From Thalassospira profundimaris (lineage in GTDB: Bacteria; Pseudomonadota; Alphaproteobacteria; Rhodospirillales; Thalassospiraceae), in NCBI RefSeq assembly GCF_003326795.1, contig NZ_JPWI01000010.1, positions 62,001-126,000 of the forward strand: 64,000 nucleotides of DNA, written 5' to 3'. Numbering within the stretch: position 1 is the first letter of the stretch; the number at the start of each line of letters is the position of its first letter. This document shows positions 1 to 64,000 of the stretch, in pieces. The position numbers and the translations under genes are program-made. The notes below the pieces were generated by a model that was not told where the DNA came from, ran no database searches, and saw nothing but the letters and a program-made list of their open reading frames with translations.

Positions 1-400
1 TAGCCCATTCGATCAGTTTTGCCTGATCGACTTCGCCCGGTTCACACAGTTCAAGGGCTTCTACATTAAAGGTCTCGGCAAGTTCGGACGGATCGGCAAT
101 CCCGCAATAGGGATCTTCGGGCGCGTTTTTCGCCATTGCTACAGCACGTTCGACCAGTTCGGAAAGTGCCGCATCACTTGTATCGGATGACGAGACAACA
201 GCCTGTTGCTTGCCGATCAGAACGCGCAGGCCAAGATCGGCCCCTTCGGAGCGTTCAAGCTTTTCCATCTTGCCAAGACGCTGGGCAACTGAAAGCGACG
301 TTCCTTCGACATAGACGGCATCTGCGTCATCGGCACCGGCTTTCTTGGCGCTTTTGAGCAGATCATTGATGCGATCAAGTGTCATGTCGGTCTTGGGCAT
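1..400 (-). CDS. pmbA: TldE/PmbA metalloprotease subunit, N-terminal part
   Basis: Reading leftward from ATG at 400, the frame stays open to the window edge and gives about 133 residues beginning MPKTDMTLDRINDLLKSAKK. It continues with a stretch like the PmbA/TldE N-terminal domain (AQRLGKMEKLERSEGADLGL, then a conserved glycine-arginine-valine run). TldD and TldE form a heterodimeric zinc-dependent peptidase that degrades unfolded or modified peptides; TldE lacks the metal site. AAGGGAG lies about 6 bases before the ATG. The partner tldD is also in this window (37.0-38.5 kb) but is not adjacent. The C-terminal two thirds lie outside the window. The family call rests on the N-terminal pattern only. 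Confidence 0.8.
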   Translation of the reverse strand, partial: MPKTDMTLDRINDLLKSAKKAGADDADAVYVEGTSLSVAQRLGKMEKLERSEGADLGLRVLIGKQQAVVSSSDTSDAALSELVERAVAMAKNAPEDPYCGIADPSELAETFNVEALELCEPGEVDQAKLIEWA

Positions 401-560
401 GGAAGCTCCCTTATATCGGAATGTATCTATGGGCTAGTTATAGGGGGCAGGGACGCATTCGCAAAGAGCAGAAACAAAAAGACCGTGTCGCGTCTGTGCA
501 TCCTGACACCTCTGTTCAGAGGTGGCTTGAAACCGGCCACCGGGCAAGGGTGCGGTGGCT

Positions 561-599
561 CTGTTTTCCGGGATTTATCTGCTATAGTGCGGAAAACAG
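561..599 (+). promoter_or_regulatory. Candidate promoter inside a 10-bp inverted repeat
   Basis: CTGTTTTCCG (561-570) is matched by its exact reverse complement CGGAAAACAG (590-599), and the 19-base interval holds TATAGT, a good -10-like hexamer. A second 7-bp inverted repeat (GCCACCG 536-542, CGGTGGC 553-559) lies just upstream. The layout suits a repressor site or an RNA hairpin ahead of the secreted-protein gene at 647. No convincing -35 is seen, so this is only a candidate. Confidence 0.25.
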
Positions 600-646
600 A
601 TGATAATTGGCGGGTATGATCGCCAGACAAACGGGATCGGACACTG

Positions 647-1234
647 ATGCGCACTATTATGGTTGGCCTGATTGCAGGTGGCTTGTTCGTCGGGTTTGGC
701 AATCCGTCATTCGCCGATAATCAGGATCAGACAAACGGGCCTGATGAAAACGGTGTCTGGGAACTCAATGCCGATGGCAAGGCTGATCCGGTATCAACAG
801 CTCAGCTTTACGCCGAGATGCGCTTTCAGGGCGGGCAATATGCACGTAACTATCGTCATCAGATGCTGACAGGTGATTTTACCTGTGACGATGTTGTCGA
901 CCGGATTGCAGGATGGGTTGATCTTGATAGCCCCGAAGGTCCGAAATTTGCCATGCTGTTTGTGACCAACCATGGTGGCAAGGCGCAAAGCGAAATCCAT
1001 TACCTGCCGTTTGAACAATCCGAACAGTTTGCACTTTGTATCCATGATGAAACTGCCCCGCCCGTCATGAGCTGGCAGGAAAACAGCACAGAATTTATGG
1101 AAGAAGTCATCGGATCGAAAGACAGCTGCAACTTCGCCATCCGGGTTGATGATTTCATGTGCGATGCGCCGCAATTCTTCTATTCGGAGAAGCCCGCCGA
1201 TAATGGCGATCACTGGTTCTTTTTCCGAAATTGA
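647..1234 (+). CDS. Secreted protein of unknown function, four cysteines
   Basis: 195 residues. The first 23 form a classical Sec signal peptide (short basic start, hydrophobic core, cleavage likely after SFA), so the mature protein should be periplasmic or exported. The mature chain has four cysteines (in FTCDD, ALCIH, DSCNF and DFMCD), which would allow two disulfides, and an acidic, aromatic-rich composition. I recognise no domain. The gene lies alone between divergent pmbA and the ccdAB remnant. ATG 647 is chosen because the signal peptide begins exactly there. The Shine-Dalgarno is weak. It is real by signal peptide and codon pattern, but no function is proposed. Confidence 0.6.
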   Translation: MRTIMVGLIAGGLFVGFGNPSFADNQDQTNGPDENGVWELNADGKADPVSTAQLYAEMRFQGGQYARNYRHQMLTGDFTCDDVVDRIAGWVDLDSPEGPKFAMLFVTNHGGKAQSEIHYLPFEQSEQFALCIHDETAPPVMSWQENSTEFMEEVIGSKDSCNFAIRVDDFMCDAPQFFYSEKPADNGDHWFFFRN

Positions 1235-1280
1235 GGCGAATGAGAAAAGTTGATAGAACGTGCGCATGAAAGGTCGGTCA

Positions 1281-1523
1281 ATGGCGGGCGTGAACGCAGC
1301 GGCACTTCGTAAGGCGACCAATATCAGCATTGATGTGGAATTGCTGGCAGAAGCCAAAAGCCTTGGAATTAATATCTCGCGGACGGCAGAGCAGGGGCTG
1401 CGTGAGGCGGTTGTCAAGAAGCGGGCCGAACAGTGGCGCGCGCAAAACAAGGCTGCACTTGAAGCCAGTAATGCCTTTGTTGAAGAACAGGGTATTCCGC
1501 TTTCTACACATCGGAAATTCTGA
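1281..1523 (+). CDS. ccdA: Type II antitoxin, CcdA family
   Basis: 80 residues. The N-terminal part looks like a ribbon-helix-helix DNA-binding segment (TNISIDVELLAEAKSLGI) followed by NISRTAEQGLREAV. The C-terminal tail RAEQWRAQNKAALEASNAFV matches the CcdA toxin-binding region, which in the F-plasmid protein has RAERWKAENQ. CcdA represses its own operon and neutralises the gyrase poison CcdB. ATG 1281 is preferred because AAAGG lies 8 bases upstream; GTG 1260 and ATG 1266 are in-frame alternatives. The stop overlaps the ccdB start by one base (TGATG), the usual arrangement for translational coupling. The antitoxin frame is intact while the toxin is not. Confidence 0.85.
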   Translation: MAGVNAAALRKATNISIDVELLAEAKSLGINISRTAEQGLREAVVKKRAEQWRAQNKAALEASNAFVEEQGIPLSTHRKF

Positions 1524-1813
1524 TGGCAAAGGGCGATATCTATCGGTTTGAGGCGGGATATGTCGTTGATGTGCAGTCTGATCTTTTATCAGACCTGAAA
1601 ACTCGCGTCGTTGTCCCTCTGCGGCTCAAATCCGAATATGCAATCCCGGCGTAACGGTTAAATCCGGTTATCAGGATTGAGAGCAATGAGTGGGTTTTAC
1701 TGCCGCAATTTATTGCAACGGTCAGTCTCGCAGAGTTTGGCGAAAAGGTTGGTGAGTTTGAAGACAGCTTCGCCCTCACCAACGCATTGGATATGGTGTT
1801 CCACGGGATCTAG
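1523..1813 (+). pseudogene. ccdB: CcdB-type gyrase toxin interrupted by an in-frame TAA
   Basis: From ATG 1523 the frame reads MAKGDIYRFEAGYVVDVQSD, then LLSDLKTRVVVPLRLKSEYAIPA, and stops at TAA 1652-1654 (codon 44). The same frame then continues without further stops as RLNPVIRIESNEWVLLPQF and on to FHGI and TAG at 1811-1813. Joined, this is 96 codons with the CcdB signatures in order (DVQSD, TR-V-VPL, RLNPV) and close to the family length of about 101. CcdB toxicity needs the C-terminal gyrase-contact end (WGI in the F protein), which the 43-residue product lacks. A single base change from a sense codon such as AAA, CAA or GAA to TAA explains the break. A sequencing error is the main alternative. 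Confidence 0.8.
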
Positions 1814-1816
1814 CGA

Positions 1817-3343
1817 TCAGTCCCGCCAGATTTTTTTGCCCGATCCGGGAAGGCCATAGCGTTCCCATTTCTGATCCACCCGGTCGATAATCTCGTCATC
1901 CATATAGATTTTTTCACCCCATTCCCGGTTGGTTTCGCCCGGGAACTTGTTGGTGGCATCAAGGCCAAGCTTGCCGCCAAGGCCGCTGACCGGGGATGCG
2001 AAATCAAGATAATCAATCGGGGTGTCGGTCACCGTGGTGATGTCACGCACCGGATCCATCCGGGTCGAGATTGCCCACATGACGTCTTTCCAGTCGCGCA
2101 CATCAATGTCGTCATCCACGACAATGACGAATTTGGTGTACATGAACTGACGCAGGAATGACCAAACACCCATCATCACGCGCTTGGCGTGACCGGCATA
2201 GGCCTTTTTCATCGACACCACGGCAATGCGATAGCTGCATCCTTCGGGCGGCAGCCAGAAATCAACGATTTCGGGGAATTGCTGTTGCAGAAGCGGCACG
2301 AACACGTCGTTGAGTGCCTCGCCCAGAACTGACGGTTCATCTGGCGGACGACCGGTAAAGGTCGACAGATAGATCGGGTCCTTGCGCATGGTTATGGCGG
2401 TGATGGTAAAGACCGGGAAGTCCTCGACCGAGTTATAATAACCGGTGTGATCGCCGTATGGCCCTTCGGGTGCATATTCGTCGAGCGAGACATAGCCTTC
2501 AAGCACGATCTCGGCCGTTGCCGGAACCTTGAGCGGGACGGTCTTGCAATCAACCAGCTCGACTTTTTCGCCGCGCAGAAGACCGGCGAACTGATATTCC
2601 GAAAGGGTATCGGGAACCGGGGTCACAGCGGCAAGGATGGTGCCAGGATCAGCACCGAGAACAATCGCGGCCGGAAGCGGATCACGCTTTTCCTTTTTCC
2701 AGCGCGCATGATGCTGCGCCCCGCCGCGATGTTTCAGCCAGCGCATGATCGCCTTGTTCTTGCCAAGCACCTGCATGCGATAGATGCCAAGGTTAAAGAC
2801 ATCGCGCTTGTCACCACCTTTTTCCCCGGCGGTGGGGCCTTGGGTCACCACCAGTGGCCAGGTAATCAGCGGGGCGGGTTCGCCCGGCCAGCAGGACTGC
2901 ACCGGAATTTTCGACAGATCAATGTCATCACCCTGAAGAACGACTTCCTGACACGGTGCCTTGGAAACCGTTTTGGGTTTCATCGCCATGACGGTCTTGG
3001 CCAGTGGCAGCATCGAAAATGCTTCGCGGATGCTTGCGGGTGGTTCGGGCTGTTTGAGGAAGGCTAGCGTTTCACCGACTTCGCGCAGTTCTTCGGGTTT
3101 GCGGTTCATGCCTGCCGCCACCCGGTCAACCGTGCCAAACAGATTGACCAGAACCGGCATGTCATATTTTTTGCCGTCATCTCCGACGACATTTTCAAAC
3201 AGAACCGCCGGGCCACCTTCGGCAAGAAGACGGGTCTGGATTTCCGTCATTTCAAGATTGGGGGATACCGGTTCGGTGACACGGACAAGACGGCCGGTCT
3301 TTTCCAGCGCATCCATGAAGTCACGAAGGGATTGATAGGGCAT
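1817..3343 (-). CDS. ubiD: 4-hydroxy-3-polyprenylbenzoate decarboxylase UbiD
   Basis: About 508 residues, full family length, collinear with E. coli UbiD. It catalyses prenylated-FMN-dependent decarboxylation of the polyprenyl-hydroxybenzoate intermediate in ubiquinone synthesis. Conserved blocks include [52 protein letters not shown] at about residue 292, [15 protein letters not shown], and [22 protein letters not shown] 3343 is preferred because AGGTG lies just upstream; ATG 3355 is also possible. It ends 3 bases from the decayed ccdB on the other strand. ubiA, the preceding step of the pathway, is 6 kb away on the same strand but in a separate unit. UbiX is not in the window. Confidence 0.95.
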
Positions 3344-3596
3344 GGCACCTGTCATCTGCAAAGCTTTGAAACCTGATTGTCTTCATACGCGTGGACGCGG
3401 GCTTGGACAACCTTGCTGTTGTCAAATACGCTATTTGTAAGTGGGCCGATCGCTTCCTACATGAAACCGGGATGCTGCGTTGCATAATTTTGCGGTTTTG
3501 GTTGACGCATCATTTGGTTATACATGGGCTAGAATTGAGTCGCGTGGCCCACAACGCGCGGCATGGCAACTCACCAAAAGCATGAAGGACGCACAG

Positions 3597-3953
3597 ATGG
3601 CCAAATATTGGGTTATCGGGGGCACCTATCAGGATACCGGTTTCGACAAGCCGATTGGCGAAGAAACCAAAGTTGGTCCGTTTGGCAGCTTCGAAGACGC
3701 AGAACAGGAATGGTCCAAAATGGCCTGGCAGTCGGTGGATGACGCGAATTCGCGTTACCGCATCGAACGCCTTGAGGAATACTGGGTCGTTGGCGGTGAA
3801 TATGAAAGCACCGACTTCGAAAAGCCGGTTGGCGGTTCCGAAGAACGCCATGGTCCGTTTGCCACCTTTGGCGATGCTGAAAAAGCATGGTCGAAACTGG
3901 CCTGGCAGCACGTTGATGACTGCAACTTCCGTTACCGTGTCGTTGAAGGCTAA
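3597..3953 (+). CDS. DUF4170 protein with two tandem copies of the domain
   Basis: 118 residues made of two similar units of about 58-59 residues. Unit 1 runs from AKYWVIGGTYQDTGF to RYRIERL, unit 2 from EEYWVVGGEYESTDF to RYRVVEG. Each carries YWV-GG-Y, GPF-(S/T)F-DAE, WSK-AWQ-VDD and RYR, matching DUF4170, a small alphaproteobacterial domain without assigned function that is usually present once. ATG 3597 is chosen for the GAAGGA 7 bases upstream; ATG 3582 is in frame. It has no signal peptide or membrane segment, so it is probably cytoplasmic. The next gene begins 18 bases after its stop, which suggests co-transcription. Confidence 0.8.
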   Translation: MAKYWVIGGTYQDTGFDKPIGEETKVGPFGSFEDAEQEWSKMAWQSVDDANSRYRIERLEEYWVVGGEYESTDFEKPVGGSEERHGPFATFGDAEKAWSKLAWQHVDDCNFRYRVVEG

Positions 3954-3970
3954 GCCGGATCGACCGAACC

Positions 3971-4744
3971 ATGTTTTCGATTTCTGACGCGCGGGTTGTT
4001 ACCGACCCCGTATTACGCGAACAGATCGAACGGCATCCACGCGCGCAGGAACTCCTGCGCGCGTTTTTGTATCCCTATGCCGCACCCGATCATGACTTTC
4101 TGTTTGAGGGCGGGATAACCCGGCCTCTGACAGGAAACGAGGTCAGTGCGCAGATATCCGGTCGCATACCCGTTCTGGCCGTCGGGTCAAACAGGGCGCC
4201 GGTGCAACTGGCGCGGAAATTCACCCACCAAAATCTTTCAGATGTCATTCCGGTAACGCTTGGCTGGATGAAACATCACGATATTGTCTATTCGACTCAT
4301 ATCACCGGTTACGGTGCCATTCCGGCAACTTTGGCCCCGTCACCGGGGACGTGTGTCCGTATTGCGGTTACCTGGCTTACCCCGGCGCAACTGAGCCACA
4401 TGCATCTGACCGAGTCAGTTCCAGCCCATTATCAGTATCTGCAACTTCATGGTCGGGATATTGATCTTGATTGCGGATCAGGCCCTGAACATGTCGGTAT
4501 ATATCAGTCATCATCAGGGTATCTTTTCGGCGATGGTCGTGTTTTTGCCCTGTCGTCAATTCGTGCGACAGGTCGACGGTATCGGGCATCTAGCCAATGG
4601 GAAATGATGGAACATGCTGCGCAGTGTGCAGGCCAGGTTTTGCGCGCTGAATTCGTGCTCAGACTGATAGATGATCCCCGGTTCAGAACAGACATTCGCG
4701 ACCGCTTTATCCCAAAACAGTCTTCACTCTGTAATCCTCACTAG
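3971..4744 (+). CDS. Conserved protein of unknown function
   Basis: 257 residues, no signal peptide or membrane segment. The centre holds IPVLAVGSNRAPVQLARKF at about residues 65-84, then HHDIVYSTHITGYGAIPATL. That pattern faintly resembles the GSN loop and surrounding strands of gamma-glutamylcyclotransferase-like folds, but the catalytic glutamate cannot be placed with confidence. I have an impression of similar uncharacterised proteins in Rhodospirillales. It follows the tandem DUF4170 gene by 17 bases and is probably in the same transcript. The start is the first ATG after that gene. Function unknown. Confidence 0.6.
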   Translation: MFSISDARVVTDPVLREQIERHPRAQELLRAFLYPYAAPDHDFLFEGGITRPLTGNEVSAQISGRIPVLAVGSNRAPVQLARKFTHQNLSDVIPVTLGWMKHHDIVYSTHITGYGAIPATLAPSPGTCVRIAVTWLTPAQLSHMHLTESVPAHYQYLQLHGRDIDLDCGSGPEHVGIYQSSSGYLFGDGRVFALSSIRATGRRYRASSQWEMMEHAAQCAGQVLRAEFVLRLIDDPRFRTDIRDRFIPKQSSLCNPH

Positions 4745-5025
4745 TCTACCCCTATATATACTTGAGAAGCATGTTTTGACATTTGGAATTGTGTCAAAGT
4801 TGGGGGTAACATCATAGAAATCAGATGCTTAAGTGAAACGTACAAAGCCGTCATCAGAACGGTAAATTCAACCGATAGATTTGAGAACGATCAGTTGGAT
4901 TGAATCTTCGCACGGTATTGGAATTGCGAAGCGGTACCAGATTTTGGGTGAGATTGTTGGGAGAATTTCGGTGTTGTGTTGCGCGAGCGTGTTTTCACGT
5001 TTCGTGACCTAAGGAGACTGCATAC

Positions 5026-6723
5026 ATGTTCGGTTCGGGTTCGGGTGACAGCCATATTGTAAAGGCGATCAAACAATCGCAGGGTACGATCGAGTTTTCG
5101 CTTGATGGTCAAATAATCGATGCAAATCAGAACTTTCTGACATTGATGGGATATGAGCTTTCGGAAGTGCGTGGCAAACATCACAGCATGTTTGTCGATC
5201 CGGAATTCTCCCGAAGTGCCGAATATGCGCAATTTTGGGAACGGCTTAAAGGCGGTGAATCCTTTACAGCCGAGTTTCAGCGATTTGGCAAAGGCGGCAA
5301 GGAAGTCTGGATTCAGGCGACCTACAATTCCGTGCTGGGGGCCAACGGCAAGCCCTACAAGGTTTTCAAGATCGCAAGTGATATTACCGAGCGCAAGCTT
5401 AAGGCAGCCGACTATGCCGGGCAGATTGCAGCGATCAGCAAATCGCAGGCGGTTATCGAATTTGATCTGAATGGCAACATTCTTGATGCGAACGAGAACT
5501 TTCTGTCCACGATGGGCTATCAGCTTTCGGAAGTTCAGGGCAAGCATCACCGGATATTTGTCGATAAGGACTACGCCGACAGTCAGGAATACCGCGATTT
5601 CTGGAAGCAGCTTGCGACAGGAAAGCATCTTGCCGCCGAATATCAGCGCTATGGCAAAGGTGGCAAGGAAGTCTGGATTCAGGCCAGCTACAATCCGATC
5701 CTTGATATGGCAGGGCGGCCTTTCAAGGTCGTCAAATACGCGACCGACATCACAGCCCAAAAGCTTCAGGCTGCGAATTTTGCCGGTCAGATAGAGGCAA
5801 TCCATAAATCACAGGCCGTGATTTCATTTGAAATGGACGGAACCATTCGCAATGCGAACGCCAATTTCCTGGCTGCGATGGGATATAGCTTTGATGAAGT
5901 TATTGGCAAACATCACAGCATGTTCATTGATCCCGCAGAGGCGCAAAGTTCCGAATATAAGGAATTCTGGGATTCTCTTCGCCGGGGCGAACACAAGGTC
6001 GCCGAATTCCGCCGACTGGGCAAGGGCGGTCGCGAAGTCTGGATTCAGGCAAGCTACAACCCGGTTGTCGACATGAATGGCCGTCCGATCAAGGTGGTGA
6101 AATATGCCACGGATATTACCAAGCAAATTCTTGCCCGTCGCAAAGCCAAGCAACTGGCCGAAGGATCAAGCACCAGTGCCGAGGCCGTCGCCAGCGCATC
6201 CGAGGAAATGTTGGCGGCCATTCAGGAAATCAGTGAAAGCATGCATCGCTCGCAAATTGCGATGAACGATATTGTTGCAAAAACCGAAGAAGCCAACGAG
6301 GTTCGCGCCGATCTTGAAACAACGTCTGAATCAATGGCCGGTGTTGTGCAAATCATTCGTGACCTTGCCGAGCAGGTGAACCTTCTTGCACTCAATGCAA
6401 CAATCGAGGCCGCGCGTGCCGGTGAAGCAGGCAAGGGCTTTGCGGTGGTTGCTGGCGAGGTGAAAAACCTTGCCAACCAGACAGCCAAGGCAACCGACGA
6501 AATCGAAACGCAGATCGAAGCAATGATGGACATTACCAAGCGGGTGGTGGCATCCACTGCGGGTATTTCAACATCTGCGGAATCAGTAAGTGGCTATGTC
6601 GATTCAATTGCATCCGCAGTTGAGGAACAGACAAGCGTCACACAGGATATTTCGAAAAACATTCAGTTTGTCTTTAACGGCATTTCCGAACTGAATGACT
6701 GCGTAAAAAGCATCGCAAGCTGA
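5026..6723 (+). CDS. Soluble methyl-accepting chemotaxis protein with three PAS domains
   Basis: 565 residues with no membrane segment or HAMP domain, so it is a cytoplasmic sensor. Three PAS modules follow one another with an exact 122-residue period (about residues 7-125, 130-247 and 252-370). Each holds a MGY-(L/F)-EV-GKHH-FVD or FID motif and ends GKGG(K/R)EVWIQA-YN, K-ATDIT. The remaining 190 residues are an MCP signalling domain with the conserved hairpin tip ([20 protein letters not shown], then [14 protein letters not shown]). The plan is like Pseudomonas BdlA (two PAS plus MCP) with an extra PAS. Such proteins sense redox or small ligands and feed CheA. AAGGAG lies upstream of ATG 5026. 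Ligand unknown; I see no diagnostic heme or flavin residue. Confidence 0.93.
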
Positions 6724-6730
6724 TCACGGT

Positions 6731-7447
6731 TCAAGCCATATTTTCCCGGTCAGGCAGTAGCTGCCAGATCCGGGTGAATTTTGTATCGGTATCCTCGACC
6801 GCAACATCGACGGGAACGTCATAGGTTTCGAGTTCGTCGATATTATGGGTCGGGGCATAGGTCCGGCCCGGATCGGCAAGGATAACACGGGTGCCAAGGC
6901 GCGCCTCGGCCATCAGCCATTGCAGAACGGCATTGGCCATGTCCTGCTGATAACAGACGTCACCGGCAAAAATCACGTCCCAGCGCTTTTCTGGTGCACT
7001 GGTGCCCACGAAGTTCTCGGTCGTGGTCGGGAAGTCGACCCCGTTGCGCTTTGCATTGAGCCGGGTCGCGGTAATCGCGACCGGATCAATATCATTTGCC
7101 AGTATCTTGGCGGCTTCGGCCATCACACAGGCAATGGCCTGCATCCCGCCACCGCAGGCAAAATCCAGCACCCGTTTGCCGCGCACCAGTTCCGGGTGAT
7201 CAAGGATATAGCGCGTGATTGCCTGACCGCCGGGCCATGCAAAAGCCCAGTAGGGGGGCGGAATATCAAGCACACCAAGAATATCCTCGGTCGCTTGCCA
7301 AAGCGGGGTGATATGGGTCGCCAGATACATCTCGATTTCCGGTGCCAGCGGCACGCGTGCCGGTACGGTAAAAGTCTCGATCAGATCGGCAAATTGCGGA
7401 TCGTCGACTTCCGGAACCAGGGCGTCAGCAAAGATGTTTTCGGTCAT
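6731..7447 (-). CDS. SAM-dependent methyltransferase, ETF-beta lysine methyltransferase type
   Basis: 238 residues from ATG 7447. It has a seven-beta-strand methyltransferase core: motif I VLDFACGGGMQAIA at about residue 95, the acidic strand-2 end ANDIDPVA, and the post-II motif DVIFAGDVCYQQDMA. The N-terminal PPYWAFAWPGGQA is typical of the METTL20/ETFBKMT and nicotinamide-methyltransferase-like family, whose mitochondrial and alphaproteobacterial members methylate lysines on the electron-transfer flavoprotein beta subunit. An upstream in-frame start at 7546 would overlap the preceding antiporter gene and adds a low-complexity leader, so it is rejected. Substrate is by family only; another protein lysine substrate is possible. 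Convergent with the chemoreceptor gene. Confidence 0.75.
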   Translation of the reverse strand: MTENIFADALVPEVDDPQFADLIETFTVPARVPLAPEIEMYLATHITPLWQATEDILGVLDIPPPYWAFAWPGGQAITRYILDHPELVRGKRVLDFACGGGMQAIACVMAEAAKILANDIDPVAITATRLNAKRNGVDFPTTTENFVGTSAPEKRWDVIFAGDVCYQQDMANAVLQWLMAEARLGTRVILADPGRTYAPTHNIDELETYDVPVDVAVEDTDTKFTRIWQLLPDRENMA

Positions 7448-7517
7448 GAATTGGCTACTTTGACGGTGATCATCTGCGGGAAGTACCGGCTTTGCTGCAA
7501 TTGAGCAAGGTCGATTA

Positions 7518-9314
7518 TCAAGCGGCCTCTGTTTCGGTCTTGCCAAGATACAAGATCACGTCGCGCGATTTGGCTTTGGGGATGTCCGGGCCGATAAACA
7601 GCTGATTGCCGCGCACCATCGCCAGAATGGTCGGGGATTCGTCATGCAGGTCAGTGAATGCATCCCAGCCAAATTCATCGGTCAGTCTGGTTTGACGAAC
7701 GGAAACCCCGTTCCGATAGTCACGGCGGATATCGTCCGTGGTCAGGGGATTGGAAAACAACTGTAATCCGCCAAGCGTCTGGCTGGCTTTGTGGCGACTG
7801 CGATCATCCGGGCCGCGATGCAGTCCGGTCTGAAAGACCGAGCGTCGCCCGAATTCGGGGGCGAAATCGGTGCAGACCAGTGTGTTATAGGCATCATTGT
7901 CGGTTGCCGCGATCAGTTTGCCCAATCCGGTCGTGTCAAGGTGATGCTCGAATACTTCAGACAGGACTTCTCCGTAAAATGTCGTCAATCCGGCCTCGCG
8001 GGCCGGGCGCAGTGCATGCCAGCGGGAATCGGTAATAACAACCGGGATTTCAAGTTCATGCAGCCGGGTTGCCAGATCAATCGTCCATTGATGGGCACCA
8101 ACAATCAGGACACCGGGCGGACCTTTAAGGGCAAGGTCGAGGTGACGGGCAAGCGGCCGGATCGAAAAACCATGCAGAAGAACCGTGGAAAAGACCATTG
8201 CAAAGGCAAGCGGGATCAGGAGTTTGCCATCTTCATGTCCCAGATGGACAAGTTCGCGTCCAAACAGGCCTGAAACCGCGACGGCAACAATCCCGCGCGG
8301 CGCAATCCAGCTCACCAGCAAACGTTCGCGCCATGCAATCTTTGAAAAGCTGAGCGCACCCAGAATTGAAACCGGGCGCACAATGAACAGCATGGCAAGG
8401 ACAAACAACCCGTGGCCCCAGGTCAGTTCCTCGATCATTGACCATTTCAGGATGGCGGTCAGAATGATGAAGACACTTGAAACCAGTATGACGGTCAGGG
8501 TTTCCTTGAAACGGCGAATTTCGTCAATCGCCATCAGATGGGCATTGCCGATAACAAGACCTAGAACAGTCACGGCAAGAAGCCCGGTTTCATCCTGAAC
8601 GAAATTTGCCCCGGCAAATGACGTCAGCAACACGCCAAGAACCAGCGGGGCCTTGAGAAATTCGGGTATCCAGCCACGACGAAATACCTGCACGGTCATA
8701 AAACCGGCAGCAAGACCGATAACGATTGCAATCAGGATGGTAAAGGCCAGATGGCCAATGACACCGCCCAGTCCGTTGCCCCGTTCAACCGCGACAATCA
8801 CCTCATAGGCCAAGACGGCAAACAGGGCGCCAATCGGGTCATTGACGATGCCTTCCCATTTCAAAAGCGTGCCGGGATGTTTTGATAACCGGGCGTGACG
8901 TAACAGGGGGGCTATGACAGTCGGGCCGGTAACAATCATGATCCCGCCAAACAGGGCTGCCACCGGCCAGCTCAGCCCGGCAAGATAATGGGCCGCTGTC
9001 GCACCAAGCAGCCATGCCAGAAGGGGAGCAAATGTTGTCAGACGTAAAATGCCGCTGACGCTTTGGCGCAATTCCCGGAAATCAAGCGCAAGCCCGCCTT
9101 CAAACAAAATGACGGCCACTGCAATCGAAATCAAAGGCGGCAAAAGCGGGCCAAAATCCGTTACCGGGTCAAGCAACCCGGTTCCCGGGCCCAGAACAAG
9201 GCCCAATACGGATAACACGACAATGGCGGGTATCCCGGCCCGCCAGGCGAACCATTGGGCACCAACCCCGGCAAGGATCAGACCGGCGATCATCAAGGCA
9301 AGCATTGCGGCCAT
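7518..9314 (-). CDS. CPA-type cation/proton antiporter with C-terminal nucleotide-binding domain
   Basis: 598 residues. Roughly residues 1-390 are a dozen hydrophobic helices of the Na+/H+ exchanger fold (GLVLGPGTGLLDP, AVILFEGGLALDF, GGIMIVTGPTVIAPLLR, WEGIVNDPIGALFAVLAYE, then WIAPRGIVAVAVSGLF). The NDP pair is the classic ion-binding signature. A soluble tail contains a TrkA-N-like Rossmann segment (GVLIVGAHQWTIDLATRLHE, then a second half with AATDNDAYNTLVC), as in NhaP/KefC-type regulated antiporters. It exchanges Na+ or K+ for H+ at the inner membrane. AAGGGC lies upstream of ATG 9314. The methyltransferase gene follows after 70 bases. Ion preference cannot be read from sequence. Confidence 0.9.
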   Translation of the reverse strand: MAAMLALMIAGLILAGVGAQWFAWRAGIPAIVVLSVLGLVLGPGTGLLDPVTDFGPLLPPLISIAVAVILFEGGLALDFRELRQSVSGILRLTTFAPLLAWLLGATAAHYLAGLSWPVAALFGGIMIVTGPTVIAPLLRHARLSKHPGTLLKWEGIVNDPIGALFAVLAYEVIVAVERGNGLGGVIGHLAFTILIAIVIGLAAGFMTVQVFRRGWIPEFLKAPLVLGVLLTSFAGANFVQDETGLLAVTVLGLVIGNAHLMAIDEIRRFKETLTVILVSSVFIILTAILKWSMIEELTWGHGLFVLAMLFIVRPVSILGALSFSKIAWRERLLVSWIAPRGIVAVAVSGLFGRELVHLGHEDGKLLIPLAFAMVFSTVLLHGFSIRPLARHLDLALKGPPGVLIVGAHQWTIDLATRLHELEIPVVITDSRWHALRPAREAGLTTFYGEVLSEVFEHHLDTTGLGKLIAATDNDAYNTLVCTDFAPEFGRRSVFQTGLHRGPDDRSRHKASQTLGGLQLFSNPLTTDDIRRDYRNGVSVRQTRLTDEFGWDAFTDLHDESPTILAMVRGNQLFIGPDIPKAKSRDVILYLGKTETEAA

Positions 9315-9392
9315 AAATGTGCCCTTGTAATTGTCGTGATATCAGACAGATGGTGTGCGTATTCAAAAAACACAGCCCCGATCTGAAACTTG

Positions 9393-10346
9393 TCAGGCAA
9401 GCGCGATCAGATGCGACATGACAATGGCGCCAAGCACCAGCAATCCATAATCCCGGTTCGATTTAAAACGTCGCAGGCAATTGGCCGCGTCGTCAAGCTT
9501 GACGGTTGCGACTTGCCAGCCCAGATGAATGCCTGCAAGACCGAGTAACACGAAATAGGACCAGTGCAAATCGGCCAGCATGCCCGAAATGCCAAGCAGC
9601 AATGTGGTCAGGGTATAAAAGCCCATTGTCCATTTCGGGGTCGCGTCCCCCAGACGCAGGGCAAGGGATTTCAACCCGATCTTGGCATCATCATCCTTGT
9701 CCTGATGGGCATAGATGGTGTCATAGCCAAGCGTCCAGAAGAAGCCCGCCGCATACATGGCAATTGCCGCTGGTGCGACTGTTCCGGTGACGGCCGCCCA
9801 TCCGACAAGCGCGCCCCAGTTAAAAGCAAGTCCAAGGACCGATTGCGGCCAATAGGTGAACCGCTTCATGAACGGATAGACAATAATGATCGGGATCGAA
9901 CAGATACCGACAACGATCGCCTCAATCCGGAACTGCACCAGAATGGCCAGACCCAGAAGCATCATGCAGCCAAGGAACAGCAATGCCTGCCATACCTTGA
10001 CCTGACCGCTGGGCAAGGGACGGGTGATGGTGCGTTCGACCTTGCCATCGAAATTACGATCGGCAAGGTCATTGATCACACATCCAGCCCCGCGCATGAT
10101 CAGTGCCCCAACGCCAAACAGGGCCATCATGATGACGATTTGCTTGGCGGTAATGCCGTCTGTAATGCCACCGGCCATCGCAGTTGACCACCAACAAGGC
10201 AAAAGCAGCAACCATGTGCCAATAGGTCGATCAAGACGCAGCAGCTTCAAATACGGGCGAACGGGTTCAGGCACGTAACGGTCAATCCAGCCATCTGCCG
10301 GCATGTCGTTTTTGGTACTCTGTATTGGTTGGTTGACCTGTGTCAT
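9393..10346 (-). CDS. ubiA: 4-hydroxybenzoate polyprenyltransferase UbiA
   Basis: 317 residues, integral membrane, with the two aspartate-rich motifs of the UbiA superfamily: CVINDLADRNFDGKVERT and DTIYAHQDKDDDAKIG. It transfers a polyprenyl chain to 4-hydroxybenzoate, committing it to ubiquinone. Length and motif spacing match proteobacterial UbiA. ATG 10346 is chosen; TTG 10364 is an in-frame alternative. The gene diverges from rsmE across 60 bases, so the two promoters are back to back. It is separated from the antiporter gene by 78 bases with no clear terminator. Confidence 0.93.
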   Translation of the reverse strand: MTQVNQPIQSTKNDMPADGWIDRYVPEPVRPYLKLLRLDRPIGTWLLLLPCWWSTAMAGGITDGITAKQIVIMMALFGVGALIMRGAGCVINDLADRNFDGKVERTITRPLPSGQVKVWQALLFLGCMMLLGLAILVQFRIEAIVVGICSIPIIIVYPFMKRFTYWPQSVLGLAFNWGALVGWAAVTGTVAPAAIAMYAAGFFWTLGYDTIYAHQDKDDDAKIGLKSLALRLGDATPKWTMGFYTLTTLLLGISGMLADLHWSYFVLLGLAGIHLGWQVATVKLDDAANCLRRFKSNRDYGLLVLGAIVMSHLIALA

Positions 10347-10406
10347 AATTGGCCTATCTAACAAAAAACTTTTTCAAGTCGCCGTAGAACGGCTTTGGGG
10401 ACCTAC

Positions 10407-11207
10407 ATGACCGCAGATGCCACCCGCGCCCGTCAGCGCCTTTTCGTCCATGATCCTATCACGGCCGGTTGCGAGATCGAACTTGCTCCTGAACAGTCTC
10501 ATTACCTTGAACATGTGATGCGTCTCAAGCCCGGAACGCCAGTTAAAGTTTTTAACGGGCGCGATGGCGAGTGGCTAGGCACGATCAGCGAGCTTCGCAA
10601 AAAGAAGGGGCGTATCACCGCCGGGACGCAATTGCGCGAACAGGGCACCGAGGCCGGACCGACTCTTGTTTTCGCGCCGATCAAAAAACAGCGCCTTGAT
10701 TTCCTGATCGAAAAGGCGGTCGAGCTTGGTGTTGGAAAACTTCAACCGGTCATTACCCAGCACGGTATCACCGACAAGGTGCGGCGGGATCGTTTGCAGG
10801 CACAGGTCATCGAGGCCGCCGAACAGTGCGAGCGCCTGACTGTGCCTGAAATTGCCGAGCCGGTACGTCTTCTCGACTGGGTCGCAAATGGTGCCGAAGA
10901 TCACCATTTGCTGTTCTGTGACGAGACGGGATCGGGGTCACCAATTGGTGAAGTGTTAAGTCAGCTATTGGCAAAGGGCGCTGGCTCGGTTATCGACAAT
11001 ATCAATGTTGTTAACCATGCACTCGTGATTGGACCCGAAGGCGGCTTTAGCGCCGACGAACTTGAACGTATCCGCAAACAGCCTTTTGCAACGCCTGTCA
11101 GTCTCGGCCCACGTATCCTTCGGGCGGAGACAGCGGCAATTGCTGCATTGACGGTATTTCAGGATCGCATCGGCGATTGGTCACACCGACCAGTTGCGAG
11201 AGATTAG
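10407..11207 (+). CDS. rsmE: 16S rRNA (uracil-1498-N3)-methyltransferase RsmE
   Basis: 266 residues. The SPOUT-class knot is visible as ALVIGPEGGFSADELERIRK followed by SLGPRILRAETAAIAALT, the SAM-binding deep trefoil knot of RsmE. The N-terminal PUA-like part holds HYLEHVMRLKPGTPVKVFNG. The enzyme methylates U1498 of 16S rRNA in the assembled 30S subunit. ATG 10407 is selected over TTG 10395 because GGGGA is 5 bases upstream. gshA follows after 12 bases and is probably co-transcribed, ending at the terminator at 12611. Confidence 0.93.
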   Translation: MTADATRARQRLFVHDPITAGCEIELAPEQSHYLEHVMRLKPGTPVKVFNGRDGEWLGTISELRKKKGRITAGTQLREQGTEAGPTLVFAPIKKQRLDFLIEKAVELGVGKLQPVITQHGITDKVRRDRLQAQVIEAAEQCERLTVPEIAEPVRLLDWVANGAEDHHLLFCDETGSGSPIGEVLSQLLAKGAGSVIDNINVVNHALVIGPEGGFSADELERIRKQPFATPVSLGPRILRAETAAIAALTVFQDRIGDWSHRPVARD

Positions 11208-11219
11208 GGGAAGCCCTTT

Positions 11220-12590
11220 ATGACTGTCAGCGCCTCCACTGGTGACAGCCCGGTTATTGAAAGCCGGCGTCAGCTTATCGAATGGTTTGAGTCCGGTTCC
11301 AAACCGAAAAGTGACTGGGCCATCGGCACCGAACACGAAAAATTCGCCTTCACCCGCGATGACCTTCGCCCGATCCCCTATGAAGGGGAACGGGGTGTTA
11401 AAACCCTTTTGAATGCCCTTGCCGAACGCTATGACTGGGAGCCGATCATCGAGAACGGCAATGTCATCGCACTGACCAAGGACAAATGTTCTGTATCGCT
11501 TGAACCGGGCGGTCAGATCGAACTGTCGGGTGCCCCGCTTAAAAACATTCACCAGACCTGTGGTGAAGTGCATACCCATCTTCATGAACTGCGCGAAATT
11601 TGCGGTGATCTTGGCATTGATATGCTTGGTGTCGGTCATCAGCCGAAATGGGCGCGTGAAGACATTCCGTGGATGCCCAAGGGGCGTTACGGGATCATGC
11701 GCGAATATATGCCCAAGGTTGGCAATCTTGGTCTTGATATGATGCTTCGGACCTCGACCATCCAGGTCAATCTGGATTTCAGTTCCGAGGCCGACATGGT
11801 CAAGAAATTCAGGACCTCGCTTGCGCTTCAGCCGGTTGCGACTGCATTGTTTGCGGCATCACCGTTTGTTGACGGCAAGCCAAGCGGTTTCCTGTCATCA
11901 CGGTCAAACGTCTGGACCGATACCGATCCGGATCGGTGCGGTATGTTGCCGTTCGTGTTCGAGGACAGTTTCGGCTTTGAACGCTATGTCGACTATATGC
12001 TTGATGTGCCGATGTATTTTGTTTATCGCGATGGCAAATACATCAATGCTGCGGGCAAGTCGTTCCGTGACTTCATGGATGGCAAGCTCGATGTGCTTCC
12101 GGGAGAACGCCCGACCATGAATGACTGGTCGGACCATATGACAACCGCCTTCCCCGAAGTGCGCCTTAAGAAGTTCCTTGAAATGCGCGGGGCTGACGGT
12201 GGTCCGTGGAAGCGCATCTGTGCGTTGCCGGCCCTTTGGGTCGGGTTGCTATATGATGATGCGGCCCTTGATGCAGCATGGGATCTGGTCAAGGATCTGT
12301 CGGTTGAGGAACGCGAAGCCCTTCGCAATGATGTTCCGCGTACGGCACTGGCCACCAAATTCAAGAATGGCACCGTTCAGGATCTGGCGAAGGACGTCCT
12401 TGCTGTTTCCAAACAGGGCCTTCATGCACGTGGTCGCATGGATGGCTATGGCGATGACGAAACCCATTTCCTCGAAAGCCTTGAAGATGTGGCGGAAAGT
12501 GGTCGTACGCTTGCCGAAGAGTTTCTTGATAAATATGAAACCGAATGGAACGGTTCGGTCGATCCGGTCTTTAAGGAATATGCCTATTAA
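11220..12590 (+). CDS. gshA: Glutamate-cysteine ligase, plant/alphaproteobacterial type
   Basis: 456 residues, matching the plant-like class (about 450) rather than the E. coli class. It makes gamma-glutamylcysteine, the first step of glutathione synthesis. Family blocks include [59 protein letters not shown], and [20 protein letters not shown]. In plant enzymes activity is tuned by redox disulfides; whether that applies here cannot be read. AGGGGA precedes ATG 11220. Glutathione reductase (gor) lies elsewhere in the window at 44.9 kb, so this cell clearly uses glutathione. Confidence 0.95.
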
Positions 12591-12610
12591 GGCGTTCCTG
12601 ATATCGGCAA

Positions 12611-12643
12611 TAAGGGCAGTGGCAACACTGCCCTTATTTGTTT
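12611..12643 (+). terminator. Rho-independent terminator after gshA
   Basis: Perfect 10-bp stem TAAGGGCAGT/ACTGCCCTTA with a 6-base loop (12621-12626), followed by a T-rich run with interspersed G. It lies 20 bases after the gshA stop and closes the rsmE-gshA unit. Confidence 0.85.
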
Positions 12644-12673
12644 GTGCATTCGAATGAAAGAAGGTTCCTGAAT

Positions 12674-12982
12674 ATGAGCGTTAAGGCCAATCATTGCGAA
12701 ACCATGTCCGAGGTTCGTGCCAATGTGGACCGGATTGACCGGCTGCTTGTGGCGCTGATGGCTGAAAGGCTTAATTACATAGAACAGGCAGCACGCATCA
12801 AACCGTCACGCGATGCGGTCCGTGACGAGGACCGCATCGAGGACGTGATCACCAAGGTCAAAGCCCAATGCGAAATTGACGGCTTTGACAAGGATATGGC
12901 TGAACGGATGTGGCGGGCGATGATGGAAGATTTCATCGCCCACGAGTTCGTCAAATGGGACGGATTGCGTCAACCGGCCTGA
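12674..12982 (+). CDS. Chorismate mutase type II (AroQ) family protein
   Basis: 102 residues, all-helical, with the AroQ pattern: VRANVDRIDRLLVALMAERLNYIEQAARIK and later MWRAMMEDFIAHEF. (Read in two parts: VRANVDRIDRLLVALMAE and RLNYIEQAARIK.) AroQ enzymes convert chorismate to prephenate for phenylalanine and tyrosine. The helix-1 arginine, the following basic residues and the ARIK lysine are placed as in the family. The overall look is also close to isochorismate-pyruvate lyase PchB, which shares the fold, but no siderophore genes are nearby. ATG 12674 is chosen for GAAGG upstream. Its last 13 bases overlap the 3' end of glpD on the other strand. Confidence 0.75.
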   Translation: MSVKANHCETMSEVRANVDRIDRLLVALMAERLNYIEQAARIKPSRDAVRDEDRIEDVITKVKAQCEIDGFDKDMAERMWRAMMEDFIAHEFVKWDGLRQPA

Positions 12983-14508
12983 CGGGATGATTGTGCAGCC
13001 TGACCAAGCCGGGCTTGGGCGGCAAACCAGTGATGGACAGCATCGACCTGATCAGGCTGCATCCCGAGACCAAGCTTGGTTCTGCGCCACAGAACATCTT
13101 CTGCGTCACAGGCCCATTCATTGGCAATCAGGTAGTGCAGTTCAGCTTCATACAGGTTTGGGGCAACCTCTTGGCCCAATTGAGCCATTGACGTGGCGTG
13201 ACCCAAAATTGTTCGGGTTGCCGTGCCATAGCAACGCGCCAGACGATCAAGCAATGCCGGTGTTACCCAGTCAAACCGGGTCTTGAGATCGGCAACAAAG
13301 CGATTGTAATCGCCGTCCGGCATATCGCCGCCCGGAAGTGTGGCATTTGCCGTCCAGTCCGGTGACTTGTTGCCCAGAACGGGGCAAAGTTTCTGCATGG
13401 CATGTTCGGCAAGCCTGCGATAGGTCGTGATCTTGCCGCCATAGATCGACAGGATCGCCGGGGCATTACCGGCAGAGCCTGTATCAAGATCAAACACGTA
13501 ATCACGGGTCACTGCCGATGCATTGGCATTCTTGTCGTCATAAAGTGGACGAACACCGGAATAATCCCAAACCACGTCATCCCGACCAAGCGGCTTTGCC
13601 AGATAGCCATTGACCAGTTCGAGCAGGTAATCAATTTCCGGATCACTGATTTTGACTTCGGACGGATCGCCTTTATAGGGAACGTCCGTGGTGCCGATCA
13701 GGCTGTAATCACGCTGATAGGGAATGGCAAAGGCAATGCGTCCGTCGTCATTCTGGAAAATATAGCAGTGATCATGATCATGGATACGCGGCACGATGAT
13801 GTGGCTGCCCTTGACCAGTCGAAGACCGGCGGCCTTGTCACCAAGTCCGGCATTCTCGACCATCCGGGTGACCCATGGTCCGGCCGCATTGACAACCGCA
13901 CGCGCCTTGACGGTGCGCGTTGATCCGGCTGCGTCAATCAGTTCAGCGTCCCAGTAATCAATCTGGCGGACCAGATTGGCACACCGGGTCCGCGTGCAGA
14001 TTTCAGCACCCCGTGTCTTGGCATCCTGCGCGTTCAAAACCACCAGACGGGCATCATCGACCCAGCAATCCGAATAGGAAAAGGCGCGTGTGAATTGTGC
14101 CTTTAACGGATTGCCTTCCGGTGTGCCCGCAAGGCTGAGCGCCTTTGACCCCGGCAGGCGTTTGCGTTTGGCCAGATGGTCATACAAAAACAGACCGGCA
14201 CGCAGCATCCATTGCGGACGCAGGCCCTTGTGATGGGGCAGGACAAATGTCAGGGGCCAGATGATGTGTGGGGCTGCGGCAAGAAGAACTTCACGTTCCT
14301 GCAGGGCTTCACGCACCAGCCGGAATTCGTAATGTTCAAGATAGCGAAGGCCGCCATGGATCAGCTTGGTCGAAGAGGAAGAGGTGGCCGAGGCAAGGTC
14401 GCGCTGTTCGACCAGAAGAACAGAAAGTCCGCGACCGGCGGCATCACGGGCAATACCTGCGCCATTGATGCCGCCGCCTACGACCAGAAGGTCGTATGTC
14501 TTGTCCAC
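12970..14508 (-). CDS. glpD: Aerobic glycerol-3-phosphate dehydrogenase
   Basis: 512 residues. The N-terminal FAD-binding motif is LLVVGGGINGAGIARDAAGR, then LVEQRDLASATSSSSTKLIH and GGLRYLEH, the GlpD signature. The enzyme oxidises sn-glycerol-3-phosphate to dihydroxyacetone phosphate and passes electrons to quinone at the inner membrane. The start is GTG 14508, one base after the stop of the upstream phnE, with AAGGTGA placed in the end of phnE, so translation is coupled to the transporter. glpF and glpK do not accompany it, and the operon is instead headed by a phosphonate-type ABC transporter. The divergent DeoR-family gene probably plays the GlpR role. Confidence 0.95.
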   Translation of the reverse strand: MDKTYDLLVVGGGINGAGIARDAAGRGLSVLLVEQRDLASATSSSSTKLIHGGLRYLEHYEFRLVREALQEREVLLAAAPHIIWPLTFVLPHHKGLRPQWMLRAGLFLYDHLAKRKRLPGSKALSLAGTPEGNPLKAQFTRAFSYSDCWVDDARLVVLNAQDAKTRGAEICTRTRCANLVRQIDYWDAELIDAAGSTRTVKARAVVNAAGPWVTRMVENAGLGDKAAGLRLVKGSHIIVPRIHDHDHCYIFQNDDGRIAFAIPYQRDYSLIGTTDVPYKGDPSEVKISDPEIDYLLELVNGYLAKPLGRDDVVWDYSGVRPLYDDKNANASAVTRDYVFDLDTGSAGNAPAILSIYGGKITTYRRLAEHAMQKLCPVLGNKSPDWTANATLPGGDMPDGDYNRFVADLKTRFDWVTPALLDRLARCYGTATRTILGHATSMAQLGQEVAPNLYEAELHYLIANEWACDAEDVLWRRTKLGLGMQPDQVDAVHHWFAAQARLGQAAQSSRQAG

Positions 14509-14509
14509 G

Positions 14510-15334
14510 TCAGATCACCTTTTTACGCAGGTAAGCTGAGATGGCTTCGCCGATAATGACCAGACCGATGATCGCCAGAAGGATGGTGGCAACCGTCTGC
14601 CAGGCAAAGGTATCAATCGCACCCTGAAGGATGATGCCGATACCACCCGCACCGACCAGACCCAGAACCGTACTTTCGCGCAGATTGATATCCCAACGCA
14701 AAATGGAAACGGCAAAGAAGGTCGGCATGACTTGCGGGATAACCCCGTAGACCAGAATCTTGAAACGCGATGCGCCAACAGATTCCAGTGCCTCGATCGG
14801 GGCACGGTCGATTTCCTCGATTGCCTCGCCCAGCAATTTGCCAAGGAAGCCAATCGAGCGGAAAATGATTGCCAGAATACCGGCAAGCACACCGGGTCCG
14901 AACACGGCCACAAAAAGCAATGCCCAGATGATGGTGTTGACCGAGCGCGATGACACCAGAATGAACCGGCCAAGCCACAGGGTAAAGCGGTTGGGCGTGG
15001 TATTCTGGGCAGCGATCAGGGCAATCGGCAAGGACAGGAACACAGCAAAGAATGTCGCAATCGTTGCGATATTGACGGTTTCAAGCAGCGTCCAGGCAAT
15101 GTCTTTCCAGCCTTCAAGTGACGGCGGAAACATACGGCCAAACAGATCACCCATCTGTTGCGGCGCATCCCAAAGCCACGGCCAGATGACGTTGATGGTC
15201 GAAAGTGACCAGACAACGGCAAGTGCAACCAGTGCCATCAGGCCGTAACGACGCCAGCGTTCCTTGGAGGTATAGCGAGACCATTCGCGATGGGCGATTG
15301 CGTCCGGTCCGGTCGGTTGAGTGGTGGCTACCAT
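14510..15334 (-). CDS. phnE: Phosphonate-type ABC transporter permease (second PhnE)
   Basis: 274 residues with about six membrane helices and the permease loop contacting the ATPase (EAIEEIDRAPIEALESVGA, the EAA-like motif). The C-terminal LGLVGAGGIGIILQGAI is typical of PhnE. It is the partner of the preceding permease in a heterodimeric channel. The start ATG 15334 has GGAGG upstream and overlaps the end of the first phnE by 7 bases. The family transports phosphonates, phosphite or phosphate. The attached glpD suggests another organophosphate as substrate (inference). Confidence 0.9.
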   Translation of the reverse strand: MVATTQPTGPDAIAHREWSRYTSKERWRRYGLMALVALAVVWSLSTINVIWPWLWDAPQQMGDLFGRMFPPSLEGWKDIAWTLLETVNIATIATFFAVFLSLPIALIAAQNTTPNRFTLWLGRFILVSSRSVNTIIWALLFVAVFGPGVLAGILAIIFRSIGFLGKLLGEAIEEIDRAPIEALESVGASRFKILVYGVIPQVMPTFFAVSILRWDINLRESTVLGLVGAGGIGIILQGAIDTFAWQTVATILLAIIGLVIIGEAISAYLRKKVI

Positions 15335-16134
15335 AGGTTCCTCCTGATCCGGCCGCTGATGGCCTCACTGACAAGGATCACACCGATGATGCAAAGGGTG
15401 ATGGCCAGCGCAAAGTCATAGTCGTAGCGCCCGAAGGCGTTCAGAAGCGTCGAGCCGATGCCGCCTGCACCCACAATGCCGACAATCGCCGAAGCACGCA
15501 GGTTGCTATCAAGCTGATAGATCGAAAGACCGATCTGACGGGGCATGATTTGCGGAATGACGGCATAAAGCAGGGTGACAAAGGTCGGTGCGCCAGCCGC
15601 ACGGACGGCTTCGACCTGACCCCAGTCGATTTCCTCGATCCGTTCGGCCAGCATTTTGGCAACGAAACCGATGGAATAGATCGTCAGGGTCAGAATGCCT
15701 GCCAGCGGACCAAAACCGACTGCTTTGACAAACAGGATGGCAACGATGACCGGGTGGAAGGAACGCGCCACAATGATGAAGCCGCGCCCGATGGTGTAAA
15801 GCCATTTGGGGGCGATGTTTGATGCGGATGCAAAGGCAATCGGAATGCTCAGTGCCAACCCGAGAAGGGTTGATACAATCGCGATCTTGATGCTTTCCAT
15901 AAAGCCGTCAAACAGCAGCTCGCCGCGAATGAAACTTGGCGGGAAGGCGCCTTTGAAAATACGGATGGCGCGCGGAACGCCGTCCTGAATGCGTTCCCAG
16001 TCAAATGGAAGGCTGGTGACAGCCCACCATACATAGCCGACCACAGCAATCAGAAGACCCCAGCGCAACACGGGGTTGGCAATAAAGGGTGGCTTCTTCC
16101 ATGTGCGGCCCGTTGTTTGAACGGTGCTGCTCAT
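15328..16134 (-). CDS. phnE: Phosphonate-type ABC transporter permease (first PhnE)
   Basis: 268 residues, inner-membrane permease with about six helices. The coupling loop reads RIEEIDWGQVEAVRAAGAP and the C-terminal family block is VGIVGAGGIGSTLLNAFGRY. It is similar in plan to the following permease but clearly diverged from it, as usual for phnE pairs. ATG 16134 overlaps the phnC stop by 4 bases (ATGA), indicating translational coupling. It acts with PhnC and the second PhnE. Confidence 0.9.
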   Translation of the reverse strand: MSSTVQTTGRTWKKPPFIANPVLRWGLLIAVVGYVWWAVTSLPFDWERIQDGVPRAIRIFKGAFPPSFIRGELLFDGFMESIKIAIVSTLLGLALSIPIAFASASNIAPKWLYTIGRGFIIVARSFHPVIVAILFVKAVGFGPLAGILTLTIYSIGFVAKMLAERIEEIDWGQVEAVRAAGAPTFVTLLYAVIPQIMPRQIGLSIYQLDSNLRASAIVGIVGAGGIGSTLLNAFGRYDYDFALAITLCIIGVILVSEAISGRIRRNLW

Positions 16135-16928
16135 CTTGCTGCTACCTCGCGCAAATGCGTACTGCTTTCGGCGCCACCACGTTCTTCGGCGGGGACACCT
16201 GCATAAATTTCGTCCATGGCGTCATTGTTCAGATCGGTCGGTTCGCCATCGAAAATGATGCGACCAAACCGCATGCCGACGATGCGCTGGGTATATTCCT
16301 TGGCTTCATTCACGTTGTGAATATTGATCAGAACCGGCAGGTGCAACTCGGATGCGAGCGCGCGCAGCAGTTCCATGATCTGGCGCGATGTTTTCGGATC
16401 AAGTGACGCGGTCGGTTCATCGGCCAGCAGAATTTCCGGCTCCTGCATCAGGGCGCGCACAACGCCAACACGCTGGCGCTCGCCGCCGGACAATTCATCG
16501 GCACGCTTGTTTGCGTAATGGGCAATACCAACGCGCTCCATCAGGTGGAAGGCGCGGTCGATATCTTCTTGGGGGTAATTGCGGGTCACAGCACGCCATG
16601 CCGGAAGATAACCGAGGCGGCCGGACTGAACGTTTTCCATGACCGTCAGGCGGTCAATCAGGTTGAAGCCCTGAAACACCATGCCGATACGGCGGCGCGC
16701 CAGACGCAGCGCCTTGCCTTCAAGCTTGGTCAGTTCAGTGCCATTAAGCTCGATAGAGCCCGATGACGGTTCAACAAGACGGTTGATACAGCGCAGAAGG
16801 GTACTTTTACCTGCTCCCGATGCGCCGATGATCGAAACAACACTTTCGCCAGGCACTTCAAGGTTCAGGTTCTTCAACACTGCCTTTTCTTCGCCATAGC
16901 GTTTTACAAGTTCTTTGATACGCAGCAT
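16131..16928 (-). CDS. phnC: Phosphonate-type ABC transporter ATP-binding protein
   Basis: 265 residues from ATG 16928. Walker A IIGASGAGKSTLLRCI, Q-loop MVFQGFNLIDR, signature LSGGERQRVGVVRALMQEP, Walker B ILLADEPTASLDP and the switch histidine region are all present, so it should be an active ATPase. The family is PhnC. The in-frame start at 16973 would add a leader without homology. It lies 85 bases after phnD, and that gap holds a strong hairpin that probably lowers its expression relative to the binding protein. Confidence 0.93.
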   Translation of the reverse strand: MLRIKELVKRYGEEKAVLKNLNLEVPGESVVSIIGASGAGKSTLLRCINRLVEPSSGSIELNGTELTKLEGKALRLARRRIGMVFQGFNLIDRLTVMENVQSGRLGYLPAWRAVTRNYPQEDIDRAFHLMERVGIAHYANKRADELSGGERQRVGVVRALMQEPEILLADEPTASLDPKTSRQIMELLRALASELHLPVLINIHNVNEAKEYTQRIVGMRFGRIIFDGEPTDLNNDAMDEIYAGVPAEERGGAESSTHLREVAAR

Positions 16929-16957
16929 TGCGTTACCCCGGTTTGAATGGGAGACGA

Positions 16958-16986
16958 CACAGGGCCACGGCAAGCCGGGCCCTGTG
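16958..16986 (-). promoter_or_regulatory. Intercistronic hairpin between phnD and phnC
   Basis: CACAGGGCC (16958-16966) pairs with GGCCCTGTG (16978-16986), and the enclosed ACGGCAAGCCG adds a further 4 pairs (CGGC/GCCG), giving about 13 bp with a single bulge. No T-run follows in the direction of transcription, so it looks like an mRNA-stabilising or processing element rather than a full terminator. Confidence 0.6.
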
Positions 16987-17013
16987 ATATCGACGTCGTT
17001 TGAGAAATGCGGA

Positions 17014-18012
17014 TTACTTCAGGTTATCCGGGGTGTATTTGACACCGTTGGCTGCCTGGATTTCGCGAATGACTGCCCAGTCATTCTGGTAGGTGATCGG
17101 GATGAATTTCGAAACACCTTTGAATTCTTCACCAAGGGCGGTGCCCTTCATGTCGAAGGTAAAGAAGGCTTCCTTGATCTTTTCGACCAGTTCCGGCTTC
17201 AGGTTATAGGCATAGTTGAACGAAGTGGTCGGGAAGCGCTTGCTTTCGTAGATGATCTTCACTTCTTTCGGGTCGTAAAGATCGCGCTGGGCCATACGTT
17301 CGACAACTTCGGAGGCAACCGGAGCTGCATCATAGTCGCCGGCAACAACGCCAAGGATCGACTGGTCATGCGATCCGGAATAGACAACTTCGTAATCCTG
17401 TTCCGGAACGACGCCCTGACCCGGCAGAAGGGCACGCGGTGCAAGGTTGCCCGAGTTCGAAGTCGGCGAGGTGTGCGCGACACGCTTGCCTTTCAGATCG
17501 GCCAGTTCGTTGATGCCACTGTCAACGCGGGTATAAAGCTGAAGAGTGTAACCGAAGCGGCCGTCATCCCCACCCATCAGGGCAAACGGAACCGCACCGG
17601 CAAGGTTAACTGCAAACGGCGTCGGACCGGTCGAGAAACCTGCAACATGCAGACGACCCGAACGCATGGCTTCAACTTCGGCCGAGTTCGACTGAACGGC
17701 AAAGAAGTGAACGTCCTTGCCGGTTACTTTTTCAAGATGCTCAAGGAACGGCTCCCAGATGTCGGCATAAACAGCCGGGTCTTCGACCGGGGTATATGCA
17801 AAGACAAGAGTGTCCGGATCGACAAGCTGATCAGCAGGCGGTGCATCGGCCACCAGATCGCCATCCATGTCGCAATAAAGCTGGTCAAGATCGCCACGCG
17901 CGATGCAATCGTCAGCAGCAGCTGCCGGGGCAGCAGTGAAACCAAGCATACCAACCGCAGCAAGCAGTGTGGTGAGCTTCAGGCTGTCAATTTTTTTCGG
18001 ATATGAAAACAC
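17014..18012 (-). CDS. phnD: Phosphonate-type ABC transporter substrate-binding protein
   Basis: 332 residues with a signal peptide ending near AAPAAAA, then a mature PhnD-type periplasmic receptor (DTLVFAYTPVEDPAVYADIW, HFFAVQSNSAEVEAMRSGRL, SPTSNSGNLAPRALLPG, VVYSGSHDQSILGVVAGDYD). The N-terminal extension is unusual: two cysteines (C36, C47) and an EF-hand-like D-x-D-G-D-x-x-x-D at 48-56, absent from E. coli PhnD. The start is GTG 18012, with AAAGG upstream. It is the first gene of phnD-phnC-phnE-phnE-glpD. Phosphate, phosphite, a phosphonate or a phosphate ester are all possible ligands; glpD makes glycerol phosphate-like compounds worth testing. Confidence 0.88.
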   Translation of the reverse strand: MFSYPKKIDSLKLTTLLAAVGMLGFTAAPAAAADDCIARGDLDQLYCDMDGDLVADAPPADQLVDPDTLVFAYTPVEDPAVYADIWEPFLEHLEKVTGKDVHFFAVQSNSAEVEAMRSGRLHVAGFSTGPTPFAVNLAGAVPFALMGGDDGRFGYTLQLYTRVDSGINELADLKGKRVAHTSPTSNSGNLAPRALLPGQGVVPEQDYEVVYSGSHDQSILGVVAGDYDAAPVASEVVERMAQRDLYDPKEVKIIYESKRFPTTSFNYAYNLKPELVEKIKEAFFTFDMKGTALGEEFKGVSKFIPITYQNDWAVIREIQAANGVKYTPDNLK

Positions 18013-18083
18013 GGCTACTGAACCTTTCTTCCCTGTGAACGCTGGCTTTCAGCCATTTATGATGTGGTTTTGTTGGTTTTATT

Positions 18084-18131
18084 GTTGCTTTTATCAACAT
18101 TATGAATTCGAAAAAGTTGAGAAATCAACAT
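18084..18131. promoter_or_regulatory. Candidate operator pair for the DeoR-type regulator
   Basis: GTTG-N7-CAACAT (18084-18100) and GTTG-N6-CAACAT (18116-18131) lie in the 170-base region between divergent phnD and deoR. The CAACAT half-sites are spaced exactly 31 bases, three helical turns. DeoR/GlpR proteins bind multiple direct or inverted repeats in such regions. The assignment is by position and symmetry only. Confidence 0.45.
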
Positions 18132-18182
18132 AAAACTGTAACAAAAGATTTCAGGAGAGGTTGATAGAATAGATGAAACATC

Positions 18183-19013
18183 ATGGAAATAGCCAATCTT
18201 CAGGGGGATATGGCTTTGCGTTTGGGAAAAAAAGCAAGACAACAACGCATTCTGCATGAACTGCAGGTTCATCCGCATGTGAGAGTTGCCACATTGGCAG
18301 AGCGATTCGATGTGGCGACGGAAACAATCCGCCGTGATCTTGACGCCATGAGCGAGGAAGGCCTGATCAAGCGTGAGTTTGGCGGGGCATCAGCGCGACC
18401 GATGGGCCATCAGCCCGATCTGGCGGAACGGCAATTATCTGCGGTGGCCGGGTTCGAACGCATCGGTATGCTGGCGGCTGATATGGTGCGGTCCGGAGAT
18501 GTTGCGATGATTGATGCCGGATCAACAGTGGCACAGATCGCGCCGTTTCTTGCCGCACGGCGCAGTGCGCTGCCACGTACCTTCCTGACCAACTGTTATG
18601 CGGTTGTGCATGGTATGGCTGATCTGGCGGATTATGATGACGTTCTGATGTGTCCGGGCCAGTTTGATCGTCGCGAAAATGCGGTTTATGGCAGTGACAC
18701 GGTCGACTATCTGCGACGCTTCCACGCCAATATTGCCTTTATCGGTGCATCCGGTGTTTCGCGTCAGGGGTTTAGCGACGTGAACCGCCGGGCGGTTGCC
18801 GTTAAACGCGCGATGATGGAACGATCCGATGAAACATGGCTGATGGTTGATCACACCAAATTTGATCAGCGTTATCTTGAAAATGTCGCCCCGCTTGAGG
18901 ATCTGACAGGGATCATCACTGATCGCCCGCCAACCCCGGAAATCACATCACAGCTCGAACGTGCCGGGATCAGGTTGCTGGCCTGGCAAGAGCGGTCTGA
19001 AAAAGTCGGCTAG
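18183..19013 (+). CDS. DeoR/GlpR-family transcriptional regulator
   Basis: 276 residues. The N-terminal winged helix holds the DeoR signature (RQQRILHELQVHPHVRVATL, AERFDVATETIRRDLDAMSE, then GLIKREFGGA). The C-terminal DeoRC sugar-phosphate sensor has MIDAGSTVAQIAPFL, FIGASGVS and WLMVDHTKFDQ. Family members respond to phosphorylated sugars; E. coli GlpR responds to glycerol-3-phosphate. Divergence from the phnD-glpD operon suggests it represses that operon and is released by glycerol-3-phosphate or a related compound. The start is uncertain: ATG 18183 is used, ATG 18210 follows a G-rich stretch with short spacing. Confidence 0.9.
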   Translation: MEIANLQGDMALRLGKKARQQRILHELQVHPHVRVATLAERFDVATETIRRDLDAMSEEGLIKREFGGASARPMGHQPDLAERQLSAVAGFERIGMLAADMVRSGDVAMIDAGSTVAQIAPFLAARRSALPRTFLTNCYAVVHGMADLADYDDVLMCPGQFDRRENAVYGSDTVDYLRRFHANIAFIGASGVSRQGFSDVNRRAVAVKRAMMERSDETWLMVDHTKFDQRYLENVAPLEDLTGIITDRPPTPEITSQLERAGIRLLAWQERSEKVG

Positions 19014-19173
19014 GGCACCAAGGGTTTGAATGCAAACAAATATTATTTGCATTTGCCTTCGTTCTTGATCCGACCCATATTTCCGGTCAACAGTTTGTAA
19101 CCTGAACCAAGTGGCTGTTGCACCGGGTTTCCCGCCCCGGTCAGTTTGACGTCTGACACGGAGGATATCTATC

Positions 19174-20565
19174 GTGACCAATCAAGTGACCACCCGTACC
19201 GAACAAGACACCATGGGCACCGTCGAGGTTCCCGCCGACCGGTACTGGGGCGCACAAACCCAGCGTTCAAAGCAGAATTTCAAAATCGGTGGTGAACGGA
19301 TGCCCGATGCGCTGATCAGGGCGTTCGGGATTCAGAAACTGGCCGCGGCGCGCGCAAATGCTGCTCTTGGCAATCTTGATGCCGACCTTGCCGATGCCAT
19401 TGAGGCCGCGGCATGCGAAGTTGCCGATGGCAAGCTGCTGGATCATTTTCCACTTGTTGTCTGGCAGACCGGATCGGGCACCCAGACCAATATGAATGTC
19501 AACGAAGTCATCGCCAACCGGGCGTGCGAAATCCTGGGTAAACCGATGGGGATGCGTGATCCGGTTCATCCCAATGATCATGTCAATCGTGGACAGTCGT
19601 CCAATGACAGCTTCCCGGCAGCCATGCATATCGCCGCAGTGGTTGAGGTTGAAAAGTCCCTGAAACCGGCACTTGTTCATTTGCGCCGCGCGCTTGAGGC
19701 CAAGGTCAATGCCTTTGCCGATATCGTCAAAATTGGCCGCACCCATATGCAGGATGCGGTGCCTTTGACGCTTGGTCAGGAATTTTCGGGCTATGCCGCG
19801 CAGATTGCCATTGGTCTTGAACGTATTGATGATGCGCTTAAACGTCTGCGCAAGCTGGCCCAGGGCGGTACCGCACTGGGCACCGGGCTGAACGCGCCCA
19901 AGGGATTTGACGTCGAATTCGCCAGACAGGTTTCCGAAATCACCGGAATTGCCTTTGCCACGGCTGAAAACAAGTTCGAGGCCCTTGCTGCCCATGATGC
20001 CTGCGTTGAAATGTCGGGCGTCATGAATGTGCTTGCAGCATCGCTGATGAAGATTGGCAATGACATTCGCCTGCTTGGTTCAGGGCCGCGTTGCGGTTTG
20101 GGCGAACTGGTTCTTCCGGCCAACGAACCCGGATCATCAATCATGCCGGGCAAGGTCAATCCGACACAGGCCGAAGCATTGACGATGGTGTGCGCGCAGG
20201 TCATGGGCAATCATGTTGCCGTGACGGTTGGCGGATCAAACGGACATCTGGACCTGAATGTATTCAAGCCGGTGATTATCTATAACCTGCTGCAATCTAT
20301 TCGCCTGATTGCCGATGCGTCAGTCAGCTTTGCCGATAACTGTGTTGCCGGGCTCGAAGCCGATCAGGAAAAGATCGACCATTATGTCGAACAAAGTCTG
20401 ATGCTGGTGACGGCTCTGGCACCGCATATTGGCTATGATAATGCCGCCGCTGTTGCGAAAAAAGCCCACAAGGATCGCAGCAGCCTGAAAGAAGCCTGCA
20501 TTGCGCTGGGCTTCCTTGATGGTGCGAAATTCGACGAACTGGTTCAGGCACGCGACATGATCTGA
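19174..20565 (+). CDS. fumC: Class II fumarate hydratase
   Basis: 463 residues, full length, with the fumarase/aspartase signature [17 protein letters not shown] and the blocks [30 protein letters not shown] and [20 protein letters not shown]. It is an iron-independent, oxygen-stable hydratase converting fumarate and malate in the TCA cycle. It starts at GTG 19174, with GGAGGA 9 bases upstream. It stands apart from the DeoR gene (160-base gap) and is probably its own unit. Confidence 0.96.
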
Positions 20566-20709
20566 TGCGGCCTGACTGATGACCTGACGCCACCAATGGC
20601 CGGACAGACATTTCCCCGGTCACAGGTGAGCGTTTGTCGGGGAAGGCTGTCAGGGGCATCTTTGATCAATGTCATTGCGGGTAAGGATGAATTGGGGCAT
20701 ATCAGCCAG

Positions 20710-21180
20710 ATGTTCTCAACCAAACGCCATAACCGCGAGTGTCGCGGTATATCTGTCAGCCGCGTCCTTCAGACTTGGCTGATGGCGTTTGTGATCCTGC
20801 TTGCAGGTATCACCCAGTCCGGCCTGATCCCGGCCCTGATCACTGGCCATGCCACCGGAATTTCGCAGGCCAATGCCGCGGATGCTGTTCCGGGTGGCAA
20901 CGTTGTTCTGATCTGTACGCCAAATGGCATCGAGCCCGTCAATCTGGCGGATAAGGACGGGGATCAACACACCCGACCAGACAATCCGCCCCCAATGGCC
21001 GGTCATGCGTTTTGTTCGCTTTGTGCGACCCATCACGGGGCGGTTGTTGCCATTGAACTACCCGATATGGTGCCGGTTCCGGTTGTCCATCATCTGCGCT
21101 TTGCTGTGGCAAATGGCAAGGCGGATGGTCGCGAAGTTCTGCGTGTACATCATTCACGTGCACCGCCAGTCGCTATCTGA
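20710..21180 (+). CDS. DUF2946-like exported protein, copper-associated
   Basis: 156 residues from ATG 20710. A basic start is followed by a hydrophobic helix (WLMAFVILLAGITQSGLIPA), so it is exported or membrane-anchored. The mature part has NVVLICTPNGIEPVNL and a HAFCSLCATHH cysteine/histidine cluster, the layout of DUF2946 proteins that often sit beside copper genes. It precedes a PCuAC copper chaperone by 65 bases, supporting a role in periplasmic copper handling. An upstream in-frame start at 20596 adds residues with no family match. Confidence 0.65.
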   Translation: MFSTKRHNRECRGISVSRVLQTWLMAFVILLAGITQSGLIPALITGHATGISQANAADAVPGGNVVLICTPNGIEPVNLADKDGDQHTRPDNPPPMAGHAFCSLCATHHGAVVAIELPDMVPVPVVHHLRFAVANGKADGREVLRVHHSRAPPVAI

Positions 21181-21245
21181 TTTCCAAAACGAACTCTTGA
21201 TGAAATCAGACCTGCCACGCGCAGGCAAAAGACGGATGAAACTCC

Positions 21246-21752
21246 ATGAAAAAATTCTTTGCTGTCATTGCGACTTTGGCGTCGCTGTTTGTTGTTAGCA
21301 ATGCCTTTGCGGCCGATATTGAAGTCAAGGATGCCTGGGCAAAGGCTTCTCTTGGTCAGGTGCGCAATGGTGCTGCGTTCTTTGTCGTTGTGAATAACGG
21401 CGATGCGGACCGGATTGTTGGCGTGCGCAGCGATCTTGCAGCCAAGACCGAACTCCACACCCACATCATGGACAACAATGTCATGAAAATGCGTCAGGTC
21501 GAAGGCGGTGTTGATGTTCCGATGCATGGCGAAGTCATGTTCAAGCCGGGCAGCTATCACGTCATGATGATGGGGCTGAAAAAGCCGCTCGAAGAAGGCG
21601 AGATGGTTCAGGTGATACTTGAATTTGAGAAGGCTGGCGATGTTCCGGTTATGATCAATGTCATGGATGCAATGGCCAAGGGCCCGGCGGGCATGGGGGC
21701 GATGAACCATGGTAATATGGATCATGGCGGAATGAACCGTAACGCAAACTGA
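21246..21752 (+). CDS. Periplasmic copper(I) chaperone, PCuAC family
   Basis: 168 residues with a Sec signal peptide (cleavage near NAFA-AD). The cupredoxin-like PCuAC domain shows the copper motif in order: H71, M75, M82 and later H105-x-M107 (ELHTHIMDNNVMKMRQV, KPGSYHVMMMGL). The tail from about residue 150 is rich in Met and His (GAMNHGNMDHGGMN), probably extra copper ligands. These chaperones deliver Cu(I) to the CuA site of cytochrome c oxidase. heme A synthase (ctaA) is also in this window. A terminator follows 36 bases after the stop. Confidence 0.9.
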   Translation: MKKFFAVIATLASLFVVSNAFAADIEVKDAWAKASLGQVRNGAAFFVVVNNGDADRIVGVRSDLAAKTELHTHIMDNNVMKMRQVEGGVDVPMHGEVMFKPGSYHVMMMGLKKPLEEGEMVQVILEFEKAGDVPVMINVMDAMAKGPAGMGAMNHGNMDHGGMNRNAN

Positions 21753-21788
21753 TTGCAGTTATGGCGTCGGTTTGATGGCCGATTTTCA

Positions 21789-21818
21789 GGGGGAAGGTTT
21801 GCGCCTTTCCCCTTTTTT
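21789..21818 (+). terminator. Rho-independent terminator after the copper chaperone gene
   Basis: Stem GGGGGAAGG/CCTTTCCCC (one G-T pair), 6-base loop, then six T. It closes the DUF2946-PCuAC pair ahead of the cupin gene. Confidence 0.85.
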
Positions 21819-21863
21819 CGTCATGATGGGGAAATAGTCGCCGTTGGTCAGAGGGAGCCCGCA

Positions 21864-22367
21864 ATGTCAGAAAACATCACCATCGACGATCTGATTGCCA
21901 AGCTGGGGCTGCAACCCCATCCCGAAGGCGGATATTACGCCGAGACGTTCCGCGCCTTTGAAACATGCAATCCCGGTAACCGCTATCTTGGTGTACGCAG
22001 TACCGGAACGGCGATCTATTACCTGCTGACACCCGATACCTTTTCGGGGATGCATATTCTGACCAGTGACGAAATTTTCCATCATTATCTGGGCGATGCT
22101 GTCGAACAGCTTCAGCTGTTCGAGGACGGAACGCACAAGTGTGTCGAAATCGGCAAGGACCTTCTGGCCGGGCAGAAACCGCAAATGGTCGTGCCCAAAA
22201 ATGTCTGGCAGGGCGCGCGTCTCAAGTCCGGCGGAAAGTTTGCCTTGCTGGGATGTACGGTCGCACCGGGATTTGATTTTGCCGACTTCTCTATGGGCAA
22301 ACGTGCAACCCTGAGCGCGAAATGGCCCGCAGCATCCGATATGATTGCAGCATTGACGCGCGACTGA
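21864..22367 (+). CDS. Cupin-fold protein, DUF985 family
   Basis: 167 residues from ATG 21864, with GAGGGA upstream. It has the DUF985 pattern: LGLQPHPEGGYYAETFR at the N-terminus, then TAIYYLLTPDTFSGMHIL, EIFHHYLGDAVEQLQLF and NVWQGARLKSGGKFALLGCT, ending VAPGFDFADF. Structures of this family are single-domain cupins. Histidines in the barrel (MHIL, FHHY) may bind metal. Enzymatic role unknown. The upstream in-frame extension to 21753 covers the terminator and is rejected. Confidence 0.85.
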   Translation: MSENITIDDLIAKLGLQPHPEGGYYAETFRAFETCNPGNRYLGVRSTGTAIYYLLTPDTFSGMHILTSDEIFHHYLGDAVEQLQLFEDGTHKCVEIGKDLLAGQKPQMVVPKNVWQGARLKSGGKFALLGCTVAPGFDFADFSMGKRATLSAKWPAASDMIAALTRD

Positions 22368-22445
22368 TTTTAAGGCGAAATCGCTCTGTCACCAATCCGG
22401 GACGGGGCCAGTTCGGGCGCTGTTCCGAAATACAGGATATGCCCC

Positions 22446-23105
22446 ATGCAGTTCGATACCTGGCTTTTATTTGCCGGGGCGGCAATCGCGTTGTCGATGG
22501 TTCCCGGCCCCAATAACCTTCTTGCGATGTTTAATGGTGCCCGCTACGGCGTCGTGTCGGCGGCGGTCGGTGGTGTCGGGCGTATCATGGCCTTTGCGCT
22601 GATGATCGTGATTGCCGCAACAGGGCTTGGCGTTATTCTGGCGGCCAGTGAAACGGCCTTTCTGATCATTAAATGGGTCGGGGCGGTCTATCTGGTTTGG
22701 CTTGGTGTCAAAAGCTGGCTTGCCAAGGTGCATGATGTTGACGCCGATACTGTTACCGGTTCGGGGCAGGTCGTGCTTATGGCCTATCCCGGTGCCTTTA
22801 CTCTGGCACGCACAGAATTTCTGACGGCGATTGGCAATCCCAAGGCGATTTTGATTTTTACCGCCTTCTTCCCGCAATTTCTTGACCCTGCACAGGCCTA
22901 TGGTGCGCAATTCACGGTCATGGGCTTGACGTTCCTTGCGATGGAAAGTTCGGTCTTGCTTGTTTATGGACTTCTGGGGGGACAGGTCAAAGGCCTGATC
23001 CGGTCGGCGCGTCATATGCGGATGCTTAATCGTGTATCGGGTGCGCTTCTGGTCGGGGCGGGGGTGCTATTGGCCTTTACCGAGCGGACCCGTTCATCGG
23101 CCTGA
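22446..23105 (+). CDS. LysE/RhtB-family amino acid exporter
   Basis: 219 residues with six hydrophobic segments and the RhtB signature near the N-terminus (AIALSMVPGPNNLLAMFNGA, then RYGVVSAAVGGVGR). This family exports amino acids such as homoserine, threonine or lysine across the inner membrane. The C-terminal half keeps AIGNPKAILIFTAFFPQF. It follows the cupin gene by 78 bases. The substrate cannot be read from sequence. Confidence 0.88.
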   Translation: MQFDTWLLFAGAAIALSMVPGPNNLLAMFNGARYGVVSAAVGGVGRIMAFALMIVIAATGLGVILAASETAFLIIKWVGAVYLVWLGVKSWLAKVHDVDADTVTGSGQVVLMAYPGAFTLARTEFLTAIGNPKAILIFTAFFPQFLDPAQAYGAQFTVMGLTFLAMESSVLLVYGLLGGQVKGLIRSARHMRMLNRVSGALLVGAGVLLAFTERTRSSA

Positions 23106-23140
23106 CTTCCATTTGATGGAAAGACATTCCGAAATGCGCA

Positions 23141-23170
23141 GGGGCGCGCTGGTTAAAGCGCGCCCCCTTG
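23141..23170. terminator. Hairpin between convergent lysE-type gene and dppF
   Basis: Perfect 10-bp GC-rich stem GGGGCGCGCT/AGCGCGCCCC with a 6-base loop, located between the 3' ends of two convergent genes. The downstream tail is only weakly T-rich on either strand, so efficiency is uncertain. Confidence 0.5.
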
Positions 23171-23209
23171 CTCCCTTGTCTACCCGGACATCCGGGTGAT
23201 CGCCTGTTC

Positions 23210-24205
23210 TCAGGCGATTTCCTCGACCCGGTGGCACGCCACTTCGCGGCCCTCGAAATTGCGCAGTTCCGGGCGAACCTTTGCGCATTCCTCGGTCGCA
23301 AACGGGCAGCGTTTATGGAACGCACAGCCCGATGGCGGGTTGATCGGTGAAGGCAATTCGCCGGTAAGCGGTTCTGCCTTTACACGATGTGCCGGATCGA
23401 TCTTTGGTGCCGATGCCAGAAGCGCCCTTGTATAGGGATGCAACGGCTTGGCAAAAATCTCTTCGGTCGGTCCTTTTTCAGCGACGCGACCGAGATACAT
23501 CACCATGACGTCATCTGCAATATGTCTGACGACAGAAAGATCGTGCGAGATGAAGACATAGGCGACATTCATCTCTTCCTGAAGATCCATCATCAGGTTG
23601 AGAACCTGCGCCTGGACCGACACATCAAGGGCAGAAACCGGTTCATCGGCAACGATGACTTTCGGTTCCAGAATAAGAGCACGCGCAATGGCGATACGCT
23701 GACGCTGCCCGCCCGAGAACATATGCGGATAGCGCTGGAAGAATTCCGGGCGCAGACCAACCTTGGCCATGGTTTCGCGAACACGTTCCTCGCGTTCCTT
23801 GCGACCAAGGTGATCCATGTTCAGCAACACCGGTTCGGCCAGAATCTGACCGACCTTCTTGCGCGGGTTAAGCGACCCGTAAGGGTTCTGGAAAATCATC
23901 TGAACTGTGCGGCGGAAAATTTTGGCATCCTTGTCAGAAAGGTTGCCGACCGCATGGCCATTAATCTTCAGCGCGCCCGCACTGGGTTTTTCAATCAGGG
24001 TCAGCTGACGACCAAGGGTCGATTTGCCGCAACCTGACTCGCCAACGACTGCCAGCGTCTTTTTGGCTTCAAGCGTGAAGGACACACCATCAAGCGCCTT
24101 GACCGTCGCGCCGGGTTTGCCGAAACCGCGATTAACATCATAGTGACGGACGAGGTCATCGGATTCCAGAAGCGGAACACCGGGTTTGGTATCCAGAAAA
24201 CTCAT
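23210..24205 (-). CDS. dppF: Peptide ABC transporter ATP-binding protein DppF
   Basis: 331 residues. Walker A VVGESGCGKSTLGRQL, signature MFSGGQRQRIAIARALILEP, Walker B VIVADEPVSALDV and the C-terminal oligopeptide/dipeptide extension with a cysteine cluster (CAFHKRCPFATEEC, typical of DppF/OppF and able to hold an iron-sulfur cluster). It powers peptide import together with DppD. ATG 24205 overlaps the dppD stop by one base (TAATG). It is the last gene of the operon, followed by a GC-rich hairpin. Confidence 0.93.
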   Translation of the reverse strand: MSFLDTKPGVPLLESDDLVRHYDVNRGFGKPGATVKALDGVSFTLEAKKTLAVVGESGCGKSTLGRQLTLIEKPSAGALKINGHAVGNLSDKDAKIFRRTVQMIFQNPYGSLNPRKKVGQILAEPVLLNMDHLGRKEREERVRETMAKVGLRPEFFQRYPHMFSGGQRQRIAIARALILEPKVIVADEPVSALDVSVQAQVLNLMMDLQEEMNVAYVFISHDLSVVRHIADDVMVMYLGRVAEKGPTEEIFAKPLHPYTRALLASAPKIDPAHRVKAEPLTGELPSPINPPSGCAFHKRCPFATEECAKVRPELRNFEGREVACHRVEEIA

Positions 24206-25218
24206 TATACAGTCTCCCCGGTGGCCAGATCGGCAGTTAGGCCGGTCGGCTGGCCCTGATCATTAAGCGGATAGAAGCAGCGTACATCGCGTCCGTTGAA
24301 GTCAGTGACTTCCGGACGTGCGCTTATGCAGCTTTCATTGGCGTAGCGGCATCGCGGTGCCAGAAGACATCCCGTCGGGCGGTCATACTGGCCCGGAACC
24401 ACGCCGGGGATAGTGCGCAGGCGATCATGGCCCTCGGAACGTTCCGGCAATGCTTCAAGCAGCGCCTGCGTATACGGATGACGCGGGGCGGCAAAGATGC
24501 TGTCGGCAGGACCGCTTTCAAACAGCTGGCCCGCATACATGACTTGAATGCGGTTGGCGGCCTCGGACACCAGTGCAAGGTCATGGGTAATCAACAAAAG
24601 CCCCATATCGCTGTCTTCCTGCAGTTTCAGCAGAAGATCAATGATCTGGGCCTGAATGGTGACATCAAGGGCCGTGGTCGGTTCATCGGCGATCAGAAGA
24701 CGCGGCTTGCAGGCGATCGCCATCGCAATGACGATACGCTGGCTCATGCCACCCGAAAGCTGATGTGGATAGGCGGTCATACGTGACTTCGGATCGGGGA
24801 TGCCGACCTGATTAAGAAGTTCGAGCGTACGTTCACGACGCTGCTTCTTGGTGCCGCCTTCATGGACCTTAAGGGCTTCCATGATCTGGGCTTCGACCGT
24901 GAAGCAGGGGTTAAGCGCAGACATCGGATCCTGGAAGATCATGGCGATGTCTTTGCCGGTGATTTCGCGACGACGTTTCGCAGGCATCCCCAACAGGTCC
25001 TGACCGTCAAAGGTCAGGGCGTCTGCTGTGACACGACCGGGAAAATCGATCAGGCCCATAACGGCAAGCGATGATACCGATTTACCGGAACCCGATTCAC
25101 CGACGATGCCAAGAACTTCGCCGCGATCAACTGAATAGCTTACTGAATCAACAGCACGAAACGGCTTGTCTTCGGAGCCGAACTCGACTGTCAGGTTTTT
25201 TACTTCGAGAAGAGCCAT
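24205..25218 (-). CDS. dppD: Peptide ABC transporter ATP-binding protein DppD
   Basis: 337 residues. Walker [18 protein letters not shown]-loop [12 protein letters not shown], signature [19 protein letters not shown], Walker [14 protein letters not shown], then the C-terminal peptide-transporter extension with [14 protein letters not shown]. It forms the ATPase pair with DppF. It begins 3 bases after dppC, all in one operon. Confidence 0.93.
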
Positions 25219-25221
25219 GAC

Positions 25222-26157
25222 TTACCGTTTCATCTTGGGATCAAGGGCATCGCGCAGACCATCACCCATCAGGTTGAAGGCAAGCACGGTGACAAGGATG
25301 CAAAGGCCGGGGAAGGTGATGACCCACCATGCCGAACCCACGAATTCACGGGCTTCGGACAGCATGGTACCCCATTCCGGCAGCGGCGGCTGTGCGCCAA
25401 GGCCAAGGAAGCCAAGGGCAGCAGCGTCAAGGATCGCACTCGAAATACCCAGTGTGCCCTGAACAATCAGCGGTGCCATGCAGTTCGGAAGAATGTTCAC
25501 GAACATCTGGCGGACATGTCCGGCACCGGCAATCTGCGATGCAATGACATATTCCTTGTTCAGTTCGGACACCACCGATGCGCGGGTCAGACGCACATAA
25601 TGCGGTAACTGGACAATCGCGATGGCGAGCATCGCATTTTCAAGTCCCGGGCCGAGGATCGCAACAATGGCAAGCGCCATGATCAGGCTGGGCAGGGCCA
25701 GCATGATATCCATCAGGCGCATGATAGCGACTTCGACCCAACCGCGGAAATATCCCGCAACCATGCCAAGAACGATACCGGAAATCATCGACAGGATGAC
25801 AACAAACACGCCGATAGAAACCGACAGCTGCGCACCGTGGATCAGACGCGACAGGATATCGCGGCCCACCGCATCGGTGCCAAGGATGTAACGCGGATCG
25901 GCACCTTCCATCCAGACCGGTGGTTTAAGAAATGCGGTACGGTCCTGTGCAATCGGATCAAACGGCGCAATCCATTGTGCGGTCAGCGCAAGGAACAGAA
26001 TGATCGCAATGACGATCAGGCCAGCCAATGCACCGCGGTTCTTTTTGAAGTAGTCCCAGGTCTCGCGTAGCGGGCTGGGCGGTGCGCCCATCGGTTCAAC
26101 AGCGGCTTCCGCCAGAGTGTTCACCGGGGCTGCGGACGGGGTATTATTCTCGCTCAT
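25222..26157 (-). CDS. dppC: Peptide ABC transporter permease DppC
   Basis: 311 residues with an N-terminal OppC extension (ETWDYFKKNRGALAGLIVI) and six membrane helices. The coupling motif appears as REFVGSAWWVITFPGLCILV, and the family blocks DAVGRDILSRLIHGAQLS and ALGFLGLGAQPPLPEWGTML are intact. It forms the channel with DppB. It lies 14 bases after dppB. Confidence 0.93.
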   Translation of the reverse strand: MSENNTPSAAPVNTLAEAAVEPMGAPPSPLRETWDYFKKNRGALAGLIVIAIILFLALTAQWIAPFDPIAQDRTAFLKPPVWMEGADPRYILGTDAVGRDILSRLIHGAQLSVSIGVFVVILSMISGIVLGMVAGYFRGWVEVAIMRLMDIMLALPSLIMALAIVAILGPGLENAMLAIAIVQLPHYVRLTRASVVSELNKEYVIASQIAGAGHVRQMFVNILPNCMAPLIVQGTLGISSAILDAAALGFLGLGAQPPLPEWGTMLSEAREFVGSAWWVITFPGLCILVTVLAFNLMGDGLRDALDPKMKR

Positions 26158-26171
26158 CTTTCGCAGTCCCC

Positions 26172-27182
26172 TTAGCGTTTATGACGGATACGAGGGTTTA
26201 CTACCCCGTACAGAAGGTCGACGATCAGGTTCACGGCCATGACAAGGAAGGCAATCATCAGAATGCCACCCTGAATGGTCGGATAGTCGCGACGGTTCAT
26301 GGCTTCGATGATCCATTTGCCAATCCCCGGCCAGGAAAAGATCGTCTCGGTCAGGATCGCACCGGCCAGCAAAACACCGACCTGAAGGCCGATGACCGTG
26401 ATCACCGGGATCAGGGCGTTGCGAAGTGCGTGGACCATGATCACGCGGATCGGGGCAAGCCCCTTGGCACGGGCAACACGGATATATTCCTCGCCGAGAA
26501 CTTCAAGCATTGAGGATCTGGTCATGCGCGCGATCACGGCCATTGGAATGGTGCCAAGCGCAATGGTTGGCAGGATCATGTGGCGCAGGGCGCTGATGAA
26601 TGCGCCTTTCTCGTCGCTGAGAAGCGTGTCGATCAACATGAAGCCGGTGGTCGGCTCGATGTAATACATGACTGAAAGACGTCCGGAAACCGGCGTCCAG
26701 CCCAGCGTTGTCGAGAAGAACATGATCAGAAGCAGCGCCCACCAGAAAATCGGCATCGAATATCCGGTCAGGGAAATAGACATGGTCAGATGGTCGATCC
26801 ACTTTCCACGATTGATGGCAGCAAGGACACCGAACGGTACGCCAAGGCAAACGGCAAACAATATACCCGTCAGGCCAAGCTCGACTGTTGCCGGGAAGAG
26901 GACAAGAAATTCATCCAGAACAGGTTTTTTGGTGACAAAAGATTTGCCAAGATCGCCCTGGAATACACCCATCAGGTAATCGAAATACTGGACGATAATA
27001 GGCTGGTCAAAGCCGTATTGTGCCTGAAGTTCTGCGTATCGTGCTGCGTCAACACCACGTTCTCCGGCCAACATCAATATTGGGTCGCCGGGAATGAGGC
27101 GGATCAGGAAGAATACCAGAAGGGTGACACCGAAGAAGGTCGGGATGATGTCTCCCAAACGGCGAAACAGGAATCCTAGCAT
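26172..27182 (-). CDS. dppB: Peptide ABC transporter permease DppB
   Basis: 336 residues, starting MLGFLFRRLGDIIPTFFGVT as in DppB/OppB. It has six helices and the blocks RLIPGDPILMLAGERG, ARMTRSSMLEVLGEEYIRVA, ALRNALIPVITVIGLQVG and WPGIGKWIIEAMNRRDYP. It is the channel partner of DppC. A hairpin lies in the 119-base gap after dppA, which likely sets a lower dose of permease than of binding protein. Confidence 0.93.
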   Translation of the reverse strand: MLGFLFRRLGDIIPTFFGVTLLVFFLIRLIPGDPILMLAGERGVDAARYAELQAQYGFDQPIIVQYFDYLMGVFQGDLGKSFVTKKPVLDEFLVLFPATVELGLTGILFAVCLGVPFGVLAAINRGKWIDHLTMSISLTGYSMPIFWWALLLIMFFSTTLGWTPVSGRLSVMYYIEPTTGFMLIDTLLSDEKGAFISALRHMILPTIALGTIPMAVIARMTRSSMLEVLGEEYIRVARAKGLAPIRVIMVHALRNALIPVITVIGLQVGVLLAGAILTETIFSWPGIGKWIIEAMNRRDYPTIQGGILMIAFLVMAVNLIVDLLYGVVNPRIRHKR

Positions 27183-27255
27183 GCCATCGGGCCTTTTTGT
27201 GCATCCACGCGCGGTCAGGATACGGGTGGACGTCTCTCTCTATTGCGGAATTGCA

Positions 27256-27281
27256 AAGAGGCCCGGAAGACCGGGCCTCTT
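27256..27281 (-). terminator. Intercistronic hairpin between dppA and dppB
   Basis: An 11-bp perfect stem (AAGAGGCCCGG/CCGGGCCTCTT) with the 4-base loop AAGA on the plus strand. In the direction of transcription it is followed by TTGCAATT, a poor U-tract, so it is best read as a partial terminator or 3'-end stabiliser of the dppA message. Confidence 0.6.
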
Positions 27282-27301
27282 CGACAAGGTTTTAGGTGGT
27301 C

Positions 27302-28909
27302 TTATTCTTTGATGTCGACGCCATAGAAGATGTGACCGCCAAACGGATCAATCTTGTAGTCGACAACTTCGTTACGAACCGGTTCGAAAACGATCGAGTG
27401 TGCGATGGTTGCCCACGGTGCTTCACGCTTGAAGACCAGCTGAGCTTCTTCGTACAGACGGGTACGCTCAAGAACGTCCGAGGTGGTTTTAGCCTGCTGA
27501 ATCAGCTGTTCGAATTCGTCGTTGCAGAAACGAGCGCGGTTCGAACCGCCAACACCGTCACAGCCAAGCAGAACTGCAAGGAAGTTATCGGGGTCGCCGT
27601 TATCACCGGTCCAACCGAGCATGAAGGTACCCTGTTCACCTTTTTTGGTGCGATCAAGGTATTCGCCCCACTCGTAGGACACGATTTCAGCCTGAACACC
27701 GATTTTTGCCCAGTCAGCCTGAATCAGCTCGGCCATACGGCGTGCGTTCGGGTTGTACGGGCGCTGAACCGGCATGGCCCAGATATCGGTCTTGAAGCCT
27801 TCCGGGAAACCGGCTTCTGCCAGCATGGCTTTCGCCGCTTCCGGATCATAAGGATCATCAACGGTGTCGTTGTTGTAAGACCAGATGGTCGGCGGAATCG
27901 GGTTTTTGGCAGCAGCGCCCGCACCCTGATATACACCTTCGATGATGGCGTCTTTGTTGATCGCCATGTTCAGTGCTTTACGCACTTTCACATTGGTGAA
28001 CGGCTCTTTCTCGGTGTTGTAACCAAGGTAACCGACGTTCAGACCTTCCTGGCTCAGCAGGTTGATGGAAGCATCTGCATCCATTTCGGTCAGGTCAGCC
28101 GGGTTCGGGTACGGCATGACATGGCATTCACCGGCTTTCAGCTTCTGATAACGAACAGTGCTGTCCGGGGTGATGGCAAAGATCAGGTTGTCGATTGCGG
28201 CTTTGCCTTCCCAATATTCCGGGAATGCTTTGTAACGGATAACCGCATCTTTCTGATACTGAACCAGCTGGAACGGACCGGTGCCGACCGGGTTAAGGTC
28301 AACCAGTTCCGGAGTGCCGGCTTCCATCATCTTGTCAGCATATTCAGCCGACAGAACAGATGCGAAGTCCATTGCCATGTTGGCGATGAACGGAGCTTCC
28401 GGACGGTTCAGAACGAATTTTACGGTGTAGTCGTCAACCTTGACGATGTCCTTGATCAGGTCCGGCATGGACATGCCGTTGAAGTACTCGTACGAGCCGC
28501 CTGAAACACCGTGATACGGATGGTTTTTATCAAACTGACGCATGAAGGTGAAGATCACGTCATCAGCATTGAAATCGCGGGTCGGGGCGAAGTCTTTGGT
28601 GGTGTGGAACTTCACGCCTTTGCGCAGGTTGAAGGTATATTCCTGACCATCAGCCGAAACGTCCCAGCTGGTCGCAAGACCCGGAACGATGGTGGTGGTG
28701 CCGCGCTTGAACTGTACCAGACGGTTGAAAACCTGACGCGAGGACGCATCGAACGTGGTACCTGCGGTGTAAAGCGACGGGTTGAAGCCTTCGGGGCTAC
28801 CTTCCGAGCAATATACCAGAGTTTTTGCCGAAGCGGCGGTCGGAGCAGCAAGTGCAGTGGCAGCAAGCAGGCCTGCACCAATCGCCACTTTGACGAAATT
28901 CGCTTTCAT
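27302..28909 (-). CDS. dppA: Peptide ABC transporter substrate-binding protein DppA
   Basis: 535 residues, family SBP_bac_5. A signal peptide ends near AAPTAASA, then LVYCSEGSPEGFNPSLYTAG and the core blocks KGVKFHTTKDFAPTRDFNAD, DVIFTFMRQFDKNHPY and RKALNMAINKDAIIEGVYQG. It matches DppA-like proteins that bind dipeptides (E. coli DppA also binds heme). The first gene of dppABCDF, with GGGAGG upstream of ATG 28909. The exact ligand is not determinable. Confidence 0.93.
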   Translation of the reverse strand: MKANFVKVAIGAGLLAATALAAPTAASAKTLVYCSEGSPEGFNPSLYTAGTTFDASSRQVFNRLVQFKRGTTTIVPGLATSWDVSADGQEYTFNLRKGVKFHTTKDFAPTRDFNADDVIFTFMRQFDKNHPYHGVSGGSYEYFNGMSMPDLIKDIVKVDDYTVKFVLNRPEAPFIANMAMDFASVLSAEYADKMMEAGTPELVDLNPVGTGPFQLVQYQKDAVIRYKAFPEYWEGKAAIDNLIFAITPDSTVRYQKLKAGECHVMPYPNPADLTEMDADASINLLSQEGLNVGYLGYNTEKEPFTNVKVRKALNMAINKDAIIEGVYQGAGAAAKNPIPPTIWSYNNDTVDDPYDPEAAKAMLAEAGFPEGFKTDIWAMPVQRPYNPNARRMAELIQADWAKIGVQAEIVSYEWGEYLDRTKKGEQGTFMLGWTGDNGDPDNFLAVLLGCDGVGGSNRARFCNDEFEQLIQQAKTTSDVLERTRLYEEAQLVFKREAPWATIAHSIVFEPVRNEVVDYKIDPFGGHIFYGVDIKE

Positions 28910-29315
28910 TAAATGCCTCCCTCAAGGCTGGTCCGAACAAGTGACTGCTGCCTACATGATCTTGAACAGGTCATGTTTGACAACGCCATATTGGAACGGA
29001 CGGGGTTTACCCGATCCAACAGATATTATGTTGGCAATCGACGAGGGAAAATAATCAGGGTTTCTAGGTATCGTCAACGTTTGCTGCGTGGTTATACGTA
29101 GAAAGCCCTTGGTCGTTGAATGATGAATTTATGTCAAGTGTTTGTTATTTTTATGAAATTCACTCCCCCATTTGCGTATAGGAGCTGTGCATTTTTTTCG
29201 GGGCTCGGACGTAATTAAGGAATATCACTTCATTCGGATGTGCATTTGAACGATTCATAATCCGTTGAAATTTAATGATTCGTTCGATTTGATACCTTGT
29301 CCGAGCCCCGGTTTC
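28910..29315. other. 406-base gene-free stretch between dppA and threonine aldolase
   Basis: AT-rich non-coding region. It holds the dppA leader, a candidate dppA promoter on the minus strand (TTGACG 29072-29077, 17-base spacer, TTATTT 29049-29054) and a 112-bp inverted-repeat element at 29199-29310 described separately. I see no plausible protein or tRNA in it. Confidence 0.5.
29199..29310. repeat. 112-bp element bounded by 12-bp perfect inverted repeats
   Basis: CGGGGCTCGGAC (29199-29210) is matched by its exact reverse complement GTCCGAGCCCCG (29299-29310). Imperfect matches continue inward: AAGGAATATC against GATACCTT, and GAACGATTCAT against ATGATTCGTTC. The interior is AT-rich and non-coding. 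A run of seven T lies just outside the left arm, on the wrong side for a terminator on either strand. It may be a MITE-like element, a large RNA structure or a regulatory palindrome. No target-site duplication is evident. Confidence 0.5.
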
Positions 29316-30335
29316 CTATCTCAGGGTAGTATGAAGTTCAGAGATTTGCGCGATATCGGTGTTCCATGCCGCAACGAACCGATAAACATCTGCACCAAGT
29401 GACGGCCATGCATGGAACATCAGTCCCGCATCGCGCAGCTTTGCAGCAAGCTCTGCGGGCAGTTTTACAAACAGCTCGTTGCCGTCTTTTGGATGGGCCA
29501 GGGTCGCGCCGCGTCCGATCAGAAGATCGGCAAGGGCGGACGCTGCCTGATTGGCATGTGCTGCATTCTTGAGCCAGACGTCATTTTTGACATAGGCCAG
29601 AAGCTGTGTGGCCAGATAGCGATGTTTGGAATGCAGATGGCCACTGCGTTTGCGCGCCTGTTCGATCCGGCCTTTCAGGCTGGTATCAAACAGAACAATG
29701 GCATCGACCGCCATCGCGCCGTTCTTGGTCGCGCCAAAGCTGATGGCATCAACGCCTGCTTTCCAGGTGATGTCGGCCGGATGGCAATCAAGATGAGCAA
29801 CTGCATTGGCAAAGCGTGCACCATCCATAAAAAGACGCAGATCATGTTTCTTGCAGATGTCACCAATGGCGGTCACTTCCGCCGGGCTATATACGGTGCC
29901 CAGTTCCGTTGCCTGCGTGATCGCGACACATTCCGGGGCAACCGAATGGACCCCGCGATTGACCTGACCGGAAATAAAGGCATCAAGTGCCGTTGCTTCA
30001 AGTTTGGCCGTTGGCCCATCCATCGGAAGAAGCTTTGCCCCGCCGGTGAAAAAGGCAACACCGGTGCTTTCGTCTTCATTGATGTGGGCTTCGTGGTGAC
30101 AGACAACGCCGCCATATGGTGTGACAAGGGCTGACAGGCTGATGCAGTTTGCCGCAGTCCCGGTTGCAACGGGAATAACCGCAACCTCCTTGTCAAACAG
30201 ATCGGAAAATGTGCGATCAAGCTGCTGGCTGATTTCGTCGCTACCATAAGCCGGTGCATTGCTGCTGGCTTCAAGCGTCAATGCTTCGAGAACTTCCGGG
30301 CAAAACGGGGACACATTGTCGGAGGCAAAGTTCAT
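29316..30335 (-). CDS. ltaE: Low-specificity L-threonine aldolase, copy 1
   Basis: 339 residues, PLP fold type I. The PLP lysine lies in ISFGATKNGAMAVDAIV, preceded by RLFMDGARFANAVA, whose aspartate binds the pyridine nitrogen. The N-terminal MNFASDNVSPFCPEVLEAL and VIPVATGTAANCISLSAL match threonine aldolases that split threonine (and beta-hydroxy amino acids) into glycine and an aldehyde. It is roughly 60% identical to the next gene by eye and exactly the same length. It is the downstream member of the pair, 102 bases after its paralogue. Confidence 0.9.
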   Translation of the reverse strand: MNFASDNVSPFCPEVLEALTLEASSNAPAYGSDEISQQLDRTFSDLFDKEVAVIPVATGTAANCISLSALVTPYGGVVCHHEAHINEDESTGVAFFTGGAKLLPMDGPTAKLEATALDAFISGQVNRGVHSVAPECVAITQATELGTVYSPAEVTAIGDICKKHDLRLFMDGARFANAVAHLDCHPADITWKAGVDAISFGATKNGAMAVDAIVLFDTSLKGRIEQARKRSGHLHSKHRYLATQLLAYVKNDVWLKNAAHANQAASALADLLIGRGATLAHPKDGNELFVKLPAELAAKLRDAGLMFHAWPSLGADVYRFVAAWNTDIAQISELHTTLR

Positions 30336-30437
30336 ATTCTATCTCGCAATATCTTGGTGGCATTCAGCGTTTGCAAAGCTGAGAATGATTTAACGTGGTT
30401 ATCCCATGCAAATGCCGATGATGGCAAATCTGCGATG

Positions 30438-31457
30438 TCATCCAATCGACTGTGGCAGCGATTTGATCAGTTCAATCGGGCTGTTCCAGGCACACACAAA
30501 ACGGTATGCGTCCGGGCCGATGGAAGCCCATGGGCGAAACACGATCCCCGCATCCCGCAGGCGTTGCGCCAGATCGTCATTCATATGAATGAAAAGTTCG
30601 TTGCCTTGCGGCGGGAACGCGGCTGTGGCGCCCATATTCTCAAGACTTTTCTGCAAGGCTTTGGCCGCCTCATTGGCGTGGCGCGCATTACGTAACCAAA
30701 GATCATCTTGGACATAGGCCAGAAGCTGGGCAGCAAGATAGCGGTGCTTTGAAAACAGATGACCGCCGCGCTTGCGGCTTTTTTCCGTGTGACGCCGCAA
30801 CTTCGGATCAAACAGGATGATGGCATCAACGGCCAGGGCTCCGTTTTTGGTCGCCCCGAAGCTTAAAACATCGACACCCGCTTTCCAGGTGATATCAGCC
30901 GGATGACAGTCAAGGGCTGCAACCGCATTGGCAAAACGTGCGCCATCCATAAAAAGGCGCATGCCGTGTTTCTGGCAGACATTACCAATCGCCTGAACTT
31001 CCGCAACGTCATAGACGGTCCCGAACTCGGTGCTTTGGGTTATGGCAACGCATTCGGGGTCTACTGAGTGCATGCCATTTGAAATATGTGACCCCAGACA
31101 GCGATCAAGCGTATCTGCCTCGATCTTGGCAGATGGCCCGTCAATGCCAAGCAGTTTGGCACCACTGCCATAGAAAGCCACACCGGTTGATTCCGTCATA
31201 TTGATGTGGGCGTGATGATGACAAACAACGCCGCCAAACGGTGACACCAGCCCCGAAAGCCCGACCAGATTTGCAGCCGTTCCTGTCGCCACCGGTATAA
31301 CGCAAACGTCGGTTCCGAACAGGGCTGAGAAGGCCGCATCAAGTTGTCGGCTTTTGTCATCCGCGCCATAGGGAAGGGCGGCACTTTCGCTTTCCGCAGC
31401 GATAGCATTGAGAATTTCGGGGCAGATGGGCGAAACATTGTCAGATGAAAAGTTCAT
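30438..31457 (-). CDS. ltaE: Low-specificity L-threonine aldolase, copy 2
   Basis: 339 residues with the same PLP lysine block (LSFGATKNGALAVDAII) and DGARFANAVA. It differs from copy 1 mainly at surface and entry-loop positions such as HHHAHINMTESTG versus HHEAHINEDESTG, so substrate preference may differ. GAGG precedes ATG 31457. Both copies keep all recognisable catalytic residues and appear functional. The pair is a local duplication on one strand. Confidence 0.9.
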   Translation of the reverse strand: MNFSSDNVSPICPEILNAIAAESESAALPYGADDKSRQLDAAFSALFGTDVCVIPVATGTAANLVGLSGLVSPFGGVVCHHHAHINMTESTGVAFYGSGAKLLGIDGPSAKIEADTLDRCLGSHISNGMHSVDPECVAITQSTEFGTVYDVAEVQAIGNVCQKHGMRLFMDGARFANAVAALDCHPADITWKAGVDVLSFGATKNGALAVDAIILFDPKLRRHTEKSRKRGGHLFSKHRYLAAQLLAYVQDDLWLRNARHANEAAKALQKSLENMGATAAFPPQGNELFIHMNDDLAQRLRDAGIVFRPWASIGPDAYRFVCAWNSPIELIKSLPQSIG

Positions 31458-31572
31458 CGGGAACCTCGGTGACGCAATGGGGCGATTGGCAGTTCGACAA
31501 AAAGGCAGACTTCAGACGTCTAAAATCATCAGATAGCAGAGTGTTGGGATAAAGCTGATTTGGCAAGTATCG

Positions 31573-33855
31573 CTATTTGCTTGTCGCGATAAACACACCA
31601 TCCCACTCGACCGGTGGCGGGGTTTCCCGGAATGTCACGATACGATCGGAATACATGTCATAAAGGGCTGCCAGTGCACCGACACCACGCGATGCCTGAC
31701 GACACTGGTCAAGCAGTTCCTCTGCCTTGTCCCATTGTTGCGTACGATAGGCGTCCAGCATTGACTTGTGCAATATCTGACAGTTCCTGAATTCTTCTGT
31801 CTGGCAAAGTTTGGCACCGCCAAGCAGGGCAAAGATATGCACAGCTTCGCTTTTGCCTTTCACCGCAATCAGATCGAGTTCCAGTGTGGCAAAATCATTC
31901 TCGACACGTTTGGCAACATCTTCACCCAGAACGATGTCAACGCCGTAATTTTTCGACTGCCCTTCAAGACGGGAGGCCAGATTGACCGCATCGCCCAGAA
32001 CAGAATAATCGAACCGCTGATCCGATCCCATATTGCCAACAAGGCAGTCACCGCAATTGATCCCGATGCCAATGTTAAGCGGCAGGAACTTTTCATTGTC
32101 ACGCTTGGCTTCGCCCAGACGTTCGGCATTGAGGTGATCAAGCGCCTCACGCATGGCAAGTGCGCTATCACACGCATGATGGGCATGGTTTTCAACATCA
32201 AGTGGTGCATTCCAGAAGGCCATGATGCAATCGCCCATATATTTGTCGATTGTGCCTTCCCGATCGAGAATGCATTTGGTCAGTGGTGTCAGAAGCCGGT
32301 TGATCAGGCGCGTCAAACCCTGCGGGTTGGATTTGAACCCCTCGGAAATCGAGGTGAAACCGCGGACATCACAAAACATCAAGGTCATGTCTCGGGTTTC
32401 ACCACCAAGCTTCAATTGTTCCGGGTGGCGTGACAATTGATTGACCAATGCCGGGGACAGATAGTTCCCGAAGGCAGAGCGGACCTGCCGCCGTTCGCCT
32501 TCGGTGCGTACAAAGCCGATGGAGCTGGTCGCCAGATAAACAGCCAGCAAGCTGACCAGCGGATAGACCGGATCAATCAACAGCAATTTGGCATCATATG
32601 CCCACCATGAAAATCCGGCGGCACCAAAGGCCAGTGTTCCGCCGATCACCGCAGGCCAGACGGCACCAAGTCGTGGAACGGCAAGAACAAAAAACAGGCC
32701 GATCAGCAAAAGAACAAAGCTTTCCGTTTCTGCGGCCCAATATGGGCGGGTCAGGAAATGGCCCAGCAACATCTGTTCAAGCATCTCTGCATGCACTTCT
32801 ACCCCCGGCAAAACCCGATCAAGCGGTGTGGACCGCAAGTCAAGCAATCCTGCCGCACTGGTGCCGATCAGGACAATCGTGTCGCGAAGGCTTTCCGGTG
32901 GCAGAGTGTCATTCAAGACATCAAGCGCCGAGATATAACGCTGTTTCTCACGGCCGGTGAAATGAACCCACATATATCCGGCATGATCGGTGGGAATGGT
33001 AATGGCACCGACCCTGATGGCCTCGATACCCTCTGACCGGGTCCAGCGTGAACTGCCACTTGCCCCGGACATCCGCACATTCATGGTTTTCGGGGCATCC
33101 TGAAGAACGCGAAGCATTTCCATCGATAACGTCGGATAAACAGGCATGCCAATCACGGGCAGGTCGTAATCCAGTGCCGCCAGTAGCGGAACCCTGCGCA
33201 CCACACCATCCTGTTCCGGTGACACATTCACCAGCGCATTGCCACTTGCCGCATTTTCTATGATATCGAGGTTTTTGGCCGCACCGGGCAGCACAGCAAT
33301 AAAGTCGGAAAGTTTTCTTCCTGCTTCACCCGATGTACTGAAATTGCCGATTTGCCTTGGCGGGGTTTCCAGTTTCTTGTTGCTCAGCTGGATTGCCGTA
33401 ACGACTTGTCCTGTACCCTGAATGAACTGGGCAAACAGTTTGTCATGATCTGGCAGTTTATCGGCAAGGGCGGTTATTTCGTCGCTTTCCGTGCCCTTGG
33501 GCCAGTCCTTCACCACGCGGGCCGGGGATGTTCTGTCGGGCTCGGCAAATACCACGTCAAACCCGACAACCCGCGCGCCGGCCGAACGCAAACGATAAAC
33601 CAGCCCGGCCAGACGGGTACGTGGCCATGGCCACTGCCCCAGTTCTTCCAGACTTTTTTCATCAATGTCGATGATACGAACACCAACATCTTCATATTGG
33701 CGCGGCGCGATGCGCTGATAGGTGTCAAACACGCTCAGGCGCATCTGGTCCACAAATGGAACATCCTGCCACCGCAAAAAGATGCAGATCAGCAGGATGC
33801 CCAAAGGAAGCAAATAATGCAGTATGCGCAGCAGGCTGTTCTTGGTCAGACGCAT
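31573..33855 (-). CDS. CHASE2-domain class III adenylate/guanylate cyclase
   Basis: 760 residues. TM helix about 11-29, periplasmic CHASE2 sensor about 30-375 (VRIIDIDEKSLEELGQWPWP, VVGFDVVFAEPDR), three TM helices about 378-450, and a cytoplasmic class III cyclase domain about 486-680. Both metal aspartates are visible (MFCDVRGFTSISE, DKYMGDCIMAFW), as is the VLGDAVNLASRLEG block. The lysine in DKYMGD is consistent with ATP as substrate. A roughly 80-residue helical tail follows. It is the last gene of a three-gene operon, 25 bases after the FecR-domain gene, and probably converts a periplasmic state set by that protein into cAMP. Confidence 0.92.
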   Translation of the reverse strand: MRLTKNSLLRILHYLLPLGILLICIFLRWQDVPFVDQMRLSVFDTYQRIAPRQYEDVGVRIIDIDEKSLEELGQWPWPRTRLAGLVYRLRSAGARVVGFDVVFAEPDRTSPARVVKDWPKGTESDEITALADKLPDHDKLFAQFIQGTGQVVTAIQLSNKKLETPPRQIGNFSTSGEAGRKLSDFIAVLPGAAKNLDIIENAASGNALVNVSPEQDGVVRRVPLLAALDYDLPVIGMPVYPTLSMEMLRVLQDAPKTMNVRMSGASGSSRWTRSEGIEAIRVGAITIPTDHAGYMWVHFTGREKQRYISALDVLNDTLPPESLRDTIVLIGTSAAGLLDLRSTPLDRVLPGVEVHAEMLEQMLLGHFLTRPYWAAETESFVLLLIGLFFVLAVPRLGAVWPAVIGGTLAFGAAGFSWWAYDAKLLLIDPVYPLVSLLAVYLATSSIGFVRTEGERRQVRSAFGNYLSPALVNQLSRHPEQLKLGGETRDMTLMFCDVRGFTSISEGFKSNPQGLTRLINRLLTPLTKCILDREGTIDKYMGDCIMAFWNAPLDVENHAHHACDSALAMREALDHLNAERLGEAKRDNEKFLPLNIGIGINCGDCLVGNMGSDQRFDYSVLGDAVNLASRLEGQSKNYGVDIVLGEDVAKRVENDFATLELDLIAVKGKSEAVHIFALLGGAKLCQTEEFRNCQILHKSMLDAYRTQQWDKAEELLDQCRQASRGVGALAALYDMYSDRIVTFRETPPPVEWDGVFIATSK

Positions 33856-33880
33856 GGTGCAAACAACTGCCCGTCAATCA

Positions 33881-35326
33881 TCAATTCAACGTCGCGGAAC
33901 CAGATGCACCGGCGCTGACTGCAGTTGTTGTAAGCTTGAAATCAACATTCTTCGCATCTGTAAAGGTTGCTGTGGCGTTGCATCCACCACTTGTGCAATT
34001 GCCGCCGCTATCAGGCGTAAAGTCGCTGCCGGAAAATTTTACTTCGCCGGTTGAACTGGAGAAGTCGACTGTGTTTGTCTTCATCTCGCCCTCTGACACA
34101 GCGGTTAGAAATGCACCGCCATCCTGAATATTCTGGAACGTGATCGACAATTGTCTCGTCGCGAAATTCACAGCAGTGACAAAGTTATAAGACAGGCTGC
34201 CGCTGCTTACAGCGATGGTCCCCGACGTAAAGGTGCCGGTTGATATCTGACGCATCCCGTCATAGGTGAAAGCGCTGCTTCCGCTGTTGCTGCTACTGCT
34301 ATTGTTTGTGCTATCGACATTGCCGAGAATTGAAGTGATTTCACTTTGTGATTTAGATGCACTCGTGGCACCGACTTGTGCCAGGGCAACTTCAATGGTA
34401 CCGGCCATTGCAGCACCGGTTTGCGCATTGGCCTGTTGCGCCTGTCCGGGCGTCACACTTGCCTGTTGGGATACACTTGGTGCGGTTTGGCGCGACCCTG
34501 AACCGGAAGTTCCATCCTGATTGTCGTTGTTTGAAGCGGTCCGGACAAGATTGGTTGAGAAATCAAAGGTTGCGGCTTCTGCGGGGAAGCGTGCGGGCTC
34601 TGTAACAACATTGGTGCCAACAAAGACACCGAAATTCTCGCCGGTAATGTTTTCGCTATTGCCGTTCATATCGGTTACGGCAAACGCGCCGGGGCGGGAT
34701 GTGGTGTCATTGCGTTCAAGACCCGGCCCCTGGTTAACCGCCATAAACACCATCTGGTTGGCGTCATCCGGGTTTAAGGTATCAAACGAACCGGGGATGA
34801 TTTCATTGGCCTGCTCGGTCGAGACTGATCGGATCAGCCCGATGGTGCCGCGAATACCGATTGATCCAACCGGAAGATTGATATCCATGCTTGCCGGGTT
34901 GTTGAGCGGTATCTTGCCCGTTACGAAACGCATGACACCGCGGGCCATGTCTGCGACGATGCGACCATCACCGGTTGCCGGATCGTAGACAAACTCGTCA
35001 ATGGCGACGTCACTGTTCGGTCCGATGGTAAAGACTGTTTCGTCCAGTAAGAGGACTTGCATGCCCGAATTCGGCGACGTGATGATCCGGTCCCCAAGAT
35101 AAACGGGCATCCCGCTTTCAACCAGAACACCGATTTCGCCCGTCACTTTGTTAAGCGTGACATCACCGGTTACGGCGGCGGATACGCCTGCCATCTCGAC
35201 GGTGATTTCAGCTTTTGCCGGTGCGCCAAGCAGAATGGTCAGCGCCATTGGCATGCCGATGGCTACATTTCGTGCAAGGTGCGTAAATTTTCTCTGCAAA
35301 CGGGCGGTCATTACGTTGTTCTGCAT
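33881..35326 (-). CDS. Secreted FecR-domain protein with beta-rich C-terminal domain
   Basis: 481 residues from ATG 35326 (GGGAG 8 bases upstream; an earlier ATG overlaps the previous gene). Signal peptide ends near PAKA; no lipobox cysteine. Residues about 45-165 are a FecR domain (GDRIITSPNSGMQVLLLDET, VFTIGPNSDVAIDEFVYD, LPVGSIGIRGTIG). A Gln/Ser/Asn-rich linker follows (about 235-340). The last 140 residues alternate short strands (VNFATRQLSITFQNI, VDFSSSTGEVKFSGSDF) with one NCTSGGC pair, resembling the small C-terminal barrels of TbpB-like surface proteins. Sandwiched between an outer-membrane DUF560 protein and a CHASE2 cyclase, it may be an exported or periplasmic sensor. The barrel likeness is by eye only. 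Confidence 0.75.
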   Translation of the reverse strand: MQNNVMTARLQRKFTHLARNVAIGMPMALTILLGAPAKAEITVEMAGVSAAVTGDVTLNKVTGEIGVLVESGMPVYLGDRIITSPNSGMQVLLLDETVFTIGPNSDVAIDEFVYDPATGDGRIVADMARGVMRFVTGKIPLNNPASMDINLPVGSIGIRGTIGLIRSVSTEQANEIIPGSFDTLNPDDANQMVFMAVNQGPGLERNDTTSRPGAFAVTDMNGNSENITGENFGVFVGTNVVTEPARFPAEAATFDFSTNLVRTASNNDNQDGTSGSGSRQTAPSVSQQASVTPGQAQQANAQTGAAMAGTIEVALAQVGATSASKSQSEITSILGNVDSTNNSSSSNSGSSAFTYDGMRQISTGTFTSGTIAVSSGSLSYNFVTAVNFATRQLSITFQNIQDGGAFLTAVSEGEMKTNTVDFSSSTGEVKFSGSDFTPDSGGNCTSGGCNATATFTDAKNVDFKLTTTAVSAGASGSATLN

Positions 35327-35328
35327 CA

Positions 35329-36801
35329 CTAGAACTCCCATCGCCGGGTCAGGTAAAACTGTGCCCTGGCATTGTGATATTCATAGTTGGGAATGTTCGA
35401 TTTGGTATTCAGATATTCGCCTGTGATCGACCAGTTAACCGGTGCGAGCAGGTCATAGATCTGATTTGCCGTTTTGCTATCCCCAAACAAGTCCGATGGC
35501 AGTATTTGTGAAAGTGGCGCGCCATAGGTCAATCTTGTCCGTGCACTGCGATCCATCCGGTGTTGTGGCGAATTGCCGGTCACCAGAAAGTCAGGATCAC
35601 GATAACGGTCGATCCCATAACGGAAACTTCCACTTATGTAACTTCCCCCGCCAAACAGATAAGCATGGATCAACTCGCCGCTCAAGCTGTCATAGCTGTA
35701 ATAATTGCGTGCCGCCTCTTTTTTGCCCGCAAAAAGATTAAAGGTGGTGCGGTTATTCGGCGTCCATGTGTAATTCGATCCCAGTCTGGTGCCATAGCGC
35801 TGACCGGAATGTAAACGCAGTGCGCTTGATTCACTGGTATTCTGATAGCGTTCATCGGCATAGCTGACATCACCGTTCAGGTTAAAGAACGGACGCGGGT
35901 TCCAGTCCAGACGCAGCCGCCCGGAACGTGACGTGAGGTATTTTTCCTTGCTAAGGGACTGCACGGTCTGGTTCAGCGTCGGTGTAAGCATCCAGTAACC
36001 ACCGCGAATGCGGCTTCCGACATCGACCGAGAACGACCCAAGGTCAAGAGAGTCAAGCTGCACCTGATCACTGGCATAGCCCGTCACGGCGGCAAAGATT
36101 TCGTGACCTTCCTGATAACCAAGATCATAGCTGACGTCATAGCGAAGGGCGCCGACATAGGCGATGTCGTTCCTCGGTTTGTCAGCTGATGCCGTGATGT
36201 TGGTCAATGTGCCGGTGACCAGTTGCTGCTTGTCATTGGGGGCGGCGTTCCGGTTGCTGTCGACTTGGGACCCCAGAGTCAGTGTCACGGATTGATGCAA
36301 CCGTGCGCGCCGCCGTTCGATGGCATTGATATATTTATCAATGTCAGCCGCGACCTCGGGCGAGACATCCATCTGGCGCAACCGGTCAAACTGCGTGCGC
36401 GCTTCATCAAGGCTATCAAGGCGATAAAGCACAATGGCGTAATAAAGCCGCACCGGTGCCAGTTCGGGATCAAGAACCAGAATGCGCTCAAGTGTGGCTG
36501 ATGCGCCGCGTACCTCACCGCGGGCGAGCTGCGCCTTGGCCCAGCGGAAATTCAGAATAATGTCGTCGGGATTGGCAAGGATATCGGCATAGGTAATATC
36601 CCCGCCATCATCGGTGCGAAGCAAAAGGTTTGCACGTTCGGTGACGTCACGCAGTCTGTCAAAATCGTCGGAAAGTTGACGTGCTTCATCGGTTCGCACA
36701 TCGACGCTCTGTTGTGCGTTGGCACCACCAGTCGCCCCCATCACCAGTGCAACGAGTACAGCTGAAACTGCCGTACCCTGCCGCCATCGGCTTGTATTCA
36801 A
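35329..36801 (-). CDS. TPR-containing outer-membrane barrel, DUF560/Slam-like
   Basis: About 490 residues. A signal peptide (ending near ANA) is followed by TPR-like helices at about 50-150 (NFRWAKAQLARGEVRGASAT, LAPVRLYYAIVLYRLDSLDE), then about 320 residues of alternating aromatic beta-strands that end in WEF, the C-terminal phenylalanine used by Bam substrates. This is the plan of DUF560 proteins (Slam, type XI secretion), which move TbpB-like proteins to the cell surface. No ATG is available: TTG 36801 is chosen for GGGGGA 5 bases upstream, TTG 36813 is the alternative. First gene of the operon, 2 bases ahead of the FecR-domain gene. Confidence 0.75.
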   Translation of the reverse strand: MNTSRWRQGTAVSAVLVALVMGATGGANAQQSVDVRTDEARQLSDDFDRLRDVTERANLLLRTDDGGDITYADILANPDDIILNFRWAKAQLARGEVRGASATLERILVLDPELAPVRLYYAIVLYRLDSLDEARTQFDRLRQMDVSPEVAADIDKYINAIERRRARLHQSVTLTLGSQVDSNRNAAPNDKQQLVTGTLTNITASADKPRNDIAYVGALRYDVSYDLGYQEGHEIFAAVTGYASDQVQLDSLDLGSFSVDVGSRIRGGYWMLTPTLNQTVQSLSKEKYLTSRSGRLRLDWNPRPFFNLNGDVSYADERYQNTSESSALRLHSGQRYGTRLGSNYTWTPNNRTTFNLFAGKKEAARNYYSYDSLSGELIHAYLFGGGSYISGSFRYGIDRYRDPDFLVTGNSPQHRMDRSARTRLTYGAPLSQILPSDLFGDSKTANQIYDLLAPVNWSITGEYLNTKSNIPNYEYHNARAQFYLTRRWEF

Positions 36802-36997
36802 GTTTTCCCCCAAACTTTCTCGGATTTTCGCGGCATCAGTTTCGGTTCTGCACCGTCAGACCAGATGACTTGGCCGAGCTGCGGACCGCCAAAATCGGCA
36901 TAATCTTCTTTTGACAGATTATGAACTATGGTGATCCGATGTAAGCCATTCGGGTGAAGGGTAGGGATAGTGTAGGTCGTATAGTTTTTATATACGT

Positions 36998-37040
36998 AAA
37001 GATCTCCGGGGTGCTGTGATCAGCACCCCGGAGATCTTTT
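36998..37040. terminator. Bidirectional terminator beyond tldD
   Basis: A 19-bp perfect stem (arms 36998-37016 and 37021-37039, loop TGAT) flanked by A and T runs, 18 bases past the tldD stop. On the minus strand it closes tldD ahead of the DUF560 operon. Confidence 0.9.
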
Positions 37041-37057
37041 AAGATGTGAGAACAAAA

Positions 37058-38491
37058 CTATACTGCAGTGCCGCCGACGGTCAGACCATCAATGCGCAAG
37101 GTCGGTTGTCCGACACCGACCGGGACCCCCTGGCCATCCTTGCCACAGGTACCAATCCCGTTATCAAGTTCCATGTCATTGCCGATCATGGAAACCTTGG
37201 TCAGGCTGTCCGGACCATTGCCAATCAGGGTCGCGCCCTTGACCGGGGCACCGACTTTACCGTTTTCAATCAGATAGGCCTCGGATGCCGAGAAGACGAA
37301 TTTACCCGACGTGATATCGACCTGCCCGCCGCCGAAATTAACCGCATAAATGCCGTTCTTGACCGAGGCTAGAACCTCTTCTGGTTCCTTGTCGCCCCCC
37401 AGCATATAGGTATTGGTCATGCGCGGCATCGGGGCATGGGCATAGGATTGGCGACGACCATTGCCGGTCGATTTGACACCGGTCAGGCGGGCATTGAGGC
37501 GATCCTGCATAAAGCCCTTAAGGATACCGTCTTCGATCAGAACGGTTTGCTGGGTCGGCGTTCCTTCATCATCAATCGAAAGCGAGCCACGGCGATCATG
37601 AATGGTGCCGTCATCAACAACCGTGACGCCCGGTGATGCGATGCGCTGTCCCAGAAGGCCGGCAAAGGCCGAAGTGCCCTTGCGGTTAAAGTCACCTTCA
37701 AGGCCATGGCCAATCGCTTCATGCAGCAAAATACCCGGCCAGCCCGGTCCAAGCACCACGGTCATTTCACCGGCCGGTGCGGCAACGGAATCAAGATTGA
37801 CGATGGCCTGACGCAGGGACTCATCAACGGCCTTTTTCCAGGTTTTTTCGTCAAAGAAACCATCATATCCGATACGACCGCCTTCTCCGTGTGATCCGGT
37901 TTCCATACGGTCACCCTGTTTGACGACAACCGATACGTTAAACCTTACCAGCGGTCGGATATCGCCAATGCGCTGACCACCGGCACGCCAGATCTGGACA
38001 GCCTGCCAGTTACCGGAAATCGATGCCGATACCTGCACAACGCGCGGATCACGCGACCGGGCATAGGCATCAATCTGTGCCAGAAGATCAACCTTGGCTT
38101 CAAAGGTGGCTTCGCCCAGCGGGTTCACATCGGAATAAAGCGAGATATTGGTGCCGATTGATCCAAGATCGACCTTGCCCGAACGTCCGGACCCAACCGC
38201 CTTGACGGTTTCGGCGGCACGTGCAACCGCATCATTGGACAGTTCGTTGGAATGCGAAAAGGCGGTGGCTTCATCGGCAACAGCGCGAAGACCAAAACCC
38301 TGTGCTGTGTCAAAATTCGCACTGCGCAGACGCCCATCATCCCAGACCAGACTTTCGGACTGGCGATATTCAAGGAACAGTTCCCCGTCTTCTGCCGCGC
38401 CAAGCGCGTCATTGACCTGCGTTTCAAGCCGCTCGCGATCAAGATCACCTTTGGCGAAAAACAGATTATCAGTGGTGCGCAGATCGGTCAT
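37058..38491 (-). CDS. tldD: TldD zinc metalloprotease subunit
   Basis: 477 residues from ATG 38491, which has AAGGAGG ideally placed. It carries the zinc motif HEAIGHGLEGD (histidines at about 257 and 262) and GTSAFAGLLGQRIASPGVTV as in TldD. With TldE/PmbA, seen at the left edge of this window, it forms a peptidase used in peptide-antibiotic maturation and CcdA antitoxin degradation in E. coli. The latter link is notable because a ccdA lies 36 kb away. The in-frame start at 38557 is rejected. Terminator follows. Confidence 0.95.
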   Translation of the reverse strand: MTDLRTTDNLFFAKGDLDRERLETQVNDALGAAEDGELFLEYRQSESLVWDDGRLRSANFDTAQGFGLRAVADEATAFSHSNELSNDAVARAAETVKAVGSGRSGKVDLGSIGTNISLYSDVNPLGEATFEAKVDLLAQIDAYARSRDPRVVQVSASISGNWQAVQIWRAGGQRIGDIRPLVRFNVSVVVKQGDRMETGSHGEGGRIGYDGFFDEKTWKKAVDESLRQAIVNLDSVAAPAGEMTVVLGPGWPGILLHEAIGHGLEGDFNRKGTSAFAGLLGQRIASPGVTVVDDGTIHDRRGSLSIDDEGTPTQQTVLIEDGILKGFMQDRLNARLTGVKSTGNGRRQSYAHAPMPRMTNTYMLGGDKEPEEVLASVKNGIYAVNFGGGQVDITSGKFVFSASEAYLIENGKVGAPVKGATLIGNGPDSLTKVSMIGNDMELDNGIGTCGKDGQGVPVGVGQPTLRIDGLTVGGTAV

Positions 38492-38700
38492 GGAACCTCC
38501 TTGAGGGCCGGAATTGTTCGGCCAGAGAAAATGATTTTCCCCAAAAGATAAAAGCACTTGTGACAGTATTTTCCCTGACGTTTTTGGGACTTTCTGTCAC
38601 ATTGAACTTTCGTCTATACAGGTACTGTCAGCGTTCGGTCAGAAACCGCCACTGAACGCTTTATATAGACCGCAATGGCCAATTATGAAAGCCCGTGGCA

Positions 38701-39969
38701 ATGTTTGTCGAACATCCCCAGCGTGTCGCCCTTCATAACGAAATTCATGCCCGCCCGTTTGGCGGTGTCAGCAGCCCGACGCGATGTTCCTGCATTGCTT
38801 TTCACGCAGGCGAAGAGCTTGATGAAGACGTCCGGGACCATTTCATGACGTTCTGCAAGCGCTTCAGTCTGACGCCGCCCGCACCGGATCAGAAATATTA
38901 CGAAGCTGCCTGTGACGGCTTTTCCGTCATTTGGGAACGTCACGCGGAATTCACGGTCTACGTGTTCAAGCGCATGGAGCCGTTCGATAACCCGTTCGAA
39001 GACCCGGTCATTAATCTGGTACCCCAGGACTGGCTGTCGGAAACGCCGGGCCAGTTGATGGTCGGACTTCATATCGTGGTTGAGAAAACAGACAGGACCG
39101 AAGAAGAGATTTCACGTCTGTTTGATCATAATGGCCTGACCGGAAGTCGGGTTCTGGGCGGTACGGCGCAAATCTGGACCGATTTTCGTCTGCATGGGGA
39201 TGGCTTTGGTCGCATGCTGGTCAAGGATCTGGGCATGGAGCAGCTGCAGGCCGGGCGTCTGGTGCAGCGTCTCAAGGAAATTGAAGTTTATCGCATGATG
39301 GCGCTTCTTGCTTTTCCGATGGCCCATTGCGCAACGCCCAAGGTGTCCGAGATCGATACGCGCCTGTCGGAAATTACCGCTGAAATGGCCAGCAAGACCC
39401 AAACCAATGACGAGGAAACCTTGTCAAAGTTGACGGATCTTGCAGCCCAGACCGAAGAAATGGCCGCGTCGCTGAATTATCGTTTCAGTGCTGCGCGTGC
39501 CTATTACCGGATCGTACAGGCCCGCCTGAACGAGCTTCGTGAAGAACGTATCGAGGGTGTCCAGACCATTACCGAATTCATGGAACGTCGCCTGGCTCCG
39601 GCCATGCGCACCTGCCAGAATATCGGGGATCGGCTGGAAGTGCTGTCAAAACGTGTGGCGCGCGCCAATAACCTTTTGCGTACGCGCGTTGATATCCTGC
39701 TTGAGGCACAAAACCGCGATCTTCTGGCCAGCATGGATCGCCGTGTGAAATTGCAACTGCGTCTGCAACAAACTGTTGAAGGTCTGTCTGTTGCCGCGAT
39801 TACCTATTATGCCGTCGGGCTTTTGGGGTATTTGTTCAAGGCGATCAAGGATACCGGTGTTCCGATCAATGACCGTGTGGCAACCGGGATTGCTGTGCCG
39901 GTTGTCCTTGCGATGATCTGGTTTGCCACCCATCGGGTGAAAAAGGCACTGCATCAGGCCGATAGTTAA
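38701..39969 (+). CDS. DUF3422 membrane-anchored protein
   Basis: 422 residues. The N-terminal block MFVEHPQRVALHNEIHARPF is the hallmark of DUF3422. The middle (about 220-350) is heptad-rich coiled coil (SEIDTRLSEITAEMASKTQT, LSKRVARANNLLRTRVDIL), and the C-terminus has two membrane helices (SVAAITYYAVGLLGYLF and AVPVVLAMIWFATH). No function is established for the family. Both GTG 38695 and ATG 38701 are possible; the latter fits the family start. It is a single-gene unit ending in a terminator shared with convergent ctaA. Confidence 0.85.
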   Translation: MFVEHPQRVALHNEIHARPFGGVSSPTRCSCIAFHAGEELDEDVRDHFMTFCKRFSLTPPAPDQKYYEAACDGFSVIWERHAEFTVYVFKRMEPFDNPFEDPVINLVPQDWLSETPGQLMVGLHIVVEKTDRTEEEISRLFDHNGLTGSRVLGGTAQIWTDFRLHGDGFGRMLVKDLGMEQLQAGRLVQRLKEIEVYRMMALLAFPMAHCATPKVSEIDTRLSEITAEMASKTQTNDEETLSKLTDLAAQTEEMAASLNYRFSAARAYYRIVQARLNELREERIEGVQTITEFMERRLAPAMRTCQNIGDRLEVLSKRVARANNLLRTRVDILLEAQNRDLLASMDRRVKLQLRLQQTVEGLSVAAITYYAVGLLGYLFKAIKDTGVPINDRVATGIAVPVVLAMIWFATHRVKKALHQADS

Positions 39970-39987
39970 GTTGAAGATTTTGGAATT

Positions 39988-40018
39988 AAAAAAGGGCAGC
40001 ACCTGTCTGCCCTTTTTT
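39988..40018. terminator. Bidirectional terminator between DUF3422 gene and ctaA
   Basis: AAAAAAGGGCAG/CTGCCCTTTTTT, 12-bp stem with a 7-base loop, A- and T-tailed, placed between two convergent genes. Confidence 0.9.
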
Positions 40019-40037
40019 GTTTTTGGGAAACGCGACC

Positions 40038-41093
40038 TTAAGCGACGTCGCGCAGCTTGTACGCGGCATAGGTTGCTGTTCCGACCAGTACCACCGCACC
40101 CGCCTGATGGGCAACGCCAAGCGGTAGCCAGATGACGCTGAGCAGGGTCGAGATGCCAAGGGCGACCTGAAGGCAGGCGGCGGCCAGAACAAGGTGCGTG
40201 GCAAAGCGCTGATCAGAAGTCAGGTTCCATTTTCCAGCCCTCCACCAGAACACGATCACCATCACAAAGGTCAGTTTCGCCAGCCAGCGATGATCCCACT
40301 GCACCGTCATGTGGTCTTCAAACGGGGCCAGCCAGGCCGGATCAAACACGAACAGGCCATCGGGGATAAGCTGCCCATCCATCAGCGGGAAGGTGTTAAA
40401 GGCATAACCGGCATCAAGCCCGGCAACAAAGCCGCCTGAAAGGGCCGTAAAGACGATCAGTCCCAAAAGCTGCCAACTGCGTTTGGAGGCATTTGTACCA
40501 ATGGCGCGCGGTGCAAGCTGTTGCAGGCCGACCCATAAAAGAGCGATGAAAATCACCAGCGCCAGTCCGAAATGCGCGGTCAGGCGATACTGGCTGACAT
40601 CGGGACGATCCACCAGACCGCTCATCACCATATACCAGCCCATCAGGCCCTGAAGACCGCCCAGAATGAAAAGGCCCCAAAGCTTCCACTTGGTGGCGCC
40701 ATCAATCGACTTTTTGGCAAGGAACCAGACGAACGGGATAAAGAACACAACCCCGATCAACCGACCCCAAAGGCGATGGATGAATTCCAGCCAGAAGATC
40801 GATTTGAAATCTTCGACCGACATCCAGGCATTGATTTTCTGGAATTCCGGATATTGGCTGTATTGCTGATAAAGGGCGGTCCAGTCGGCTTCATTCAGTG
40901 GCGGGATGATGCCGGTAAACGGACGCCATTCAACGATTGAAAGTCCCGATTCTGTCAGGCGCGTCAGGCCGCCAATCACCACCATGATAAAGACCATTGC
41001 CGCACAGCCAAACAGCCAGATGGCGACATTGCGATGGGCAACGGGGGATATGGCCGGGTGATCGGTCAGGGCGGGGGCGGCACTGCTTGGCAT
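40038..41093 (-). CDS. ctaA: Heme A synthase (COX15/CtaA)
   Basis: 351 residues with eight hydrophobic helices and the family blocks GGLTRLTESGLSIVEWRPFT, EFIHRLWGRLIG, LTAHFGLALVIFIALLW and WDHRWLAKLTF; the histidines in these helices ligate two hemes. It oxidises heme O to heme A for aa3-type cytochrome c oxidase in the inner membrane. ATG 41093 is preferred to 41162, which would add a non-homologous polar leader. Together with the PCuAC chaperone at 21.2 kb it implies an aa3 oxidase in the genome. Confidence 0.94.
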   Translation of the reverse strand: MPSSAAPALTDHPAISPVAHRNVAIWLFGCAAMVFIMVVIGGLTRLTESGLSIVEWRPFTGIIPPLNEADWTALYQQYSQYPEFQKINAWMSVEDFKSIFWLEFIHRLWGRLIGVVFFIPFVWFLAKKSIDGATKWKLWGLFILGGLQGLMGWYMVMSGLVDRPDVSQYRLTAHFGLALVIFIALLWVGLQQLAPRAIGTNASKRSWQLLGLIVFTALSGGFVAGLDAGYAFNTFPLMDGQLIPDGLFVFDPAWLAPFEDHMTVQWDHRWLAKLTFVMVIVFWWRAGKWNLTSDQRFATHLVLAAACLQVALGISTLLSVIWLPLGVAHQAGAVVLVGTATYAAYKLRDVA

Positions 41094-41230
41094 CGGGACG
41101 CTCTCTTGATCGTTAGTCTGATCGGCATGGTTATGCCGGATTTTGGCCCAATATAAGGGCATTTTTGAAAAATTGCAGGAAAAGCTTTACGCGGGATACC
41201 CGGTCTTTGGATCAGATAATTCGCTTCAAA

Positions 41231-41280
41231 TAAAACACTATTAATTGTGTTGTATAATTATAAAACACATAAAAAATGTA
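41231..41280 (+). promoter_or_regulatory. AT-rich promoter region of the cysG/cysH unit
   Basis: A perfect TATAAT at 41254-41259 lies 91 bases before the start. No good -35 is seen; in its place is AACAC-N8-GTGTT (41235-41252) and a further AAACAC copy downstream. This suggests an activator-dependent promoter, as expected for sulfur assimilation genes (CysB-like control), but the regulator is inferred. Confidence 0.4.
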
Positions 41281-41349
41281 TTGAATATTTTAATTTCCAC
41301 ACCCATAGTCATGGACAACAAACAGAAACTTCTTTTTAGAGGATCGACG

Positions 41350-41910
41350 ATGTTTCCCATCAATCTGGACCTGACGCGACTTTCGGTCGCCTTGGTCGGG
41401 AACGGTCAGGCAACCCTGAACCGTTTGCGCCAGTTTGACGGTGATGGGGCAAAATACGTCACCGTTTACTCGGAAAGCCCGATACCCGAACTGGTCGATC
41501 AGGCCGGTGATCGCCTGCATCGCTATTTGCCGAATTCGGCAGATGTGAATGCGGCATCCATCATGTTCATTGTCGACCTTGGCGAAGAAAGGGCCGCCGA
41601 ACTTGCCGCCATTGCCAAGGCGGTCGGCACCATCGCCAATGTCGAGGATGTTAAGGAATACTGTGATTTTTTTTCACCAGCGCGTGTTCAGCGCGGTGAT
41701 CTGATGATCACGGTTTCGACCAATGGTCACAGTCCGCGTCTGGCCGGTCGTATCCGTCGGGCCATTGAAAACTGGCTTGTACCGACCTGGGACAGGCGGT
41801 TGCGTGAACTGTCTGATCAGAGAGAGAAATGGAAAGCAAGCGGCGCAGATATGCAGACCTTGCTTCAAAAGACCGACGAATATATCGATCGGCGGAGATG
41901 GTTGCCATGA
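41350..41910 (+). CDS. Precorrin-2 dehydrogenase / sirohydrochlorin ferrochelatase-type protein
   Basis: 186 residues matching the N-terminal (CysG-B, Met8-like) half of siroheme synthase: NLDLTRLSVALVGNGQATLN with a nucleotide-binding turn, then DVKEYCDFFSPARVQRGDLM and ITVSTNGHSPRLAGRIR, the family core. It makes siroheme from precorrin-2 for sulfite and nitrite reductase. There is no uroporphyrinogen methyltransferase domain, so that step must be separate. ATG 41350 has AGAGGA upstream. The end overlaps cysH by 4 bases. The glycine motif (GNGQAT) departs from the usual GGGxVA. Confidence 0.85.
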   Translation: MFPINLDLTRLSVALVGNGQATLNRLRQFDGDGAKYVTVYSESPIPELVDQAGDRLHRYLPNSADVNAASIMFIVDLGEERAAELAAIAKAVGTIANVEDVKEYCDFFSPARVQRGDLMITVSTNGHSPRLAGRIRRAIENWLVPTWDRRLRELSDQREKWKASGADMQTLLQKTDEYIDRRRWLP

Positions 41911-42650
41911 ATGTAATGCGTGAAGAAGATATTGTTTCGGGCGGCTCAATGTCGGTCGAGGAAGCAACTGATCGCGCTCGGCGCCTGCTGGACAAATATG
42001 GTCACTTGCAGGGCGTATCGCTGATCGAGCCGATGGTGCATGAGGAATTCAAGGGCCGAGTGACCATGACCTCGTCGTTTGGGACCGAGGCGGCGGCTTT
42101 GCTGGCACTGGTTGCCGAAGTCGATCGCAACTTGCCGGTCATTTTCCTTGATACCCGCAAGCTGTTTGGCGAAACCCACAAATATCGTGAACAGCTTGTT
42201 GATCAGCTGGGCCTGACCAACATCAGGATCATGCGCCCGGACGAGGAAAAGCTGAAAGCCGAAGACCCCAACGGCATGCTGTTTGCCTCGGACACCGCCA
42301 AATGCTGCTATTTGCGCAAGGTCGAGCCGCTTCAGCGTGCGCTTGAGGGCTATGACGCCTGGCTGACCGGTCGCAAAAGGTTCCATGGCGGTGAACGTGA
42401 TGCGCTTCCGGTGGTTGAACCAGCCGGTTCGCGGATCAAGATCAACCCGCTTGCCGGTTACAAGCGCGAAGATATCGACGATATCTTTGAACATCGTGCG
42501 TTGCCGCGCCATCCGCTTCAGGCCGAGGGATTTCTGTCGATTGGCTGCATGCCGTGCACGGACCGTGTTGATCCGAATTCAAGCGATGTCCGTGCCGGTC
42601 GCTGGGCCGGTCAGGACAAGACCGAATGCGGTATTCACTACATCATCTAA
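41907..42650 (+). CDS. cysH: Assimilatory adenylylsulfate (APS) reductase
   Basis: 247 residues from the ATG that overlaps the preceding stop (ATGA). It has the PAPS/APS reductase fold with SSFGTEAAALL, the catalytic ECGIHY near the end (Cys241), and two cysteine pairs, CC at 133-134 and CxxC at 214-217. These four cysteines bind a [4Fe-4S] cluster and mark the APS-using, thioredoxin-dependent plant/bacterial type rather than the E. coli PAPS type. It reduces activated sulfate to sulfite. Co-transcribed with the siroheme gene, which supplies the cofactor of the next enzyme. Confidence 0.93.
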   Translation: MNVMREEDIVSGGSMSVEEATDRARRLLDKYGHLQGVSLIEPMVHEEFKGRVTMTSSFGTEAAALLALVAEVDRNLPVIFLDTRKLFGETHKYREQLVDQLGLTNIRIMRPDEEKLKAEDPNGMLFASDTAKCCYLRKVEPLQRALEGYDAWLTGRKRFHGGERDALPVVEPAGSRIKINPLAGYKREDIDDIFEHRALPRHPLQAEGFLSIGCMPCTDRVDPNSSDVRAGRWAGQDKTECGIHYII

Positions 42651-42669
42651 GCGTATTGATGCCTTAACG

Positions 42670-42698
42670 AAAAACCCGGCCAGATGGCCGGGTTTTTT
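42670..42698. terminator. Bidirectional terminator between cysH and dgt
   Basis: AAAAACCCGGCC/GGCCGGGTTTTT with loop AGAT, between convergent genes; T-run on the plus strand and A/T-run on the minus strand. Confidence 0.92.
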
Positions 42699-42700
42699 GA

Positions 42701-44116
42701 TTAGATCGTGATGCCCTGAAGCTTTCGGAACAGGGTCACGGCATAGCGGTCCGTCATGCCCGAGATGTAATCCATCACCCGCATCAGGCGGCTGTAAAGA
42801 TCGGGTGCCTCGGACAGTTTCCCGGCCAGAAGCTTGTCAATCCGGTCGGCCTGCGGCGGCAGGCGCTTGCCGTGATTTTTATGTTCATCAAGGTCAATGG
42901 CCGCACGCACAAAACTGTCGAGCAAACCGTTAATCACCTCGAACCCGGCCATCTCGATTGGCAGGACATGGGGGGCGTTATAAATCTTTTCGACCGCCAG
43001 TTTCTTGCAGGCCTTGGCATGCGGACCAAGCGGCGTGTTGGCCAGCAAATCACCTTCAAGCGTTCCGGATAAAAGCGCATCTTCATTGGCGATAAAGGCA
43101 TCAACAGCGGCTTTCACCAGATTGCCAATCGCCTTGCCGCGCAGGAAGCCGATCCGGTCATTTTCCGATTTTTCGGCATACCATTCCTCGGAACGCAGGT
43201 CCTGCCAGCGTTGTTCGGCATCGCCGTCGTATTTTTCCGGGTGTCGGGCAATCGGGGCCAGTGCACGTTCGACTTCTTCAAAGCTCACACAGCCCAGTTC
43301 CCAGCCATCTTCAAGATCGACCACGGAATAGCAAATATCGTCGGCCGCCTCGACAAGATAGACCAGCGGATGACGCCGCCATGCCCCATCAAACCCGTCA
43401 AGCGGTGACAGCCCGCAAACCCGCGCAATGGCGAAGGCAATATCGCGTTCCGCCTGATAATAGCCGGGTTTTTTAAGGCCGGTATATTCGCGGCGCCGAC
43501 TATCGGGGACCGAGGTACTGCGCGGATATTTGATAAAGCTGCCCAGCGTCCCGTAAGTCAGGTTAAGTCCGCCATCAAAGCGTTTCATTTCAAGCTGGCT
43601 GATGATGCGCAAGCCTTGCGCGTTGCCTTCGAAGTGACGCAGGTCTTCAAGTTCAGGCCCGGATAGTCGCGAGGTCAGCTCATCCTTCGCAAGGCGGGAT
43701 GTTGTGAACCATTCATTGATGGCATCTTCGCCGGAATGGCCGAATGGCGGGTTGCCGATGTCATGGGCAAGGCAGGCTGCCTGAACCATATAGCCGATAT
43801 CGGCCACGGTTGTTCCGGACCCTTCGGGAAGATTGGCAACGATATGCGCACCGGCCATCAGGCCAAGCGACTGCCCGACCGATCCGACTTCGATCGTGTG
43901 GGTCAGGCGGGTATGAACGTGGTCATTTTCCGAAAGCGGATGCACCTGTGTCTTGTTCTGAAGACGGCGGAACGAGGATGAAAAGATCACCCGGTCAACG
44001 TCGATCTGAAACGGGCTTCTGCCATCGGGGGTGGGATAGGGGGCGCCTTCGGGAAGACGAATCTTGCCATCCCGAAATTCCAGTCGATGTGAAGAAAGAA
44101 GGGTTTCCCAGCGCAT
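42701..44116 (-). CDS. dgt: dGTP triphosphohydrolase, HD superfamily
   Basis: 471 residues. HD metal residues are visible: HPLSENDHVHTRLTHTIEVG supplies the first histidine, QAACLAHDIGNPPFGHSGED supplies HD, and VYLVEAADDICYSVVDLEDG supplies the last aspartate. The enzyme hydrolyses dGTP (or dNTPs) to the nucleoside and triphosphate. ATG 44116 (MRWETLLSSHRLEFRDGK) matches the family N-terminus; ATG 44155 is also in frame. Monocistronic. Confidence 0.92.
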   Translation of the reverse strand: MRWETLLSSHRLEFRDGKIRLPEGAPYPTPDGRSPFQIDVDRVIFSSSFRRLQNKTQVHPLSENDHVHTRLTHTIEVGSVGQSLGLMAGAHIVANLPEGSGTTVADIGYMVQAACLAHDIGNPPFGHSGEDAINEWFTTSRLAKDELTSRLSGPELEDLRHFEGNAQGLRIISQLEMKRFDGGLNLTYGTLGSFIKYPRSTSVPDSRRREYTGLKKPGYYQAERDIAFAIARVCGLSPLDGFDGAWRRHPLVYLVEAADDICYSVVDLEDGWELGCVSFEEVERALAPIARHPEKYDGDAEQRWQDLRSEEWYAEKSENDRIGFLRGKAIGNLVKAAVDAFIANEDALLSGTLEGDLLANTPLGPHAKACKKLAVEKIYNAPHVLPIEMAGFEVINGLLDSFVRAAIDLDEHKNHGKRLPPQADRIDKLLAGKLSEAPDLYSRLMRVMDYISGMTDRYAVTLFRKLQGITI

Positions 44117-44287
44117 TTTATCGCCAGACCCCTGCGCAGACGACGCCAATGTCATGGCGGTGCTACCCCTGTCCGTGTCATGTGTTCCAACTTGGCAATG
44201 ACTTTAACGGCCCGGGGAGTCCGGTGCAATCGGGCAAAGTGACTTCTTGCCGATTGCACCGCCAATTCTGCCTGATCGGGCTATGGC

Positions 44288-44707
44288 TTAGCCAAAGAAC
44301 CAGCTTCGCGGATCGTCAATCGGACGACCATTGAGCGCACGCAAAAGCCCGACAACATTACGCCCGATAAACCAGGCCGTGGTGTAAAGCCCCATCAACC
44401 CGACAACAGCCCAGCCCAAAAGCGGGATCCAGCCAATCACAAAGGTAAAGAAGCCCAGAATGATGGCGTAAAGGATGCTGATCCAGAATGTCCGGATCAC
44501 GAATGTATAATGGCTGTTGGTCCAGTGATTGTCTTCTTCGCGCGCGATATAGGACACGATCAGCGCAATAAGCCCGGTGGCAAAGGCCGTAAACAGGGTT
44601 GCAATCATCAGCCCGTAACAGACAAGGGCCGTGTTCCCGCCGCGCTCGTCAACATAGCGCGGCGCATTGTCAAAAGACGCATCCTGACCGTGGATATGGT
44701 CGTTCAT
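44288..44707 (-). CDS. Small membrane protein, DUF4870-like
   Basis: 139 residues with three predicted membrane helices (LVCYGLMIATLFTAFATGLI, FWISILYAIILGFFTFVIG, LLGWAVVGLMGLYTTAWFIG). The pattern of a loop ending SYIAREEDNHWTNSHYTFVI before helix 2 is like DUF4870/Tic20-type small membrane proteins. AGGAAT lies 8 bases before ATG 44707. Function unknown. It is a single gene between divergent gor and dgt. Confidence 0.7.
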   Translation of the reverse strand: MNDHIHGQDASFDNAPRYVDERGGNTALVCYGLMIATLFTAFATGLIALIVSYIAREEDNHWTNSHYTFVIRTFWISILYAIILGFFTFVIGWIPLLGWAVVGLMGLYTTAWFIGRNVVGLLRALNGRPIDDPRSWFFG

Positions 44708-44936
44708 AGACGTATTCCTACAAAAGTTATCGCAATCCCCATCGCGTCTTTTCCATCATATAGCGTGAAAGTTTAAAAATGCTATGTCGGGTTGATGAAA
44801 CTGTTGCCGGTTTTGGAACCTCACGGGCCTTCACATGAAATTTACGACGGCTTTGCTTGGTTTTGCCTCGACTTTGGGAATTATCGCCCTACATTTGGCG
44901 CCATGATGTCAATTGACCGAAAATAGGGATTTCCGC

Positions 44937-46295
44937 ATGTCGGACTATGATTTTGATCTGTTTGTGATCGGTGCCGGGTCGGGCGGTGTTCGTGCCGCAC
45001 GCGTGGCATCGGGATATGGCGCAAAGGTCGCCATCGCCGAAGAAAGCCAGGTCGGTGGCACCTGCGTCATCCGTGGCTGTGTGCCCAAAAAGCTTCTGGT
45101 CTATGGTGCGCACTTTGCCGAAGACTTCGAAGATGCGTCCGCTTATGGCTGGACCCTTCCGGGGGAGCCTACCTTTAGCTGGAAGACGCTGATCGCCAAC
45201 AAGGATGCCGAAATTGATCGCCTGAACGGCATTTATAAACGGCTTCTGGCGGGCTCGAATGTCGAGCTGTTCGAACATCGCGCGACCTTCAAGGATGCCC
45301 ATACCCTGATCGTTGGTGATCGTGAAGTTACCGCCGAGCGCATCCTGATTGCCGTGGGTGGTCATCCGACCAAGCCCGATCTTCCGGGGGTTGAACACGC
45401 CATCACCTCGAACGAGGCATTCTATCTTGAAGAATTGCCCAAGCGTGTTGTTGTTGTCGGTGGTGGTTATATCGCGGTCGAGTTCGCCGGTATCTTTGCC
45501 GGTTTGGGATCACAGGTGACCCAGCTTTATCGCAGCGAACAGATCCTGCGCGGCTTTGACAACGATATCCGCAACCATCTGGCCGAGGAAATCGTCAAAA
45601 AGGGCATCGATTTGCGGGTGAACACCAATGTCACGGCGATTGAAAAGCAGGCTGATGGCAGCCTGTCACTGACCTTGACCGATGGTTCGACGCTTGAAGC
45701 CGATCAGGTGATGTTTGCCACCGGTCGTGCGCCCAACACGGCGGGTCTTGGCCTTGAAAATGCCGGTGTCGAGGCTGACGAACGCGGTGCCGTCAAAATC
45801 AATCAGGGCCTTCAGACCACCACGGAAAACATCTATGCCGTTGGCGACGTGACTGACCGCGTGCAACTGACCCCGGTTGCGATCAAGGAAGGCATGGCCT
45901 TTGCCGATAGTGTCTATGGCGGCAAACCCTGGCATATGACCTATCAGGCGATCCCGACCGCCGTGTTCAGCCAGCCGCCTGTTGGCACTGTTGGCCTGTC
46001 CGAGGAAGAAGCGCGCGCAAAGGGCGGCGAGGTCGTGATTTTCAAATCCACCTTCAAACCGATGCGCCACACGCTTTCGGGCCGTGATGAAAAAACGCTG
46101 ATGAAGCTGATTGTCGATAAGACCACCGACGTTGTGCTTGGGGCCCATATGGTCGGCCCCGATGCAGCCGAAATCATTCAGGGTATTGGTATCGCAGTCC
46201 GCATGGGCGCAACCAAGGCCCAGTTTGACCAGACCGTTGCGGTTCATCCGTCCGCGGCTGAGGAATTCGTCACCATGCGGTTCCCGGTCGAATAA
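44937..46295 (+). CDS. gor: Glutathione-disulfide reductase
   Basis: 452 residues. FAD motif DLFVIGAGSGGVRAARVA, redox pair GGTCVIRGCVPKK (Cys43, Cys48), NADPH Rossmann VVVVGGGYIAVEFAGIFAG with basic YRSEQILRGF, second FAD motif TTTENIYAVGDVTDRVQLTP, and the C-terminal HPSAAEEF with the catalytic His-Glu pair. It reduces GSSG with NADPH in the cytoplasm. ATG 44937 has AGGGA 9 bases upstream; a TTG at 44913 is rejected. It completes a glutathione theme with gshA. Terminator at 46320. Confidence 0.95.
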   Translation: MSDYDFDLFVIGAGSGGVRAARVASGYGAKVAIAEESQVGGTCVIRGCVPKKLLVYGAHFAEDFEDASAYGWTLPGEPTFSWKTLIANKDAEIDRLNGIYKRLLAGSNVELFEHRATFKDAHTLIVGDREVTAERILIAVGGHPTKPDLPGVEHAITSNEAFYLEELPKRVVVVGGGYIAVEFAGIFAGLGSQVTQLYRSEQILRGFDNDIRNHLAEEIVKKGIDLRVNTNVTAIEKQADGSLSLTLTDGSTLEADQVMFATGRAPNTAGLGLENAGVEADERGAVKINQGLQTTTENIYAVGDVTDRVQLTPVAIKEGMAFADSVYGGKPWHMTYQAIPTAVFSQPPVGTVGLSEEEARAKGGEVVIFKSTFKPMRHTLSGRDEKTLMKLIVDKTTDVVLGAHMVGPDAAEIIQGIGIAVRMGATKAQFDQTVAVHPSAAEEFVTMRFPVE

Positions 46296-46319
46296 TCGGT
46301 AACTTTAACGCAGTTCATT

Positions 46320-46352
46320 AAAGGCGGCATCCCGGCAAGATGCCGCCTTTCT
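46320..46352. terminator. Terminator between gor and convergent lrp-type gene
   Basis: AAAGGCGGCATC/GATGCCGCCTTT, 12-bp perfect stem with a 7-base loop. A short T-rich tail follows on the plus strand. Confidence 0.85.
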
Positions 46353-46374
46353 TGTCATCGGAAGGTTTGTCGTG

Positions 46375-46839
46375 TCAAAACGGCAACGGCGCGTTATCGA
46401 CCACTTCCTTCATGACAAAGAATGTCCGGGTCTGGCGAACGCCGGGCAGGGCGATCAGTTGGTCGCCGTGCAGGTGATTGAAATCGGCCATATCGCGGAC
46501 CCGAATTTTCAGGAAATAGTCGAAGTCGCCCGCCACCAGATGACAATCAAGGATGAACGGCATTTTGCGACAATTGGCTTCAAACTCGGCAAAGCTTTCC
46601 GGGGTGGAGCGATCAAGGACCACACCCACAATCACCAAGGCCCCCCGGTCGACCTTTTCCGGTGCGATCTGGGCGCGGATGTTTTTGACATAGCCTTCTT
46701 CAAACAGCTTTTGCGTTCGACGGTGGCAGGTTGCCGCACTGACATTGACTTGTTTGGCAATTTCGGCGTTGCCCATGCGGCCATCGCTCTGGAGCAGGCG
46801 CAAAATCTTGTAGTCGATCTTGTCTGGCTCAAAAGACAT
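46375..46839 (-). CDS. acdR: Lrp/AsnC-family regulator, probable AcdR
   Basis: 154 residues. The N-terminal HTH is KIDYKILRLLQSDGRMGNAE, then IAKQVNVSAATCHRRTQKLF, as in Lrp. The C-terminal RAM domain is CHLVAGDFDYFLKIRVRDMA and LPGVRQTRTFFVMKEVV, the amino-acid-sensing ligand domain. It diverges from the ACC deaminase gene over 161 bases, the arrangement of acdR-acdS in rhizobia, Azospirillum and Pseudomonas, where AcdR switches acdS on with its substrate. The gene name is by synteny. Confidence 0.88.
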   Translation of the reverse strand: MSFEPDKIDYKILRLLQSDGRMGNAEIAKQVNVSAATCHRRTQKLFEEGYVKNIRAQIAPEKVDRGALVIVGVVLDRSTPESFAEFEANCRKMPFILDCHLVAGDFDYFLKIRVRDMADFNHLHGDQLIALPGVRQTRTFFVMKEVVDNAPLPF

Positions 46840-46872
46840 GAAAGAACCTTCCGTTATTTTCGCAATTTATGG

Positions 46873-46885
46873 AATGAAGTTCATT
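46873..46885. promoter_or_regulatory. Candidate Lrp/AcdR binding palindrome
   Basis: AATGAAGTTCATT is a perfect 13-bp palindrome around a central G, 34 bases upstream of the lrp-type start and 115 bases upstream of acdS. GGAATG just before it is mirrored by CATTCC at 46940-46945. The spacing suits co-operative Lrp-type binding in the shared control region. Confidence 0.4.
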
Positions 46886-47000
46886 TTCAATAAATCTTGA
46901 CGACGGGTGCTTCAAATATCAATCCAAACTTCGAGAGCACATTCCATCCACATGGCGCTAGCCTGATTGCGGTCTTCAATCCGTTGTCAGGGAGTGCCCG

Positions 47001-48017
47001 ATGAATCTGAAAAAATTTGAAAAATACCCGCTAACCTTTGGTCCGACCCCGATTGAGTCGCTGCCGCGTTTATCCGAGCATCTTGGCGGGGATGTCGACC
47101 TTTATGCCAAACGCGAGGATTGCAATTCCGGTCTGGCATTTGGCGGCAACAAAGTCCGCAAGATGGAATATATCATCCCCGATGCGCTGAAATCCGGGGC
47201 GGATACACTTGTGACCATTGGCGGGGTGCAATCCAACCATACCCGCCAGGTTGCAGCCATTGCCGCCAAGATCGGAATGAAATGCCGGTTGGTGCAGGAA
47301 AGCTGGGTGCCGTTCAATGACGCGGTCTATGACCGGGTCGGAAACATATTGATGAGCCGTGTGATGGGCGCACAGATCGAACTGGTCGATGAAGGATTTG
47401 ATATCGGCATTCGCGAAAGCTGGGAGGCCGCCCTTGAAGATGTAAAAGCCAAGGGTGGCGTGCCCTATGCCATTCCGGCCGGTGCATCGGTGCATAAATA
47501 TGGCGGACTGGGCTTTGTCGGCTTTGCCGAGGAAGTCCGTGCCCAGGAAGCCGAACTTGGTTTCAAGTTTGACTATGTCGTTGTTTGTACCGTGACCGGA
47601 TCAACCCATGCCGGAATGGTGGTCGGATTTGCCGCCGACGGTCGTGCGGACAAGGTTGTGGGTATTGATGCCTCCGCCACCCCCGATCAGACCCGTGCGC
47701 AGGTTCTGGATATCGCGCAGAAGACCGCCGATCTGGTCGAGCTTGAAGGCGGAATATCGGACAGGGACATCACATTGATCGAGGATTACGCCTATCCGCT
47801 GTACGGTGTGCCATCCGATGAAACAAACGAAGCCATCCGTCTTTGTGGCCGTCTGGAAGGCATGATGACGGACCCGGTATATGAAGGAAAATCGATGCAG
47901 GGCATGATCGATCTGGTGCGCAAAGGTTACTTCCCCAAGGGATCAAAGGTTCTATATGCCCATCTTGGTGGTGTTCCGGCGATCAACGCCTATAGCTATC
48001 TTTATCGCAACGGATAA
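47001..48017 (+). CDS. acdS: 1-aminocyclopropane-1-carboxylate deaminase
   Basis: 338 residues, the exact family length. PLP lysine K51 lies in [15 protein letters not shown]. Residues that separate true ACC deaminase from D-cysteine desulfhydrase are both of the ACC type: Glu295 (DPVYEGKS) and Leu322 (YAHLGGVP), and Tyr294 is also present. It converts ACC, the ethylene precursor of plants, to ammonia and 2-oxobutyrate. In a marine-type genome the natural substrate may instead be algal ACC or D-amino acids. GGGAG precedes ATG 47001. Monocistronic with a terminator. Confidence 0.95.
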
Positions 48018-48065
48018 GCAGTTTCGATTGTCACGGATTCCTGATGTCGCAATTGAAAGAAAAAC

Positions 48066-48097
48066 AAAAGGCGGAGCCGTCTGGCTCCGCCTTTTGT
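48066..48097. terminator. Bidirectional terminator between acdS and dctM
   Basis: AAAAGGCGGAGCC/GGCTCCGCCTTTT, 13-bp perfect stem with loop GTCT, between convergent units. Confidence 0.92.
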
Positions 48098-48116
48098 CGT
48101 GTGGTGATAAATGTGA

Positions 48117-49424
48117 TCAGCGTCCGGTGATACCGGGGAACATGATCAGGATTCCGACCGCGAGTATCTGAAGACAGATAAAGGGCAGAAGAGCCTTGAA
48201 AATATCGCCAAGCGTGATGTCCGGCGGCGCCACGGATTTAAGATAGAACGCCGCGGGGCCAAACGGAGGTGACAGGAAGCTGACCTGCATGTTCATGGCA
48301 AACAGCACCCCGAACCATACCGGATCAAAGCCAAGCTGTTTCACGATCGGTACAAAGATCGGCATGGTCAGAAGCGCGATGCCGACCCAATCGAGAAACA
48401 TTCCCAGAATGAACAGGATCAACATCATGAACAGGATAATGGTGATCGGGTCATCGGAAATCCCGGTGATCAGTCCCGACACGAAATTGATCCCGCCCAT
48501 CAGGTTAAACACACCAACAAGGGCTGATGCGCCAATCCCGATCCAGACAATCATGCCACAGGTCGAAAGGGTTTGAACCGCTGCTGCCTTCAACATGGCA
48601 ATCGAGAATTCACCACGTACGACGGTTGAGGCAATCACACCGGCAACACCAACTGCGGACGCTTCTGTGACGGATGCAATCCCGCCGTAAATGGACCCCA
48701 GCACACAAAATACGACCATGATCGGAAGGAAGAGCCCTTTGAGCAGCCGCATTTTTTCGGCATGCGGGATCTTTTCGGTCTGGGGTGGCGGGGCGATATT
48801 TTTGCCCGTGTAGGACCGGAACAGGACATAGGCGACATAGAAGCCTGCCAGCATGAAGCCCGGAATAAAGGCTGATGTAAACAGATCACCGATCGATACG
48901 TTTGCGGTCAGACCGTAAATGATCAGAACGATGGATGGGGGCACCATGGTGCCCAGCGATCCGCCAGCACAAACCACACCAATTGCAAGGTTCTTGTCAT
49001 AGCCCTGTCGCAGCATCTGGGGCAGCGCGATCAGGCCAAGCAGAACAATTTCGCCGCCGATAATGCCGCTCATGGCAGCCAGAATGACAGCAACGAAAAT
49101 CGTCTGAACTGCAACACCGCCGCGCAAACGTCCGCCGAACAGGCGCATGGCGTCAAACAGGTCTCTTGCGACCCCTGATCGGTCCAGGATGGCAGCCATC
49201 AGGACGAACATCGGGACCGAGACAAAGACAAAGGATGAAACGAATGAATAAACCCGGCTGGTAATCAGTGGCACTGCCATCGGACCGAACCAGCCAAGGG
49301 TGAAGATCAGGGCAATCAAAAGTGTGACAAAGGCCAGCGGCATGCCGGTTATCAGGAAACCGAGCAGCAGGACGAACATGGCAAGCGTGCCGTATTCGAT
49401 GCCCAGAGACTGTAAATCAAACAT
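48117..49424 (-). CDS. dctM: TRAP transporter large permease (DctM)
   Basis: 435 residues with about twelve hydrophobic segments and DctM-type blocks (FLITGMPLAFVTLLIALIFT, MLRQGYDKNLAIGVVCAGGS, LGTMVPPSIVLIIYGL, MLILFILGMFLDWVGIALLT). It is the ion-coupled channel of a TRAP system. Neighbouring gluconokinase and GntR make gluconate or another sugar acid the likely substrate. It lies 77 bases after dctQ. Confidence 0.93.
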   Translation of the reverse strand: MFDLQSLGIEYGTLAMFVLLLGFLITGMPLAFVTLLIALIFTLGWFGPMAVPLITSRVYSFVSSFVFVSVPMFVLMAAILDRSGVARDLFDAMRLFGGRLRGGVAVQTIFVAVILAAMSGIIGGEIVLLGLIALPQMLRQGYDKNLAIGVVCAGGSLGTMVPPSIVLIIYGLTANVSIGDLFTSAFIPGFMLAGFYVAYVLFRSYTGKNIAPPPQTEKIPHAEKMRLLKGLFLPIMVVFCVLGSIYGGIASVTEASAVGVAGVIASTVVRGEFSIAMLKAAAVQTLSTCGMIVWIGIGASALVGVFNLMGGINFVSGLITGISDDPITIILFMMLILFILGMFLDWVGIALLTMPIFVPIVKQLGFDPVWFGVLFAMNMQVSFLSPPFGPAAFYLKSVAPPDITLGDIFKALLPFICLQILAVGILIMFPGITGR

Positions 49425-49501
49425 TTAAAGTTATCCTGTCGCGCCGGTCACATTCAGAAAATAATGGTCCGGCTGTCGGTGCATCAAAATGAAAGGGGCA
49501 T

Positions 49502-50107
49502 CTATTTGGTCTGATCCGACCCGGTGACCGGCGTATTACGCATATAGTTGATGGCTTGCCAGAAGAACTGGACCATCAGAAGGATCAGGGTCAGAAGCAG
49601 GAATACTTTCAACAGGCCGGGATAAGGCGCGTTGAATGCGCTTCCGGTTGTTTCCAGATGAATGTCACCGGACGGCGTAATGGTGGCACGCTTGACCATG
49701 AGCCAGGCGGCCCATGCAAAAAAGCCCGACGCGATCATGCAGACAACCGAGATGCCGACATCAAGCGCTTTGCGCAGCTTTGGTCCGGCAAAGTCATAAA
49801 GCATCACGACACGGATATGTTTGTCGCGTGACGCGCAATAAAGCCCGCCAAAAACAAACCCGACAGCAGACAAAAACGTTGTTGTTTCATGCGCCCAAAG
49901 GGTCGGATCGTTAAACACATGACGCATGAAGATTTCAAAAATCAAAACCCCCATCGCCAGCAAAAATCCGAATGCAAAAATCGGACTTAACTTGTTTACG
50001 ATGTGACCAAGTCGGCCTGAAACGGCGGGAACGTCATCGGTTGCCGCATCCTGATCAATCGCAGGAGGGATATCTTCATGAGGTGGATCTATGGGACTGG
50101 TAGCCAT
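49502..50107 (-). CDS. dctQ: TRAP transporter small permease (DctQ)
   Basis: 201 residues from ATG 50107 with four membrane helices, typical of DctQ (IFEIFMRHVFNDPTLWAHET, TTFLSAVGFVFGGLYCASR, KHIRVVMLYDF, then VVCMIASGFFAWAAWLMVK). A roughly 40-residue acidic cytoplasmic leader precedes helix 1. It partners DctM. TTG 50125 is an alternative start. It is separated from dctP by 157 bases containing two hairpins. Confidence 0.88.
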   Translation of the reverse strand: MATSPIDPPHEDIPPAIDQDAATDDVPAVSGRLGHIVNKLSPIFAFGFLLAMGVLIFEIFMRHVFNDPTLWAHETTTFLSAVGFVFGGLYCASRDKHIRVVMLYDFAGPKLRKALDVGISVVCMIASGFFAWAAWLMVKRATITPSGDIHLETTGSAFNAPYPGLLKVFLLLTLILLMVQFFWQAINYMRNTPVTGSDQTK

Positions 50108-50131
50108 AGTCAGCAATCCTTGCAATGCGGA

Positions 50132-50243
50132 GAATACAATCCGGCACAGGGAGGTTTGCTTCCCGCTATCGTCTCTTATAACGGGGGCAGCCGGATTGTA
50201 TTCAGGTGGTTACCGGCAGTGATGTTTGGGCATCACTGCCGGT
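50132..50243 (-). promoter_or_regulatory. Two hairpins between dctP and dctQ
   Basis: Nearest dctP is a 13-bp perfect stem ACCGGCAGTGATG/CATCACTGCCGGT (50212-50224, 50231-50243, loop 6). Beyond it is a 14-bp perfect inverted repeat GAATACAATCCGGC/GCCGGATTGTATTC (50132-50145, 50190-50203) enclosing 44 bases that include a smaller GGGA/TCCC pairing. Neither is followed by a U-run in the direction of transcription, so 3'-end protection or processing of the dctP message is more likely than full termination. Confidence 0.65.
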
Positions 50244-50264
50244 GATCCATTTATGTCACCTGAC

Positions 50265-51293
50265 TTAGATCATACCTTGTGCGGTAAGATATTTGACAAG
50301 GGTATCATAAACCCGCTGTGCGTTTTCGGAACGTGCAGCAACCTTTTCCCACTGGCTGGTGGCAATCTGGCGGAACTTGGCGCGTTCTTCAGCCGACCAG
50401 TTATGAATGGTGACGCCGCCATCTGAACGGGCCTTCGCAACTGCTTCCATGTCTTTCATGGCAAGACGTGCGTCCATGTCATGAGCAAGATCACGGACAG
50501 ACATTTCCAGAATGGCCTTGATGTCGTCAGGCATGGAATCCCATTTTGCCTTGTTGATCGAAACTTCGAGCATCGGCATGGAATGGAAGCCCGGATAGAC
50601 CGGATGTTTTGCAACATCATGCAGACCCATGGCCTGGTTGGTCGAGAACACGGTGGCGTCCGCTGCTTCGATCACTTTTTTATCAAGCGAGGTGAACACT
50701 TCAGACTGCGGAATGTTGACCGGGGCGGCACCGGCAGCGGCAAAGACCTGCTGTACCATGCCTTCCGGGGCACGCATTTTCAGGCCCTTGAGGTCTGCAA
50801 CACCATCAAGCGGAACCGCAGAAACAAAGGCTTCGAGGCCCGGGGTCACTGCACCGATGAAATGAAGGCCATATGGCTCGACAAGGCTGTTCATCAGCTC
50901 TTTGCCGCCACCATATTCAACAAAGCGCAGCATTTCCGACGGGGCAGACCATGCGCCGACCGGGTTGGCAATCAGACCGAATGCAGGATCCTTACCGGTG
51001 AAATAGCTGGTATCGGTGATATGGCCGTCAATAATTCCGGCGCTGATCGCATCCTGAGTTTCGGCATGTTCGACGATCGAGTTGACTGGCAGCATTTCGA
51101 TGACAACACGGCCACCTGTCATGTCGCTGACGCGCTTTGCCCATTCCTGTTCAAGAACGAAGTTTGGAACGCCAGCGGCGTCGCTGGACTGGAACTTAAG
51201 GCTGTAATCCTGTGCGTTGGCGGCCATCGGTGCCGCAGCAATCAGGCTGGCAATAAATGTTGCTCCTACGAGCGATTTCAGTGTCTTGGTCAT
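50265..51293 (-). CDS. dctP: TRAP transporter substrate-binding protein (DctP)
   Basis: 342 residues from ATG 51293 with a signal peptide ending near AANA. It has the DctP fold (YSLKFQSSDAAGVPNFVLEQ, HAETQDAISAGIIDGHITDT, LKGLKMRAPEGMVQQVFAAA, VNIPQSEVFTSLDKKVIEA). The arginine of KMRAPEG is the family carboxylate-binding residue. It overlaps the gntK stop by 4 bases (ATGA), so the order is gntK-dctP-dctQ-dctM in one transcript, with a sugar acid such as gluconate as the expected ligand. Confidence 0.92.
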   Translation of the reverse strand: MTKTLKSLVGATFIASLIAAAPMAANAQDYSLKFQSSDAAGVPNFVLEQEWAKRVSDMTGGRVVIEMLPVNSIVEHAETQDAISAGIIDGHITDTSYFTGKDPAFGLIANPVGAWSAPSEMLRFVEYGGGKELMNSLVEPYGLHFIGAVTPGLEAFVSAVPLDGVADLKGLKMRAPEGMVQQVFAAAGAAPVNIPQSEVFTSLDKKVIEAADATVFSTNQAMGLHDVAKHPVYPGFHSMPMLEVSINKAKWDSMPDDIKAILEMSVRDLAHDMDARLAMKDMEAVAKARSDGGVTIHNWSAEERAKFRQIATSQWEKVAARSENAQRVYDTLVKYLTAQGMI

Positions 51294-51892
51294 CTGTCTT
51301 CTCCCTGGCATACCGGTTTTCCGGAGGTGTTTTCTTTGACAATGGAAGAACTGCCGTTTTCGCAGTTTGGCAGTTTGGAAATAACTGTCGAAACGACAGC
51401 GTCGATCGGGGCATCGACTAAGACAGTCACACAGTTCTCATCCGGCCCCGGCGGTTCGAGATCTGCAAGCTGACTGTCCAAGAGAGCGGAAGGCATGAAA
51501 TGTCCGACGCGACGTTCCAGTCGTGTTTTGATCACGTCACGTGTGCCGTCCAGAAATACAAATGTTACCGGCTGCAAGTTCCGGCTCAGAACTTCGCGGT
51601 AACTGCGTTTAAGTGCCGAGCAGGCAATGAAGATAGTGCGTGATGCGCCAGCCTGTTCGTTTTGTTTTGCGGTCGCCCGTGCAGCGCTGCTAACCGCTTC
51701 AAGCCAGGGCCAGCGCATTTCGTCATTCAATGGCTGGCCGCGCCGCATATGTTCGACATTATTTGACGGATGATGGTCGTCTGCATCCAGCCACAGGTTA
51801 TTGGTTTCCTCCGCAACACGGCGGGCGATTTCGGTCTTTCCCGAACCTGAAACTCCCATAACCACGACATACTGTGTCTGTCGATACACCAA
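51290..51892 (-). CDS. gntK: Gluconokinase
   Basis: 200 residues, with P-loop MGVSGSGKTEIARRVAEETN, then LDADDHHPSNNVEHMRRGQP and LNDEMRWPWLEAV, which are diagnostic for GntK. It phosphorylates D-gluconate to 6-phosphogluconate, which enters the Entner-Doudoroff or pentose phosphate route. The C-terminus runs about 30 residues past the usual end (after ISKL) with a polar tail. The start is non-ATG: TTG 51892 or GTG 51889, both with GGTGGA upstream. It is the first gene of the gluconate operon, divergent from gntR. Confidence 0.9.
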   Translation of the reverse strand: MVYRQTQYVVVMGVSGSGKTEIARRVAEETNNLWLDADDHHPSNNVEHMRRGQPLNDEMRWPWLEAVSSAARATAKQNEQAGASRTIFIACSALKRSYREVLSRNLQPVTFVFLDGTRDVIKTRLERRVGHFMPSALLDSQLADLEPPGPDENCVTVLVDAPIDAVVSTVISKLPNCENGSSSIVKENTSGKPVCQGEDR

Positions 51893-51958
51893 GATATTTC
51901 CACCCGACTATTGTTATCAGGGCGGTCCTTTGATCGTGGTTTCGCCCTGTGATTTATA

Positions 51959-51991
51959 ATGTTAGCGCTAACATAATGTTAGCGCTAACAT
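51959..51991. promoter_or_regulatory. Twin perfect operators for the LacI-type gluconate repressor
   Basis: ATGTTAGCGCTAACAT occurs twice, 51959-51974 and 51976-51991, each a perfect 16-bp palindrome centred on GCGC as LacI-family proteins prefer, with centres 17 bases apart. TATAAT (51955-51960) for gntR abuts the first copy. On the minus strand TTGACT (51994-51999) with a 17-base spacer and TTATGT makes a gntK promoter that the operators cover. One repressor could thus control both directions. Confidence 0.85.
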
Positions 51992-52019
51992 TGAGTCAAC
52001 AGCCTAATTTACAAGGCAC

Positions 52020-53081
52020 TTGTCGATATCGAAAAGACGTAATAAATCTAATGCTATGAGAAAACGCAAAGGGGCCGGGCGGCCAACGATTGCTGATGTG
52101 GCCGACAAGGCGGGCGTCAGTACGATTACAGTTTCACGTGCATTGCGCGATCCATCAAAGGTGTCTGACTACCTGCGCCGGAAGATTAATAACGCCGTGA
52201 ACAAGCTCAATTATGTGCCGCACAGCCATGCGAGTGCACTGGCATCGACTCGCTCCAACATTGTTGGCGTCATTGTCCCATCTCTGACCAACAACGTGTT
52301 TGCCGATACCCTGCGCGCCATATACGACGAACTTGAACAGGGCCCGTTTCAGGTCCAGTTGGGGAACTCGCGTTATGTGGCCGCCGATGAAGAACGCCTG
52401 ATCCGGACTTTCCTCGGGCAGGGGCCTTCTGCGATGATTGTTGCAGGCAAGGATCAGACGGATGCCGCACGTGAACTTTTGCAGAATGCCGGATGTCCGG
52501 TGGTTCAGGTCATGGATATCGGTGATGATCCCATTGATATGATGGTGGGATTTTCGCATTTCGAAGGTGGTCGGGCAGCCGGTCGGCATCTGGTGCAAAT
52601 GGGATACAAGCGTATCGGCTTCCTTGGGGCACGTATGGATCCCAGATCCCACAGTCGTCTCGAAGGGTTCAAGGATGCCCTTCAGTCGGGTGGCCTCTAT
52701 GACCCTGATCTGATCATGACAACGACGGTGTCTTCCAGCGTATCGCTTGGTGCGGAGCTCATAGAACAATTGATTGCGCGTCGTTCCGATCTTGATGCCG
52801 TGTTCTGCAACAACGATGACATGGCGCTTGGCGCGCTGTTTGGCTGCCAGAAAGCTGGAATTTGTGTGCCGGACGACATGGGCATTATCGGTTTTAACGA
52901 TCTGGAAATGATGGCGGCAAGTCATCCTTCGCTGACCTCGATCCACACCGATCGATACGCAATTGGCAAGCGCGCCGTCGAGATGATCAAGGCCGAACTG
53001 GATGGTGAAGCAACGGACCAAAAGATCGTTGATCTTGGTTTCGAGCTTCAGCAGCGCGAAAGCACATCACGCAATAAATAG
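52020..53081 (+). CDS. gntR: LacI-family transcriptional regulator, GntR-like
   Basis: 353 residues. The N-terminal HTH is PTIADVADKAGVSTITVSRA, then LRDPSKVSD, with the hinge helix HASALAS. The periplasmic-binding-like effector domain is complete (NIVGVIVPSLTNNVFADTLR, VMDIGDDPIDMMVGFSHFEG, DMALGALFGCQKAGI). Synteny with gntK and a TRAP transporter makes it a gluconate-responsive repressor acting on the twin operators. TTG 52020 has AAGG upstream; ATG 52056 lacks a ribosome site. Convergent with yigZ, 3 bases apart. Confidence 0.9.
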   Translation: MSISKRRNKSNAMRKRKGAGRPTIADVADKAGVSTITVSRALRDPSKVSDYLRRKINNAVNKLNYVPHSHASALASTRSNIVGVIVPSLTNNVFADTLRAIYDELEQGPFQVQLGNSRYVAADEERLIRTFLGQGPSAMIVAGKDQTDAARELLQNAGCPVVQVMDIGDDPIDMMVGFSHFEGGRAAGRHLVQMGYKRIGFLGARMDPRSHSRLEGFKDALQSGGLYDPDLIMTTTVSSSVSLGAELIEQLIARRSDLDAVFCNNDDMALGALFGCQKAGICVPDDMGIIGFNDLEMMAASHPSLTSIHTDRYAIGKRAVEMIKAELDGEATDQKIVDLGFELQQRESTSRNK

Positions 53082-53084
53082 GCG

Positions 53085-53657
53085 TTATTCTTCCGGCGGT
53101 AGCGGAAATTTCCCGGCAAGTTCAGCAAGCGTTTCGCGCGGGCCTGCAATTTTGATTCTGGTGCCCGTGGTATCGAACTGGCGATCTAGGATGGTAATAC
53201 CATCCTGTGCGCAGGCTTGCTCCAATGTTCCGGCATCTGAAAATCCGGCAAAAATCTCAGCTTCGCCTTGCGGGATATATTCAATAATCTCGGCAACATC
53301 GCAGGCGGCATTCGCCGCCCCGCTATAGGCGCGCACCAACCCGCCCGTACCCAGCTTGGTGCCCCCGAAATAGCGTGTCACAATTACGGCCACATTGATC
53401 AGATCCCGCCCCTGAAGAACCTTAAGACACGGGATGCCAGATGTGCCGGATGGTTCGCCGTCATCCTTGCCATGTTCGATCAGTTGACCTTCGTCATTGA
53501 GATAGCGATAGGCATTGACGTGATGATTAGCCTTGGGGTGAAGGGCGCGCAATTCATTAATCCGCTTTGCCAGATCATCATAAAAGACGAGTTCTGCAAG
53601 AAAACGGGATTTCTTTTCTTCGGTTTCGGCAAAGGCGGGACGGGCGATGGTTTTCAT
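53085..53657 (-). CDS. YigZ/IMPACT family protein (UPF0029)
   Basis: 190 residues. Family signature NDEGQLIEHGKDDGEPSGTS, then GIPCLKVL and VIVTRYFGGTKLGTGGLVRA, as in YigZ. The first domain is an S5-like fold, the C-terminal about 60 residues an EF-G-like domain. The role in bacteria is unproven; ribosome or translation-related binding is suggested for the eukaryotic IMPACT relatives. Monocistronic by layout. Confidence 0.9.
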   Translation of the reverse strand: MKTIARPAFAETEEKKSRFLAELVFYDDLAKRINELRALHPKANHHVNAYRYLNDEGQLIEHGKDDGEPSGTSGIPCLKVLQGRDLINVAVIVTRYFGGTKLGTGGLVRAYSGAANAACDVAEIIEYIPQGEAEIFAGFSDAGTLEQACAQDGITILDRQFDTTGTRIKIAGPRETLAELAGKFPLPPEE

Positions 53658-53737
53658 GGACGGGTTGATATCAAACTCCGCCCCTGATCACCAGTCTTCA
53701 GCATGAAGGGATCAGGGCGAAGATTAGTTGTCGGCAC

Positions 53738-54382
53738 TTAACGGGTGGCCGGGATCAGCAGGACACCCTCGGCAAACTGGGTTTTGATCATTGCGCGCCA
53801 TACCGTATTCAGGTCAATGCCGAGTTCCTTGCTGGCTATGCTGAAATCCGGCTCCTGTGGTGATGGCGTGTTCCAGTCCATTGCCTGTGTATCAACGAAA
53901 TCGAAAACCACATTCATCCGTGATCCGGATTCTTGCAGTATTGAGGCAACTGGCACGTAAAAGGCGTGTTCGTTCGGTTGCCCGATGAACTGTTTGATCT
54001 TGCGATGTCCAACCACCATGAAGAACAGCTTACCATCAAGGTTGAAACCCTTCATCATCGCCAGCATGTTTGAGGTCGATTCTGTCCGCTCTTGCGCGCG
54101 ATGGACGAATTTCCAGTTGCTGTTGCCGATATAACGACCGTCAAGGGCGCTCGCACATGCCATCTCGAAAACGTCGTTTTCCCTTGTTGCACCGGCCAAT
54201 GCCTTGGCCGACATGATGTTGCGATTTTCATCGCAGAACGTCAGCGTACTAAGGTGCATGATCCGCAAATTGGACGTGAAATTCTCAAAGGATTGCTTGT
54301 TCTGAGCATCTGCCGGATGCGGGGCAACAAGGAACAGGCAAAAACAAAGGGCGGCAAATGCCTTGGTCAGCGGGCGGATCAT
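53738..54382 (-). CDS. Exported protein of unknown function
   Basis: About 214 residues from ATG 54382 (ATG 54397 is an alternative). A signal peptide (AFAALCFCLFLVAPHPADA) directs it to the periplasm. The mature part has two cysteines (LTFCDENRN, EMACASALD) likely forming a disulfide, and a mixed alpha/beta pattern around FNLDGKLFFMVVGHRKIKQF. I recognise no domain. It stands alone between yigZ and a TauE/SafE gene. Codon use matches the neighbours. Confidence 0.55.
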   Translation of the reverse strand: MIRPLTKAFAALCFCLFLVAPHPADAQNKQSFENFTSNLRIMHLSTLTFCDENRNIMSAKALAGATRENDVFEMACASALDGRYIGNSNWKFVHRAQERTESTSNMLAMMKGFNLDGKLFFMVVGHRKIKQFIGQPNEHAFYVPVASILQESGSRMNVVFDFVDTQAMDWNTPSPQEPDFSIASKELGIDLNTVWRAMIKTQFAEGVLLIPATR

Positions 54383-54487
54383 CGTTCCGGTTTCCATAAG
54401 GTCGTGATTTATAATAACTATCTCACGCATTTATAGGCGACGGAGTTTCGTCTGAATACAACTTTTCGGTGTTTTTCCTTGGGCCGC

Positions 54488-55231
54488 TTAGGTCGTGACA
54501 AACTTCCCGATCAGGATAACCCCGAAGATAATCAGCATGATCAGGACAACCTTGCGGAAGGTTTCTGCATCCAGGCGGTTGCGCACCGCTGCGCCAAGCT
54601 TGGTGCCGATATAGACCGGGACCAGTCCGGCAAGGGAAATCCAGACCGTTTCAAGTGTCATCATCCCCATGCGCCACAGACCAAACGCCATGACGATGCT
54701 TGAAAGACTGAACGAGATATTGATGGCCTGGATAAAGCGTTTGGGATCAAGCCGCATCGAAAGCAGAAAGGGCAGAACCGGCATCACCTGTGATCCGGTA
54801 ATGCCATTGACCAGTCCGGTCGAAAAACCCGAAATCGGTGCCAGACGACGGGCAACCTTGTCCGAGATCGGTTTGCCATGGCGAAACAGCGTGATTGCCC
54901 CGTAATTCATCAAAACCAGCCCCAGAACCGCACCTGCAAGAATGCTGTCGACCATTTCAAGAACGGCAAGTCCAATCAGAAGGCCCGGAATGGTGGCCAG
55001 AAACATCGGCCAGAACCGGTTGACGGTTTCGCGAAAATGCCCCGCTTGCGCCATGACGATCGAGTTACTGACAAGGGACGGAATGATCACAAGCGGCATG
55101 CCGGCCTTAAGCCCCAAACCAAGGGCAAGGATCGGCAGGGCCGATGTTGAAAACCCGAGACCCGTAGCGCCCTTTACAAAGGCCGCAACAAAATAGGCGC
55201 AGGCAATAACGACAATTGTTTCAATGGTCAT
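54488..55231 (-). CDS. TauE/SafE-family membrane permease
   Basis: 247 residues from ATG 55231 with eight hydrophobic helices in two repeated halves (FVKGATGLGFSTSALPILAL, and FSTGLVNGITGSQVMPVLPF with its G-rich turns). This family (DUF81) exports sulfite or sulfonates, and some members move other anions. The substrate is not readable, though cysH and siroheme genes elsewhere show sulfur assimilation. The in-frame start at 55330 would add a non-homologous leader. Confidence 0.85.
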   Translation of the reverse strand: MTIETIVVIACAYFVAAFVKGATGLGFSTSALPILALGLGLKAGMPLVIIPSLVSNSIVMAQAGHFRETVNRFWPMFLATIPGLLIGLAVLEMVDSILAGAVLGLVLMNYGAITLFRHGKPISDKVARRLAPISGFSTGLVNGITGSQVMPVLPFLLSMRLDPKRFIQAINISFSLSSIVMAFGLWRMGMMTLETVWISLAGLVPVYIGTKLGAAVRNRLDAETFRKVVLIMLIIFGVILIGKFVTT

Positions 55232-55600
55232 GGGGATCCGCAGACAGGTGGTGACGCGCGCGCAGTTTGCCCGCATTTGGCGAATTGCGCAAATGGTCTG
55301 ACAATTGCGAAGAACCGGATTCGCCCCCACTTGTCTGGTATGATGATTTGGTAATCACCTGACTGCCTTTCATAATTAAGTGGTTATGAGTGGAATTTTG
55401 CGTGATTTTTGGGTGGCTTGGCAAAAAATTGCGGGTTTTTATCGTCCTTAAGTCTAGAAGGGGTGGAAATGCGTGTGCAAAACCCGTATCAAGTTTGACC
55501 CGGTTCAAGGACCGGGGCACAGGGCGGAAATCTGCCGGAAAACTGGATTTGTGTTATAATGGCGGCATGATGATGAACATGCCGGATTGAGAGGAAGCAA
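55232..55600 (+). other. 369-base gene-free stretch with the DAHP synthase promoter
   Basis: Divergent control region. An extended -10 TGTTATAAT at 55552-55560 (TG-n-TATAAT) sits 41 bases before the aroG start, which would give a transcript start near 55567 and a leader of about 34 bases. No good -35 and no trp-like attenuator or leader peptide was seen. The rest holds no plausible gene. Confidence 0.45.
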
Positions 55601-56986
55601 ATGAGCAAGAGCTGGAGCATTGATAGCTGGCGCAACCTGCCGATCAAGCAGGTGCCGACTTATCCTGATGCACAGGCCCTCGAGGCCGTAGAGCAAGAGC
55701 TCGGCAGCTATCCTCCTTTGGTATTTGCTGGCGAGGCGCGCGCGCTTAAAGAGAAGCTTGGTGAAGTCGCAGAAGGCAATGCCTTCCTGCTGCAGGGCGG
55801 TGACTGTGCCGAAAGCTTCAAGGAATTTCACCCGAACAACATTCGCGACACCTTCAAGGTGATGCTGCAGATGGCAGTTGTCCTGACCTTTGGGGCATCC
55901 TGCCCGGTGGTCAAGGTCGGTCGCATGGCGGGCCAGTTTGCCAAGCCGCGTTCGGCTGATACCGAAACCATCAATGGTGTTGAACTGCCAAGCTATCGCG
56001 GTGACGTGGTCAATGGCATCGAATTCACCGAAGAAGCCCGTATTCCGGACCCGCAGCGTCAGATCCGCGCCTATAACCAGTCGGCGGCGACGCTCAACCT
56101 GCTGCGTGCCTTTGCCCAGGGCGGTTTTGCCGATCTGACCAAAATCCATCGCTGGAACCTGTCATTTGTTGATGGCAGCCCGGCAGGCGAGCGCTACAGC
56201 AAGCTGACCACGCAGATCGACGAGGCTGTTGCCTTCATGCAGGCCTGCGGCATCACGGCTGACAGTGCTCCGCAGCTGCGTGAAACCGATTTCTACACCT
56301 CGCACGAAGCCCTTCTTCTGGGCTATGAACAGGCCCTGACCCGTCAGGACAGCCTGACGGGCGAATATTATGATTGCTCGGCGCATATGCTGTGGATCGG
56401 GGATCGTACCCGTAACCTTGACGGTGCCCATGTTGAATTCATGCGCGGGGTCAAAAACCCGATCGGCATGAAATGTGGCCCGACCATGGATGAAGATGAT
56501 CTGATCCGTCTGATCGACCGTCTGAACCCGCAGAACGAAGCCGGTCGTCTGACCCTGATTGCGCGTATGGGCGCTGACAAGGTCTTTGATAACCTGCCGC
56601 GTCTGGTCAAACGCGTTAAGGCCGAAGGCCGCAAGGTCGTCTGGTCCTGCGATCCGATGCATGGCAACACGGTCAAGGCAACCAACGGCTATAAAACCCG
56701 TCCGTTTGACTCGATCCTGTCCGAGGTTAAAAACTTCTTTGACGTTCACAAGGCCGAAGGCACCCATGCCGGTGGCGTTCATTTCGAAATGACCGGAACC
56801 GACGTAACCGAATGCATCGGTGGTGCACGCGAAGTGACCGAAGATGCGCTTTCGGATCGTTACCACACCCATTGTGACCCGCGCCTGAATGGCGGACAGG
56901 CTCTTGAGCTTGCCTTCCTGATCGCCGAGATGATCAAGAAAGAACGTGACACTGTTCGCGCAGAACAGCTGGCGGCTTCTGCCTGA
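55601..56986 (+). CDS. 3-deoxy-7-phosphoheptulonate synthase, class II
   Basis: 461 residues, class II (plant/actinobacterial type) by length and blocks: [92 protein letters not shown] and [19 protein letters not shown]. It condenses PEP and erythrose-4-phosphate in the first step of the shikimate pathway. Class II enzymes are often regulated through association with an AroQ mutase; an AroQ-like gene is in the window but 43 kb away. GAGGAAG precedes ATG 55601. Confidence 0.95.
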
Positions 56987-57022
56987 TTATCCTCTCGGGA
57001 TTGGAAGGCTGCATTCTTGCAA

Positions 57023-57055
57023 ACAAGGCGTCCGGGAAACCGGGCGCCTTGTTTT
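57023..57055 (+). terminator. Terminator after DAHP synthase
   Basis: ACAAGGCGTCCGG/CCGGGCGCCTTGT, 13 bp with one G-T pair, tetraloop GAAA and a TTTT tail, 36 bases past the stop. Confidence 0.9.
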
Positions 57056-57278
57056 ATTTCGGCGGAAAGCAGATCGACTGTTGAGAGGTAAAAACGTTAC
57101 GGAGTGCGCGGAATATCAGAATTTCCTTACCTTGAAGGCTGCTTTGGGATGTTTTGTCTCGCAATCAAGGCGCACTGATGTAAAAAAAACCTCTACCAAA
57201 GGGGATGAAATATTCTTAAGTATAAACAATTACAGGGCATTCCTGCACAGGAATAGAATTCAAGAGGTCGCAACGCGT

Positions 57279-57764
57279 ATGGTGGATGAAGCTGATTTCA
57301 CCGAATGGCAGAAGAAAGTAGAGGGAACCAACATTTCCTCGACCACGCTATTGGCGACTGACTATCTCAACCATTTCAACGAGATCGTGATGCTTCTCGA
57401 AATGGTGCCCGACATGCCCGACATGATCGAGGACTGTAAGGAATGGGCCCCGAAAAGCTATCAGGACCATTTTCGTGACAGCGCATTTTCCGATCGTGAA
57501 CTGGCGATTGAGGCCTATGACCATGTGCCGGCCCGATTCCGTCAACCGTTTGAAGAAACGATCAATCACCTTAATACGATTGTCCGCCACGCCATCACCC
57601 AGCTTGAAATGATCATTGCCGAGGGTAATGAGGAGCTCTTGCGTGAAACAGCCCATGCGATCACGGTATCGCTGCAAAAGTTCATGGATGTGGCCAGCGG
57701 GATCATCCATGGATCGGCCAAAACCATGAGTCAGGATGAAATCGACGCGGCACTTGCTCTGTAA
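57279..57764 (+). CDS. Small helical protein ending in a FliM-like SQDEID motif
   Basis: 161 residues from ATG 57279; earlier in-frame codons cross the terminator and are rejected. It is almost all helical (YLNHFNEIVMLLEMVPDMPD, IEDCKEWAPKSYQDHFRDSA, NHLNTIVRHAITQLEMIIAE), with no signal peptide or membrane segment. The last residues, TMSQDEIDAALAL, closely resemble the N-terminal LSQDEIDALL motif by which FliM binds phospho-CheY, also echoed at the end of CheZ. I recognise no full-length family. GAGG lies 12 bases upstream of ATG. A link to chemotaxis is inference from the motif only. Confidence 0.55.
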   Translation: MVDEADFTEWQKKVEGTNISSTTLLATDYLNHFNEIVMLLEMVPDMPDMIEDCKEWAPKSYQDHFRDSAFSDRELAIEAYDHVPARFRQPFEETINHLNTIVRHAITQLEMIIAEGNEELLRETAHAITVSLQKFMDVASGIIHGSAKTMSQDEIDAALAL

Positions 57765-57864
57765 CGGGCGAAGCGGTCGGATTTTTACGTGAAAAATACT
57801 TGTGGAATGCAGCATTGCCCATTCCGCAATTGACAGCGCGTAAGGCGGCTCCTATTCCAACATC

Positions 57865-59541
57865 ATGACAAAGAATCTTGCCATTGCGATTGCCCAACTG
57901 AACCCGATTGTCGGTGACGTCGCCGGAAACCGGGACAAGGTTGTGGCTGCCTGGGAAACTGCGGCCGACAGGGGCGCGGACATTGTCCTTTATTCCGAAC
58001 TGGTCCTGTCGGGCTATCCGCCAGAAGATCTGGTGATGAAGCCCGCCTTCATGCGCCATCTGCATGAAGCAGTGACCAGCATTTGCGAAGAGACGGCCAA
58101 ACGTGCTGATGGTCCGGCATTATTGCTGACCACGCCGTGGGAAATTGATGGCCTGCGCCATAACGCGGTGCTTCTGATTGATCAGGGCAAGATCGTTGAT
58201 GTGCGCGCCAAGCAGGATTTGCCCAACTATGGCGTGTTTGATGAAAAGCGCGTCTTTAGTGCCGGACCGATGCCGGAACCGATTTCATTCCGCGGAGTGA
58301 AACTTGGTGTGCCGATCTGTGAAGATGTCTGGACGCCAAATGTTGTTACCCATCTTTCCCGCGCTGGCGCCGAGATTTTCCTTGTTCCCAACGGTTCACC
58401 GTTTGAGGCCGACAAGGGCGGGCTGCGTCGCAATCTGATCGAAGATCGCGTGTCTGAATCCAGGACCCCGATGATTTATTGCAACGAGGTTGGCGGTCAG
58501 GACGAGTTGGTCTTTGATGGCGGGTCGTTTGGGCTCAATGGTGACGGATCGCTTGCGGTGGCACTTCCGGCCTTTGCTGAAGATGTGGTTGTCACGAACT
58601 GGACCAAGGGTGACAACGGCAAGTGGCGCTGTGCCGATGACGCGCCCAAGGCCGAATACCCGACGGGTCTTGATGCGATTTATCAGGCCCTTGTTCTGGG
58701 CCTGCGCGACTATGTGAACAAGAACCATTTCCCCGGTGTCGTGATCGGCATGTCTGGCGGGATTGATAGTGCGCTTTCGGCTGCTGTGGCGGTGGATGCA
58801 TTGGGGGCGGATCGTGTGCGTCTGGTGATGATGCCATCGCCCTATACGTCACGCGAAAGTCTTGAAGATGCCGAGATTTGCGCAGGCATGCTCAAAACCG
58901 GGATCGAAAGCATCAATATCGGTCCGGCAATGGCCGCGTTTGAACAGATGCTGGCGCCTACCTTTGAAGGTCGTGATGCCGATATTACCGAAGAAAACAT
59001 TCAGGCCCGTTCACGCGGGATCATCCTGATGGGGATTTCAAACAAGTTTGGCCACATGGTGCTGACCACCGGCAACAAGTCGGAAATGTCGGTCGGCTAT
59101 GCAACGCTTTATGGCGACATGTGTGGTGGCTATTCGGTTCTGAAAGACCTTTACAAGACGACCGTGTTTGCATTGTGCCACTGGCGCAATGAACACAAAC
59201 CTTCTGGCGCGATGGGCCCCAATGGCATGGTGATCCCGGAACGGATCATTACCAAACCGCCATCGGCCGAGCTCCGCCCGGATCAAAAAGACGAAGATAG
59301 TCTGCCGCCTTATGACGTCCTTGATGATATTCTTCATCAGATGATTGAAGGTGAGCGGTCTGTTCGCGATATCGTGGATAGTGGTCACGACGAGGCAACA
59401 GTGCGCCGGGTTTGGCGTTTGCTGGATCGGGCCGAATACAAACGCCGTCAGGCGCCCCCGGGGGTCAAGATCACCCCGCGTGCCTTTGGCCGTGACCGTC
59501 GCTATCCGATTACCAATGGTTTCACGAACCTTGTTACGTGA
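57865..59541 (+). CDS. nadE: Glutamine-dependent NAD+ synthetase
   Basis: 558 residues, two domains. The N-terminal nitrilase-like glutaminase has the Glu-Lys-Cys triad at E45 (YSELVLSGYPP), about K116 (KQDLPNYGVFDE) and C152 (VPICEDVW). The C-terminal synthase has the P-loop GMSGGIDSALSAAVA at about 295-308. It amidates nicotinic acid adenine dinucleotide in the last step of NAD synthesis, using glutamine. gltX follows at once, its alternative GTG start overlapping this stop. Confidence 0.95.
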   Translation: MTKNLAIAIAQLNPIVGDVAGNRDKVVAAWETAADRGADIVLYSELVLSGYPPEDLVMKPAFMRHLHEAVTSICEETAKRADGPALLLTTPWEIDGLRHNAVLLIDQGKIVDVRAKQDLPNYGVFDEKRVFSAGPMPEPISFRGVKLGVPICEDVWTPNVVTHLSRAGAEIFLVPNGSPFEADKGGLRRNLIEDRVSESRTPMIYCNEVGGQDELVFDGGSFGLNGDGSLAVALPAFAEDVVVTNWTKGDNGKWRCADDAPKAEYPTGLDAIYQALVLGLRDYVNKNHFPGVVIGMSGGIDSALSAAVAVDALGADRVRLVMMPSPYTSRESLEDAEICAGMLKTGIESINIGPAMAAFEQMLAPTFEGRDADITEENIQARSRGIILMGISNKFGHMVLTTGNKSEMSVGYATLYGDMCGGYSVLKDLYKTTVFALCHWRNEHKPSGAMGPNGMVIPERIITKPPSAELRPDQKDEDSLPPYDVLDDILHQMIEGERSVRDIVDSGHDEATVRRVWRLLDRAEYKRRQAPPGVKITPRAFGRDRRYPITNGFTNLVT

Positions 59542-59555
59542 TTGAAAAGTTTGAA

Positions 59556-60908
59556 ATGACAAAACCTGTACTGCGATTTGCCCCCAGCCCGACCGGGCTT
59601 CTTCACGTCGGTAACGCCCGTGTGGCACTGATGAACTGGCTCTATGCCCGGAAATCAGGTGGGAAATTCATCCTGCGCTTTGACGATACCGACCCGGAAC
59701 GCTCGAAAGACGAATATGTCGATGCCATCCGCGAAGATCTTGAATGGCTTGGCCTTGACTGGGACCGTGAAGAGCGCCAGTCGCTCCGTCAGGACAAATA
59801 TGACGCCGCCATTGCGGACCTTAAAAAGCGTGAATTGCTGTATCCGTGCTACGAGACCGAAGGTGAACTGAACTGGAAACGCAAGGCGGCCCGCCAGCGT
59901 CACCAGCCCTTCATCTATGACCGCAAGGCATTGACCCTTTCAGATGACGAAATCGCCGCACTTGAGGCCGAAGGCCGCAAACCGCACTGGCGCTTCCTTT
60001 TGACCGATGGTCTGGTCGAGTGGGATGATCTGACACGCGGCCTATGCTCGTTTGATACGGAACATGTATCGGACCCGGTTCTGATCCGTGAAGACGGCTC
60101 GCTGCTTTATATGTTGGGCTCGGTGGTTGATGACCTTGAAATGGGGGTGACCCATATCATCCGCGGCGAGGACCATGTGACCAACACCGTGTCACAGATT
60201 TTGCTGTATCTGGCGATGGGCGGTAAGCCCGGTGCGCTTGAATTTGCCCATATGCCGCTTTTGGCGGGACCGGGTGGCTCGCAGCTTTCCAAACGTCTGG
60301 GCAGCCTTTCGCTGCGCGAGTTGCGCAATGACGGGTTCGAGGTCGAAGCACTGGTTGGTCTGCTGACCGGTCTTGGTGCGTCGGATAAAATCGAACCGGC
60401 AAGCCTGGCCCAGGTTCTTGAGAAATTCGACCTGGATCATTATGGCCGTTCAACGCCGAAATTCGATCCGGCCGAGCTGGCAAGCCTGAATGAAAAAGTC
60501 ATTCATGACATGTCATTTGAAACCGCCCGACCGAAACTGGTTGCTGCGGGTATGGCTGATGCCAATGAAATGTTCTGGAATGCGGTGCGTGGTAATTGCT
60601 GGCGCGTCGCCGAGGCGCTGGAATGGTGGGATGTCATCCATCAGACCGTGATCCCGGAAATCGATGCCGAGGATGTCGATTTCGTCAAACAGGCTGCAGA
60701 AATGCTGCCCGAAGGTGAACTTGATGCCACCAGCTGGAAATCCTGGACCACCGCATTGAAAGATGCGACCGGTCGCAAGGGCAAACAGCTTTTCATGCCG
60801 CTTCGCAAGGCGCTGACAGCCCGCGAACATGGCCCGGAAATGTCGGCAATGCTGGTTCTGATCGGGTCTGAAAAGGCGCGTGCGCGGTTGTGTGGGAAGG
60901 CGGTCTAA
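59556..60908 (+). CDS. gltX: Glutamate-tRNA ligase
   Basis: 450 residues. Class I signatures: PSPTGLLHVGNARVALMNWL (HIGH equivalent HVGN) and SQLSKRLGSLSL (KMSKS equivalent). It also has RFDDTDPERS and the family anticodon-binding C-terminus. It charges tRNA-Glu, and many alphaproteobacteria carry two copies, one able to mischarge tRNA-Gln for the GatCAB route; which type this is cannot be told here. ATG 59556 is preferred; GTG 59538 overlaps the nadE stop (GTGA). Likely co-transcribed with nadE and cysS. Confidence 0.94.
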   Translation: MTKPVLRFAPSPTGLLHVGNARVALMNWLYARKSGGKFILRFDDTDPERSKDEYVDAIREDLEWLGLDWDREERQSLRQDKYDAAIADLKKRELLYPCYETEGELNWKRKAARQRHQPFIYDRKALTLSDDEIAALEAEGRKPHWRFLLTDGLVEWDDLTRGLCSFDTEHVSDPVLIREDGSLLYMLGSVVDDLEMGVTHIIRGEDHVTNTVSQILLYLAMGGKPGALEFAHMPLLAGPGGSQLSKRLGSLSLRELRNDGFEVEALVGLLTGLGASDKIEPASLAQVLEKFDLDHYGRSTPKFDPAELASLNEKVIHDMSFETARPKLVAAGMADANEMFWNAVRGNCWRVAEALEWWDVIHQTVIPEIDAEDVDFVKQAAEMLPEGELDATSWKSWTTALKDATGRKGKQLFMPLRKALTAREHGPEMSAMLVLIGSEKARARLCGKAV

Positions 60909-60977
60909 GCATCTGCTTTGATCGCCGGAAACTTGCCTGCACTTAACCGCAAACACAGCCAAACGGACAAAATGATA

Positions 60978-62354
60978 ATGAACAAGACCCTTCGCATTTA
61001 TGACACGCTCACCCGCGAAAAGCAGGTGTTTGAGCCGATCGATCCGGAACATGTCCGCCTTTATGTCTGCGGACCGACCGTTTATGACTATGCCCATGTC
61101 GGCAATGCGCGGCCTGTTGTGGTGTTTGATACGCTGGTGCGTGTTCTTCGCCACATCTATCCCAAAGTCACCTATGTCCGGAACGTCACCGACGTTGACG
61201 ACAAGATCAATGCGCGAGCCAAGGAAAGCGGCGAGCCGATTTCCGAAATCACCAAGCGCACGCACAAGGCATATCTGGATGACATGGGTGCGCTCAATGC
61301 CGCCAAACCCGATATCGAGCCGCGCGCGACCGAACATATCGCCGAGATGATTGCGATGTGCGAAAGCCTGATCGCGCAGGGCTTTGCCTATGCCGCCGAA
61401 GGCCACGTTCTGTTTTCGGTCAGCAAGTTCGACGAATATGGCAAGCTGTCGCGTCGTGACCGCAAGGAAATGATCGCCGGTGCGCGCGTTGAAGTCGCCC
61501 CTTATAAACAGGACCCGGCGGACTTTGTTCTTTGGAAACCGTCAGATGACGATATCCCCGGCTGGGACAGCCCGTGGGGCCGTGGTCGTCCGGGCTGGCA
61601 TATTGAATGCTCGGCCATGTCGACCCGTTATCTTGGCGAGAATTTCGACATTCATGGCGGTGGTTCGGATCTGGTGTTCCCGCATCATGAAAACGAACTG
61701 GCGCAAAGCTGCTGCGCGAACAAGGGGTCGAGCTACGCCAAATACTGGATGCATAACGGCCATCTGATGGTCGAAGGTGAAAAGATGTCCAAGTCGCTTG
61801 GCAACTTTGTCACCGTGCATGAGCTTTTGGAAAAATGGCCGGGCGAAGCGATCCGTTTGGCGATGATGGGAACGCATTACCATCAGCCGATCAACTGGAC
61901 GGAAGAAAACCTGCGTCAGGCCAAAGAGGCGCTTGACCGGTTCTATACAGCCCTTCGTCAGAGTTCCGACGTGACCCCGGAAAATATGCCGGTGCCGCGC
62001 GCGGTACTTGAAGCACTGTGTGATGACCTGAACACGCCGCTTGCGATTTCTGAGTTCCATAACCTTGTGACCAAATTCAACAAGGCGGAAAAGAAATTCG
62101 AGCGTGCCGAGGCCAAAGGTGAAATCCTTGCTGCGGCCAAGCTTCTGGGCATTCTTGAAGCTGACCCCGAAGCCTGGTTTACCGGATCAGCCGATGAAGA
62201 TGAGGCTGCCGAGATTGATGGCCTGATTGCCCAGCGCGCAGAAGCCAAGAAGAACAAGGATTTCGCAACCGCCGATAAGATCCGTGACGATCTTCTGGCG
62301 CGCGGCATCATCCTTGAAGACTTCAAGGAAGGTACTAGCTGGAAACGCGTTTAA
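60978..62354 (+). CDS. cysS: Cysteine-tRNA ligase
   Basis: 458 residues. Zinc and HIGH region LYVCGPTVYDYAHVGNARPV, then YVRNVTDVDDKINARAKESG, the WHIECSAMSTRYLG block with the zinc cysteine and HHENELAQS, and MSKSLGNFVTVHELLEKW. It charges tRNA-Cys in the cytoplasm. ATG 60978 is used for better ribosome-site spacing; ATG 60972 is possible. 69 bases after gltX; closes with a terminator. Confidence 0.96.
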   Translation: MNKTLRIYDTLTREKQVFEPIDPEHVRLYVCGPTVYDYAHVGNARPVVVFDTLVRVLRHIYPKVTYVRNVTDVDDKINARAKESGEPISEITKRTHKAYLDDMGALNAAKPDIEPRATEHIAEMIAMCESLIAQGFAYAAEGHVLFSVSKFDEYGKLSRRDRKEMIAGARVEVAPYKQDPADFVLWKPSDDDIPGWDSPWGRGRPGWHIECSAMSTRYLGENFDIHGGGSDLVFPHHENELAQSCCANKGSSYAKYWMHNGHLMVEGEKMSKSLGNFVTVHELLEKWPGEAIRLAMMGTHYHQPINWTEENLRQAKEALDRFYTALRQSSDVTPENMPVPRAVLEALCDDLNTPLAISEFHNLVTKFNKAEKKFERAEAKGEILAAAKLLGILEADPEAWFTGSADEDEAAEIDGLIAQRAEAKKNKDFATADKIRDDLLARGIILEDFKEGTSWKRV

Positions 62355-62378
62355 GGCTTAATCCGCCTGTGAAATGAT

Positions 62379-62407
62379 AAAAGGCCGCAGTTTTACTGCG
62401 GCCTTTT
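62379..62407. terminator. Bidirectional terminator after cysS
   Basis: AAAAGGCCGCAGT/ACTGCGGCCTTTT, 13-bp perfect stem with a 3-base loop, between convergent cysS and the decarboxylase gene. Confidence 0.92.
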
Positions 62408-62428
62408 GCGTTGGCGGGGGGGGCAAAG

Positions 62429-62821
62429 TCAGGCGGCCGCGTCAAGTTCGGTAAACAGTTCCTTTGCCGCGTTCAGGCCATTGATCGCGGCGGGAAGCCC
62501 GCCATAAACCGCCATCTGCCAGATCGCCTCGATGATTTCGGTGCGCGATGCGCCTGCGGAAAGTGTATGGCGAATATTGACCTTAAGCTGTGGGGCGGTT
62601 TGCCCGCCCAATACGGTCAGGGCGGCAATCGTGCAGAGCTGCCGGGTTTTCAGATCAAGTCCCGGGCGAGCGTAATGACGGCCATAGGCCCATTCCACCA
62701 GTGTTTCGGCAAAATCAGGCACAAGTTCGTCATAGGCCTCGGCCAGTTGTCCTTCGAGCGGCGGGTTGAGCTTGGCCACTATGTCGCGACCGGCATCAAG
62801 GGCGGAGGTTTTGTCTGTCAT
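62429..62821 (-). CDS. Carboxymuconolactone decarboxylase family protein
   Basis: 130 residues, all helical, with the CMD core LDLKTRQLCTIAALTVLGGQ, then QLKVNIRHTLSAGASRTEII and EAIWQMAVYGGLPAAINGLN. It lacks the CxxC pair of AhpD-type peroxidases, so it is of the gamma-carboxymuconolactone-decarboxylase kind, with a histidine in place. No aromatic-degradation genes flank it. Its ATG overlaps the stop of a MerR-type gene by 4 bases (ATGA), implying one transcript under that regulator. Confidence 0.88.
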   Translation of the reverse strand: MTDKTSALDAGRDIVAKLNPPLEGQLAEAYDELVPDFAETLVEWAYGRHYARPGLDLKTRQLCTIAALTVLGGQTAPQLKVNIRHTLSAGASRTEIIEAIWQMAVYGGLPAAINGLNAAKELFTELDAAA

Positions 62822-63192
62822 TTCGGGGCTCCGTGAAGGGGGCGAACCATCGTGTCATAACCGGCGATTTTGGCATCGAGAACTTCAAGCGTTTCGGTCA
62901 GGCTGGCAACGCGAATGGCCAGTTCATCGCGATAGGTCTGAAGCAGGTTGCGGCGGGCCTCGATTGTGCTGTCTCCCTCGGCCCGGAGGCGGGCATATAA
63001 AACCCGGTCACGGATCGGCATGCCGAGATCCTTGAGCCGACCCAGAAATTCAAGCCAGCGCAAGACATCATCATCATAGGAACGTCGCCCACCCGGATCA
63101 CGATGTGAGAGGGGTAGCAGGCCGATCTTTTCGTAATACCGCAGGGTGTGGACAGAAAAACCGCTTTTCTCTGCCACTTCGCCAATCATCAT
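62818..63192 (-). CDS. MerR-family transcriptional regulator
   Basis: 124 residues from ATG 63192 (AAAGGTGA upstream). The winged helix is MIGEVAEKSGFSVHTLRYYE, then KIGLLPLSHRDPGGRRSYDD, diagnostic of MerR. The helix LGMPIRDRVLYARLRAEGDS and a coiled-coil dimer helix follow. There are no metal-binding cysteines, so it resembles the small-molecule or stress sensors. Co-transcribed with the CMD protein, the probable target. Confidence 0.9.
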   Translation of the reverse strand: MMIGEVAEKSGFSVHTLRYYEKIGLLPLSHRDPGGRRSYDDDVLRWLEFLGRLKDLGMPIRDRVLYARLRAEGDSTIEARRNLLQTYRDELAIRVASLTETLEVLDAKIAGYDTMVRPLHGAPK

Positions 63193-63410
63193 GACGGTCA
63201 CCTTTGTGTTGAGGTCATTCAATCCTGAACAAGGCTAGGTGCTGGAGTGCATTCTAGGTCAAGCATTATTCTTTGACCGATTTTCATGAGGGGTGGGAAA
63301 ACTGTGATCGGGTGCATATACCAAAGGTTGCGCATGGGCAGATTTCTGCCCAATTCATGTTGGATCATCAGTTCAAACGGGTTGGATGCAACAGCAAGGC
63401 AGTGTCTTCC

Positions 63411-64000
63411 ATGTCTGAAATCGACCGTCGGAATTTTATCAAGGGTGCGGGTGCGCTTGGACTTGCAGGCATGTCTGCATCAATCGGGCAGACTGTCCCG
63501 AGGCTGGCGCGTGCGGCGTCGTCGGCAACGGTGCCCGACGTCATCCGTAAAACCGTTGCATCGACGGGTGAAAAAATACCTGCCGTCGGTCTGGGAAGCT
63601 GGATCACGTTCAATGTCGGCAATGACATGGTGTTGCGGGATCAGTGTGCGAGCGTGGTTTCGGCGTTTTTCAATGCAGGTGGCCGGATGATTGACAGTTC
63701 GCCGATGTATGGATCGGCTCAGGAAGTCATAGGGTATTGCCTTGATAAACTTGGGGCGCATGACCGGGTTTTTTCGACCGACAAGGTTTGGACGTCGGGG
63801 GATGGTGCCGGGCAGATCGCCGAGACGGCAGAACGCTGGCATACAAGGAATTTTGATCTTTTGCAGGTGCATAATCTGGTCGGGATCAATGAAAATCTGC
63901 CGCTTTTGTTCCGGATGAAGGATGAAGGCCGGTTGCGATATGTCGGTATTACGACCTCGCACGGGCGTCGTACCGATGACATGATTGCTTTGATGAAAAA
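63411..64000 (+). CDS. Tat-exported aldo/keto reductase, N-terminal part
   Basis: 196 codons to the window edge. The start shows a twin-arginine signal, DRRNFIKGAGALGLAGMSAS, so the folded enzyme would be exported to the periplasm. After it come aldo/keto reductase blocks: VGLGSWITF, MIDSSPMYGSAQEVIG (Asp and Tyr of the tetrad), STDKVW (Lys) and LQVHNLVG (His), all four catalytic positions. NAD(P)H-dependent oxidoreduction of a carbonyl is expected, though a periplasmic AKR is unusual and needs cofactor exported with it. ATG 63411. The C-terminal half is outside the window. Confidence 0.85.
   Translation, partial: MSEIDRRNFIKGAGALGLAGMSASIGQTVPRLARAASSATVPDVIRKTVASTGEKIPAVGLGSWITFNVGNDMVLRDQCASVVSAFFNAGGRMIDSSPMYGSAQEVIGYCLDKLGAHDRVFSTDKVWTSGDGAGQIAETAERWHTRNFDLLQVHNLVGINENLPLLFRMKDEGRLRYVGITTSHGRRTDDMIALMK

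Follow-up and report, generated by a model that had tools for sequence, protein, structure and literature searches.

A three-gene operon on the minus strand of the window (the whole 64,000-nucleotide stretch of Thalassospira profundimaris DNA analysed here) probably encodes a transenvelope sensor, to which we assign a probability of about 0.58: a split receptor of the NsrA type, consisting of a Slam-like barrel protein (sl) and a FecR-domain protein (fec) whose FecR domain would be read by the CHASE2 domain of a nucleotide cyclase (cyc). The small C-terminal barrel of fec is a swappable allele, which differs between close relatives and is shared between distant ones. This exchange is the new element; the clustering of FecR, TPR and CHASE2-cyclase genes (PMC9239204) and the NsrA receptor are already in print. 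That the three genes form a real unit is virtually certain. They lie in the order sl-fec-cyc with intergenic gaps of 2 and 25 bases, so the preliminary description, which had proposed an operon from the common strand and close spacing, gave coordinates and gaps correctly, and the G+C content is uniform over the region (0.51–0.56).

The first gene, sl (35329–36801, minus strand, with an alternative in-frame start possible at 36813), encodes a 490-aa protein with TPR and outer-membrane barrel portions resembling Slam/SlipAM. In the structure model, N-terminal TPR helices (residues 60–165, 36307..36624), presumed to be periplasmic, are followed by a barrel of 14 long strands plus two short ones as assigned by DSSP (residues 166–490, 35332..36306). 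This layout agrees with the Slam-like character proposed earlier for the first protein, and sl is accordingly predicted to be a TPR plus 14-strand barrel protein of the Slam kind. At the level of families, Pfam detected TPR and also TPR_Slam (8.8e-5, short of that family's own cut-off), while SlipAM (PF04575, DUF560) gave no match to the window protein at E ≤ 1 and, in an alignment of 27 sl proteins to which that of the window belongs, matched 6 at 0.01 (best 3.9e-8). The closest solved structures to the barrel are the porins OmpG and CymA, with no Slam structure among the structure matches listed for the barrel comparisons.

The second gene, fec (33881–35326, minus strand, 481 aa), has a possible alternative in-frame start at 35341, overlapping sl. 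Its product begins, by eye, with a signal-peptide-like stretch ending AKA|E and, as had been noted before, has no lipobox. The model comprises a FecR domain with the PupR cell-surface-signalling fold (residues 43–240, 34607..35200; Pfam FecR 2.7e-5), a variable linker (residues 241–352, 34271..34606) predicted to be disordered, with pLDDT <50 over residues 263–350, and a small C-terminal barrel (residues 353–481, 33884..34270). The FecR domain and low-complexity linker of the earlier account are both recovered, and its suggestion of a TbpB-like C-terminal domain holds in the model, where the small barrel resembles fHbp, NHBA, TbpB and HpuA. These four are surface or secreted proteins. The barrel very probably has a Slam-cargo fold, judging from the model, although it is missing from some sl-linked FecR proteins. 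Two other roles for fec were considered and rejected. A FecR-type anti-sigma (iron) regulator is at odds with a protein that, by eye, consists of a signal peptide followed by exported domains, with no membrane span, and there was no sigma factor gene among the six neighbouring proteins scanned with fec against Pfam. Release of fec by LapG, in the manner of a LapA-type adhesin, was suggested by Elusimicrobia linkers and by a BTLCP gene in locus L064. The TAAG motif, which we take to be a LapG-like dialanine motif, is present in 4 of 31 linkers but in no Thalassospira linker, and the protease in one locus; a search of loci L050–L137 and L162–L164 with the BTLCP protein found only L064 itself.

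The third gene, cyc (31573–33855, minus strand, 760 aa), encodes a CHASE2 class III nucleotide cyclase, presumably in the inner membrane, as the preliminary description had held. Its CHASE2 sensor domain (residues 21–389, 32689..33795) and cyclase domain (residues 488–671, 31843..32394) are clear Pfam matches (CHASE2 6e-64, Guanylate_cyc 2.2e-21). The positions that we take to be both metal-binding Asp residues, the Lys and the Asn/Arg of the cyclase domain are invariant in 28 of 28 aligned sequences, including that of the window. Pfam found no phosphodiesterase domain in sl, fec or cyc.

Comparison of 18 fec proteins (that of the window and those of 17 relative loci) revealed that the small barrel has a history distinct from that of the rest of the operon. 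Averaged over all pairs of the 18 sets, identity reaches 77.7% in the FecR domain, 75.3% in CHASE2 and 76.8% in the sl barrel, compared with 48.4% in the linker and 46.7% in the small barrel. Against a core value averaged over sl barrel, CHASE2 and cyclase, the FecR domain gives a rank correlation of 0.94 and the linker one of 0.93, whereas the small barrel gives 0.44. Some relatives with 98–99% identity in the other measured domains have small barrels of 46–49% identity. Loci L071 and L074 have core and FecR identities of 98% and 99% but a small-barrel identity of 49%, and for L069 and L073 the three values are 96%, 98% and 40%; L068 and L073, conversely, have a core identity of 76% and a small-barrel identity of 87%. 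The window's own barrel is 81% identical to that of L076 and only 46% identical to that of L080, the window's nearest relative. In three such pairs, a DNA identity of ~90% drops to ~50% inside the linker or where it ends, and rises again shortly after cyc begins. The barrel alignment rejects both the core tree and the FecR tree (AU p 3.2e-6 and 1.3e-21, respectively), whereas the core tree is compatible with the FecR alignment (p 0.34), though the longer core alignment rejects the FecR tree (6.7e-13).

Clustering at 60% identity sorts the 18 barrels into 10 groups, and at least 16 of the 18 retain a Cys...Cys loop. Several of the shared alleles show synonymous saturation or dS >1. The pattern resembles that of ancient allelic lineages exchanged now and then, which would be expected under recognition of something outside the cell; a phage or grazer target would fit the polymorphism too. 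The bacteria concerned are taken to be free-living and marine, so that pressure from the immune system of a host is not the obvious cause. Positive selection on the barrels was set aside, since the scorable pairs (5 of 13 chosen pairs with a finite value, the other 8 being saturated) gave dN/dS of 0.05–0.23, which suggests purifying change within alleles. As donors, orphan barrel cassettes were likewise set aside: at E ≤ 0.01 the barrel profile matched a single place in 24 of 29 genomes, two places in G157 and none in four genomes. We noticed no report of barrel swapping among the open-licence PMC matches listed in searches on related topics.

In the reading that we prefer, sl in the outer membrane would deliver the small barrel of fec to the cell surface, where this polymorphic portion would face the environment and the presumed ligand. 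The FecR domain would stay in the periplasm, or be held there by the linker, and the CHASE2 domain of the inner-membrane cyclase would read it, with a resulting change in cytoplasmic cAMP (or cGMP) if the signal runs inwards as supposed. Surface exposure of the fec barrel is the step in which we have most trust and is quite likely; reading of FecR by CHASE2 is somewhat less so, though still favoured, and is suggested by a gene unit in which the FecR domain is coupled to an outer-membrane barrel. Threading of the linker through sl, as opposed to full secretion of fec, is a tentative idea to which we give the lesser weight. If the preferred reading is true, it would join type XI secretion with cyclic-nucleotide signalling, the cargo of a secretion pore serving as a receptor, and the swapped barrel would point to specific recognition at the cell surface. 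A bolder and rather doubtful extension is that the barrel is a recognition tip whose old cross-species alleles behave like those of self/non-self or ligand-specificity loci; threaded through or displayed by the Slam-like pore, with the FecR half inside instructing the cyclase, it would form part of a polymorphic receptor that spans the envelope and has a secretion machine and the cargo of that machine as its components.

The whole would amount to a split version of the NsrA-CyaK arrangement of Sinorhizobium meliloti. In the pSymB record, the gene directly before cyaK is annotated as FecR domain-containing, and its product has 1190 residues with FecR at 66–160 and TPR at ~420–590. We take this FecR-TPR gene to be nsrA, which its length fits. 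The window's cyclase is 35% identical to CyaK over 661 columns. NsrA is an outer-membrane protein needed for signalling through the CHASE2 cyclases CyaK, CyaD1 and CyaD2 (PMC7529298, PMC13001267); ligand-dependent cAMP signalling requires it, and its barrel portion has been placed at 600–1200 (PMC7529298). Both systems encode FecR, TPR and an outer-membrane barrel beside a CHASE2 cyclase, but NsrA is a single 1190-aa chain while the Thalassospira parts are split over fec and sl. No small cargo-type barrel was noticed in NsrA, and the large barrels of NsrA and sl are likened in layout only. A phmmer search of the fetched loci for NsrA-like fusions with the cyaK-neighbour protein yielded only two TPR frames, in L066 and L067. 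A FecR-domain protein and a TPR protein are two further targets of the cAMP regulator Clr in S. meliloti (PMC5498481). Elsewhere, a Campylobacterota cluster likewise groups a CHASE2 adenylate cyclase with a FecR-domain outer-membrane protein and a TPR protein (PMC9239204); it also contains a phosphodiesterase, a domain that the Thalassospira trio lacks, and is described in the part of that paper concerned with it without a Slam or a cargo barrel.

The other natural comparison is with type XI secretion (DUF560/Slam), which the operon resembles in having a TPR plus 14-strand barrel protein beside an exported protein with a cargo-like small barrel, the two genes adjoining in the window as in the complete relative loci described below. 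It differs in that the presumed cargo bears a FecR signalling domain, a cyclase follows and the window sl misses SlipAM. FecR and cyclase have no occurrence in the main texts of two cargo surveys (PMC12282271, PMC8406197), and among the open-licence PMC matches listed we noticed nothing that connects type XI secretion with CHASE2 or FecR. In one alternative, sl fully releases fec as an ordinary soluble cargo, and fec that remains unexported in the periplasm reports the export state through its FecR domain to CHASE2. We consider this unlikely, while ranking it first among the alternatives. A second DUF560 subfamily secretes soluble, non-lipidated proteins (PMC8406197), in keeping with the missing lipobox and cargo-like barrel model of fec; however, the cyaK-neighbour protein carries FecR and the TPR-barrel part on a single covalent chain, from which FecR could be released only by cleavage. 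The FecR domain also evolves like CHASE2 (77.7 vs 75.3) while linker and barrel vary, which fits retained and displayed halves but is compatible with release as well. This alternative is close to the proposal in the preliminary description that an exported cargo also serves as the signal, which is possible; a receptor relay is the better-supported frame because NsrA, the closer experimentally studied relative, is a receptor with FecR, TPR and barrel in one protein.

Beyond the window, a pattern scan of genome contigs with sl yielded 30 relative loci, 26 of which hold all three genes, reaching as far as Elusimicrobia MAGs, with some loci cut by a contig end. Co-occurrence of the trio in relatives, on which the earlier account partly depended, is borne out even where the genes are rearranged: in 19 of the 26 complete loci all three genes run the same way (17 Thalassospira-like loci, Tistlia and an alphaproteobacterial MAG), whereas cyc is divergent in six (five MAGs of Elusimicrobia and an unclassified bacterial MAG) and convergent in one, on a 7.8-kb contig of a MAG that is labelled Omnitrophota and may be mis-binned. 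The order in Tistlia is sl-fec-sl-fec-cyc, and two fec genes on one strand occur in L087, L088, L091 and L092. Loci without the full trio are L086, L091 and L097, at contig ends, and L081, where sl and cyc are present and fec was not found. In the reverse direction, 40 high-ranking CHASE2-cyclase loci were taken from a class-wide search in which 116 of 289 genomes matched at 1e-60. Both sl and fec lie near 16 of them, sl only near 3, fec only near 5 and neither near 16 (totals 19 for sl and 21 for fec), several of the stretches being short contigs. Of 20 control stretches, each taken from a different one of these genomes, none contained sl or fec, although 5 were matched, more weakly, by the cyc profile (best per stretch E 1e-67 to 1e-22).

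The association of sl with fec is tighter than that with the cyclase, which is not always adjacent, as seen from sl/fec pairs without a nearby cyclase in two surveys. Although sl is rare in the phylum sample (5 of 299 genomes at 1e-20) and had no match on plasmids, fec is near it in all five genomes, while a CHASE2 cyclase is near sl in the window and G192 only; none was found near L162 and L164, and L163 has a weak cyclase match within ~20 kb. In the order survey, sl matched in 19 of 150 genomes, and the 18 loci besides the window comprise 11 with all three genes, four with sl and fec but no cyc (L061–L064, on contigs of 5–13 kb) and three weak sl matches alone. These cyclase-free pairs weaken both the proposed FecR-CHASE2 reading and the overall explanation, against which they stand together with the FecR partners that lack a barrel, and they strengthen an alternative confined to the periplasm. 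There, fec would be a ligand-binding regulator of CHASE2, and sl a TPR-porin that admits the ligand or senses the envelope. The porin resemblance of sl and the barrel-less FecR proteins fit this alternative, as do exported FecR-domain proteins of Burkholderia, which adjoin a CHASE2 sensor in the BiofilmReg operon (PMC5192318). That operon differs in its histidine kinase output and LysM-FecR protein, no outer-membrane barrel is described in the corresponding part of the paper, and the CHASE2 ligand was called unknown there in 2016 (PMC5192318). Some sl relatives do match SlipAM, however, the look-alikes of the C-terminal barrel act at the surface or after secretion, and allele swapping would in our judgement be unusual for a periplasmic domain, so we rate the periplasmic alternative a little below release of soluble fec.

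Within Thalassospira, a full-length cyc ortholog, sl and fec were each found in 25 of 29 genomes, including G157, where the genes are spread over two contigs and the reading frame of sl is split. All three are absent from G029, G120, G142 and G164, in which tldD adjoins a threonine-aldolase-like gene, indicating that the operon site is empty there. The operon lies between these same two genes in 17 of the 18 Thalassospira-like loci of the sl scan, the exception (L086) ending within the operon, and in 10 of 10 further Thalassospira loci drawn partly from the same genomes. A single site, absence as a block from four genomes and sl/fec pairs without cyc might suggest neighbours co-inherited as a cassette with no shared pathway, but the several gene orders across distant lineages, the lack of both sl and fec in all 20 control stretches and the union of FecR and TPR in one chain beside cyaK make this very improbable. 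At 9 of the 16 cyclase loci without sl or fec, 10 neighbouring proteins were compared with Pfam: four matched nothing, and the others comprised HD/GAF (3), a DEAD helicase (1), an amidohydrolase (1) and an AAA/HD protein (1).

FecR domains resembling that of the exported protein fec occur within open frames thousands of residues long in many genomes of the order to which the window belongs (e.g. G103:C1:1565853-1566200, contig C1 of comparison genome G103), which suggests that this domain is a common constituent of giant exported proteins. Within fec itself, a short motif built on [ST]G and a subsequent Ala, in the linker at about residues 297-322 of the protein and at the corresponding place in its relatives, is conserved in most of the 31 fec linker sequences, the remainder of the linker being variable.

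Immediately 3' of the operon lies a tandem pair of threonine-aldolase-like genes (Beta_elim_lyase; 29316-30335 and 30438-31457 of the window, both on the minus strand), with cross-matches between the two in relatives at ~65% identity. Both genes are retained in the four Thalassospira genomes that lack the operon. In a single Thalassospira genome (L086 7785-9217; G157:C183:6414-6806), sl is broken across two frames and a separate 163-aa barrel frame is present upstream of fec, perhaps a piece of a second fec copy truncated by contig ends.

Slam-like and FecR genes are also grouped at other retrieved loci. Two Slam-like genes accompany three FecR genes in L162 (1217-10288), a stretch with no cyclase match whose source genome belongs to the same phylum as the window and to a different class, and one stretch of L064 (5821-12411) combines a Slam-like gene with two FecR genes and the gene of a LapG-family BTLCP protease. 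In Ensifer sp. PDNC004 (L139 735-10004), two small proteins, one with FecR and one with TPR, have as neighbours a CHASE2-type cyclase and export genes of the bacteriocin type (NHLP).
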